Assembly: GCA_011390265.1 (NCBI GenBank)
Contig: JAABSU010000008.1
Span: forward strand, 1 to 33,361
DNA length: 33,361 bases
Source of the DNA: Spirulina sp.
GTDB lineage: Bacteria; Cyanobacteriota; Cyanobacteriia; Cyanobacteriales; Spirulinaceae
Reading direction: 5' to 3'
Position 1 is the stretch's first letter; every line of letters starts with the position of its first letter. The position numbers were made by a program, and so were the translations under genes. A model generated the notes under the pieces. The model made no database searches. It worked only from the letters and a program-made list of their open reading frames with translations, and was not told the origin of the DNA. Below, one piece after another: positions 1-33,361 of this stretch.

Positions 1-2
1 AT

Positions 3-206
3 GGCGATGCCACCCTTGCCCCACTACCGGCGATTACCCTATTGGCCCAACTGTTTTTTGCGATCGCCTTTGGGATTCCGGGGTTATTTCTCTCGCTGCC
101 CTTAACAATTATCGGGCGGATCTGGTTTACGGAAGTGGTGCTGCGGGATATCCTCAACCACTGGCGATCGCCCCGTCCCAAGCTCCCCCCTCACCTTTCG
201 ATCTAA
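3..206 (+). CDS. AI-2E family transporter, C-terminal fragment
   Basis: Frame 3 is open from the window edge to a TAA and encodes about 67 residues, rich in hydrophobic segments (LPAITLLAQLFFAIAFGIPG, then LFLSLPLTII), followed by a polar tail with VVLRDILNHW. This matches the last one or two membrane helices and conserved C-terminus of the AI-2E/PerM transporter family, where a G-x-x-G-l-x-l-a-x-P-L pattern is usual. The family comprises polytopic inner-membrane proteins thought to export small molecules; the substrate cannot be told from this piece. The 5' part lies outside the window. The other two frames of this stretch either stop or look non-coding. It is not in the ORF track because it lacks a start codon here. 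Confidence 0.7.
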   Translation, partial: GDATLAPLPAITLLAQLFFAIAFGIPGLFLSLPLTIIGRIWFTEVVLRDILNHWRSPRPKLPPHLSI

Positions 207-237
207 AATAACAACGCATTCCCCATTAACGGCTCCC

Positions 238-262
238 ACAGGCAAGATGCCCGTTCTACCTG
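238..262. repeat. Cyanobacterial short interspersed repeat (GRTGILPV-type)
   Basis: The segment caggcaagatgcccgttcta reads, on the minus strand, as the peptide string GRTGILPV. This string recurs in spurious ORFs of many cyanobacterial genomes because the underlying DNA is a dispersed repeat. I therefore regard the ORF at 102-299 (minus) as a repeat-derived shadow. Recognition is from memory; only one copy is visible in this window. Confidence 0.35.
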
Positions 263-360
263 AATCTAACCATTGGCTGTGAATAATCAGGACATCCATC
301 GTCTCCTCTCATTTGGTGAGATGATGATTTTCTGATCTGCCACTCCCCTGCCGCATTTCT

Positions 361-1527
361 ATGAGCAAAATCAACATTCTCAATATCACCATTGATAATC
401 TTTCCCTGGCGCAACTGCTAGACCAAATCAAACAGGGGGGTTTTGTCGTGACCCCCAATGCGGATCACCTCATTCAACTGCAAAACGATCCAGAGTTTTT
501 CCACGTCTATCGCAATGCAGACTATGTAATTTGTGATAGCCAAATTTTGATGTATATCTCTTGGTTTTTTGGAAAAAGAATTCGCGAGAAAATTTCAGGA
601 TCTGATTTTTTCCCCGCATTTTATTGGCATTATCGCCATGATCCCGATATTCGTATTTTTCTCCTGGGTGCGGGGCCTGGTGTTGCCATCGAGGCTCAAA
701 AAAAGATCAATGCCAAGGTCGGCCGAGAAATAGTCGTTGCGACCTACTCCCCATCCTATGGATTTGAAAAAAATGAAGCAGAATGTCACGAAGTGATTAA
801 TATCATCAATGCCACCAATGCCAACGTTCTCGCCGTTGGTTTAGGGGCACCCAAGCAGGAAAAATGGATTTATAAATACCGTCATACTCTCAAAGGGATT
901 AAAATTTTTCTCGCCATTGGCGCGACCATTGACTTTGAGGCGGGGGTGCTGGCCCGAGCGCCGCGCCGTCTCAGTGAATCAGGGCTTGAATGGGTTTATC
1001 GCCTTGCCCGCGAACCGAGGCGATTATGGCGACGCTACCTTTTAGGCATTATCCCCATGCTCAGTTTAATTGTGAGGCAGAAGCTGGGAATTTATCGGTA
1101 TAAAAAACCCTTGGGCTTGTTACTCCATGAAGCGGGGTTATTGACGATCAAGCAGATGGAAATACTGTTAGCCAAACAGGCCAAAGGGACGGATCAACGC
1201 TTTGGCGAGTTGGCAATTGAGCAGGGCTGGATTCAGCCGAAAACAGTACATTTTTTTTTGGTAGAGTTACCCCGTTGGCTTCAGAGACATTACGCTCATC
1301 GATTACCCGATTATTTGGAAGTTGCGGGTTTATTGAGCCATACCCAAATAGAAACTCTACTGGCCGAACAACGGGCAGATCCTCGCTCGCTGGAACAATT
1401 GGCGATGGAGCGGGAATGGATCAATCCCAAAACTGTGAAATTTTTCCAAGAGGTTCAGGCATTGGCGAATCGTCGCAACCTCAACAGTTTTGAGCATGTC
1501 TATTTTTATAAACCTTCCTCCAATTAA
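361..1527 (+). CDS. WecG/TagA/CpsF-family glycosyltransferase with C-terminal tandem domain
   Basis: 388 aa. Residues 1-240 form a complete WecG/TagA/CpsF (GT26) domain: VVTPNADHLIQL with the family Asp, a CDSQ segment, GLGAPKQEKWI, GATIDFEAG and the LARAPRRLSESGLEWVYRL signature. The family transfers ManNAcA-type or similar sugars to lipid-linked intermediates in polysaccharide or teichoic acid synthesis. Beyond the usual length of about 245 residues there is an extension of about 145 residues holding two related units near 253-310 and 318-372. Each has an (E/V)AGLLxxxQxExLLAxQ helix and a W(I/I)xPKTVxFF motif. They resemble the MshEN/GspE_N style of helical repeat seen in cyanobacterial proteins; the function is unknown. 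The downstream gene begins 6 bp later. The nearby Wzc-like gene supports an exopolysaccharide role. No clear ribosome binding site is seen before the ATG. Confidence 0.87.
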   Translation: MSKINILNITIDNLSLAQLLDQIKQGGFVVTPNADHLIQLQNDPEFFHVYRNADYVICDSQILMYISWFFGKRIREKISGSDFFPAFYWHYRHDPDIRIFLLGAGPGVAIEAQKKINAKVGREIVVATYSPSYGFEKNEAECHEVINIINATNANVLAVGLGAPKQEKWIYKYRHTLKGIKIFLAIGATIDFEAGVLARAPRRLSESGLEWVYRLAREPRRLWRRYLLGIIPMLSLIVRQKLGIYRYKKPLGLLLHEAGLLTIKQMEILLAKQAKGTDQRFGELAIEQGWIQPKTVHFFLVELPRWLQRHYAHRLPDYLEVAGLLSHTQIETLLAEQRADPRSLEQLAMEREWINPKTVKFFQEVQALANRRNLNSFEHVYFYKPSSN

Positions 1528-1533
1528 GGAACC

Positions 1534-2736
1534 ATGGTGGTGCAGCGCAGTATTCCGGAAATTAATGCCAAAATTCGTCAGGGTCAGGCTCAGGTCTTAA
1601 CGGTGACGGAGGTGAAACAGCGGGTGGCTGCGGAGGGGGTGGGGGCGATCGCCGCCATTGCCGCCACCGTTGACGTAATTACCAGCGGCACGTTTGAGCC
1701 GATGGAATCCACCGGGGCCTTTCTCAACATCGGCCACACCGATCCGCCGATTAAAATCCGCCAATGTTGGTTAGATGATGTGCCGGCCTATGCGGGGTTG
1801 GGGGCGGTGGATCTCTATCTTGGGGCGACGATGGTTCAAGATAGCAATTTGGAAGGGGAGAGTGAGGAGCGGGGCGGTGGCCATGTGATTGAGCGTTTAA
1901 TTGCCGGCCAGGGGGTGACGTTGCGGGCGACGGGTCATGTGACGGACTGTTACCCCCGCGCTGCTTGGGAAACGACGATTCGCGCTGAAACGATTAATCA
2001 GTTTTATTTATTCAATCCTCGCAATCTTTATCAAAATTTTATTGTCGGCGTGAATGGGAGCGATCGCCCCCTCCACACCTATCTCGGCGTGCTTCAGCCG
2101 GGCCTCGGCAATGCCGTTTATTCCAACCCGGGGGCTTTATCTCCCTTGCTCAATGATCCGGATCTAACGGGGGTGGGGATTGGCACAAAAATTTTCCTCG
2201 GTGGGGGTGTGGGCTATGTGGCCTGGGAAGGAACGCAGCATTTCCCGCTCCAAAAACGGCTCCCCAACCGTACTCCCATCGGCCCGGCGGCCACCGTCGC
2301 CCTGATTGGCGATGCCAAACAAATGTCCTCGGATTGGGTGCGGGGCTGTTATTTCAAACATTACGGCCCCTCGATCATGTTGGGGGTGGGGGTTCCTTTG
2401 GCGGTGCTCAATGAGGAGGTGGTGGCCCGTTGTGCGGTTCAGGATGAGGAAATTGTTGCCCCGGTAATGGATTTTTCCATTCCCCGCCGGGTGCGGCCCA
2501 CCTTTGGTTTAGTGTCCTATGGCCAACTGAAATCGGGGCGGATCACCATTGAGGGGCAATCGGTACGCACGGCCCCCTTAGCGAGTTTATACCGTTCCCA
2601 ACAGGTGGCGGACTGTTTGAAGGCCTGGATTTTGGCGGGAGAATTTACGCTCACGGAAGCGGTTGCCCCATTACCGAGCGATCGCGCCTTTTTATCTCAA
2701 GATCCAGTGGGGACAGGCATGGAGATGGATCGCTAG
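1534..2736 (+). CDS. Homocysteine biosynthesis protein, DUF39/COG1900 family
   Basis: 400 aa, full length for the DUF39 (HcyBio) family. Hallmarks are the N-terminal SIPEINAKIRQGQAQVLT, then TSGTFEPMESTGAFLNIGH, the conserved Cys in KIRQCWLDDVPAYAG, GAVDLYLGATM and GGHVIERLIAG. In methanogens this family takes part in making homocysteine from aspartate semialdehyde with a persulfide-type sulfur donor, the conserved Cys being essential. In cyanobacteria the homologue is usually annotated by analogy only. The start is ATG six bases after the upstream stop, so co-transcription with the glycosyltransferase is likely although the functions look unrelated. The stop codon shares the palindrome CTAG with the stop of the convergent wzc-like gene. 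Confidence 0.85.
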   Translation: MVVQRSIPEINAKIRQGQAQVLTVTEVKQRVAAEGVGAIAAIAATVDVITSGTFEPMESTGAFLNIGHTDPPIKIRQCWLDDVPAYAGLGAVDLYLGATMVQDSNLEGESEERGGGHVIERLIAGQGVTLRATGHVTDCYPRAAWETTIRAETINQFYLFNPRNLYQNFIVGVNGSDRPLHTYLGVLQPGLGNAVYSNPGALSPLLNDPDLTGVGIGTKIFLGGGVGYVAWEGTQHFPLQKRLPNRTPIGPAATVALIGDAKQMSSDWVRGCYFKHYGPSIMLGVGVPLAVLNEEVVARCAVQDEEIVAPVMDFSIPRRVRPTFGLVSYGQLKSGRITIEGQSVRTAPLASLYRSQQVADCLKAWILAGEFTLTEAVAPLPSDRAFLSQDPVGTGMEMDR

Positions 2737-5099
2737 CTGTTACCTAGGCTGTCCGAATGGACAAACTTCGTGCCATTGAGTCCCACGGGTGCCAACTCCT
2801 TGAGGACAGCCTGCGGTGGAGCGGCGGCAACATCGGCGCGATCGCCACTACCGGAGCGATCGCCCCCCTTGTTTCCCGGATAGGCGGGGGTTTCCTTGGC
2901 AAAATTGGCGATCGCCCCTAAAACTGGCGTATTCGCCACCGATAGCTCGTATAAAGACTGCTCTAACACCGATTGCTTCAGGGTTCCCAACCCTGTAACC
3001 AGTAACACCCCATCACTATTAGCCCCCAACAGATGGGCATCCGCTAACCCCCCCAGAGGCGGCGCATCATAGATCACCAAATCAAACTGATCCCGTAGGT
3101 AGATCATCAAATCCTGCATTTTATGGGAGGAAATCAGCCGAATCGGATCGGGGGGCAGCATTCCTGCTGTTAATACCGAGAGGTTCTCATCCAAAATCGA
3201 AGCTTGGATCGCGCTCTGAATCGGGATATCCCCCGACAGCACATCGGTTAACCCTGGGCCATTGGCCACACCTAAGCGTTGATGGACTTGGGGCCGTCGT
3301 AAATCCGTATCCACCACCAGCACCCGCCGATTCATCCGCGCAAAGGCTTGGGCCAGGTAGGCCGCCACCACGGTTTTCCCCTCACCGGCAAGGGAAGAAG
3401 TGAGCACAATCGATCGCACCGGGTTATCCGCATCCAAAAGGCGCACATTGGCCGCCAAAGCTTGGAAGGCTTCGGCAAAGGCAGAGCGGCTCAAGTCCCC
3501 AGCGGGCGATCGCACCCAATGGGCTAAAGGCGTACCGTTTAACACCCAGCGCAAGAGGCCCGTAATTGGATTAGAGATCGATGGGGTGGAGAGACCCAGT
3601 AAATCCCCCTGAGTTTCTACCTCCAAGCTTGGGGTCTGATCGAGGGCGACAAACGTAATCGCGGGGGCAAATTCGCTGAGTTCCCGTTTGCGGGGAATAA
3701 TCCCCAACAGCGAAAGCTTGGTAATTTTTTTAACCTCTTTGGGACTGTGGAGCACATTGCTCAAGGTATCCAGGGCCAGCGCTGCCCCACAGCCCAGCAT
3801 GAAGCCGACAATGGCCCCCAGCAGCACATTGCGGGATGTGCTGGCGGTGGAGGGTTGGGGCGGTGTCACCGGCTCCAGCAGTCGCCAGGGAACTTGACGT
3901 TGGGCAATTTCAATGCGCAGAGAATCCCGACGGGTGAGAAATTGATTGAGGTTTTCCGTGGCAATGTGTAATTCCCGTTCAATATCGGTATAGGAGCGAC
4001 TGATCACAGAAAGCTGCTTGACCCGATTTTCAAAATCCGTCAAGGTATTGGCTAACCCCTGCTGCCGCCCTTCCATTTCCTCAATCCGGGTCGTTAGGGC
4101 GACGGCGGTGCGATCTGCTTCATTGCGCAGCAGGGGGAGGAGGTTTTGACGTTGTTCGTTGAGCAGTTTGATTTCTGGGCTTTCTTCCAGCAGCAACACC
4201 GAATCTTTGGCAATTTGACTATCAATGGCTTGGAGTTGATCCAATATGGCTTGATAACGGGGGCTGCTCATCAGGGCTGATGAAGCCAGGTTTTCGGGGG
4301 ATTTGATTGCTAATTCAGTTTGCATCTCACTGGAGAGCGATCGCAATTCATGCAGTTCTGATTGAATGGCTAATTGTTGAGTTTGCACCGTGGTGATGTG
4401 GCCCGCCAACTGTTCCCCTGTGGTGGCCGGGTCAATGAGGTTATAGTTTTGGCGTAGATTTTGCAATTGGCCCTGTAAAAATTCCACCCGACCCTCTAGT
4501 TCTGGGAGTTGTTCATCGACAAAATCTAAACCCTGTTGAATATCCGATTTTCGGTCTTCTAAGCTGTAGTTCAAATAGGATTGGGAAACCACCATCAGTA
4601 GATCGTTAACAAAGGTGGGGTTAGGATGTTGAAAGGAAACTTCTAAAACATTGGGTCCCAAGACACGAATATTCAAACTATATTTCAAACCTTCGTAGGT
4701 GAGGTGAGGATACTTGCTGTGCAGTTCTTCTAGGACGGGATTGAGGACTTCAGGACTCCGCAGCACTTTGATTTTCGTCTCGTCAAGGGTGACACCTTCG
4801 GGGCGACTCCCAATCACCGCATCAGAGTTGGTCACGGTGGAAATGACTTGGGTTTCCACTGTGACGGATTCGGTGAGAATTTCAAACCGAGATTTATAAA
4901 TGGGGGTATCTGTAATCGCTTTATAGGCTCCCGCGCCTGCCATTAAGCAACTTAAGCCAATAATTAAAAATGCCCGGCGGTAGAGGGCTTCCAACATCCG
5001 CCCCAATTCAATGCCACCCTCATCTTCAGGGATCCGGATATTCTGTTGCCAAGCTTGTTGGTCTGATGCTGTGATTGGTGGAACTTGTCCCGCTTGCAT
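2733..5099 (-). CDS. Polysaccharide co-polymerase/BY-kinase (Wzz-Wzc type)
   Basis: 788 aa from the ATG preceded by GAGG eight bases upstream; the ORF track's TTG start at 5123 adds eight residues. An N-terminal Wzz segment has a first membrane helix (RRAFLIIGLSCLMAGAGA), a long periplasmic coiled-coil part, and a second helix (LLGAIVGFMLGCGAALAL) preceded by the proline-rich PVTPPQPS typical of co-polymerases. The C-terminal cytoplasmic kinase domain has Walker A SSLAGEGKT, Walker A' VLVVDTDLRRP and Walker B DLVIYDAPP. Such proteins control chain length and export of extracellular polysaccharide. The C-terminal tail carries no tyrosine cluster, only one Tyr (ETPAYPG) after the ATPase fold, so the usual autophosphorylation tail appears missing. 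The neighbouring glycosyltransferase supports a capsule or EPS role. Confidence 0.9.
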   Translation of the reverse strand: MQAGQVPPITASDQQAWQQNIRIPEDEGGIELGRMLEALYRRAFLIIGLSCLMAGAGAYKAITDTPIYKSRFEILTESVTVETQVISTVTNSDAVIGSRPEGVTLDETKIKVLRSPEVLNPVLEELHSKYPHLTYEGLKYSLNIRVLGPNVLEVSFQHPNPTFVNDLLMVVSQSYLNYSLEDRKSDIQQGLDFVDEQLPELEGRVEFLQGQLQNLRQNYNLIDPATTGEQLAGHITTVQTQQLAIQSELHELRSLSSEMQTELAIKSPENLASSALMSSPRYQAILDQLQAIDSQIAKDSVLLLEESPEIKLLNEQRQNLLPLLRNEADRTAVALTTRIEEMEGRQQGLANTLTDFENRVKQLSVISRSYTDIERELHIATENLNQFLTRRDSLRIEIAQRQVPWRLLEPVTPPQPSTASTSRNVLLGAIVGFMLGCGAALALDTLSNVLHSPKEVKKITKLSLLGIIPRKRELSEFAPAITFVALDQTPSLEVETQGDLLGLSTPSISNPITGLLRWVLNGTPLAHWVRSPAGDLSRSAFAEAFQALAANVRLLDADNPVRSIVLTSSLAGEGKTVVAAYLAQAFARMNRRVLVVDTDLRRPQVHQRLGVANGPGLTDVLSGDIPIQSAIQASILDENLSVLTAGMLPPDPIRLISSHKMQDLMIYLRDQFDLVIYDAPPLGGLADAHLLGANSDGVLLVTGLGTLKQSVLEQSLYELSVANTPVLGAIANFAKETPAYPGNKGGDRSGSGDRADVAAAPPQAVLKELAPVGLNGTKFVHSDSLGNS

Positions 5100-5357
5100 G
5101 ATGAACCTCGGTGGTGAGGTCAAAACCCCATAATAGCCAGTTTGATTGTGGCTTGAGCGATCGTTGATTGTGGCTAAAACAGTTGATGGAGTGAAGAAAT
5201 CATCTGAATGCGATTATTCCGCTGATTTCTGGCCATCCTAACCCTTCCTTCCTTGATCAGCCAAGGGGATCCCCTCGGTTGGAAGATTGCCATTCATCCC
5301 CTAGGATAGCTATATTACCGGGGTGTTTTCTGCCCTCACCGCTGCTTGCCATCACCC

Positions 5358-7424
5358 ATGCTGCCTGAATCAAACCTTGGCTTGACGCTCCAACGGGGCG
5401 GGGAAGAATTATTGCTGTTGAAGGCGGGCGATCGCTTCACGCTACGCCCGACCCAACCGGACGCGCCCCTGCCCCCAGAACTCGATCGCCTTAACCGTCA
5501 CCCCATTCCCCAAACGCCGCTGCTGGAATTTATCGTCGCGCCGGCCAATTTGGAGGCGGCGATGGCGGCGGCCCGGGGGGCGGAGGGGGTGAGCTTCGCT
5601 AGCCATGTCTATCAACTGCAAAATAGCCCGGAAACGCGGCTCTATCTCACCGATGAAATGACGGTGCAGTTTGGGGCTGAGGTTGATCCAGAGGAGCAGT
5701 TGGCGTTAACGGCTCCCTTGGGGCTGGTGGGCGATCGCCCCCTCGAAGGTGTCCCCAATACGACGATTTACCGCGTCACGCTCCAAGCCACGGCCAACCC
5801 GATTAAGCTGGCCAATCACCTCATGGCTAGCCCGCAGGTGCTCACGGCTGAAGCCAATATTATTTTTCTCCAAGAATCCTTCTATCGCCCCCGCGACTCC
5901 CATTACCGCGAACAGTGGTATCTCCACCACCAGGGGGGAACCCAGTTAGCCCCCAACTCCCATATTGACTGTGAGCGGGCTTGGGATATCACCCGGGGGA
6001 GTCGGTCGGTGGTGGTGGCGATCGCCGATGATGCCATTGATCTCAACCATCCGGATCTTCAAGGCCCGGGGAAAATTATCGCCCCCTACGATTTTCGCGA
6101 TCGCGACTTTTCCCCCCTCCCCACTGAGCCGCAGGAAAGCCACGGCACCGCCTGCGCTGGGGTAGCCGTAGCGGAAGAAAACGGCAATGGCATTGTGGGC
6201 GTGGCTCCCGGTTGCGCCCTGATGCCCCTGCGTACCACGGGTTATCTGGATGATAATGCGATCGAAAACCTGTTTAACTGGGCAATGGAAAAAGGAGCCA
6301 GCGTCATCTCCTGTAGTTGGGGAGCCGCCGCCGTCCATTTCCCCCTTTCCCTCCGCCAAAGGGCCGCCCTCCATAAAGCCGCCACCCAAGGCCGCCAAGG
6401 CAAAGGCTGCGTCATCGTCTTCGCCGCTGGCAATGCCAACCGTCCCGTCCAGGGAACCCTTTATGAACAGGGCTGGCCCAACGACCTCCTCAAAGGCCCC
6501 ACAGATTGGCTCAGTGGCTTTTGTACCCATCCCGATGTGATCACCGTTTCCGCCTGTACGAGTTTGGGGAAAAAATCCAGCTATAGCAATTGGGGTACGC
6601 ATATTGCCGTCACTGCCCCCAGCAATAATGCGCCGCCAGGGATGTGGTTTGCCAAAAGCGGGTTTATGTCCACTGCTCCGGCGGTAAAAACCCATCTGCC
6701 GGGATTGGGCATCTTTACCACGGATCAAATGGGGGATTGGGGCTATGATCGCGGCAACTTTACCCGCAATTTTGGTGGTACTTCCAGCGCCTGCCCAGTG
6801 GTGGCGGGGGTGGCGGCGTTGGTGCTGTCGGTGAATCCCAATTTAACCGCTGTGGAGGTTAAAAAATTGCTGGAGCAGACGGCGGATAAAATTGTCGATC
6901 GCGACCCCGATCCCCAATTGGCCTTAACCCTCGGAACCTATGACAGCAAGGGCCACAGCCAGTGGTTTGGCTATGGCAAGGTGAATGCCTATCAAGCGGT
7001 GTTGGAGGCCCAGCGGCGACAGCGGGCCAATGTCCCCGTGGCAGTGAAGCGGAGTTTGAGCCGCCACAGTAGCCTCGCGGTGGCGATTCCCGACCATAAT
7101 CCCCAAGGGTTACTGAGTAGCTTGGAAATTACCCAAGGCGGCAAGATTACGGCCTTGGCGGTGACGGTGGAAATTGTCCATGGATTTTTGGGAGATTTAG
7201 AAATTCATCTCCGCAGTCCCCACGGCATCATGGTGCTCCTACAAAGCCGCAACCTCGGACGGTTAACCCGCCTCAAACGCACCTACCGCTCCCTCGTCAC
7301 CTCTCCCTTGGCTCAGTTCCACGATCGCCCCGCCTTGGGAACTTGGCAGTTATGGGTGATTGACCGCGTACCGGGGGATACGGGAACGCTTCAGGGTTGG
7401 GGGTTGGATTTGGAGGTGGTTTGA
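5358..7424 (+). CDS. Subtilisin-like (S8) serine protease with C-terminal P-domain
   Basis: 689 aa from the ATG; the ORF track uses a TTG 12 bases earlier (692 aa) and no ribosome binding site decides between them. Residues 1-180 form a pro-region-like segment. The peptidase domain shows the catalytic triad: Asp in VVVAIADDAIDLNHPDLQG, His in ESHGTACAGVA and Ser in GGTSSACPVVAGVAALV, with the oxyanion Asn in VIVFAAGNAN. The last 120 residues (from about SSLEITQGGKI to GWGLDLEVV) are a proprotein-convertase P/Homo-B domain, with the typical V.V.I.H...GDLEI.L.SP.G and GTWQLWVID motifs. This is the kexin-like architecture found in cyanobacteria. No signal peptide is obvious, so the location is uncertain. 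It is the last core gene before the accessory island. Confidence 0.92.
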   Translation: MLPESNLGLTLQRGGEELLLLKAGDRFTLRPTQPDAPLPPELDRLNRHPIPQTPLLEFIVAPANLEAAMAAARGAEGVSFASHVYQLQNSPETRLYLTDEMTVQFGAEVDPEEQLALTAPLGLVGDRPLEGVPNTTIYRVTLQATANPIKLANHLMASPQVLTAEANIIFLQESFYRPRDSHYREQWYLHHQGGTQLAPNSHIDCERAWDITRGSRSVVVAIADDAIDLNHPDLQGPGKIIAPYDFRDRDFSPLPTEPQESHGTACAGVAVAEENGNGIVGVAPGCALMPLRTTGYLDDNAIENLFNWAMEKGASVISCSWGAAAVHFPLSLRQRAALHKAATQGRQGKGCVIVFAAGNANRPVQGTLYEQGWPNDLLKGPTDWLSGFCTHPDVITVSACTSLGKKSSYSNWGTHIAVTAPSNNAPPGMWFAKSGFMSTAPAVKTHLPGLGIFTTDQMGDWGYDRGNFTRNFGGTSSACPVVAGVAALVLSVNPNLTAVEVKKLLEQTADKIVDRDPDPQLALTLGTYDSKGHSQWFGYGKVNAYQAVLEAQRRQRANVPVAVKRSLSRHSSLAVAIPDHNPQGLLSSLEITQGGKITALAVTVEIVHGFLGDLEIHLRSPHGIMVLLQSRNLGRLTRLKRTYRSLVTSPLAQFHDRPALGTWQLWVIDRVPGDTGTLQGWGLDLEVV

Positions 7425-7449
7425 GGGGGAACAGGGAACGGGCAACGCA

Positions 7450-7466
7450 GGGGCGAAAAACGCCCC
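7450..7466. terminator. Short GC hairpin after the protease gene
   Basis: GGGGCG-aaaaa-CGCCCC forms a six-pair hairpin 26 bp after the protease stop. No T-run follows, so it is at best a weak terminator. It marks the left edge of the accessory region. Confidence 0.3.
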
Positions 7467-7585
7467 CCAGACCTAGGTTTTGCGACTGAGATGCTGAAAG
7501 TTGATGACTTGGTGGAGGCGATCGAGAAGTTTGGGCCGTTGAGGCACTTCCATAACAGGACTTGCGCTAAAAGACGACCAAAACG

Positions 7586-7615
7586 GGTGTTATCCCGCCT
7601 GTGCGGAATAACGCC
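7586..7615. repeat. Hairpin of 13 positions with one mismatch
   Basis: ggtgttatcccgc and gcggaataacgcc pair over 12 of 13 positions (one of them a G-T pair) around a CTGT loop. It lies just before the first attC-like structure. It could be a transcription terminator for read-through from the protease gene, or part of a decayed attC; there is no T-run. The preceding aacaggacttgcgct also resembles a short sequence dispersed in cyanobacterial genomes. Confidence 0.4.
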
Positions 7616-7702
7616 TATAATATCGGAGTTAGACCGCCAGTGCTTGGCAACACCCTCCAGGGGTGAGTTATCTTGCAGTTGCGGTCTAATAAATAGTTAT
7701 GT
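7615..7702 (+). other. Candidate attC-like site 1 with R' core GTTATGT
   Basis: An inverted repeat TTAGACCGC / GCGGTCTAA (7629-7637 and 7681-7689) with an inner CACCC/GGGTG pairing is followed, after a six-base spacer, by GTTATGT. This is close to the GTTRRRY recombination core. On the left a seven-base spacer is preceded by CTATAAT, a poor match to the RYYYAAC R'' box. The near-symmetrical spacers and total length of 88 bp suit an attC, but R'' is degenerate. The first ATG of the RM pair begins four bases after the core, as is usual for cassettes. Confidence 0.4.
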
Positions 7703-7705
7703 GTC

Positions 7706-8557
7706 ATGAAAATGAGATTTGCAATGAATAAACAGCAAAGAATTTCAAAAGCCATAAAAGATGTCGTATCTGAAATGATGGATCGGGTAATGGATCGCGT
7801 TCTAATTACTGACCCTTTTATTGAGGAAAGTCACCATTCAAGCAAACCTCTCTACGCAGCATTAGTGCCTGACGAGATTTTTAAAGGTTCACATTTTGAG
7901 AGAAGATTTGTAACTCCATTTGGTGGTGTATGGGAAAAACTTGCTCAAGTTGTTGCTTTAGAAGCTCATGGTAATTGTCAAATGGGACATACGATAAACG
8001 GAACAATTGGAAAAGAAAGCTTAAGAAGAATTCAAGAGATTCTAAATAAATTAGAACATAGTAAAGGCAAAGAAAAAATTAAACCAGATTGGGATAAAGA
8101 ATTGAAATATATTAAGGCGGGAAGTGGGCAACTTATGCCTGCGACTGTTGTGTGTGATATTTTTATACAAAACGAAGAAGATGGAACACGGTATTCGTTT
8201 GAACTAAAAGCTCCATTACCAAATAGCGATCAAACAAAAGTAAGCAAAGAAAAATTATTTAAGCTTTTGGCAATGGAGCCAAAAGCTGTTGATTATGCCT
8301 ACTACGCTTTGCCATATAATCCTTATGGGAGGAAAGAAGATTATAAATGGACTTTCCCTATGCGATGGTTCAATATGCATGAAGATGAATCAGTACTGAT
8401 AGGCAATGAATTTTGGGAACTTATTGGAGGGGAAGGAACTTATAGTAACTTCATTAAAGAAATTAATGCATTGGGTAAGGATTACAAAGAAAGGATCTAT
8501 CGAGAGTTTTTGGGAATTGAACCTCCTAAAAATTTTGAAGAAGAAGTTTTAAAATAA
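7706..8557 (+). CDS. Type II restriction endonuclease, probably TdeIII-like
   Basis: 283 aa from the first ATG; ATGs at 7712 and 7724 are alternatives, the last giving the N-terminus MNKQQRISKAIKDVV. The protein is lysine-rich and soluble. The segment CDIFIQNEEDG followed by YSFELKAPLPNSDQTKVSKEKL has the D-x(n)-E-x-K pattern of PD-(D/E)XK nucleases. The overall pattern (LVPDEIFKGSHFERRFVT, FELKAPLPNSDQTK) resembles the TdeIII family, said to cut GGNCC; I am moderately sure of the family and cannot confirm the site. A C5 methylase gene follows 25 bp later. Coding sequence is markedly AT-rich compared with the flanking core genes. It starts right at the candidate cassette boundary. Confidence 0.72.
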   Translation: MKMRFAMNKQQRISKAIKDVVSEMMDRVMDRVLITDPFIEESHHSSKPLYAALVPDEIFKGSHFERRFVTPFGGVWEKLAQVVALEAHGNCQMGHTINGTIGKESLRRIQEILNKLEHSKGKEKIKPDWDKELKYIKAGSGQLMPATVVCDIFIQNEEDGTRYSFELKAPLPNSDQTKVSKEKLFKLLAMEPKAVDYAYYALPYNPYGRKEDYKWTFPMRWFNMHEDESVLIGNEFWELIGGEGTYSNFIKEINALGKDYKERIYREFLGIEPPKNFEEEVLK

Positions 8558-8582
8558 TTGACTTGAATAAGAGACATAAAAA

Positions 8583-10076
8583 ATGCAGAACATACGATTT
8601 ACTTTTATTGATCTTTTTGCTGGAATTGGTGGGTTTAAAATGGCATTAAGCAATAATGGCGGTCATTGCATAGGTTTTAGTGAAATAAATAAAGACGCAA
8701 TAAATATATATTGCGAGAACTTTAAAATTGAACCTAGTTGTAACTTAGGAGATATCACCAAAATCAGAGAATTACCACCTCACGACTTGTTAACCGCTGG
8801 AGTTCCTTGTCAAAGCTGGTCAATTGCAGGTAAAAATCTAGGTTTTGACGATGATAGAGGGCAGTTGTGGAACGATACAATTTATTTGCTTCAACAATCT
8901 AAACCAAAGGCATTTATTTTTGAAAATGTAAAAGGATTGGTTGACCCTCGGAACAAAAAAGCTTTGTCATATATCCTAGAAAGAATTGAAAAAGCAGGCT
9001 ATCACGCTAACTATTTTTTAATTAACTCATTTGATTATGGTGTACCACAAAATAGGGTTCGCGTATACATAATTGGGTTTAAGAAAAAGAATTACTTCCA
9101 AAATTTCGCGTTACCAAAATTTAGTGAAAACAAACTAAAACTTAGTGATATATTAGGTATTGAAATACAGCAAAAAATAGATAAAAAGATTGTTCAGAGA
9201 GACTTATTTGGCAATATTGTTGAACCTAAAAGCATGAGCCTTTCAAGTACAAATGGATTCAACGATTATTTTTTGTTTAACGACCTTAGAAATGGTCATA
9301 CAACAATACACTCGTGGGACATTATTGACACTACTAAACGGCAAAAAGATATTTGCTTATTATTACTTAGAAACAGACGAAAAAATTACTATGGTAAATT
9401 AGACGGAAATCCATTGTCATTAGAACATTTTCAATGCCTAGACTCGTCGATTAAACAAGAAGAAATTGATAAACTGGTTCAATTAGAAATCTTAAAATCT
9501 GAAGAGTATCGTTTTGCGATCAAACAGTATAATAGTAACGACTTGACAAAGGATGAAGAACTCTTACTTTCATTCGCAAACAATGTAGAAATTCTTATTG
9601 ATAGTTTAAATATTCAAAGAGCTTTTAAGTTAAAAAGGATGTCAATTGGAAAGGCAATTAAGTCTCTGAAACAGAAAGATATTATTGAGTGTGTCGAAAT
9701 TCGATATGATTTTAAAAACACTAAAATTAGTACGGGACTATTTGGTGTAAATCGTATCTTCTTGCCAAGTTCTGATATTTTCCCAACCCTAGTTGCAAGC
9801 GACACAAATGACTTCATAACTTTAAAGACAATCGAAGCATTAAATCATAATGATTTTAAAAACAAATTCATAAAGGAAGTTTATGAATTAAGAGAATTTA
9901 GAAAAATTACTAAACGTGAGGCTTGTTTAATACAGGGATTTCCTGAAGATTTTAAACTACCAAAGTCAAGATCGAGATGGATGAAACTCATTGGAAATAG
10001 TGTTTCAGTTCCCGTAATTGATAAACTGTGCAAAGCGATTATTGATACTGGTGTCTTTGAAAATGAAGAGGAATAG
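8583..10076 (+). CDS. DNA (cytosine-5-)-methyltransferase
   Basis: 497 aa. C5-methylase motifs occur in order: motif I FIDLFAGIGGFKMAL near residue 8, motif IV with the catalytic Cys in AGVPCQSWSIAGK near 78, motif VI FENVKGLVDPRN near 116, motif VIII QNRVRVYIIGF near 157, and motifs IX-X ending in KLIGNSVSVPVIDKL near the C-terminus. Between VIII and IX lies a long variable region of about 230 residues, which would hold the target-recognition domain. It modifies cytosine and protects host DNA from the endonuclease encoded 25 bp upstream. Codon use is AT-rich like its partner. The gene ends 39 bp before the attC-like site. Confidence 0.93.
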   Translation: MQNIRFTFIDLFAGIGGFKMALSNNGGHCIGFSEINKDAINIYCENFKIEPSCNLGDITKIRELPPHDLLTAGVPCQSWSIAGKNLGFDDDRGQLWNDTIYLLQQSKPKAFIFENVKGLVDPRNKKALSYILERIEKAGYHANYFLINSFDYGVPQNRVRVYIIGFKKKNYFQNFALPKFSENKLKLSDILGIEIQQKIDKKIVQRDLFGNIVEPKSMSLSSTNGFNDYFLFNDLRNGHTTIHSWDIIDTTKRQKDICLLLLRNRRKNYYGKLDGNPLSLEHFQCLDSSIKQEEIDKLVQLEILKSEEYRFAIKQYNSNDLTKDEELLLSFANNVEILIDSLNIQRAFKLKRMSIGKAIKSLKQKDIIECVEIRYDFKNTKISTGLFGVNRIFLPSSDIFPTLVASDTNDFITLKTIEALNHNDFKNKFIKEVYELREFRKITKREACLIQGFPEDFKLPKSRSRWMKLIGNSVSVPVIDKLCKAIIDTGVFENEEE

Positions 10077-10115
10077 GAAGATCAAATTGAATTAGAAATT
10101 ATTAATAAAGACAAC

Positions 10116-10185
10116 ACATAACAAATCGCTGCACCTGACATTTCTCCGCTGTGCTACAAAATGTAGGTGAACTCATCCGTTAGAC
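10116..10185 (+). other. attC-like recombination site 2 (end of the RM cassette)
   Basis: The 70 bp reads R'' ACATAAC, spacer AAATCGCTG, arm CACCTGACATTT, loop, arm AAATGTAGGTG, spacer AACTCATCC, R' GTTAGAC. The two arms pair perfectly except for one unpaired G in the left arm, the position where attC sites carry extrahelical bases. R' matches GTTRRRY exactly. R'' is the exact reverse complement of GTTATGT at 7696; extended by two bases, ACACATAAC mirrors GTTATGTGT. In a linear cassette, R'' is expected to be complementary to the cassette's own first bases, so the predicted cassette is 7697-10179 (2483 bp) and contains only the RM pair. Confidence 0.65.
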
Positions 10186-10220
10186 CAACACCTCAATTTT
10201 TCAATACATTTAACCTCACT

Positions 10221-10500
10221 TTCCGCAGGTTGATATTTTATTTTTACTATGCATTGCTAAATACAATCGCTGTAAGCCTTGTGGGAAGAGACTTCTAGGA
10301 TTTGCCAATTTTGAGAACTCAACGAGTAGCTTAATGTTCCGTAATAATTTGATCGGCAACATCCAAAGTCCAAACCTGCCATTTTTCAAGGCTTTCGGGA
10401 AACAAAAAATAAATGCACACTTTAATTTGTTTGTCAACCTGCGGAATGTCGGTAAACCACTACACCTTTTTTATTTTTTGTCAACCTGCGGAATGTCGGT
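10221..10500. repeat. TTCCGCAGGTTGA repeats, one inverted and two direct; possible IS/MITE relic
   Basis: TTCCGCAGGTTGA occurs at 10221-10233 and its reverse complement at 10434-10446 and 10481-10493. The last two lie in a 23-bp perfect direct repeat ttgtcaacctgcggaatgtc plus ggt (10431-10453 and 10478-10500). Opposite copies with AT-rich inner flanks look like the ends of a small insertion element; the second right-hand copy abuts the truncated antitoxin gene. No transposase is recognisable between them. The 73-aa ORF at 10216-10437 (minus) and a fragment reading FPESLEKWQVWTLDVADQII in another minus frame were not identified. Confidence 0.45.
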
Positions 10501-10633
10501 TTAACCAGATCGACTGGCTCCGGGAGATTGCCATTGTCCTATTTCAGCAAGAGCGGATTTCCCTGAGCCGTGCCAGTAAGATTGCCGCAATGGAAGTCAT
10601 GAATTTTCAAAAACTACTGGCAGATTGTGGCAT
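10500..10633 (+). pseudogene. Truncated duplicate of the UPF0175 antitoxin gene
   Basis: This 134-bp segment is identical to 11634-11767 except for three substitutions. It covers codons 17-60 of the intact UPF0175 gene, from FNQIDWLREIA to the LLAD-x-G segment, and then diverges. The first codons are replaced by the TCAACCTGCGGAA repeat and the 3' part by unrelated sequence. The 87-aa ORF in the track (10413-10676) is a chance fusion across this fragment. No toxin gene follows it in the same orientation. The duplicate implies a recent segmental duplication within the island. Confidence 0.8.
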
Positions 10634-10672
10634 GCTTAAACAGCATAGGACTAAGAAATCAGCCGAGATCGC

Positions 10673-11005
10673 TTAGTGAAGCTCCAAGCAGTGAAAAGCA
10701 GTATTCCCTAAAAGTTCTTCAATTACTTCTTGAGCAGAGCGAATCAGAATTTCAATCTGTTTAGTTGGTGCATTTCCACATCTTAACCATATCACTTTCG
10801 GTGGAGAACCGTATAGTCGGCTTCTTTCCGCAAAATCTGCATCTTGAGTGACAATGCAGAAATCGTTTAACTGAGCGAACTCCCAAATCTCTGTATCTGT
10901 CTTCTCCGTCAACCCGTGAAATTGTACATGACTAGCATTCGGGAAGATATCAGCCAATCGAGTAACAAGTTTTCGACTCAGGTTTTGATCAAAAAGTAGT
11001 TTCAA
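10673..11005 (-). CDS. DUF5615 PIN-like toxin of a type II TA pair
   Basis: 110 aa. The protein begins MKLLFDQNLSRKLVTRL, with the PIN-type first Asp, followed by VTQDADFAERSRLYGSPPKVIWLRCGN, typical of DUF5615 (Mut7-C-like PIN fold). These are putative ribonuclease toxins. The start overlaps the stop of the upstream DUF433 gene by four bases (ATGA), indicating translational coupling. The DUF433/DUF5615 pairing is a common cyanobacterial toxin-antitoxin arrangement. The length is normal for the family, so it is probably intact. It is oriented against the flanking TA genes of the island. Confidence 0.85.
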   Translation of the reverse strand: MKLLFDQNLSRKLVTRLADIFPNASHVQFHGLTEKTDTEIWEFAQLNDFCIVTQDADFAERSRLYGSPPKVIWLRCGNAPTKQIEILIRSAQEVIEELLGNTAFHCLELH

Positions 11006-11232
11006 GCAGCACTCACCGATGCAACTAAACGATGTTCACGATCCGCCGCAAACTCTAAGCAGGCTCTAATATCGGTTTCCGTCAGTTCTGGAAAATCGTC
11101 GATGATCTCAGCAGTAGACATACCAGCCGCTAACCAGCCAAAGATATCGTAAACCGTAATTCGCATCCGGCGGATACAGGGCTTGCCGCCACGCTTATCA
11201 GGCTCAATCGTAATGATGTCGCGATAGCTCAT
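11002..11232 (-). CDS. DUF433 antitoxin
   Basis: 76 aa. The sequence has the DUF433 pattern: an N-terminal ITIEPDKRGGKPCIRRMRITVYDIFGWLAAG, then a second helical part MSTAEIIDDFPELTETDIRACLEFAADRE. The family is a small helix-turn-helix-like antitoxin and likely autorepressor usually encoded just upstream of a DUF5615 PIN toxin, as here with a four-base overlap. The full usual length of about 75 residues is present. The promoter should lie between 11233 and 11280, which also contains a candidate attC R'' box. Confidence 0.85.
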   Translation of the reverse strand: MSYRDIITIEPDKRGGKPCIRRMRITVYDIFGWLAAGMSTAEIIDDFPELTETDIRACLEFAADREHRLVASVSAA

Positions 11233-11272
11233 AATACAGACAGATGGGTTATGTACACCTAAGTTTAGAGCA

Positions 11273-11359
11273 GGCTAACACTGCACTGCAATGGGCAGGC
11301 GTTAAATGATCGGGTGAGAGCCATAGGTTGCTTGCCGCCGCTCAACTTCATCGTTAGAT
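11273..11359 (+). other. Weak candidate attC-like site 3
   Basis: GGCTAAC (one mismatch to RYYYAAC) at 11273 is followed by ACTGCACTG, similar to the left arm of site 2, and 87 bp later by GTTAGAT, a perfect GTTRRRY core. Internal pairing is poor (only GGCAGGC against GCTTGCC), so the site may be decayed or a coincidence. Its right core coincides exactly with the start of the duplicated murJ 3' segment. Confidence 0.25.
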
Positions 11360-11526
11360 CGCCCCAAGGGTTTAGCCCCGGCGGAGGAATTTGGCTTGAA
11401 GGCGGGTTTGCAGCATCGTTAATTCTGGGAGTTTGAATTGCAGGGCTAACCCGGTGAAGATGCCCAAGGCGACGATGGAGCCGAGGGTGAGTTGTAGGAA
11501 TACGACCCATAATTGAGCGGGATCAA
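11353..11526 (-). pseudogene. Duplicated 3' end of murJ (174-bp direct repeat)
   Basis: 174 bp aligned without gaps to 13285-13458, which is the 3' end of murJ plus 19 bp of its downstream sequence. Several substitutions separate the copies, for example near the stop codon and at gttgtaggaata versus gttgcaccagta. The fragment holds the last 50 or so codons of murJ and has no start, so it is not functional. Both copies begin at the identical octamer GTTAGATC. The 81-aa ORF track entry at 11265-11510 is a frame shadow of this copy. Confidence 0.85.
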
Positions 11527-11585
11527 GCGTGCAACCCCAGCCGCCCAAGCCTTAAAATTACCAATAAGCACTTGAGGGCAACTCG

Positions 11586-11837
11586 ATGCAAATTATGCTG
11601 AACCTACCTGATAGCCTCAGCCAAGTAGAAACCTTTAACCAGATCGACTGGCTCCGGGAGATTGCCATTGCCCTATTTCAGCAAGAGCGGATTTCCCTGA
11701 GCCGTGCCAGTAAGATTGCCGCAATGGAAGTCATGAGTTTTCAAAAACTACTGGCAGATCGTGGCATTTGTGTTCACTACGATGTGGAAGACTTTGAGCA
11801 GGATGTTCAGCATCTACGAGATCGAGGTTGGCTGTGA
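11586..11837 (+). CDS. UPF0175 family antitoxin
   Basis: 83 aa, the usual size for UPF0175. The N-terminus MQIMLNLPDSL is a beta strand typical of the family; the middle QERISLSRASKIAAMEVMSFQKLLADRGI is the predicted helix-turn-helix, and the C-terminus YDVEDFEQDVQHLRDRGWL completes it. Members are antitoxins paired with DUF3368 PIN proteins. The stop overlaps the GTG start of the downstream toxin by four bases (GTGA). A truncated copy of this gene lies 1.1 kb upstream at 10500. Confidence 0.88.
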   Translation: MQIMLNLPDSLSQVETFNQIDWLREIAIALFQQERISLSRASKIAAMEVMSFQKLLADRGICVHYDVEDFEQDVQHLRDRGWL

Positions 11838-12364
11838 TCGTTGTCAGCGATACATCTGCCCTCTCCAATCTTGCAATCATCGATCATCTCTGGTTGCTAA
11901 AGTCAATTGACCGAACCGTTATTGTTCCGGACGTTGTTGCCAGGGAATTAGCAGCCGTAAGCAATCCCATCATTCCAGTCATTCTCCAAGCAGGCTGGAT
12001 TCAAACTCAATCCCTCAGCAACTTTGAACTTGCCCACCAACTTCAGCAAGAACGGGGATTAGATGCTGGAGAAGCGAATGCAATAGCCTTGGCATTTGAG
12101 CTACAAGCTGATGATCTCCTCATTGATGAACGCTTGGGGCGGCAAGAAGCCCTTCGGCTTGGACTGTCTATCATTGGTATTTTGGGCATTCTGCTCGTTG
12201 CCAAACAAAGGAGTCTCATCCCTCAAGTTCGATCTGTTATGGATACCTTGATCAAGCAAGCTGGTTTTCGTGTCACCCCTGAGCTATATCAGCATATCTT
12301 AAGATTTGGCTCAAGAATCTTAGGAGATGATAAACTGAGACAGTCTGAGGATGTCAAGGATTAG
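11834..12364 (+). CDS. DUF3368 PIN-domain toxin
   Basis: 176 aa from a GTG that overlaps the antitoxin stop (GTGA); the ORF track's TTG six bases earlier is the alternative. PIN acidic residues are visible: Asp in VVSDTSALSNLA, Glu in GLDAGEANAIALA and Asp in DDLLIDERLGRQEA. DUF3368 proteins are putative ribonuclease toxins paired with UPF0175 antitoxins, as here. The C-terminus runs directly into the antisense integrase-like fragment, whose 3' end it truncates. Length and motifs suggest it is intact. Confidence 0.87.
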   Translation: MIVVSDTSALSNLAIIDHLWLLKSIDRTVIVPDVVARELAAVSNPIIPVILQAGWIQTQSLSNFELAHQLQQERGLDAGEANAIALAFELQADDLLIDERLGRQEALRLGLSIIGILGILLVAKQRSLIPQVRSVMDTLIKQAGFRVTPELYQHILRFGSRILGDDKLRQSEDVKD

Positions 12365-12490
12365 GATTTGGCCATAGTCAACGTCCACATCCCTAACTCG
12401 CAGTCGTAGGCATTCAGTCAACCGCATCCCAGTCCCGTAGAGTAGGTGGATGACTAAGGCCTCCGGGTCATAGAAGACTCCGAAAAGCTT
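12365..12490 (-). pseudogene. intI: Integron-integrase-like tyrosine recombinase fragment
   Basis: The minus strand is open for 42 codons and reads KLFGVFYDPEALVIH followed by LLYGTGMRLTECLRLRVRDV and DVDYGQI. The block LLYGTGMRL-x-ECLRLRV-x-DVD is the strongly conserved region around the first catalytic Arg of integron integrases and their closest XerC-like relatives. There is a stop just upstream in frame (12491-12496 region) and the fragment ends at the DUF3368 stop, so the N-terminal part and the HxxR and Tyr motifs are gone. It is too short for the ORF track. The IntI-specific insert lies in a missing part, so IntI versus another tyrosine recombinase cannot be settled from this piece. 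Confidence 0.7.
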
Positions 12491-12531
12491 TTATAAAGAT
12501 TTAGTACTTTAGTTCAGAAGATTTGCCCATT

Positions 12532-12795
12532 ATGACGCAAGCAACTCTTGTTAAACTCATTACTCAGCTTGAAACACTGGAATTGGATGAGCTTCAAAAG
12601 CTAAGTCAGGCAATACAAGTTCGTCTTAACTCATTAGATGAACCCACTAGACTAGCCCAGCTTTACAGTTCTTTACTTCACTCAGGTCTAGTTTGCTATG
12701 TAAGGCAAGGCTCTCTGAAGCAACAACCTAGGTTATCTTTAGTTTCGGTACAAGGTAGTTCTATATCTGAAACAATTATTGAGGAGCGCGGCTAA
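12532..12795 (+). CDS. Putative VapB-like antitoxin
   Basis: 87 aa from the ATG; the ORF track's TTG start adds three residues. The N-terminus TLVKLITQLETLELDELQKLSQAIQVRL is a predicted amphipathic helical pair, like many cyanobacterial small antitoxins. The remainder is low in recognisable motifs. The stop TAA is immediately followed by the ATG of a VapC-type PIN toxin, so it occupies the antitoxin position. The assignment rests mainly on this context. Confidence 0.6.
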   Translation: MTQATLVKLITQLETLELDELQKLSQAIQVRLNSLDEPTRLAQLYSSLLHSGLVCYVRQGSLKQQPRLSLVSVQGSSISETIIEERG

Positions 12796-13260
12796 ATGGC
12801 TATCTATTATCTGGATAGCAGTGCGTTAGTAAAACGCTATGTGAGCGAAACTGGTTCTACTTGGGTTTGCAGTCTTTTTGATCCCAGCCTAGGTCATCAG
12901 TTTTTTATAGCTGCTATTGCAGGTGTAGAAATTATTTCTGCAATTACCCGTAGAGCAAAAGGCGGAAGTATTAGCATATCTGATTCTATAGCGATTTGTA
13001 ATCAGTTTAAACAAGATTTTCAGACCGAATATCAGGTTATTGAAATCTCAGAGAAAATCATTAAAACAGCAATAAGCATGGCTGAGTTATATGCTTTGCG
13101 AGGCTATGATGCCGTTCAACTTGCTTCAGGGCGTGAATTGAACATTCTATGCTTAACAAATAGTCTGCCTGTGGTCAATTTCGTTTCAGCCGATAACGAT
13201 CTAAACAAATGTGCATTGAGCGAAGGATTAGCGATCGAGAATCCCAATAATTACCCCTAA
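12796..13260 (+). CDS. VapC-type PIN-domain ribonuclease toxin
   Basis: 154 aa. The acidic residues of the PIN active site are visible: Asp in IYYLDSSALVKRYVSE, Glu in IAGVEIISAITRR, Asp in RGYDAVQLASGREL and the last acidic cluster in VSADNDLNKCA. The family cleaves tRNA or other RNA when released from its antitoxin. It starts directly after the antitoxin stop, without a spacer. The gene ends 24 bp before the GTTAGATC boundary downstream of murJ. Normal length suggests it is intact. Confidence 0.88.
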   Translation: MAIYYLDSSALVKRYVSETGSTWVCSLFDPSLGHQFFIAAIAGVEIISAITRRAKGGSISISDSIAICNQFKQDFQTEYQVIEISEKIIKTAISMAELYALRGYDAVQLASGRELNILCLTNSLPVVNFVSADNDLNKCALSEGLAIENPNNYP

Positions 13261-13303
13261 GCTCTACATCAGCATAACTTGACTGTTAGATCGCCCCAAG
13301 GGT

Positions 13304-14896
13304 TTAGCCGCGCCGGAGGAATTTAGCTTGGAGGCGGGTTTGCAGCATCGTTAATTCTGGGAGTTTGAATTGCAGGGCTAACCCGGTGAAGATGCCCAAG
13401 GCGACGAGGGAGCCGAGGGTGAGTTGCACCAGTACGACCCATAATTGATCGGGATCAAACCAGCGATCGCACAGCCAATTGACCCCCCAACTCCCCGCAG
13501 TAGCCGCCACTGTACAACCGATCAAGCCCAACAAAATCAGCCCCCATTCCCCCAAAGGCAAACCCCGCAGGCGGCGATGGAGAATGAAGAGAAAAATCAC
13601 CATCGAGGTGATATTCACCCCCACTGTGGCCATCACTAGGCCCGGGGTCTGAAAGGCATTGACGAGGAAATAATCTAAAACAACGTTCAGGAGAATATTA
13701 AAGACGCTGATCCGAAAGGGTGTTTCCCCATCCCCTAGAGCATAGAACACTCGCACCAATACATCCCGCCCTAAATAGAAAAACATCCCAAACCCGTAGG
13801 CCATTAACACCGGCACGACTAACCGGGAAGCCTCCGCATCAAAGGCAAACCGCTCATAGATAATCCGCACAATCGGCCCCCCTTGGGCGATGAAGATGGC
13901 CGTTAGGGGCAACATGGTGAGGGCGGTGAGGAGTAGACCCTGGCGGATGCGGACTTTGAGATCATCCCACTGCTCCGGAGCCGTCAAACGGGAAAACACC
14001 GGCAACATCGGCACGAGGATCATATTGGAAAGGATGCCCACGGGGGTGAGGACGATGAAATTGGCGTAACGCATCGCCGCCGCTGCCCCGGCAATGGTGG
14101 AGGCGAAATAGAGGTCGGTGTAGACGTTAATGTGGAGCATCCCCGATGAGAGGGTGGCGGGGGCCATCACCTTGAGGACATCGGCTACACCGGGAATCCG
14201 CCAATCAAACCGGAGGCGCAGGGTTCCGAGTTGCGATCGCCACTGGGCCACCAACTGCGCCAACCATTGCAACACCCCCCCCGCTAAAGTTCCCCCCGCC
14301 AACACCAAACCCCCCAACCGCGCATATTCCGGCGCATTCACCGCATCCCCCAACCACCACAGCAAAAACCCTACCCCCCCGATCAGCGTCACGCTGGAAA
14401 AGAGGGGGCTAACGCTGGGCAACCAATATTGATCGGCGGCGTTGAGTGTGCCAAAGCCAATGCCGATCAGACCCGCAAGGATCGCCAGGGGAGCCATGAT
14501 CCGCAGTTGTAGCACCGCCATGGCGCGGGTGGTGTCATCCAAGCCGGGGGCGAGGAGGTCGATGCAGGGGCCGGCAGCGAGGATCAATGCCACCGTAACC
14601 AGCAAGAGAATTCCCGTTACGAAGGTGGTCACCGTTTCGACAATGGGGGCCGCTTCCGATTTGTCCCGTTTTGCCAAGGCACTGACTAAAGCACTGTGGA
14701 AGGGGCCGTTAATCCCCCCCAAGAGAATGAGCAAAAAGCCGGGAATCACATAGGCGTAGGCGTAGGCATTGACCACCGGCCCCACCCCAAAGGCGGCGGC
14801 GATCGCCTGCTCCCGCACCAAACCAAACACTTTACTAATCAATGTGGCCATGGCCACAATACCGGCAATGCCCGCGAGGGAACGTTTAGGAGCCAT
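13304..14896 (-). CDS. murJ: Lipid II flippase MurJ
   Basis: 530 aa polytopic membrane protein, normal length for MurJ/MviN. The N-terminus SLAGIAGIVAMATLISKVFGLVREQAIAAAFG is the family signature (helix 1 with the conserved Arg), followed by PVVNAYAYAYVIPGFLLILLGGINGPFHSALV. About fourteen hydrophobic segments follow. MurJ flips lipid II across the cytoplasmic membrane for peptidoglycan synthesis. The neighbouring holB and peptidoglycan hydrolase lie on the same strand upstream. The 3' end borders the accessory island and has been copied there at 11353-11526. Confidence 0.95.
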   Translation of the reverse strand: MAPKRSLAGIAGIVAMATLISKVFGLVREQAIAAAFGVGPVVNAYAYAYVIPGFLLILLGGINGPFHSALVSALAKRDKSEAAPIVETVTTFVTGILLLVTVALILAAGPCIDLLAPGLDDTTRAMAVLQLRIMAPLAILAGLIGIGFGTLNAADQYWLPSVSPLFSSVTLIGGVGFLLWWLGDAVNAPEYARLGGLVLAGGTLAGGVLQWLAQLVAQWRSQLGTLRLRFDWRIPGVADVLKVMAPATLSSGMLHINVYTDLYFASTIAGAAAAMRYANFIVLTPVGILSNMILVPMLPVFSRLTAPEQWDDLKVRIRQGLLLTALTMLPLTAIFIAQGGPIVRIIYERFAFDAEASRLVVPVLMAYGFGMFFYLGRDVLVRVFYALGDGETPFRISVFNILLNVVLDYFLVNAFQTPGLVMATVGVNITSMVIFLFILHRRLRGLPLGEWGLILLGLIGCTVAATAGSWGVNWLCDRWFDPDQLWVVLVQLTLGSLVALGIFTGLALQFKLPELTMLQTRLQAKFLRRG

Positions 14897-14974
14897 GGAG
14901 AATCTTTAAAATCAAGGTTGAGTGATGGAAGTTTGCATCTTCAGATGTGACTGTACTTCACTTCGCGATCAACT

Positions 14975-15922
14975 CTAACCTTTTGCCAGCAACGATAACA
15001 GCAAACATTCCCAGACGAGGCGGGGTTGCCCGTAGCCCAACAGGGCGCGGCGGGCTTGTTCAAACCCTTGAAGACGAAAGCGATCGCGCCGTTGCTGCCA
15101 ATCCTCCTGTTGCCAATAGTTCAAGAGCCACAGTTGGGCCTCCGGTTCAAGATCACTCGCTAGGGCTTTGGCTTGAAGCAGGGCTTGCTTAGGGGTTTTG
15201 GGGGGGTCTTGGCTGAGGGCAAGCAAGGGGGCGGGGATCGTTTCTCGCTGGCCCCAAGCCTCCAAGGCTGCTCCGGGACTGCCTTGGGCTAAATTGAGCA
15301 GCGTGGTTTCCTGGATGATTTCCGGTTGCAGGGGCGTTAAGACGGTGATTAAATCCCCTTGGGAGAGGCGATAGAAGGGGATGCGCTGACAGCGGGAAAC
15401 GAGGGTGGGCAGGAGAGCTTCAGGACTGGGGGCAATCAGAATTAGCGTGGCCCGGCCTGGCTCCTCCAAGGTTTTCAACAGCGCATTGGCAGCCCCTTCC
15501 GCCATGGTTTGGGCCGATTCCAGGACAATCACCGATCGCACCGCTTCTAGGGGAGGACGGGCGAGGAATTCGGTGATTTCGCGAATTTGCTCAATGCGGA
15601 TCTGGGGGGGCGTTTTCCGCTTTAAACCCGCCGCTTCTGCCTCCTGGGGCGTGAACCGTTTGCCCTGGTGTTGATAGGTGGGTTCCACCCAAAAGAAATC
15701 AGGGTGATTGCGGGCGGCCACCTTCTGGGTAATGCGGGGATGGTGTTCAGGGGGTTGGTGTTGGCAGAGGAGTTGACTGCTGAAAATGGCCGCTACCCGG
15801 GCCCGGCCCACGCCAGGGGGGCCAGCAAAAAGATAGGCCGGAGCGAGGCGATCGCGGGCCAGGGCCGCCTCCAATAGCGTAATTGCCGCCCCCTGACCCC
15901 GCAACGCCTCAAACCCCGCCAT
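14975..15922 (-). CDS. holB: DNA polymerase III subunit delta'
   Basis: 315 aa from the ATG whose last base overlaps the stop of the upstream amidase gene (TAATG), favouring translational coupling over the 342-aa ORF in the track. The protein starts MAGFEALRGQGAAITLLEAAL, then LAPAYLFAGPPGVGRARVA, a P-loop with Arg replacing the catalytic Lys, as expected for the ATP-inactive delta' clamp-loader subunit. EGAANALLKTLEEPG and the LVSRCQRIPFYRL (SRC) motif are characteristic of the clamp-loader AAA+ fold. It acts in the gamma complex loading the sliding clamp. The C-terminus LLGYGQPRLVWECLLLSLL is typical of cyanobacterial HolB. Confidence 0.93.
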   Translation of the reverse strand: MAGFEALRGQGAAITLLEAALARDRLAPAYLFAGPPGVGRARVAAIFSSQLLCQHQPPEHHPRITQKVAARNHPDFFWVEPTYQHQGKRFTPQEAEAAGLKRKTPPQIRIEQIREITEFLARPPLEAVRSVIVLESAQTMAEGAANALLKTLEEPGRATLILIAPSPEALLPTLVSRCQRIPFYRLSQGDLITVLTPLQPEIIQETTLLNLAQGSPGAALEAWGQRETIPAPLLALSQDPPKTPKQALLQAKALASDLEPEAQLWLLNYWQQEDWQQRRDRFRLQGFEQARRALLGYGQPRLVWECLLLSLLAKG

Positions 15923-17571
15923 TACCAGCGGGCGCGGTAGGGGCGAATATCCAAGTGGAGCAGGTTGGGATAGTGGGTGTAGGTTCCCATGCCGCCGGGC
16001 CAATCCTGCAACCGCGCCGCCATTTGCCGGCCCGTCATCCCAGAGCGCAACAGATCCACCGCTTCCCCGGTGAGGTGGCGGGAATTCCTGGCCCCCCCAG
16101 CCCGACTATTCCAGGGTTCAGGGCGATACCAACTGGTGACGGTCATCGAGAAACCCCCCAACCGGGCCCGCACCTCCTGAAGCCGTTGGGCAAGGGCGAT
16201 AATATTATCCACATGGGATTTAAACCGAGGAATCCGCTGGCCATTGTGGAGGGCTTCCCGCCAGGTGAAATTGCCATTGGGAATAATCGGGTTGTTGAGA
16301 TAGAACGTGCTGGTATAGCCAGGGAGGTTAAAGGCATCGGCGCGGGTTTGCACCTGGGGAGCCTCCTCCACGGGGGTTTCGACGACCAACGGCTCTCCTC
16401 CTTCCCAAATTTCCACATGATCGCTAAAGGCATACCAGGTGTTAAACCCTTTAAACGTCACATTGTTAAAGGCAGCGCGGACATGATTCCCTTCTTCCGC
16501 CCAACTATGGAGGGGGATTTCTTCCCCTTGCTTGATTTCGTGTTTGAGGTTGGGGTCGGTGATTTGGTTACTATCGAGGGTGCTTTGCTTGAGAACGGTA
16601 TCCCGGATAATTTTTAAAGAGAGGGCGGGAATGGGTTGGCCCATCAGCAGACCCCAGGTTTGGGGGCCAACAATGCCATCGACGGTGACATTTTGCTGCT
16701 GCTGGAAATTTTTAACCACTTCGTTGAGGCGATCGTCATAAACCCCCGTCACTGTCACGCCGAGGCGGTATTCCAAATAACGCACTGCCGACCCTTCCGC
16801 ATGGTTGGGGCGTAGTACCGGCTGGGAGAGAATTTCGTCGAGGGCTTTCCAGGTGAGGGAAACCGGTTGTCCGGTGGCGTTAATCCCCATCAGTTGATGG
16901 AAGCGTTGGGTGGCGGATTGGGTGGCGGGGCCGGTGATGCCATCTTCTCCCAGGGAGCGATTATTGCTGTCGGGGATTTGGAGTTTATTGAGGGATTGTT
17001 GCAACTTGAGGACTTGGTTATCTCGGCCGCCGGTGCCGGGGGCGGCGGGGGCATCCGGGAGGCGACCGGCAAGGCCGCGGACAATGGCATTGACCATATC
17101 CTCGGTGTTGTAGAGCTTCATGTCTCGCTCAGAGTCAATGAAGCAGCATTCCACCAAAATGGCGGGCATATTCGTGCTGCGGAGGACAAAGAGGTGAGAG
17201 CCGTTTTTGATCTGGCGGTTGGAGAAGCCGAGGGCGACGATGTTGTTGAGGATGGGTTGGGCAATGCGACGACCAGCATCGCTGATGGCGTAAATTTCTG
17301 TGCCGTGGGCGTTGCCGTTGAAGGCGTTGAAGTGTATCGAGATGAGTACATCGACGTTGTTGGCATTGGCGGTGTTGACTCGCTTGCGCAGGGAGTCCAT
17401 GACGCTGGTGGCACTGGTGGGCGTACAGTTCACGGCTTCATGACCGAGGGCCCGCAATTTGTTGATGACCTGGGTTCCCACTTCGCGGGTCAGGCGATCC
17501 TCGCTCCCATAGCGGGAGGATGCACCAACATCAGGGGGGGCGTTGTGTCCCATATCAATGCCATATTTCAT
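15922..17571 (-). CDS. N-acetylmuramoyl-L-alanine amidase with peptidoglycan-binding and M15 peptidase domains
   Basis: 549 aa from the ATG with an AGGAG eight bases upstream; the track's longer start has no such site. Residues 1-180 are Amidase_3: GIDMGHNAPPD, the Glu in GSEDRLTREVG, SIHFNAFNGNAHGTEIY and AILVECCFID provide the Zn and catalytic residues. Residues 185-310 contain two PG_binding_1-like units (LKLQQSLNKLQI..DGITGPATQSA and VKNFQQQQNVTVDGIVGPQTWG). A linker near 330-400 has a TWYAFSDHVEIWEGG strand-rich segment. The last 120 residues are an M15A-type D,D-peptidase: NSRHLTGEAVDLL and NLLHLDIRPY supply His, Asp and His. No signal peptide is seen. It is probably a peptidoglycan hydrolase with two cutting activities. 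Confidence 0.9.
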   Translation of the reverse strand: MKYGIDMGHNAPPDVGASSRYGSEDRLTREVGTQVINKLRALGHEAVNCTPTSATSVMDSLRKRVNTANANNVDVLISIHFNAFNGNAHGTEIYAISDAGRRIAQPILNNIVALGFSNRQIKNGSHLFVLRSTNMPAILVECCFIDSERDMKLYNTEDMVNAIVRGLAGRLPDAPAAPGTGGRDNQVLKLQQSLNKLQIPDSNNRSLGEDGITGPATQSATQRFHQLMGINATGQPVSLTWKALDEILSQPVLRPNHAEGSAVRYLEYRLGVTVTGVYDDRLNEVVKNFQQQQNVTVDGIVGPQTWGLLMGQPIPALSLKIIRDTVLKQSTLDSNQITDPNLKHEIKQGEEIPLHSWAEEGNHVRAAFNNVTFKGFNTWYAFSDHVEIWEGGEPLVVETPVEEAPQVQTRADAFNLPGYTSTFYLNNPIIPNGNFTWREALHNGQRIPRFKSHVDNIIALAQRLQEVRARLGGFSMTVTSWYRPEPWNSRAGGARNSRHLTGEAVDLLRSGMTGRQMAARLQDWPGGMGTYTHYPNLLHLDIRPYRARW

Positions 17572-17708
17572 CGGAAAACTCCTGTAAAAATCCGCTAGAA
17601 GGGTTGAGGGGCGATCGCCTCTAGCCCAGGGCAATGCACTCCACCCCCCACCATACTAGAGAGAGCAACGCCTGGATCAATCAAAATTAACCCAGAGCAA
17701 GGCGATCG

Positions 17709-18083
17709 CTACCAACTCAAGGCTTCCACAATCAAGTCCCCCAATCTTACCGGATCAAAGGGTTTGGTGAGCACGGCTTTCACCCCCAATTCGGCGTAGC
17801 GGCGTTGCTCGGCGGCTTGGACTTTCGCCGTTAAGAAAATAACGGGAATGGTCTGGGTGTGGGGATCCTCCTGTAATAAAGCCCAGGTGGCCGGGCCGTC
17901 GAGATCCGGCATCATCACATCCAGCAAAATGGCATCCGGGCGCTGCTCCCGGGCCAGGGCCAAGCCCGCACCCCCCGATGCTGCCGTTAGCACTTGCCAA
18001 TCCTGATTAATTTCTAAACTCAACTGGGCAACGGCGCGGATGTCGGCTTCGTCATCAATAATTAAAATCGTTCGATTTCCCAT
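17709..18083 (-). CDS. Receiver-only response regulator (CheY-like)
   Basis: 124 aa, a single receiver domain. The acidic pair is in ILIIDDEADIR, the phospho-acceptor Asp in AILLDVMMPDLDGP, the conserved Thr in VIFLTAKV and the Lys in VLTKPFD, so all key residues are present. No output domain follows, so it presumably works through protein contacts or phosphotransfer. A second receiver gene lies 84 bp upstream on the same strand. The cognate kinase is not in the window. Confidence 0.93.
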   Translation of the reverse strand: MGNRTILIIDDEADIRAVAQLSLEINQDWQVLTAASGGAGLALAREQRPDAILLDVMMPDLDGPATWALLQEDPHTQTIPVIFLTAKVQAAEQRRYAELGVKAVLTKPFDPVRLGDLIVEALSW

Positions 18084-18167
18084 GGCATTTGCTCACAACA
18101 GCCCCAAGGATAGAATTGTACCAAGTCTGGCCAAATTCCTTGCAGGTCTGGGGGCAGACCGGAGGGA

Positions 18168-18626
18168 TTAGCCTAACCACTGGGACAAGAGGGCCACCAG
18201 TTGATCACAATCAAAGGGTTTAGCGATGATCCCGTCAACACCACAGCTTAACAAGGATTGGCGATCGCTCCGTCGCACCCGATCCACCATCACCACTAAG
18301 CCAGTTTCCCCAGAATCACGGAGTGGCTGAAACGGAATCAGGCAATGGGAACGGGGAATCGTCGCCAGGGGCAGATTGAGGAGTAAGAGCCGAGGGCAGA
18401 GGCTGAGGGCCAGTTTAACCCCAGCATCGTAGGAATCCGTTGCCGTGACCGACCAGGGGGTGGTGACTTCCAAGCTGGTTTGGACAATTTGCCGAATATC
18501 CGGCTCCGGATCGATGATCAGGATATCACAGCGGTCGGGAAGCCGTCGGCGAGAACAGGAGGCTAAGGGAACCGTGGCAGGCTCAAGATTGAAGGACTGA
18601 TGAGTTGGTGCAATGGCTAAACACAT
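18168..18626 (-). CDS. Degenerate receiver-domain protein
   Basis: 152 aa from the ATG that follows an AGGGGAG some 15 bases upstream; the track uses a TTG 33 bases further out. From residue 32 on it is a receiver fold: CDILIIDPEPDIRQIV, then PRLLLLNLPLAT where the phospho-acceptor Asp is Asn, and GIIAKPFDCDQLVALL with the Lys retained. Loss of the Asp suggests a receiver that is not phosphorylated in the usual way. The N-terminal 30 residues show no motif. It may pair with the canonical receiver downstream. Confidence 0.82.
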   Translation of the reverse strand: MCLAIAPTHQSFNLEPATVPLASCSRRRLPDRCDILIIDPEPDIRQIVQTSLEVTTPWSVTATDSYDAGVKLALSLCPRLLLLNLPLATIPRSHCLIPFQPLRDSGETGLVVMVDRVRRSDRQSLLSCGVDGIIAKPFDCDQLVALLSQWLG

Positions 18627-18665
18627 GAAAAGGCGGCACTCCCCTAGGGTAAATCGCAATGATGA

Positions 18666-18693
18666 TTCGATACTCCGGTGCTGGCCCTACAAT
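18666..18693 (+). promoter_or_regulatory. Candidate sigma70-type promoter
   Basis: TTCGAT and TACAAT are separated by 16 bp, with a good -10 match and a weak -35. Transcription would begin about 18700, so the untranslated leader would consist almost entirely of the 11-bp tandem repeats that follow. The assignment is by eye. Confidence 0.35.
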
Positions 18694-18701
18694 AAAGCCA
18701 C

Positions 18702-18732
18702 GTTGTGAAAAAGTTGTGAAAAAGTTGTGAAA
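18702..18732 (+). repeat. 11-bp tandem repeat (GTTGTGAAAAA x 3, last one partial)
   Basis: GTTGTGAAAAA is repeated at 18702, 18713 and 18724 (the last ends GAAAtt) and stops two bases before the ATG of the next gene. It occupies the place where a ribosome binding site would be expected, and no purine-rich Shine-Dalgarno sequence is present. Confidence 0.8.
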
Positions 18733-18734
18733 TT

Positions 18735-19139
18735 ATGGCCGAAACCCCCGATGATCATCGGATCTTGAGCCAAAAGGTGGCAACTGGACTGTTAATGTGG
18801 CTCTTTTTCAGTATTGCTTTTACCTATTTGGGTTATCCGTTCCTACTGAACTTGATTGTGGGGGCTGTGGCTGGGGGGGTGAGTATTTGGATTATGAACT
18901 GGTGGCACAATACTGAAATGACGAGTCCGGCGCTGATGGATGAGAGCGATCGCCGGGCCATGCGCCCCATTGACAGTGGGCCACTCTCCCGCCGTCGCCC
19001 CCATGCCCCTGGTATTGAAGAGGCCCAACAATTACGGATGATTGCGGAAGAAAAACGGCGGCGTAATCCCCAACAGCGCCGCAGTCGTCGTTTACCGATT
19101 CCTGCCTTATTTCGGCGATCGTCCTCCTCCCGTCGTTAG
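18735..19139 (+). CDS. Conserved small membrane protein with basic tail
   Basis: 134 aa. Two hydrophobic segments near residues 17-35 (GLLMWLFFSIAFTYLGYPFL) and 38-55 (LIVGAVAGGVSIWIMNWW) are followed by a long polar, very Arg-rich tail (EEKRRRNPQQRRSRR and FRRSSSSRR). The tail probably lies in the cytoplasm and may bind acidic partners or nucleic acid. I do not recognise the family beyond its resemblance to conserved cyanobacterial hypothetical proteins. The start ATG lies two bases after the 11-bp repeat array. Confidence 0.72.
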   Translation: MAETPDDHRILSQKVATGLLMWLFFSIAFTYLGYPFLLNLIVGAVAGGVSIWIMNWWHNTEMTSPALMDESDRRAMRPIDSGPLSRRRPHAPGIEEAQQLRMIAEEKRRRNPQQRRSRRLPIPALFRRSSSSRR

Positions 19140-19181
19140 GGCCCGCCCCTAAACTTCCTACAATGGAGAAGGATCTGGCCC

Positions 19182-20156
19182 ATGGCCCCGATCCAACTGA
19201 TCAAAAACACGCCTTTGCAAGATATGAAAAGACTTAAACCCCTGTTGAAAACCCTCTTGATGTTGGGTCTGGTGATCCTCCTCAGCTTTGGCCCAGGGGA
19301 TGATGCCCTGGCAGCCCGCAGTGGGGGACGCATGGGGGGAGGCTCCTTCCGTGCCCCGAGCCGCTCCCTCCCCAGTCGCTCCGCTCCCGCTGCTCGTCCC
19401 GGCGGCTATGGCTATGGTGGGGGCTTTGGTTTTCCGTTTTTAATTCCTTTCTTTGGCTTTGGTGGGGGCTTTGGCGGCCTATTTACGCTCTTGATCGGCT
19501 TTACGATCCTCAATTTTGTGATCAATGCTTTCCGCAAAAATGGTTTTGGGGCGAGTGATGATCAAATGGCGGATCCGACGGTGACGGTCGCACAAGTTCA
19601 GGTGGGTTTGCTCGCTGAAGCTCAGGAACTGAAAGCGGATTTGGCGGAATTGGCCCGTGCCGCTGACACCGGCACCAGTAGCGGTCGCGCTCAACTGCTT
19701 CAATCTACGGGCCTGGCGCTGCTACGCCATCCAGATTACTGGGTTTACGGCGCAACCCGGAACCAAAGCACGGCCTTGAGTGCCGCTGAGTCCCAATTCA
19801 ATCAATTGGCCCTCACGGAACGAAGTAAATTCACCGCTGAAACCCTGTCCAACGTCGATCGCCAACTCCAACAGTTGGAACTCAAAGCTAAGGAGAAAGC
19901 GGATTCTTTGGCCCAAGAGGTGCGGGCCGAAGTGGGGGAATACCTCGTGGTAACGCTGATTGTTGGGGTTGAGGGGAAACTCGAACTCCCGAAGGTCAAT
20001 GATACAACGAGCTTAAAGCAGGCCGTTCAGCAGATTAGTGGTGTCGGGGGCGATCGCCTCCTCGCCGTCGAAATTCTCTGGACACCCCAAGCCGCAGAGG
20101 ACACCCTCACCACCGAGGATATCCTCGCCTATTACCCCGATCTGAACCTGATTTAA
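19182..20156 (+). CDS. DUF1517 domain-containing protein
   Basis: 324 aa. The N-terminus has a basic stretch and a hydrophobic helix (LLKTLLMLGLVILLSFG) resembling a signal anchor, then ALAARSGGRMGGGSFRAPSRS, a Gly-rich segment, and a second hydrophobic segment (LFTLLIGFTILNFVINAF). From about residue 130 follows the soluble DUF1517 domain: DPTVTVAQVQVGLLAEAQ, LQSTGLALLRHPDYWVYG, and VGEYLVVTLIVG to the C-terminal EDILAYYPDLNLI. The family is conserved in cyanobacteria and chloroplasts; its role is unknown. An internal ATG at 19224 (MKRLKPLL) is an alternative start; AGAAGG upstream of 19182 favours the longer form. Confidence 0.87.
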   Translation: MAPIQLIKNTPLQDMKRLKPLLKTLLMLGLVILLSFGPGDDALAARSGGRMGGGSFRAPSRSLPSRSAPAARPGGYGYGGGFGFPFLIPFFGFGGGFGGLFTLLIGFTILNFVINAFRKNGFGASDDQMADPTVTVAQVQVGLLAEAQELKADLAELARAADTGTSSGRAQLLQSTGLALLRHPDYWVYGATRNQSTALSAAESQFNQLALTERSKFTAETLSNVDRQLQQLELKAKEKADSLAQEVRAEVGEYLVVTLIVGVEGKLELPKVNDTTSLKQAVQQISGVGGDRLLAVEILWTPQAAEDTLTTEDILAYYPDLNLI

Positions 20157-20177
20157 TTCATCAAATGTGCCGAAATT

Positions 20178-20199
20178 CCCCATCCCCTTAGGGGTGGGG
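20178..20199. terminator. GC-rich hairpin between convergent genes
   Basis: CCCCATCCCC-TTA-GGGGTGGGG pairs as 4+1+4 with one bulged T. It lies between the convergent DUF1517 and M16 genes, so it may act as a bidirectional terminator, although no T-run follows on either side. Confidence 0.4.
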
Positions 20200-20204
20200 A
20201 GCCG

Positions 20205-21467
20205 TTATCCCACTAAGGTTTCCCGGGCTGGTTCTGGCCCCACGATCGTAATGTAAGGGGTTTGAAAATAACGTTGAGCAGCGGCTTGAATCTGATCCGG
20301 CGTGACCTGATGCACCGCTGCTTGAAATTGGTGATCAAACTCAATGCCCAGATCGATGATTGTGTACCAGCCAAACAGTTGGGCCAGATCGGCGTTGGTT
20401 TGTTTGCCCAGGGCATACTGCCCCAACAGTTTGTTTTTCGAGGCTTGCAGTTCGGTTTCGGTGAGGGGAACCTGGCACAGTCGCTCAACCTCCGCCACTA
20501 AGCCATCAAAACCCACCTGAGCATTTTCCGGGGCTGTGCCAATGTAGGCGACAAATTGGGATGCACTAAAACGGGTGGGGTAAAAGGCGGAAACATCGTA
20601 GGCCAGGCCCCGCTTTTCCCGTAGCTCCACAAAGAGGCGACTGGATAACCCGCTGCCGAGGTAGGTATTGATCACCTTGAGAGCGATGTAGTCGGGCAAG
20701 TTGTGAACAGCGGGGGCAGGATAGCCCACCATGACGATCGCCTGTTGGGTGGCTTGGTGAAGCCGATGGCTACTGGGGGGCGGCAGGGCGGGAAGTTGGG
20801 GGGCGATGGGTAGGGGGCGATCGGGAATGGGCCAATCCCCAAAGGCGGCGGCAACTTGGGCGATCGCCCGATCCCGCTCAATGCGCCCCGAGAGGCTGAT
20901 CACCAAATTATCGGGGCGAAAATAGGTTTGATGATAGTCCTTGAGATCCGCCGCCGTCAGGCGATCGAGGGTGGCGGGGGTTCCCAAAATTGAAAATCCG
21001 TAGGGGTGATCACCATACATCGCCTGGCGCAGTTGTTGGAAAGCCACACTAAAGGGGCGTTCACTTTGGGCGCGGATATTCTGGAGCGTCAATTGCTGCT
21101 CTAGTTCCACTTCGGCAGGGGGGAAAGTGGGCGATCGCAAAATCTCCGCTGCCAAGTTCAGGATCACGGGGAAATCCGCCGTCACCGTTTTTAAGCCCAG
21201 GGTGAAATAATCCGCAGCGGCATCTGTGCCCAGACTGGCCCCCATGGATTCGATCTGATTGGCAATCTCGGCGGCGGTGAGGCTGTGGGTTCCCTTGGTC
21301 ATCACCGCAGCGAGCAGATGGGAAATGCCTGATTGGTGGGGCTTTTCCCAGCGGCCACCGGCACGGAAAAAACAGCGAGCCGCAATTAAATCGGCGGCTT
21401 GATGGTCAACGGTGATTAGGGTAATCCCGTTGTTTAAACGGGTCAGACTGACGGGTTGGGCAGACAT
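20205..21467 (-). CDS. M16 peptidase family protein, non-catalytic partner
   Basis: 420 aa. The two-domain M16 fold is clear (TRLNNGITLITVDHQAADLIAA, then LKDYHQTYFRPDNLVISLSG), but the zinc motif position reads SGISHLLAAVMTKG, lacking the HxxEH residues. The second half keeps the substrate-binding Arg and Tyr of the partner subunit in LFVELREKRGLAYDVSAFY. Such proteins form heterodimers with a catalytic M16 subunit, here encoded 20 bp upstream on the same strand. The pair resembles mitochondrial processing peptidase alpha/beta and bacterial M16B heterodimers. Confidence 0.9.
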   Translation of the reverse strand: MSAQPVSLTRLNNGITLITVDHQAADLIAARCFFRAGGRWEKPHQSGISHLLAAVMTKGTHSLTAAEIANQIESMGASLGTDAAADYFTLGLKTVTADFPVILNLAAEILRSPTFPPAEVELEQQLTLQNIRAQSERPFSVAFQQLRQAMYGDHPYGFSILGTPATLDRLTAADLKDYHQTYFRPDNLVISLSGRIERDRAIAQVAAAFGDWPIPDRPLPIAPQLPALPPPSSHRLHQATQQAIVMVGYPAPAVHNLPDYIALKVINTYLGSGLSSRLFVELREKRGLAYDVSAFYPTRFSASQFVAYIGTAPENAQVGFDGLVAEVERLCQVPLTETELQASKNKLLGQYALGKQTNADLAQLFGWYTIIDLGIEFDHQFQAAVHQVTPDQIQAAAQRYFQTPYITIVGPEPARETLVG

Positions 21468-21487
21468 GGTGAGGCTAGCAAAGGGGT

Positions 21488-22861
21488 TTAAAGCGATCGC
21501 ATCACCGTGACAGCATAGCAGTCCGGCTTCAGATAATCTTGGGCGATCTGTTGGAGAATTTCCGGGGTCATCTGTTGCACCCGAGTTGGGTATGTGACCG
21601 CCAGTTCCGCTTGGGCAATGGTGTTGTAGTAGCCGTAGAGGCCGGCCAATTGGGCGGGGGTTTCCGTGGAAAAGGCGTAGTCATTGCACAGCAAGCGCTG
21701 CACCCGGCTCAACTCCGTTGGCGCAATGGGTTCCCTTTGCAGCCGCGTCAGGTGATCCTGTAGGACTGCCTCCACCTTCGGTAGGGCTTCCGCTTCTAGC
21801 CAAGCATTAATCGTGATTAAACTGGCGGTTTTTTGGAGGGAAAACTCACAACCGATATCCCAAACCTGTTGTTGCTCCTCTCGTAGATCCCGCACCAGCC
21901 GCGAAGACCGCCCCCCAGCAAGGATCACCGACAGCATATCTAAGCCAATGCCCACATCCATTAAGTCCACACCGGGGCCCGTCCAGGCCAGCATCAGCCG
22001 GGCCTGTTCAAGGCGGGGCAAACGCAGTTCAGTGCGGGTAATTTCCTCGAGTTGGGGTTTGGGGTCGGCCATGACCGGGGGACATTCGGAGCGGACGGCA
22101 AAATGGCAAAAGGCCTCACTGACGAGGGCGATCGCCGCTTCCCGCTCCATGCCCCCCACCATTACCACGGTCATATTTTCCGGTTGATAATGGGTGCGAT
22201 GGAAGCAGCGCATTTGATGGGGCGATCGCTGCCGCACCTGATCCGCCGTACCCAAAATCGAGCGCCCGTAGGGAGATTGCCCATAAATCGTTTCACACAG
22301 CGCCTGAAACCCCAACCAGTCCGGGTCATCATGGCAACCATGGATCTCTTCAATCACCACATCCATCTCCCGGCCAAACTCCTCATCGGGAATAGCTGCA
22401 TGGAGGAGGATATCTGCAAAGTAAGGCAGAGTTTGGGGGATGTATTCCGCTGCGGTGGTGATAAAAAAGTGGGCATAGTCGTGGCTTGTGGCCGCATTTG
22501 TGCCGCCGCCACTGGTTTCAATAATCCAGTCAAATTCTCCGGGGCGGACTGCTTCGCTCCCCTTAAAGATCATATGCTCTAAAAAATGAGCCATGCCATG
22601 CCAATCCTGAGGTTCGGCATTGGCTCCCGCCCTCACCCAAACATCCACCGCGACCACAGGCGTTGCTGGCAAATATTGATGAATGAGCGTTAAACCATTA
22701 CTGAGACGAATGGCCTCGGCAGGGAAGAGGGGGGCTTTGCACAGGTTGGAGAGTTGTTGCAATGGCTTTATATGGATCGATAAGGTGAGGGCATCGTAAT
22801 ATTGGTAGTTTAGCCTTGACGGCAATTCCCGTTTGATCGATCCGATACAAAATTGCCCCAT
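21488..22861 (-). CDS. M16 zinc metallopeptidase, catalytic subunit
   Basis: 457 aa. The inverted zinc motif HxxEH is present in GMAHFLEHMIFKGS, and the distal Glu lies in MDVVIEEIHG, followed by PYGRSILGTADQVRQRS and TVVMVGG, as in the beta/MPP-like subunits. The first 45 residues have no clear homology and the true start may be further in. The next gene, 20 bp downstream, encodes the zinc-less partner, so the two probably form one operon and one heterodimer that degrades or processes peptides. No signal peptide is obvious. Confidence 0.92.
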   Translation of the reverse strand: MGQFCIGSIKRELPSRLNYQYYDALTLSIHIKPLQQLSNLCKAPLFPAEAIRLSNGLTLIHQYLPATPVVAVDVWVRAGANAEPQDWHGMAHFLEHMIFKGSEAVRPGEFDWIIETSGGGTNAATSHDYAHFFITTAAEYIPQTLPYFADILLHAAIPDEEFGREMDVVIEEIHGCHDDPDWLGFQALCETIYGQSPYGRSILGTADQVRQRSPHQMRCFHRTHYQPENMTVVMVGGMEREAAIALVSEAFCHFAVRSECPPVMADPKPQLEEITRTELRLPRLEQARLMLAWTGPGVDLMDVGIGLDMLSVILAGGRSSRLVRDLREEQQQVWDIGCEFSLQKTASLITINAWLEAEALPKVEAVLQDHLTRLQREPIAPTELSRVQRLLCNDYAFSTETPAQLAGLYGYYNTIAQAELAVTYPTRVQQMTPEILQQIAQDYLKPDCYAVTVMRSL

Positions 22862-23051
22862 TGGTGAGGAATATCACGGCAGAGGCGTTCCGGAGATCAC
22901 CGATGGGGCGTAATGTTCATCAGTCTTGGCCTGTAACCGCCGTCAATCCTCGAACCCACGAAACTCACAGCAAGTACCTCAGGGAAATCACCCCGATCCG
23001 GCCTTAAAAACGAGAGGATAGGACTAAGCAACCCATGGAGGTCTGGATGCC

Positions 23052-23258
23052 ATGACCCCGATCGAACTCGTTCCCGGTGCAATCTACGAAATTCTCGCCT
23101 CAGTGGCTGAGACTGGTGTTTTAACCCTCAGCGATCGCTATGGTCTGATGGCAGCCGTTCTAGATGAAGCCTTAGCTCCTGAAGAACGCCGTACCGTCGA
23201 TCGCATCCTGCGGGCGGTGCTGCGGGGCCGGATCCGAATCAGTCAGTCTTTTGGCTGA
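23052..23258 (+). CDS. Conserved small cyanobacterial protein
   Basis: 68 aa: an N-terminal PIELVPGAIYEILASVAETGVLTLSDRYGL followed by AAVLDEALAPEERRTVDRILRAVLRGRIRI. It looks like a compact helical protein with an acidic middle and basic C-terminus. It resembles short conserved hypotheticals common in cyanobacteria; no function is known to me. A GGAGG-like sequence (catggaggtctgg) precedes the ATG. The putative promoter region lies opposite the divergent M16 operon. Confidence 0.7.
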   Translation: MTPIELVPGAIYEILASVAETGVLTLSDRYGLMAAVLDEALAPEERRTVDRILRAVLRGRIRISQSFG

Positions 23259-23306
23259 AGCATTTCGCCCTTTAGACGGATTTAGCAAAAAACTTTTGAA
23301 AATCCC

Positions 23307-23334
23307 TTGACAAATCTCAATTAAACGTTACTCT
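23307..23334 (+). promoter_or_regulatory. Candidate promoter of a short RNA
   Basis: A perfect -35 TTGACA is followed after 16 bp by TACTCT, which keeps three of the six -10 consensus bases. The overlapping direct repeat GTTACTCTGTTAC could bind a regulator. A transcript starting near 23341 would run into the hairpin at 23365-23405. Confidence 0.35.
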
Positions 23335-23340
23335 GTTACT

Positions 23341-23415
23341 TGAGTGTGAGGAGTAAAGTTGAATAAGCACTTGGGGTCGAAACAAGGCAAGACTCCCAAG
23401 TGCTTTATCTTTTCT
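23341..23415 (+). ncRNA. Candidate small RNA or leader with terminator hairpin
   Basis: Downstream of the candidate promoter, AAGCACTTGGG and CCCAAGTGCTT (23365-23375 and 23395-23405) form an 11-bp stem with a 19-nt loop, followed by TATCTTTTCT. The stretch before it contains GTGTGAGGAGT, exactly the reverse complement of the ACUCCUCACAC motif of the cyanobacterial sRNA Yfr1. A TTG-initiated 44-codon ORF (MNKHLGSKQGK...) with a GAGGAG in front could also be read through it, ending in the CBS-CP12 3' end, so a leader peptide is an alternative. Confidence 0.3.
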
Positions 23416-23447
23416 AGGTTTTTTGACCCCAGTGAAGGTATCAAAAG

Positions 23448-23482
23448 CCAACCCCCTTCGGTAAGAAGGGGGTTGGTTTTTT
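23448..23482. terminator. Strong rho-independent terminator
   Basis: CCAACCCCCTTC pairs with GAAGGGGGTTGG over 12 bp around a five-base loop and is followed by TTTTTT on the plus strand. The minus-strand side is flanked by a less regular T-run (TTTTGATACC). It ends the plus-strand transcription unit and probably also the convergent CBS-CP12 mRNA. Confidence 0.85.
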
Positions 23483-23489
23483 GGGAAAA

Positions 23490-24101
23490 TTAATCGTCGT
23501 ACATCCGGGCTTCGAGGGCTTCGGGGTATTCCTCGCAATATTCCTCAAAGTAGGTTTTGACCGGCTTTTTCGCCCGTTGGTGGGCGGCTTCGGCTTGGAG
23601 TTCCTCAACAATGTCCCAAGCGGCGGCACAGTCTGGAGAAGAAGCACCTTTTTCCGCACAAATGGCACGGGCTTTATCCCGGGCCGCGACGATCTCAGCC
23701 TCTAGGGATAGGGCTTTGGGCTTTTCAACAAAATCCCCCTTGCGGAGAATATCGGTAATCGAAACAATCCCCAACAGCTTGTCTTTGATCACCGGAGCGC
23801 GGCGAATCTTGGTGTTGGCAAAGAGGCGAGCCACATATTCCACCGCCAGATCTGGATTGAGCACAATGCAGGGCTTGGTCATGATTTCAAAAACCCGCAC
23901 CTGTTTGGGGTCTGTGCCGTAGGCGGTCACTTTGTAGACCACATCGGTCTCCGTTACCATCCCATAGGCATCTTCCTCGGTGCGGCGATCGACAATCAGG
24001 GCCCGCAGACCTGTTTCTTTCATGAGCTTCACCGCCTCCGCAACGGTGGCAGAGCCACGGATCGTTACGACATCAGTGGTCATGATTTCAGAGGCTTTCA
24101 T
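23490..24101 (-). CDS. CBS-domain protein fused to a CP12-like domain
   Basis: 203 aa from the ATG preceded by GAGGG eight bases upstream; the track's longer start is unlikely. Two CBS units span residues 1-125 (ASEIMTTDVVTIRG..GLRALIVDRR..GMVTETDVVYKV and VFEIMTKPCIVLNPD..RRAPVIKDKLLGIVSITDIL). Residues 140-203 are CP12-like: the Cys pair in AICAEKGASSPDCAAAWD, the AWD-VEELQAEAAHQ core and a C-terminal YFEEYCEEYPEALEARMYDD. In canonical CP12 the last loop has two Cys; here the second is Ala (EAR instead of ECR). CBS-CP12 proteins are known in cyanobacteria and respond to adenine nucleotides. It may regulate Calvin-cycle enzymes such as phosphoribulokinase. Confidence 0.9.
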   Translation of the reverse strand: MKASEIMTTDVVTIRGSATVAEAVKLMKETGLRALIVDRRTEEDAYGMVTETDVVYKVTAYGTDPKQVRVFEIMTKPCIVLNPDLAVEYVARLFANTKIRRAPVIKDKLLGIVSITDILRKGDFVEKPKALSLEAEIVAARDKARAICAEKGASSPDCAAAWDIVEELQAEAAHQRAKKPVKTYFEEYCEEYPEALEARMYDD

Positions 24102-24321
24102 CGTTTTTCCCTCGACATTCTTCCTCTTATTGTTTGCTGGCAACGGGAGCCAAGGCAAGCAGAATAGACAATTTGCAATATTTAGGGGGTGATTTAGGGG
24201 GCGATCGCCCCCCGCTCCCTTCAGCCCACGCCACAGACCGCGATATACTGGTTATTCAGAAAATCAAACCGCAGGGCCACCCCCTGTCTAACCGCCACTC
24301 ACGCCCTGAAATTCTTCAATG

Positions 24322-24497
24322 ACCCCCACCTGGCATCCGCCGAGGTGGGGGAGTGACTGGAGATAACCCGGTCGTAGCTGCGAATAGGCCACCAAGGTTA
24401 GTACGGCAACACTTCCGGTTGCTTCTCTAAATCGGATTATTTGTAAGGCCCTGGAATCTCAGGGAGTGGGTTCAGCCCAGAAACACCGTACTAACTG
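24322..24497 (+). ncRNA. Omega RNA / HEARO RNA of the IsrB element
   Basis: The region directly upstream of the IsrB-like ORF contains nested hairpins. An outer stem GTTAGTACGG / CCGTACTAAC encloses the segment holding the CCGGTTGC..., CCCTGGAATCTCAGGG and GGGTTCAGCCC hairpins, a pattern I recognise as the HEARO noncoding RNA. Its 5' part holds the CCCCCACCT/AGGTGGGGG hairpin. In IscB-family systems the guide lies at the 5' end of this RNA, next to the element boundary. The GTG start used by the ORF track lies inside this RNA. Confidence 0.75.
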
Positions 24498-24531
24498 GCT
24501 TAAGAGACCTGTAGTTTTGGAATTATCTTCC

Positions 24532-25698
24532 ATGCAACGCATCCCCGTTCAAAACCCTGATGGTACTCCTGCCATGCCCACCAAGCGCAATCGCGCTCAA
24601 AAGTGGGTAACGCAGGGCAAGGCCCAATGGGTGAAGACCGATCTACGGATCAAGGCAGTGCGCCTGAAAGAGGAGCCATCGGGTCGTAATACCCAGCCCG
24701 TCGTGGTTGGTGTCGATCCCGGCAAACTCTATTCAGGGATTGCCGTTCAATCGGCTCAAGCGACATTATTCCAGTCTCACCTAGAACTCCCCTACCCCAA
24801 AGTGCGGGAGCGGATGGATAATCGCAGAATGCTACGGCGTTCTCGCCGCAGTCGCCGGATTAATCGAGAGTTACCCTTCCCACTACGAAATCATCGCCAA
24901 CAGCGATTTAACAACCGTAAACAGCAGAAAGTGCCCCCCAGTATCCGAGCCAACCGAGACCTGGAGTTTCGAGTTGTTCAGGAGTTGTCCCAACTGTTTC
25001 CCATTGCCAACCTTGGCTATGAGAAAGTTCGCGCCGACGTGGACTTAACCTCAGGTCGAAAGGGGGCAAGATCTGGGAAAGGTTTCTCCCCTGTGATGGT
25101 AGGGCAAGCCTACGCCATTGAGAAAATGGAGCAAATTGCCCCTGTTTACACCCGTTACGGGTGGCAGCAGGATGGCAATGGCACCGCTCAACTTCGCTCT
25201 GCCTTGGGATTGAAGAAGTCTCAGGACAAAGCGGCACAAATCCCCCAAACCCATGCGGTAGATGGTGTCGCCTTAGCCTGTGGATACTTCATCGAGTATC
25301 GTCCCTTCCAACGGAAACGGAGTCACGGTTATCTTTGGTTTGGACAGGTTAAGCTCACATCTGCCCCATTTGTGGTGATTAAACGGCCACCCATCAGCCG
25401 CAGGCAACTGCACCTCATGGTTCCCCGTAAGCAGGGTCTACGCCGCAAATATGGGGGCACAGTGACCCGCCATGGATTCCGGAAAGGGGATTTAGTGCGG
25501 GCTGAGATGGCGGGTCGCGTCTCAGTGGGCTATGTGAGTGGGGATACGGCTCGGCAAGTTTCTGTTTCTGGGTTCACTTGGAAGCGTATTGGCCAGTTCA
25601 GTGCTGCTAAGGTTGAGCTACTCTATCGTGCCACGGGTATTTTAGTCAGTTGCCCGCAGAGATTGTCAGTCAGTGGGGCATTTAACCCCACTGACTGA
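24532..25698 (+). CDS. isrB: IsrB-like RNA-guided nuclease (IscB family without HNH)
   Basis: 388 aa from the ATG; the track's earlier GTG lies in the omega RNA. Residues 1-45 are the PLMP-like N-terminal domain (RIPVQNPDGTPAMPTKRNRA). RuvC-I is VVVGVDPGKLYSGIAV with Asp near 62, followed by an Arg-rich bridge helix (RRMLRRSRRSRRINRE). RuvC-II is ANLGYEKVRADV with its Glu, and RuvC-III is THAVDGVALACGYF with its Asp. Between RuvC-II and III only about 75 residues occur and no HNH motif is visible, as in IsrB rather than IscB. The C-terminal part (RRKYGGTVTRHGFRKGD) would be the target-adjacent interaction domain. IsrB proteins are single-strand nickases guided by the upstream RNA. Confidence 0.82.
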   Translation: MQRIPVQNPDGTPAMPTKRNRAQKWVTQGKAQWVKTDLRIKAVRLKEEPSGRNTQPVVVGVDPGKLYSGIAVQSAQATLFQSHLELPYPKVRERMDNRRMLRRSRRSRRINRELPFPLRNHRQQRFNNRKQQKVPPSIRANRDLEFRVVQELSQLFPIANLGYEKVRADVDLTSGRKGARSGKGFSPVMVGQAYAIEKMEQIAPVYTRYGWQQDGNGTAQLRSALGLKKSQDKAAQIPQTHAVDGVALACGYFIEYRPFQRKRSHGYLWFGQVKLTSAPFVVIKRPPISRRQLHLMVPRKQGLRRKYGGTVTRHGFRKGDLVRAEMAGRVSVGYVSGDTARQVSVSGFTWKRIGQFSAAKVELLYRATGILVSCPQRLSVSGAFNPTD

Positions 25699-25699
25699 C
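25665..25699. repeat. 14-bp hairpin at the IsrB 3' end
   Basis: GTCAGTCAGTGGGG-catttaa-CCCCACTGACTGAC is a perfect inverted repeat with a seven-base loop. It covers the last codons and stop of the IsrB-like gene, so the protein's C-terminal SVSGAFNPTD is encoded by the hairpin. It probably serves as the right-end transposition hairpin, a terminator, or both. Confidence 0.75.
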
Positions 25700-25755
25700 G
25701 CTTGTTTCCTCCCCCACCTGCGGTGCGAGGTGGGGGTTTCCACAAGGAGTTTTTG

Positions 25756-26874
25756 ATGAATTCTGGAATTGATCTGCAAGGCAGTTTTATCCAAACCCTA
25801 ACTGAATTTGGACTTCCCCACGATCTCGCCCGTGCCTTTTGGATTCCCCTACCGATGATCCTGGTGGTGATCGGTGCAGTGGTGGGAGTCCTGGTCACGG
25901 TTTGGCTAGAGCGGAAAGTTTCCGCTGCGGCACAACAGCGCATCGGCCCGGAATTTGCCGGCCCCCTTGGGGTACTGCAACCCGTTGCTGATGGCCTCAA
26001 ACTCGTTTTTAAAGAAGATCTCGTTCCCAACAAAGCTGACCCCTGGCTCTTTACCCTCGGCCCGGTGCTGGTGGTGATCCCCGTGATTTTGTCCTACCTG
26101 ATCGTGCCCTTTGGTCAGAATTTGCTGATCACCGATCTCAACGTGGGCATTTTCCTCTGGATTTCCCTCTCCAGCATCGCCCCCATCGGCCTGCTGATGG
26201 CGGGATATTCCTCTAATAATAAATATTCACTCCTAGGGGGGCTAAGGGCGGCGGCGCAATCGATTAGCTATGAAATTCCCCTCGCCCTGGCCGTCCTTGC
26301 CGTCGTCATGATGTCCAACAGCCTCAGCACCATCGATATTGTGGAGCAACAATCCGGCTATGGCATCCTCGGTTGGAATATTTGGCGGCAACCCGTGGGC
26401 TTCCTGATTTTTTGGATTGCGGCCTTAGCTGAATGCGAACGGCTCCCCTTTGACCTCCCAGAAGCTGAGGAAGAAATTGTCGCCGGCTATCAAACGGAAT
26501 ACTCCGGGATGCGTTTCGCCCTGTTTTATGTCGGCTCCTATATTAACCTTGTGCTCTCGGCGCTGATTGTTGCCATCCTCTACCTGGGTGGGTGGGAATT
26601 CCCCATTCCCCTCGATCAGTTGGCGGGCTGGCTGGGGGTCAGTGAAACCACCCCTTGGCTCCAAGTCACCACCGCGTCTTTGGGCATCATCATGACGATC
26701 CTCAAAGCTTACCTACTGGTCTTCCTGGCGGTTTTGCTGCGCTGGACGCTGCCTCGGGTGCGCATTGACCAACTGCTCGATCTCGGTTGGAAGTTCTTGC
26801 TGCCGGTAGCCTTGGTAAATTTGCTGTTAACCGCAGCCCTGAAGCTCGTTTTCCCCTTTGCCTTTGGGGGCTAA
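25756..26874 (+). CDS. ndhA: NAD(P)H-quinone oxidoreductase subunit 1
   Basis: 372 aa from the ATG preceded by AAGGAG six bases upstream; the 18 extra residues in the track come from the IsrB element end. A polytopic membrane protein with family signatures [46 protein letters not shown] and [31 protein letters not shown]. NdhA is the NuoH homologue at the junction of the peripheral and membrane arms of the NDH-1 complex in the thylakoid membrane. It is the first gene of ndhA-I-G-E. Upstream control sequences are interrupted or replaced by the IsrB element. Confidence 0.97.
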
Positions 26875-26908
26875 CTCCCATTTTTGTTGTTGATTTACCC
26901 GAAAACCC

Positions 26909-27526
26909 ATGTTTAACTTTCTCAAACAAGTCGGGGACTATGCTAAAGATGCCGCTCAGGCGGCGAAGTATATCGGTCAGGGGTTATCTGTCACCTTTGA
27001 CCATATGCAGCGGCGGCCGGTGACGGTGCAGTATCCCTATGAAAAACTGATTCCTTCCGAGCGGTATCGCGGCCGGATTCACTACGAATTTGATAAGTGT
27101 ATTTCCTGTGAAGTCTGTGTGCGGGTCTGCCCGATTAACTTGCCCATTGTCGATTGGGAATTTGATAAGGCGACGAAGAAGAAAAAACTCAATCATTACA
27201 GTATTGATTTTGGGGTCTGTATCTTCTGTGGTAACTGTGTGGAGTATTGCCCCACCAATTGCCTGTCGATGACGGAGGAGTATGAGCTAGCGGCCTACGA
27301 TCGCCACGAACTCAACTATGACAGCGTTGCCCTCGGTCGCCTCCCCTATAAAGTCACCCAAGACCCGATGGTGACGGCGCTGCGGGAGTTTGCCTATCTG
27401 CCCAAGGGGGAAATGGATCCCCACGACCTTCCCCCCGATGCTCAACGGGCGGGCCAACGTCCGGAGGAACTGGTGAAGGCGCTTCAGAAAGAGGCCGCAG
27501 CCCAGGCTAAACCGGAAGAGTCCTAA
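26909..27526 (+). CDS. ndhI: NAD(P)H-quinone oxidoreductase subunit I (ferredoxin-type)
   Basis: 205 aa. Two [4Fe-4S] motifs are visible: [16 protein letters not shown] and [18 protein letters not shown]. The N-terminal [27 protein letters not shown] and [17 protein letters not shown] are typical of cyanobacterial NdhI. The subunit passes electrons from ferredoxin towards plastoquinone in NDH-1. It lies 34 bp after ndhA. The Gln/Ala-rich C-terminal tail is a usual variable region. Confidence 0.97.
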
Positions 27527-27541
27527 GGGACTGGGGGCGAT

Positions 27542-27581
27542 CGGCGTTAGCGAACCTATCCACGCTAGCGAATCTATCGCC
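27542..27581 (+). repeat. Imperfect repeat in the ndhI-ndhG spacer
   Basis: ggcgttagcgaacctatcca is followed by cgctagcgaatctatcgcc, two imperfect 18-19 bp units of the type GCGNTAGCGNACNTATC. Similar units recur in the ndhG-ndhE spacer, so the same repeat family has entered two neighbouring spacers of the operon. Confidence 0.65.
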
Positions 27582-27625
27582 CCCCTTTGATCTATTTCAC
27601 ATCCCAAACTCGGAGAACCCTATTC

Positions 27626-28228
27626 GTGAATCTCGCAGTAGACCTTCAACTGATTTGTTTTGTCGTCCTTGGGGTTGCCATGATTGCCGCTGCCCTAGGG
27701 GTTGTGCTCCTAGACCGAATTGTCTATTCCGCGTTCCTCTTGGGGGGCGTTTTTTTGAGTATTTCTGGCCTGTATATTTTGCTCAATGCTGATTTTGTCG
27801 CCGCTGCCCAAATTTTGGTCTATGTGGGGGCGGTGAATGTGTTGATTTTGTTCGCGATCATGCTGGTGAATAAGCAGGAAGATTTTACCCCCCTCGGTAA
27901 TCGTTGGCTCCGGCAAGGGGCAACGGCGGTGGTTTGTGGGGGGCTGTTCATTTTGCTGGCAACGATGGTGCTGGCCACCCCCTGGGCTTTGGATACCACC
28001 GTTGTGATTGAAAATACGGTGGTGCAAATTGGTCGCCACTTCTTTAGCGATTATCTCTTGCCCTTTGAACTGGCCTCGGTACTGCTGTTAATGGCGATGG
28101 TGGGGGCAATTATCCTGGCCCGTCGGGATTTTGTCCCCGAAGGCATAGATCCCCTCACTCGCCAAGAAGCCCTCACCCTGCCGGAACGCCCCCGCGAACT
28201 GGCGGGAACCCCCAGCGATCCGCGATAG
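27626..28228 (+). CDS. ndhG: NAD(P)H-quinone oxidoreductase subunit 6
   Basis: 200 aa from a GTG with GGAG ten bases upstream; the track's TTG start adds 13 polar residues that do not fit the family. Five hydrophobic segments are seen, with signatures LGVVLLDRIVYSAFLLGGVFLSISGLYILLNADFVAAAQILVYVGAVNVLILFAIML, typical of NuoJ/NdhG. It forms part of the membrane arm of NDH-1. The stop codon lies inside the first unit of an 18-bp tandem repeat. Confidence 0.95.
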   Translation: MNLAVDLQLICFVVLGVAMIAAALGVVLLDRIVYSAFLLGGVFLSISGLYILLNADFVAAAQILVYVGAVNVLILFAIMLVNKQEDFTPLGNRWLRQGATAVVCGGLFILLATMVLATPWALDTTVVIENTVVQIGRHFFSDYLLPFELASVLLLMAMVGAIILARRDFVPEGIDPLTRQEALTLPERPRELAGTPSDPR

Positions 28229-28273
28229 CGTACTTATCCGCGATAGCGTACCTATCCGCGATAGCGCACCTAT
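28220..28273 (+). repeat. 18-bp tandem repeat, three units, covering the ndhG stop
   Basis: ccgcgatagcgtacttat, ccgcgatagcgtacctat and ccgcgatagcgcacctat follow each other directly. The TAG stop of ndhG is in the first unit. The copies differ by one or two bases. Confidence 0.9.
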
Positions 28274-28305
28274 CGCCCCTAACCTTCTTATTTTTTACGA
28301 CTCAC

Positions 28306-28384
28306 GATCCCCCCGGCTACGCCGACCCCCTTAAAAAGGGGGTTAATCCGGGAACCCCCCTTTTTAAGGGGGGCAGGGGGGATC
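28306..28384. repeat. Palindromic GATCCCCC...GGGGGATC repeat (MITE-like)
   Basis: A 79-bp element starts gatccccccggctacgcc and ends gggcaggggggatc. It has a central inverted repeat CCCCCTTAAAAAGGGGG / CCCCCCTTTTTAAGGGGGG. A related half-element occurs after malQ at 30370-30404. Such GC-box palindromes are widespread in cyanobacterial intergenic DNA. It lies in the ndhG-ndhE spacer and could form a strong mRNA stem, possibly limiting read-through or protecting mRNA ends. Confidence 0.75.
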
Positions 28385-28412
28385 TCCCTTCAACCCTTAC
28401 CCTTCTGCCATC

Positions 28413-28724
28413 ATGGAACTTCAACTGCAATTTTTCCTCCTACTGGCCGCTGCCCTCTTTTGCATTGGCATCTATGGCCTGATCACCAGCCGTAATGCGG
28501 TGCGGGTGTTGATGTCGGTGGAATTACTGCTCAACGCCGTTAACCTCAACCTGATGGGGTTTTCCAACTTCCTCGACCCCGATCAGATTAAAGGCCAGGT
28601 GTTTGCGGTCTTTGTGATTACCGTTGCCGCCGCCGAAGCCGCCGTCGGTTTGGCAATTATTTTGGCCATCTATCGCAACCGCAACACCGTAGATATGGAG
28701 CAATTTAATCTCCTCAAATGGTAA
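28413..28724 (+). CDS. ndhE: NAD(P)H-quinone oxidoreductase subunit 4L
   Basis: 103 aa with three membrane helices. Signatures [35 protein letters not shown] and [25 protein letters not shown] carry the conserved Glu residues of NuoK/NdhE. It is part of the proton-pumping membrane arm of NDH-1. It ends the ndhA-I-G-E cluster. A terminator follows 17 bp after the stop. Confidence 0.97.
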
Positions 28725-28741
28725 AAGACGGCGTGGAGCGG

Positions 28742-28771
28742 GAGGGGCGATCGCCCCTCTTTTGCGTTTTA
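28742..28771 (+). terminator. Rho-independent terminator with HIP1 palindrome in the stem
   Basis: GAGGGGCGATCGCCCCTC is a perfect 18-bp palindrome that contains GCGATCGC, followed by TTTTGCGTTTT. It lies 17 bp after the ndhE stop and probably terminates the ndh operon. The hairpin loop would have to open the central base pairs. Confidence 0.7.
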
Positions 28772-28860
28772 AACCACAAATTGGGCTGATCCCCCTTGCG
28801 TTCAAGGCTCACAGGCCGTACATTGCTAAGGAATTGCGGTTTTATGGGCTATCCACAACT

Positions 28861-30369
28861 ATGGCATTTTTGCGGCGTGCAAGCGGTATCTTACTGCATC
28901 CCACTTCCCTCCCCGGTCGCTTTGGTATTGGGGATCTGGGCCAAGAGGCCTACCGCTTTGTTGACTTTTTAGTTGAAAGTGGCCAACAGGTTTGGCAAAT
29001 CCTGCCCTTGGGGCCAACGGGCTATGGTAACTCTCCCTATCTTTGCTATTCCGCCCTGGCCGGCAATCCCCTGCTGATCAACTTGGAATGGCTCGTGGCA
29101 GAGGACTTACTCACAGAATCGGATTTTGATCACCTCCCAGTCTTCAACGCCATCAAGGCAGATTATGAAGGGGCGATCGCCATTAAAATCCCCCTTCTCC
29201 ACAAAGCCAGCCAAAACTTTGTCGCCCAAGCCACCCCAGAGCGCAAAAAAGAATTTCTTGCCTTTTGCGATGCCCAGGCCTATTGGCTCGATGATTACGC
29301 CCTGTTTATGGCTATTAAGGGCCAGCAAAACGGGGCCAGTTGGCACCAATGGGATGAACCCCTAGCCCAACGGGATCCCCAAGCCCTCGCCACCGCCACC
29401 GCCCAACTCAAAAACGAAATTTTTTACCATAAATATATCCAGTCGGAATTTTTCCGCCAGTGGTCAACGCTGAAGCAGTACGCCAATGATCATGGTGTGG
29501 AAATGTTTGGGGATATTCCCATTTATGTTGCCCATGACAGCGTGGATGTGTGGGCCAATCCCGAAATTTTCTGCCTTGACCCGGAAACGGGTGAACCGGC
29601 TCAGATGGCTGGTGTGCCACCGGATTACTTCAGCGAAACCGGGCAACTGTGGGGCAATCCTGTCTACAACTGGGAAGCTTTGCAGGAAACGGATTTTGCT
29701 TGGTGGGTGCAGCGCATTGAGGGGATGCTCAACTATGTAGACCTGATGCGTATTGACCATTTCCGGGGATTTGAATCCTTTTGGTCAGTGCCAGGTGGGG
29801 AAACCGTGGCGATTAATGGCGAGTGGGTCAATGCCCCCGGAGCCGAGTTTTTCAAAATTCTCAAGGATAAGCTGGGCGAGTTGCCGATTATTGCCGAAGA
29901 TTTGGGGGTGATTACGCCGGAGGTGGAGGCGTTGCGGGATCAGTTTGGTTTTGCGGGCATGAAGGTGTTGCATTTTGCCTTTGATTCTGGCCCTGGTAAT
30001 CCGTTTTTAACCTTTAACCATTCCCCCAATTGTGTCGTCTATAGTGGCACCCATGATAATGACACCACCGTGGGTTGGTTCAATGCTCGGGATAACGACG
30101 CGAAGCAACGGGTCTATGATTACCTGGGCGGGAAGCCGCCGGAGCCGATTGAGTGGGCGATGATTCGCATGGCGATGAGTTCCGTGGGTCAACTGTCCAT
30201 CTATCCTTTACAGGATATTTTGGGGTTGGGTACGGCATCCCGGATGAATATGCCCAGTGCGGCGGAAGGGAATTGGGATTGGCGGTATCAAGAATCGATG
30301 TTGCGGCCGGAATTGCGCGATCGCCTCCGCCGGTTAACGGAACTCTATGGCCGACTGCCTCAGGGTTAG
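28861..30369 (+). CDS. malQ: 4-alpha-glucanotransferase
   Basis: 502 aa from the ATG of MAFLRRASGILLHPTSLPG, the usual N-terminus; the track's 33 extra residues are in the spacer. GH77 features are GIGDLGQEAYRFVDFL, GPTGYGNSPYLCYSALAGNP, the catalytic nucleophile Asp in VDLMRIDHFRGFESFW, the acid/base Glu in PIIAEDLGVITPEVEAL and the third Asp in YSGTHDNDTTVGWF. The enzyme moves glucan segments between maltodextrins in glycogen breakdown. It is complete. No functional link to the neighbouring ndh genes is evident. Confidence 0.97.
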   Translation: MAFLRRASGILLHPTSLPGRFGIGDLGQEAYRFVDFLVESGQQVWQILPLGPTGYGNSPYLCYSALAGNPLLINLEWLVAEDLLTESDFDHLPVFNAIKADYEGAIAIKIPLLHKASQNFVAQATPERKKEFLAFCDAQAYWLDDYALFMAIKGQQNGASWHQWDEPLAQRDPQALATATAQLKNEIFYHKYIQSEFFRQWSTLKQYANDHGVEMFGDIPIYVAHDSVDVWANPEIFCLDPETGEPAQMAGVPPDYFSETGQLWGNPVYNWEALQETDFAWWVQRIEGMLNYVDLMRIDHFRGFESFWSVPGGETVAINGEWVNAPGAEFFKILKDKLGELPIIAEDLGVITPEVEALRDQFGFAGMKVLHFAFDSGPGNPFLTFNHSPNCVVYSGTHDNDTTVGWFNARDNDAKQRVYDYLGGKPPEPIEWAMIRMAMSSVGQLSIYPLQDILGLGTASRMNMPSAAEGNWDWRYQESMLRPELRDRLRRLTELYGRLPQG

Positions 30370-30404
30370 GATCCCCCCTGCCCCCCTTTTTAAAGGGGGG
30401 TTTT
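30370..30404 (+). terminator. GC-box hairpin after malQ, also a repeat copy
   Basis: GATCCCCCCTG leads into CCCCCCTTT-TT-AAAGGGGGG followed by TTTTG. It can act as the malQ terminator. It is the same repeat type as the element at 28306-28384. Confidence 0.6.
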
Positions 30405-30432
30405 GATGATTTATGCCATTTTGCGTCGCTGC

Positions 30433-32271
30433 TTAAAACGAGAACGTGGCCCGCAACGCCCCAATTAACACCGTATCGTTGTTGGCGTTATGCCCCGGAT
30501 TAAACACGGCCACCAAACCGGGTGTAAGTGTGATGTTGTTACTCAACCGCCAGCGATAAAACGCCTCTAGATGATACGCCGTATCATCCCGACCGCCATT
30601 AAACGCGGTGCTGCCCGTTTTAAAGAAGCTCGGAATATTCCCCAGCACTTGACCATTGGCGCTTAAATTACTTTCTGTGATGCGGGGTGGCATACCAAAG
30701 AAGATGCCGCCAAAATTCCCCTCGGCAAACAGATCCGGGAACTGCAACGATAGCATCCAATTGTTGGTCTGTACTGAACCGTTGAAATTGCGTTGATGGG
30801 AGGTTGTCCAGCCCACCCAGCCGCCAAGGGTCACAGCATCGGTAATGGCCCAGTTGGCGGTGATGCCAATGGCGTTGGTTTCGAGATCCACACCATTGAG
30901 CGACGAGACTTGCTCATCACCCACAAAGGTATTCAAGAAGCCTTGGTTTGCACCGGATCGACCATTGAGGAAATAGAGGGCAATATCTGTATTGCGGGTG
31001 GGTGTGACGAGAGCTTGAAGCCCTAGGGTATAGGCTTTACCGATGAAGCCTTCGGTGGGAACATTCGCAAACGCTGCCGAATAGACCCCCTGCACACTCA
31101 GGATCGGTGTGGCTTGCCAGTCAAAACCAGCCCCGGCACTGGTTCCGCCCAGTTGAATGATCGGGTTGCGCTGGGCAAAGCGAGATATGGGGCCAAATCC
31201 GGCACTTTCGACGCGGGACGGGCCACGGAAGACGTTGACGGGGTTCACGCCTGCGGGGCCGATGATCACGGCTAGGCGATCGGTGACGCGCTGGCGATAG
31301 CTGACATCGCTGAAGATGAGGCTGTTGGTGGTGTCGGATTCGTAGCCTAAGCGGGTGAAGTTGTTGTTCACCAGGCCATAGTTGGCGGGGTCGGTGACGT
31401 TGGTGTTGATGTTGCCGGCTTGCATCCCGGTGAGCAGGTAACTACCGGGGCCAAATTGGGTGAGGAAGGTGAATTGGGCGTTGTAGCCAAAGCTGACTTC
31501 ATCGTTGGGGTCGGCGGTGTCGGTTCGACCATCACTTCCTGTTGCACCTGTGGTGTTGTTGCGGAAGTCGATGGAGTTGCTTAAGCGGCTTTGCAAACCG
31601 AATACCACTTGACCATAGAGTTTGGTGGTGGTGGAGAATTGGTTATCTTCGAGGAATTGCGCCCGGCTATCGAGGTTATCGACTCTGCTGCCGAGGTTGG
31701 CAAGTTCGGTTTCAAATTCTTGGAAGAGGCGACGCAGGATCTCGAAGTCTTCTTGGGTCGCAAAGTTGGCGGTGGTTTCTGCGAGGAGACGCTCCATGGT
31801 TTGCAGGCAAGCGTTCAGCCCAGCGGCGAATTCGTAGCGGCTGAGGGCTGTGTTCCCTCGAAATGTGCCGTTGGGGTAGCCTTTGAGGCAGTCGTAGCGG
31901 CTGATCAGGTCGCTGAGGGCGGCGTAGGCCCAGTCGCTGGGTTGCACGTCGGAGAGTTGGTTTACTCCGGTCAGTTGGCCCATCGGTGCGTTGGGACTGA
32001 GGGAGCCAAATGTCGGTTGCGGGGTGGGGGTGAAGTGGCTCAGGTCACGGTAGCTCGCCGGGGTGGTGGTGAACTGGCTCAGGTCACGGTTGAGGATGGT
32101 GCTGCCGTTGCCGAGATCTGCGGCGGTGGTGCTGGCTGCGGGTAGTTCGGGCAGGGCTTGGGTGGCGGTGGTGCTGGCAATGAAGGCGGTTGAACTGAGG
32201 CTAAGGACGCTAAAGAGCGAAAATAAGGGCGGGTTACGCATCAAAGTTAAGATGGTTGAATGGGATATCAT
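30433..32271 (-). CDS. Iron-uptake-type cyanobacterial porin (SLH plus OprB-like barrel)
   Basis: 612 aa. An N-terminal signal peptide (FSLFSVLSLSSTAFIASTTATQA) is followed by a Ser/Thr-rich linker and an SLH domain near 105-165 (SDVQPSDWAYAALSDLISRY and KGYPNGTFRGNTALSRYEFAAGLNAC). A coiled-coil segment follows near 185-220 (FEILRRLFQEFETELANLGSRV). The rest is a beta barrel ending ALRATFSF, with the terminal Phe needed for outer-membrane insertion. This is the layout of the SomA/SomB-like major porins of cyanobacteria, where the SLH part binds peptidoglycan. It probably passes ions and small inorganic solutes. The linker contains near-repeats (SYRDLSHFTPTP and NRDLSQFTTTP). Confidence 0.93.
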   Translation of the reverse strand: MISHSTILTLMRNPPLFSLFSVLSLSSTAFIASTTATQALPELPAASTTAADLGNGSTILNRDLSQFTTTPASYRDLSHFTPTPQPTFGSLSPNAPMGQLTGVNQLSDVQPSDWAYAALSDLISRYDCLKGYPNGTFRGNTALSRYEFAAGLNACLQTMERLLAETTANFATQEDFEILRRLFQEFETELANLGSRVDNLDSRAQFLEDNQFSTTTKLYGQVVFGLQSRLSNSIDFRNNTTGATGSDGRTDTADPNDEVSFGYNAQFTFLTQFGPGSYLLTGMQAGNINTNVTDPANYGLVNNNFTRLGYESDTTNSLIFSDVSYRQRVTDRLAVIIGPAGVNPVNVFRGPSRVESAGFGPISRFAQRNPIIQLGGTSAGAGFDWQATPILSVQGVYSAAFANVPTEGFIGKAYTLGLQALVTPTRNTDIALYFLNGRSGANQGFLNTFVGDEQVSSLNGVDLETNAIGITANWAITDAVTLGGWVGWTTSHQRNFNGSVQTNNWMLSLQFPDLFAEGNFGGIFFGMPPRITESNLSANGQVLGNIPSFFKTGSTAFNGGRDDTAYHLEAFYRWRLSNNITLTPGLVAVFNPGHNANNDTVLIGALRATFSF

Positions 32272-32354
32272 TGCGCTCGTTGGATTGGTAGTGGATTATC
32301 CAGACCACTCCAGAGACTTCAGGACGATACCACAAGTTCATTATTAATGAGTAA

Positions 32355-32540
32355 ATAATAATACGGATTTTTAGAGATTTTGAATCTCGCCTTGGTGATG
32401 CTTATGACTGGCTCTGTGCTTCGCGGCGGGACTGGCTGCCGAGTACGGATGTTTGGCGGCTGTGGCGGGTTTGGGCGGCGGCGAAGTCATGGCTCATTGC
32501 ACTGTTGCAGTCCGGATGCGATCGGCTGGGGGCGTTGACC
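32355..32540 (+). pseudogene. Reverse-transcriptase N-terminal relic
   Basis: A plus-strand frame with no proper start reads FESRLGDAYDWLCASRRDW followed by LPSTDVWRLWRVWAAAKSWL. The AYDWLC-x-x-R-R-D-x(5)-D-(V/I)-W pattern resembles the N-terminus of a class of bacterial reverse transcriptases common in cyanobacteria (AYDWLCRRR..ADIW). The catalytic palm motifs are absent, as the frame runs into the next gene's upstream region. The ORF at 32402-32701 (minus) is an antisense shadow. The identification is from memory and tentative. Confidence 0.35.
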
Positions 32541-32620
32541 GAAATGTTGTGTGATTTTACCTTGTGCCGCGCAAAACAACATAGCATATACTGGGTAAAA
32601 TATACATTTTCTGACCAACA
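32541..32620 (+). promoter_or_regulatory. Upstream region of the secreted repeat protein
   Basis: The stretch becomes AT-rich before the ATG. TTGTGC and TATACT are 19 bp apart (32564 and about 32589), a weak sigma70-like pair, and TAAAAT lies a little further on. No Shine-Dalgarno sequence precedes the ATG (ctgaccaaca). The promoter is therefore only a suggestion. Confidence 0.2.
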
Positions 32621-33361
32621 ATGCAAACTAAATCTAAAATCGCTCTGGCTGCTGCGCTGCTGAGTTCCGTTGCGCTTTGGGGTTTTGCCGAAACCGCTCA
32701 CGCACAGGATGTGAATGCCCTAACCGTCGCTTCGTTCAACCCCAGCACGGGCGAGATGATTCTCACTCATTCTCGCGGTATTCTCAATTTCCCCGTTCCC
32801 TCTTCTCTCATTGTTTCCTTCCAGATTCATGATGCTAACCTTCCTGTCCAGTTTGGCCCGGTCGACTCATCGTCTTCGGGTGGGGCTCACTATTTTTATG
32901 GGTCATTGCCGATTTATGGTTTTCTCCTACCACCATTCCAGGTTATTGGCTTCGTCCACTCATCCCCTTTCTCTTTCACTAACGACTCATCTGTGCAGTT
33001 GCGTTACTGGGGTTTCGACAATTCTGCTACCATATCCAATCACTCGGGGTCCTCTCCATATCTTTCAGAGGCTCGTGGGTTTCTCTATTCCGACACTTCA
33101 TCTTTGCCTTTCCCGAATGGGTTTACTTTCGTTCCTCCTTCACCCCCTACACCTACGCTTTCACCCACGGTTACGCCCACCCCGCCCACGCTTACGCCCA
33201 CCCCGCCCACGCTTACGCCCACCCCGCCCACGGTTACGCCCCCTCCTAGTTCACTCAATGTTCCGGAGTTGAACGCCACTCGCCTCACCCTGCCCGAACC
33301 CACCACCCAACCCGACCACCCCAACGCCCAAAATAACCCCGCCGCCAATGCTGCACCGGGC
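32621..33361 (+). CDS. Secreted protein with Pro/Thr repeats, 3' end outside the window
   Basis: At least 247 codons, open to the window end, which explains its absence from the ORF track. Residues 1-27 are a clear signal peptide (KSKIALAAALLSSVALWGF, then AETAHA before QDV). The mature part is Ser/Phe-rich with SGGAHYFYGSLP and NSATISNHSGSSPYLSEARGF, similar in feel to cyanobacterial PEP-CTERM-type or choice-of-anchor secreted proteins. A Pro/Thr repeat (TPTPPTL units) spans about 177-206, followed by an Asn/Pro-rich tail. The sense strand is unusually pyrimidine-rich and uses many TCT, TTC and CTC codons unlike its neighbours. The ORF at 32811-33272 is a shadow in another frame. Confidence 0.72.
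   Translation, partial: MQTKSKIALAAALLSSVALWGFAETAHAQDVNALTVASFNPSTGEMILTHSRGILNFPVPSSLIVSFQIHDANLPVQFGPVDSSSSGGAHYFYGSLPIYGFLLPPFQVIGFVHSSPFSFTNDSSVQLRYWGFDNSATISNHSGSSPYLSEARGFLYSDTSSLPFPNGFTFVPPSPPTPTLSPTVTPTPPTLTPTPPTLTPTPPTVTPPPSSLNVPELNATRLTLPEPTTQPDHPNAQNNPAANAAPG
33171..33240 (+). repeat. 21-bp tandem repeat coding for Pro/Thr units
   Basis: acgcccaccccgcccacgctt and close variants are repeated about three times in frame, encoding TPTPPTL/TPTPPTV. The array likely varies in length between strains. Confidence 0.85.

Follow-up and report, generated by a model that had tools for sequence, protein, structure and literature searches.

How a complete restriction-modification (RM) pair came to lie between two short complementary boxes in a cyanobacterial genome is the question raised by the DNA analysed here, a stretch of 33,361 nucleotides from Spirulina sp. 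that is referred to as the window. The contig is cyanobacterial by content, with NDH-1-like genes recognised by eye and a Cyano-1 RNA at 23340-23411; beside the ndh genes lies an ORF (24466-25698) which has, again by eye, an RRXRR/HNH-type (IscB-like) look. The initial annotation, made from the sequence alone, read the pair as an integron-type gene cassette that starts at GTTATGT and ends in an attC site whose R'' box pairs with that start. The sequence elements it named all lie where it placed them, and the region is almost certainly a cassette inserted in first position in a cyanobacterial chromosomal integron of the sedentary type. The case for an integron cassette is made stronger by an attI site, remnants of integrase genes (intI) and a second attC, all of which the initial annotation had missed. 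The features of the locus are the following:

7473-7553, minus strand: 5' remnant of intI, 26 codons (MEVPQRPKLLDRLHQVINFQHLSRKT) followed by a stop
about 7575-7702, plus strand: attI site, the insertion platform, with the crossover falling between G7696 and T7697
7697-10179, plus strand: gene cassette 1 (RM pair and attC), 2483 bp
7706-8557, plus strand: type II restriction endonuclease of the TdeIII family, 283 aa (RE_TdeIII, PF09520, E 1.6e-72)
8583-10076, plus strand: C5-cytosine DNA methyltransferase, 497 aa (C5 methylase, PF00145, E 9.5e-82)
10116-10185, plus strand: attC of cassette 1, R'' ACATAAC, R' G/TTAGAC (covariance models)
10180-11353, plus strand: gene cassette 2, DUF5615/DUF433-type toxin-antitoxin genes, MITE-invaded
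11273-11359, plus strand: attC of cassette 2 (cyanobacterial covariance model, 37.6 bits, E 4.2e-9)
12356-12496, minus strand: internal piece of another decayed intI, covering model positions 107-153 with one stop (E 1.5e-11)

The segment 7697-10179 is an integron gene cassette, in first position at the attI site and closed by a genuine attC. Its start box GTTATGT (7696-7702) is exactly complementary to the R'' box ACATAAC (10116-10122) of its own attC, and GTTAGAC at 10179-10185 forms the right edge. The pairing, written GTTATGT(GT)/(AC)ACATAAC, extends over the nine bases that had been claimed for it, GTTATGTGT (7696-7704) being the reverse complement of ACACATAAC (10114-10122). As also predicted, nothing but the two RM genes is encoded between the boundaries, and the cassette is much more AT-rich than its surroundings, with a GC content of about 33% (30-36%) against 53-61% in the flanks. 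Both genes of this type II RM system are intact: PF09520 and PF00145 are matched over their full length, PADLOC assigns REase_II and MTase_II, and the methyltransferase retains the motifs GVPCQS, ENVKG, QNRVRVYIIG and GNSV. The first ATG of the endonuclease ORF lies three bases past the start box, and comparison with relatives suggests 7724 as the probable true start. The predicted pair, an endonuclease with a protective C5 methylase, would cleave incoming DNA that is not methylated, phage DNA for example.

The attC at 10116-10185 has the R''-L''-loop-L'-R' organisation of an imperfect palindrome with the conserved AAC...G/TT and extrahelical bases, its L''/L' stem being formed by CACCT(G)ACATTT and AAATGTAGGTG with an extrahelical base. 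Two covariance models were applied to it. The first was built from nine attC sites taken from chromosomal integrons outside the cyanobacteria and selected by chain consistency, the R'' of every site having to match the R' box before it; in an unfiltered search of both strands of the whole window it ranked the site first, with 25.8 bits (E 1.1e-4), the runner-up reaching 12.0 bits (E 0.43). The second, built from nine cyanobacterial attCs with the window's own left out, matched the site at 17.8 bits (E 0.0065); all these E-values are rough because the calibration was short. The initial annotation had let its reading stand or fall with a covariance-model hit at this place, and the match covers exactly 10116-10185. 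As resident sites typically score 40-90 bits with the cyanobacterial model, the 17.8 bits imply that this attC is not of the commonest local type. In the alignment of cyanobacterial attCs, compensatory changes occur in 10 of the 13 L-stem pairs; length-matched sets were used for such alignments, since MAFFT misaligned the loops when loop lengths were mixed. Rfam gave no relevant match on the site, and its folding energy did not differ significantly from that of shuffled sequences (DNA z = -0.5, bottom strand). The support for the attC is therefore covariance-model based, positional and comparative, and folding energy alone adds none.

On the left, the 230 bp upstream of cassette 1 belong to a repeat family that is present in the same genome and in relatives, and nearly all matches to it end within a few bases of 7700. 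Besides the window's own copy there are 13 or more others, all of which end at or near ..ATAG/TTRRRY; in an alignment of 13 copies, conservation extends up to the ..ATAG/TT(R)RRY crossover and the sequences diverge beyond it. In the congener G001 a copy lies directly 5' of an intact integrase gene, 22 bp away (contig C467), and another copy adjoins an intact IntI gene on contig C1 of genome G520. Because copies adjoin intact integrases in these two genomes, the upstream element is identified as attI; both the position next to intI and the crossover at G/TT that mark such a site are found. Seven of the 13 copies, that of the window included, are followed by a first cassette with a real attC whose R'' exactly matches the box, an eighth shows one mismatch, and a further attI in the same genome (contig C91) again has an exact match (GTTATCT/AGATAAC). 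This conserved attI family occurs in 16 of 293 genomes and 8 of 122 genera sampled in the order. An imperfect hairpin at 7629-7689 was at first taken for a possible attC or small RNA, a reading that was then rejected: the hairpin is part of attI, since the copies beside intact intI align with it and its sequence is invariant, independent of the cassette start box. No sigma-70 consensus promoter pair was found in 7420-7760, the attI region in which a Pc promoter was sought; expression of the cassette from the attI side is nevertheless plausible.

The integrase itself survives at this locus only in pieces. The remnant at 7473-7553 resembles the N-terminus of the intact IntI of G001 (MEVPQSPKLLERVRQAIRFRHLSRKT...), a protein of 326 aa that scores 461 bits with TIGR02249 against a cut-off of 265. 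The best PDB match of this congener protein is 2a3v (7e-94), the integron integrase of V. cholerae, whose entry is named site-specific recombinase IntI4. It aligns over its full length with IntI1 and with 2a3v, including the integron-specific insert (..ALARKYPNAQREWGWQYVFPA..RSRDPRSG..RRHHL), and is about 52% identical to class 1 IntI1. Searches of the genome contigs, on which all genome-wide statements rest, revealed fragments but no intact intI in the window's own assembly (83% complete), while intact genes are present in two species of the genus (G001 and G002). The genomes nearest by related intI include named Leptolyngbyaceae-type cyanobacteria. In G520, three integron integrase genes lie within about 12 kb (C1:4486109-4498212), of which one contains stops and the other two do not.

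The most direct comparison is provided by contig C24 of G001, on which the same serine protease and attI lie at the left and murJ at the right. Up to and including G7696 the left flanks share about 91% identity; on the right, the match resumes at G10179/TTAGACC for about 38 nt, with TTAGACCAACACCTCAATTTTTCAA... in the window corresponding to TTAGACCGACACTCCAATTTTTCAA... after the attC of the sister locus. Between these points the congener carries a different cassette of 1,786 bp which encodes a 482-aa protein, and its similarity to cassette 1 is no greater than that of shuffled sequence. The clean junctions that the initial annotation expected in relatives are thus seen, with breaks exactly at G/TTAT and G/TTAGAC; judged by the aligned sequences, one cassette has replaced another, and the junction on either side is at G/TT. 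Together with the attC-model match, these sister-locus junctions support the integron-type reading of the RM pair. That a sister species carries another cassette at the identical position shows that these bacteria, too, exchange defence-type genes by means of integrons. On the congener contig, intI is also truncated and a murJ tail piece is fused to it.

According to established integron biology, IntI acts on a folded attC bottom strand, which it recombines with a double-stranded attI. By this route, the integrase would have joined the bottom strand of the folded attC of a circular RM cassette to the double-stranded attI, an insertion that would have connected G7696 to TTATGT at the left and left G10179/TTAGAC at the right. 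The adjacent intI has since been cut down to 26 codons, and with this truncation cassette 1 should now be mobile only when IntI is supplied in trans.

Downstream, the left edge of cassette 2, TTAGACC[AG]ACAC..., is common to the sister species. A MITE-like repeat of about 240 bp (10213-10453) with terminal inverted repeats around TTCCGCAGGTTGA lies inside this cassette, and copies 92% identical to it are found on contigs C308 and C332. The 3' end of murJ is duplicated together with the array-end box GTTAGATCGCC (11354-11535 and 13286-13465), and the two duplicates enclose toxin-antitoxin genes and the intI fragment. The run of toxin-antitoxin-type genes between the murJ pieces (11586-13260; UPF0175, DUF3368 and PIN-like by eye) has no recognised attC as a boundary.

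One alternative to insertion by an integrase is that the RM pair arrived by homologous recombination or on a transposon, with GTTATGT/ACATAAC and the hairpin forming an inverted repeat by chance. In its favour, the folding energy of the attC is unremarkable, and other cyanobacteria harbour RM pairs from this family (G319, with 87% and 81% aa identity, G008 and G042), where neither covariance model detected an attC nearby; in G008 the pair is followed by a stretch resembling half an attC, which scored in neither model and was dropped. The search around these relatives shows that the pair is not intrinsically cassette-borne, and it therefore became so in this lineage or its donor. A chance repeat, however, is contradicted by the independent attC-model match at 10116-10185, by the location of attI beside IntI in relatives and by the precise exchange of one cassette for another in the sister species, and the ORFs listed at the boundaries include no transposase, nor is there a target-site duplication. 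This explanation is accordingly very improbable.

The other alternative concerns present activity only and is compatible with the integron cassette reading: IntI inserted the cassette in the past, the platform is now dead, and the RM pair has become fixed as an ordinary chromosomal RM operon. The chances of this being so are about even. The truncation of intI next to attI, the finding of fragments only in the genome and the invasion of the array by the MITE and rearranged murJ pieces speak for a dead platform, but the assembly is only 83% complete, and both G001 and G002, of the same genus, possess an intact intI. Furthermore, in genome G011 a distance of about 290 kb separates attI copies from the intact IntI, which is compatible with action in trans, and the first cassette of G001 differs although intI is truncated there too, which suggests that exchange went on after or around the loss of intI.

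The integron cassette reading also bears on other loci. The window's own genome has at least four attI loci (contigs C76, C109, C91 and C321) and attC sites on C81, C227, C91, C109 and C321, with no intact integrase detected. On contig C2 of G011, three attI copies (at about 9311, 11715 and 14353, minus strand) lie within about 5 kb among attCs, and attI seems to have multiplied inside the arrays of this genome. First or early cassettes at related loci encode a GmrSD-type nuclease with HipA, a PLD/NgoFVII-like nuclease, a DUF488 protein matching a PADLOC candidate and DUF433/DUF5615 toxin-antitoxin pairs; the RM cassette fits this defence-type pattern, which comes from a small, unselected sample with no enrichment test. 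A broader model, of a distributed integron in this cyanobacterial lineage, can tentatively be proposed in which many attI sites, dispersed or interleaved with arrays and devoid of their own integrase, are served in trans by a single integrase and preferentially loaded with defence and toxin-antitoxin cassettes, attI having multiplied for example via attI x attI recombination; at present we consider this rather unlikely. The less familiar aspects of these integrons are the conserved attI family, the attI copies with no intact integrase nearby and the interleaved attI sites of G011.

What is new here is less than the initial annotation had hinted. It was aware of no well-described example in cyanobacteria, and this holds in part only: integrons in Cyanobacteria (Nemergut 2008, PMC2426708) and a cyanobacterial attC model (Ghaly 2021, PMC8352920) have already been reported, restriction and methylation are among the known cassette functions (PMC8618304), and RM cassettes have been described in Xanthomonas (PMC12444791). 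The locus adds a cyanobacterial case, cleanly bounded and comparatively proven, in which an entire type II RM system travels in a single cassette. The idea that chromosomal integrons serve as repositories of anti-phage systems, which is established for Vibrio (PMC12409362), is thereby extended beyond the proteobacteria. The literature describes attI sites outside class 1 as poorly characterised (PMC9024848); a conserved attI for cyanobacterial integrons is now defined, which makes a trans-acting integrase and the multiplication of attI testable in this group.

With sedentary chromosomal integrons of the Vibrio cholerae type (reviewed in PMC12409362), the locus shares attI, attC, promoter-poor cassettes, insertion in first position and a cargo of defence and toxin-antitoxin genes; unlike them, it has a tiny array (two attCs in the window), a truncated integrase at the locus and several attI sites per genome. 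The published cyanobacterial integrons come from the same phylum, with intI and attC reported; the sections of PMC2426708 and PMC8352920 considered list intI or attC and contained no description of an RM cassette or of a conserved attI family. As in the known RM cassettes (PMC8618304, PMC12444791), RM genes are cassette-borne, here with R and M together in one 2.5-kb cassette; by contrast, the pair belongs to the TdeIII family and the host is a cyanobacterium.

Follow-up and report, generated by a model that had tools for sequence, protein, structure and literature searches.

A 70-bp hairpin lies 39 bp past the stop codon of a DNA methyltransferase gene in a 33,361-nucleotide stretch of Spirulina sp. 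DNA (hereafter, the window). Is this hairpin an integron attC, as an initial annotation proposed from the letters alone, and if so, which cassette does it close, where was that cassette inserted, and what became of the integrase? The site and its parts are as follows.

10116–10185, plus strand: attC site closing a restriction-modification (RM) cassette, recognised by a covariance model and by an independent cyanobacterial attC model
10116–10122, plus strand: R'' box, ACATAAC
10132–10143, plus strand: left arm CACCT[G]ACATTT, with CACCT at 10132–10136, the extra G at 10137 and ACATTT at 10138–10143
10159–10169, plus strand: right arm AAATGTAGGTG, with AAATGT at 10159–10164 and AGGTG at 10165–10169
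10179–10185, plus strand: R' box, GTTAGAC

Nine bases separate AAC from CACCT and another nine separate GGTG from GTT. The annotated pairing of CACCT-G-ACATTT with one unpaired G holds in every letter, and the flanking boxes, nine-base spacers and 70-bp length match attC geometry as described there. ACATAAC fits the R'' consensus RYYYAAC at 6 of 7 positions and GTTAGAC fits the R' consensus GTTRRRY at all 7; for the motif halves, 0.00 chance occurrences are expected in the window. In the L''/L' stem the extrahelical bases lie on the R''-L'' arm, and the central spacer is unpaired. R'' and R' as they stand pair at no more than 4 of 7 positions, the TTAGAC of R' being that of the downstream neighbour; for this reason a box-plus-stem scanner with strict R''/R' pairing overlooked the site. 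Judging from the cassette borders, crossover would occur between G10179 and T10180.

Folding of the bottom strand gave −6.9 kcal/mol with two extrahelical positions on the R''-L'' arm, no better than shuffled sequence (z = −0.4). Folding energy this ordinary proves nothing, so relatives and context had to decide. Two covariance models were used. R1 was built from eight long attCs adjoining above-cut-off cyanobacterial IntI and includes no member of the window's family; in its training stem 93.8% of the cells were paired and compensatory changes occurred in 12 of the 16 pairs, with none of 500 shuffles and no slid control coming close, and it recovers a 12-site array (L034). R2 (A8) was built from family relatives with the window left out. 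R2 scored the site at 67.1 bits (E = 9e-17 in 609 kb), and R1 with filters off also found it (11.8 bits, E = 0.056 in 7 kb), with ends identical to those first annotated.

The unpaired G had been interpreted as the type of base that directs the integrase to the bottom strand. It is real on the top strand (G10137), but on the recombining bottom strand it is a C, as is the partner of the second unpaired base of the same arm, G10131; the window's extrahelical bases are C and C, where the commonest are G and T. Conserved extrahelical bases on the attC bottom strand are G and T, the T being placed 6–8 nt past the extrahelical base of L'' (PMC2727003). The family consensus pairs CACCTG[A]CATTTT with AAAATGCAGGTG, leaving an extrahelical A on the top and T on the bottom strand; this A lies seven bases after a first extrahelical position, which fits the 6–8 nt rule. 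In the window, A10138 can pair owing to a C-to-T change at T10164 of the right arm, and the unpaired base becomes G10137. The bulge looks like the canonical base shifted in position by one substitution, the direction of change being read from the consensus. Together with the single L-box mismatch (C10129), the shift suggests some decay of the site.

Close relatives of the site were detected by blastn in three Microcystis-genus genomes (82–83%; one, G097, is M. aeruginosa LEGE 91341) and on the Synechocystis 6803 plasmid pSYSM (80%). A pattern scan of 84,980 species genomes yielded nine loci with one exact-pattern site each, from Acidobacteriota, Desulfobacterales, Neomarinimicrobiota, a Methylococcales symbiont, Scalindua, SAR324, Aegiribacteria, an uncultured bacterium and Microcystis; all except Microcystis are metagenome-assembled genomes, in which single contigs are possibly mis-binned. 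The attC type is near-identical across about eight phyla, and most loci share a 63-bp core at ~90% identity, loop included; the Methylococcales copy has a shorter loop. A search for the exact pattern in viral contigs and a search of phage records yielded no family attC, and among plasmids the family was found on pSYSM only. R1 detected four family sites of other phyla at 24–29 bits (E = 9e-5 to 2e-3; L054, L055, L058 and L059), and more attC-like sites lie on the same strand as the family site in L053, L055, L056, L057 and L059. The cargo of the family attC, counted as genes inside the cassette or ending just before the attC, is as follows.

Window: TdeIII RM
L053: type II RM
L055: HsdR with HsdS
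L057: ResIII-type enzyme
Microcystis: EcoRI-type methylase
pSYSM: OLD-type ATPase-TOPRIM protein
L052: unknown protein
L059: DUF1858

Restriction or OLD-type cargo is present at six of these eight loci, a small sample. In the Desulfobacterales locus (L053), a restriction enzyme and a methylase are bracketed by two attCs and form a complete RM cassette. The attC lineage is common to about eight phyla and, in this small sample, mostly follows restriction or OLD-type genes.

A short hairpin with near-identical copies in distant phyla, here with a MITE-like repeat just downstream (10210–10504), could also be a dispersed MITE or REP-like repeat that resembles an attC by chance. We consider this highly improbable. 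The initial annotation had named dispersal as a possible refutation, and blastn found one copy in the own genome, hence no dispersed repeat there. Each matching locus has one exact-pattern site, several have other attC types nearby on the same strand, the complement of the cassette start recurs at the window, pSYSM and Microcystis loci, and an attI and an intI stub adjoin the cassette. In the attC reading, the hairpin closes the following cassette.

7697–10179, plus strand: gene cassette, 2,483 bp, 33% GC; left border between G7696 and TTATGT, complementing R'' ACATAAC at 7 of 7 positions and supported by composition
7706–8557, plus strand: TdeIII-type type II restriction endonuclease, 283 aa (PF09520, E = 1.6e-72; PADLOC REase_II)
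8583–10076, plus strand: C5-cytosine DNA methyltransferase, 497 aa (PF00145, E = 9.5e-82; PADLOC MTase_II)

Both reading frames are intact. The R'' of a cassette should complement the first bases of that cassette, and GTTATGT, the complement of ACATAAC, lies at 7696, ten bases ahead of the endonuclease start. The same agreement between cassette start and R'' was found in contigs C109, C91 and C227 of the own genome and at IntI-linked loci. GC content, 58% in the left gene and 53% in the spacer, falls to 33% once the cassette begins. By sequence, the site has the boxes, the stem, the covariance-model score and the complementary cassette start expected of an attC. A cassette start at GTTAGACC (7628) was rejected: that sequence belongs to the three attI direct repeats, and R'' is matched by the G/TTATGT junction at 7696.

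Lying just past the methylase stop codon, the hairpin could instead serve the methylase operon as a transcription terminator or RNA element, which we also regard as very improbable. Its stem lacks a following T-run, an Rfam search gave no attC-like or other match at the hairpin (the sole Rfam match in the window is a Cyano-1 RNA, RF01701, at 23340–23411), and the hairpin is conserved behind unrelated genes, keeping with cassette borders rather than RM genes. It is absent from RM homologues (84–87%) in two other cyanobacteria (G284 and G245), so the RM genes are also transferred or inherited in other ways. Remains of an integron platform lie to the left of the cassette, and a scrap of IntI lies to its right.

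7678–7702, plus strand: attI core, GTTGCGGTCTAATAAATAG followed by TTATGT, from position weight matrices (PWMs) of IntI-linked attI sites of other genomes
7589–7682, plus strand: three direct repeats, GTTATCCCGCCTGTGC, GTTAGACCGCCAGTGC and GTTATCTTGCAGTTGC, starting at 7589, 7628 and 7667 with an exact 39-bp period
7473–7553, minus strand: intI 5' stub, MEVPQRPKLLDRLHQVINFQHLSRKT and then a stop, ~26 codons, from DNA homology with own contig C109
12356–12496, minus strand: internal IntI fragment (profile residues 107–153), a pseudogene scrap (TIGR02249, E = 1.5e-11)

A motif recurs upstream of cyanobacterial intI genes, TATAATAAATAG followed by TTRRRY. An attI matrix from ten IntI-linked loci had its best window score at 7678–7702 (21.7 bits; next 14.2), and 60 Markov sequences reached at most 17.0 bits; a second matrix (nine loci) gave 24.4 bits there (next 15.5). 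The attI of a complete integron is thus present at 7678–7702, and the same core occurs in own contigs C109 and C91. By analogy with similar repeats upstream of other cyanobacterial attI sites, the three direct repeats are probably integrase-binding repeats.

The attI core contains a TATAAT-like box, and genome G087 shares ~20 nt upstream of the border, CGGTATAATAAGTAG followed by TTATGT, before an RM remnant, so the motif might be merely an RM-operon promoter inherited with the operon, leaving the left border wrong and the attC real. This too is very unlikely, given that the same core adjoins intI at nine or more other loci and precedes many unrelated cassettes, that sigma-70 scoring of 7560–7730 gave no match, and that G087 is explained by the same cassette sitting at an attI of that genome. 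The G087 homology at 7676–7696 was rejected as a refutation of the border, the same core being present beside cyanobacterial intI genes. At this G087 locus (L080 4161–5863) the same RM remnant stands at an attI, GGTATAATAAGTAG followed by TTATGT; it has a large internal endonuclease deletion, most of the methylase aligns, and ACATAAC follows, yet a complete attC is absent.

The intI stub alone was too short to give a tblastn match, and its identity rests on DNA homology with C109 (86% identity over 202 bp), where the intI remnant reads further, covering IntI residues 16–52 at 54% amino acid identity with a frameshift and stops. The scrap at 12356–12496, searched as a peptide, matched TIGR02249 (8.3e-13) better than Xer models and shares 52% identity over 46 aa with a complete IntI from a cyanobacterium. 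The window holds this internal fragment and the N-terminal stub rather than the functional intI beside attI of a complete integron, and no full-length IntI was found in the own assembly, which is 83% complete. The platform of ~200 bp recurs (86%) in C109 and C91 with a different cassette after each; cassettes at other attI sites of the own genome encode an ABC transporter, an acyltransferase, a GNAT-like protein and DUF6884. A single locus of contig C227 (L091 1108–3519) carries a tandem pair of attI-gene-attC units: the second attI (2347) is an exact match to its own attC, and the first (1108, TTATCT) has a downstream attC with R'' ACATAAC, not AGATAAC.

A second attC was found downstream.

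11272–11359, plus strand: second, partly decayed cyanobacterial-type attC (R1, 32.7 bits, E = 1.3e-5 over 444 kb)

Together with 10116–10185, also on the plus strand, it gives the window the makeup of a CALIN (at least two attCs on one strand, no intI). The 3' end of murJ (13304–14896, minus strand) is duplicated beside the second attC in a direct repeat of 196 bp (90%; 11344–11539 and 13276–13471), and the shared TTAGATCGCCCC begins at the G/TT crossover of that attC, as if by array recombination at a GTT site behind murJ. The MITE-like insertion right of the first attC ends in CTTTCCGCAGGTTGA and TCAACCTGCGGAATG and also occurs as incomplete copies in contigs C332, C308 and C76 of the own genome. 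A UPF0175 antitoxin gene is repeated over 134 bp (98%) at 10500–10633 and 11634–11767, and toxin-antitoxin genes (DUF5615, DUF3368 and PIN-like) cluster at 10413–13260 around the second attC.

Boxes, spacers, fold, relatives in arrays, cassette anatomy, attI, intI stub and the second attC all support the attC reading, and 10116–10185 is a genuine integron attC as far as sequence can show. A decayed integron with an RM cassette at its attI is strongly supported. Very probably, the hairpin is the attC of a cassette that was placed at the attI at 7678–7702 before the integrase decayed. An integron integrase would have folded the attC bottom strand and exchanged it between the G and TT of R' with double-stranded attI, and a circular 2.5-kb RM cassette would in this way have been put beside 7678–7702, as suggested by the anatomy and the junctions observed. 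The platform's integrase gene has since decayed to the ~26-codon stub seen here. With intI reduced to a stub, the cassette would now be fixed unless an integrase acts in trans; its current mobility is probably lost or dependent on such an integrase. That the cassette is still mobile, served from another replicon or from the missing 17% of the assembly, would agree with the platform copies bearing different cassettes at C109, C91 and C227, and we rate it as unlikely, as full-length IntI was not found in the assembly, the C109 intI is frameshifted and stopped, and the second attC is visibly decayed.

We profiled 292 cyanobacterial genomes for similar units, and integrase-less units of attI, cassette and attC recur among cyanobacteria. 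IntI above the curated cut-off was present in 15, R1 attC sites in 66, and the attI pattern (up to 3 mismatches) at 71 places in 33 genomes, with none in the reversed control; Microcystis G235 had the most attI-like sites in one genome (six). Of 40 attI loci fetched, mostly chosen away from IntI, only four had an IntI remnant within 1.5 kb upstream. Among 22 uncurated attI/attC pairs from other genomes at these loci, the R'' of the first downstream attC exactly complemented the attI neighbour in 11 (shuffle mean 2.05; 0 of 20,000 shuffles reached 11). Synechocystis sp. PCC 6803 provides a parallel at 82.1–84.3 kb of pSYSM, an integrase-less unit with attI, a single cassette and the same attC type; TTATAC after attI complements the R'' GTATAAC, like the start/R'' match in the window, and the cassette carries an OLD/GajA-like ATPase-TOPRIM gene instead of RM. 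A second attI-like core on pSYSM (L005 7115, ~79.1 kb; 29.7 bits) is followed by TTAGCC, with the downstream attC unrecognised. Tentatively, and at slightly less than even confidence, we suggest that integrase-less platforms, made up of an attI, usually a single large cassette and an attC, are numerous and dispersed in cyanobacteria, with several in a genome, and that one lineage of attC has become specialised in moving RM/OLD-type defence cassettes between phyla.

Cyanobacterial integrons and attCs are already known (PMC2426708, PMC8352920), as are intI pseudogenes and multiple integrons per genome (PMC2426708). The window site is like cyanobacterial-type attCs (59-base elements) in the order of its boxes, the crossover at GTT, the central spacer left unpaired, the placing of extrahelical bases on the R''-L'' arm, the variable terminal loop and the position after the cassette gene, but belongs to a short (~70 bp), sequence-conserved, cross-phylum lineage, other attCs of the own genome being cyanobacterial types of ~87 bp. 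Like the CALIN and single-attC loci of IntegronFinder it has attC without an adjacent functional integrase gene, whereas the window keeps a recognisable attI and intI stub. The pseudo-integrons with decayed intI (Nemergut 2008, PMC2426708) likewise have intI pseudogenes and several platforms per genome; here, by contrast, attI platforms are repeated with about one cassette each, and most surveyed attI sites lack a recognisable intI. Sites of attI are poorly described outside class 1 integrons, where attC-based tools do not report them (PMC9024848), and in the literature, covered in part, we found no account of a cyanobacterial attI motif, dispersed integrase-less platforms or a cross-phylum attC lineage.

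With the attI motif and the start/R'' rule, lone attC sites, dropped by tools under default settings, can be verified from sequence alone, and integron traces come to light in genomes that lack a full integrase, the laboratory strain Synechocystis 6803 among them. The 63-bp attC core, near-identical across phyla and placed behind restriction genes, points to a path along which defence systems may cross phyla.

Follow-up and report, generated by a model that had tools for sequence, protein, structure and literature searches.

The interval between a subtilisin-like (S8) peptidase gene and murJ in this Spirulina genome is a decayed chromosomal integron, made up of integrase relics, an attI region, an attC site and cassettes. 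The sequence GTTAGATC, at which both copies of a duplicated murJ 3′ end begin, is the outer edge of its cassette array abutting murJ, and this reading of the boundary is firm. The duplication itself was probably produced when a second integron segment recombined into murJ and the old murJ end was left behind as a stub. We analysed a stretch of 33,361 nucleotides (33.4 kb), referred to here as the window, together with genomes of its relatives. The window's own genome (G000) is 82.9% complete in 343 contigs. Two further genomes belong to the same genus, a fragmented, 81%-complete sister genome (G001) and a closed genome of two contigs (G002), and G011 represents another genus; every assembly other than those of G002 and G011 is fragmented.

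Components of the decayed integron

The left chromosomal flank of the island is the S8 peptidase gene (5346-7424, + strand), which shares 92% amino acid identity and the same island-adjacent place with its counterpart in G001. The first cassette (7697-10179, +) carries a type II restriction-modification system, consisting of a TdeIII-type endonuclease gene (7706-8557; Pfam RE_TdeIII, E=1.6e-72) and a C5 methyltransferase gene (8583-10076; Pfam DNA_methylase, E=9.5e-82). The second cassette (10180-11353) holds a toxin-antitoxin pair, DUF433 (11002-11232, −) and DUF5615 (10673-11005, −), plus an antitoxin fragment. Further towards murJ lie a UPF0175-DUF3368 toxin-antitoxin pair assigned with Pfam (11586-12364, +; UPF0175 at 11586-11837, E=1.2e-20; DUF3368 at 11828-12364, E=4.5e-14) and a final unit (12523-13260, +) composed of a small ORF (12523-12795) and a PIN-like toxin (12796-13260), the PIN domain match of the latter being weak (E=0.007) and below the Pfam cut-off. 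The antitoxin fragment of the second cassette is a 134-bp piece present twice (10500-10633 and 11634-11767, 98% identity); its copies are more alike than the two murJ ends and are interleaved with them. Two 47-bp tandem units with GTCAACCTGCGGAATGTCGGT at the end occupy 10407-10500, with an inverted relative at 10218-10255. An Rfam search of 7300-13700 gave no match, and comparison with plasmid DNA returned only matches of ~69%, to DUF433/DUF5615 pairs on three cyanobacterial plasmids.

Two relics of an integron integrase are present, both on the minus strand. The first (7476-7553) corresponds to codons 1-26, as aligned by tblastn with the intact IntI of G001 (73% identity, E=6e-7). The second spans 12353-12496 (TIGR02249, E=1.5e-11), and within it codons 125-163 of the G001 protein align at 12353-12469 with 90% identity (E=1.4e-16). 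Read along the minus strand, codons 125-163 come 5 kb before codons 1-26, and this reversed order requires either two integrase copies or a rearrangement; a single integrase gene split by an insertion is excluded by it. No intact intI was found in the 82.9%-complete assembly of the window's genome, which contains relics only. Contig C467 of G001 encodes an intact integron integrase (TIGR02249, 461 bits).

The attI region occupies 7554-7700 (+), with the insertion point between G7696 and T7697, beyond which every copy of the surrounding element diverges. This 220-bp element (7480-7700) is repeated in contigs C76, C109 and C91 of the window's genome, and G001 and a small number of other relatives also carry it. 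The intact intI in C467 of G001 has the element directly upstream, and the start of the integrase, MEVPQ.PKLL, is read from the element's minus strand, on which ground a reading of the element as a MITE was dropped. Element copies with unlike neighbours always diverge at ATAG/TTA, as would be expected of an attI insertion point.

The array edge at murJ

The repeated murJ end aligns positions 11353-11526 (copy A, −) with 13285-13458 (copy B, −), and 164 of the 174 bp are identical (94%). Copy B belongs to the intact murJ (13304-14896, −; MurJ TIGR01695, E=6e-125), of which it covers the 3′ end and the flank as far as the GTTAGATC edge, while copy A is a truncated murJ 3′-end stub with a short 3′ flank and no start. 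A preliminary description of this DNA had placed the beginning of both copies at the same core, and the aligned repeat bears this out: GTTAGATC occurs on the + strand of the window at these two sites only. The distances given there are likewise correct, with the breakpoint 19 bp from the murJ stop codon (13304-13306) and 24 bp after the last toxin-antitoxin pair, whose toxin ORF ends at 13260. Upstream of the core the copies agree in AACTT only, four mostly mismatched bases intervening between AACTT and the core, so the homology of A and B ends at the core or within a few bases of it; no better alignment extends the duplication farther. At the distal limit the homology fades at about 11530 and 13462. 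With G001 as the outgroup, six of the ten differences between the copies are assigned to copy A and three to copy B, the tenth being unclear; these small numbers would fit relaxed constraint on the stub.

The match of GTTAGAT to the core consensus GTTRRRY, also remarked in the preliminary description, has proved to be more than formal. GTTRRRY has 83 matches on both strands of the 33.4 kb, about 0.25% per base; the GTTAGAT that opens copy A is a true integron core and makes up the R′ box, the final seven bases, of an attC site (11273-11359, +). An attC covariance model that we built from nine sites of 84-89 nt, taken from relatives and from contig C109 of the window's genome, matches this site (33 bits, E=2.7e-6 for a search of the window) and has no other significant match in the window. 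As a specificity control, 80 other murJ loci (1.29 Mb) were searched and yielded one match, at 45 bits; a single match in that much DNA places 33 bits well over background. The site retains the R boxes and the L′-R′ half, and its L″ arm has lost the pairing with L′, a pattern that marks it as probably decayed. With that pairing gone, it is recognized by sequence more than by fold, and its folding energy is no better than that of shuffled sequences.

Other searches for attC sites gave less. A weak candidate at 10116-10185 (+), at the end of the restriction-modification cassette, has the right place and orientation, 39 bp past the methyltransferase stop, and is not significant alone (14.4 bits, E=0.2); attC-like pairing there is at background level only. 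The covariance model detected no attC at 13285, the edge of copy B, and none at the murJ edge of G001. A strict attC finder, with 9-bp L arms, returned zero sites in the window and true ones in relatives, the latter going into the covariance model. The pattern CCGCTCAAN{5,8}CGTTAG showed no enrichment over a reversed control in 59 relatives, where most matches had 6-base spacing, and for that reason the pattern alone was not taken as evidence.

The sister genome locates the edge. G001 has the same S8 gene, attI and murJ flanks as the window and an entirely different cargo, namely a cassette that has an attC of its own (E=7.8e-5) and encodes an uncharacterized AAA-like protein, followed by Schlafen/AlbA-type and ParA-like genes. 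Its murJ homology ends at CG/TTAAATTG (core GTTAAAT), the position homologous to G/TTAGATCG in the window, and unrelated cargo lies beyond; the boundary is therefore not different in this second genome. Two genomes with unlike cargo are thus joined to murJ at the same core, which identifies that core as the outer edge of the array, and the homology, both between copies A and B and with G001, ends there because the array edge lies there. Plain tandem duplication or unequal crossing-over of the murJ-end segment, with a core at the boundary by chance, would accommodate the interleaved order of the repeats (antitoxin, murJ, antitoxin, murJ) and finds a parallel in the uppP 3′ end of contig C76, which is duplicated around a toxin-antitoxin pair (see below). 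A significant attC exactly at the boundary and the same boundary beside other cargo in G001 nevertheless speak against it; as an account of the boundary it is already strongly weakened, and as an account of the duplication we consider it very unlikely.

Gene-end stubs in related genomes

Fragments of housekeeping genes recur beside integron remains in these relatives. In G001, integrase codons are fused next to the S8 gene to a murJ-end stub, LQTRLQAKLLRRG, that closes with a TGA stop codon, and the full murJ of the same genome has a 3′ end unlike that of the stub and stops with TAA. In the closed genome G002 (locus L101), 13 codons of the integrase run in frame into the terminal codons, GSLFAIRRVSFR followed by TAA, of a gene that we take from family knowledge to be ftsX. 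This stub (7320-7365) adjoins attI, cassettes and attC, and the full ftsX (3000-3902) stands at the far edge and ends in TGA. Both stubs are short (~41-46 bp) with the stop codon at the end, and both full genes have a diverged 3′ end. The mismatch between the stop codons of stub and full gene in G001 and G002 is what would be expected if the stub and the gene end come from different alleles.

Stubs of this length and form, together with the diverged ends of the full genes, would also suit an integrative element that targets and restores gene 3′ ends and carries the integron as cargo, the stubs then being the distal halves of its attachment sites. Against such an element, the island showed no further integrase, no site evidently shared by the murJ and ftsX ends was apparent, and what directly adjoins the stubs is integrase codons rather than the end of an element. 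We consider this explanation very unlikely.

A prfA 3′ fragment lies beside attI relics in G011 and encodes a protein 94% identical to the form found in the window's genus; the full prfA of G011 is located elsewhere and is 83% identical to that form. The junction of the fragment has a six-base microhomology, GGAGCG. The locus concerned (L098, 5308-11912) contains three attI relics in 5 kb and a 200-bp repeated segment besides the foreign prfA fragment, and several integron segments are piled up in it.

Repeats were also observed in two other settings. In contig C76 of the window's genome (locus L052), the 3′ part of uppP is duplicated (3448-3975 and 4809-5774, 91% DNA identity); the copies enclose a DUF433/DUF5615-like toxin-antitoxin pair, an attI relic lies 1.7 kb off, and the repeat edge is coreless. 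Locus L102 of another genome, G049, contains at 301-9043 several near-identical integrase 5′ fragments and long direct repeats of up to 602 bp with 98% identity.

Origin of the duplication and its bearing on integron spread

We favor, as the likely history of the murJ repeat, a decayed integron array ending at murJ into which a second segment was brought by recombination in murJ. The donor DNA would have come from a relative with another array at the same place, in the order integrase relic, toxin-antitoxin genes, GTTAGATC edge and murJ. One end of it would have exchanged with murJ through homologous recombination and the other end would have been joined illegitimately, so that the recipient's former murJ end persisted as copy A, the incoming end became copy B, and the integrase relic and toxin-antitoxin genes (11527-13284) came to lie between them. 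The core G/TTAGATC is the outer edge of the array, and the bases past the cut are murJ's own downstream flank. The two edges of the 11527-13284 segment are homologous on the murJ side and coreless on the 11526-11586 side; copy A has no core at its right edge (~11526), and this edge looks illegitimate. We infer both the recombination route and its direction, and one-sided homologous recombination and the integration of a circle by a single crossover would yield identical products. Among the genomes compared we found neither a donor nor a recipient nor one with an empty site, and in none of 84 murJ loci does an S8 gene adjoin murJ without an insert.

The segment 11354-13284 could instead be one large cassette that an integrase inserted at the murJ core or at a genomic attG-like site. 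G/TTAGAT is found at both of its ends, the left of which is an attC, an intact integrase of the same family exists in the sister species, and cassette insertion at genomic attG sites has been described (Loot et al. 2024, as cited in PMC12901181). Its right end (13285), however, is without the attC that a cassette needs, an integrase relic inside the segment is unusual for a cassette, and the capture of a murJ end and the stubs at ftsX and at murJ of G001 are left unexplained, making a single inserted cassette improbable in our judgment. More broadly, the duplication is more readily attributed to a combination of homologous and illegitimate recombination than to an integrase, because an attC is not detectable at copy B and a core is absent both from the far end of copy A and from the edge of the comparable uppP duplication. 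The suggestion in the preliminary description that the breakpoint could be a secondary site used by an integron integrase or another recombinase holds insofar as the core is a true one and an integron is present, with relics, attI, attC and cassettes; the core is not an isolated secondary site.

Homologous recombination in the gene at the array edge, combined with an illegitimate join, is the simplest common account of the stubs at murJ, ftsX and prfA. Kobayashi and colleagues are said to have found that restriction-modification genes insert with long target duplication, and the present locus shares with such insertions the placement of addictive modules (restriction-modification, toxin-antitoxin) between long direct repeats of part of a target gene; here, in contrast, the locus includes an integron, and one of the repeat boundaries falls on an attC core. 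One-sided events are known in transformable bacteria (PMC3240628, PMC5361080), and natural transformation is able to carry integrons across species (PMC3410848). Homology-facilitated illegitimate recombination has been proposed for the T6SS immunity-gene arrays of Vibrio cholerae (PMC5361080). The history favored for the murJ locus would share with those arrays a one-sided homologous anchor, an illegitimate junction on the other side and a retained piece of the displaced gene, whereas here it would be an integron segment that comes in and the 3′ end of a housekeeping gene that is retained.

The island shares with sedentary chromosomal integrons the TIGR02249 integrase family, an attI by intI, an attC of ~86 nt and toxin-antitoxin or defence cassettes, but differs from them in possessing integrase relics only and a short decayed array, with integrase pieces flanking the murJ stub. 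Clusters of attC sites without an integrase, termed CALINs, and integrase pseudogenes likewise combine cassettes and attC with no working intI nearby; in contrast to these, this locus keeps two pieces of integrase and the attI region, and relatives show the integrase start joined to the end of a host gene. Cyanobacterial integrons and attC sites of the Cyanobacteria type had been described before (PMC2426708, PMC8352920), nearly a third of the intI genes in a published survey are pseudogenes (PMC2426708), and a study of Treponema stated that the mechanism by which integrons are inserted and deleted was unknown (PMC3607928).

Overall, an odd repeat turns out to mark where a cassette array ends, and a boundary that matches GTTRRRY need not mean integrase action. 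The part worth following is the recurrent gene-end stub fused to a dead integrase. We tentatively raise the possibility that in Spirulina-like cyanobacteria integrons spread from genome to genome and from locus to locus in segments that take along the 3′ end of a neighbouring housekeeping gene (murJ, ftsX, prfA), recombination in that gene inserting the array, truncating the integrase and leaving the former gene end as a fused stub, such that decay and spread might be one event. Little is known of how sedentary integrons pass from one chromosome to another and how they die, and a neighbour-gene stub joined to the opening codons of a dead integrase offers a readable scar of integron movement and death. 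Any set of genomes can be searched for this scar, of which murJ of G001 and ftsX of the closed genome G002 give examples.
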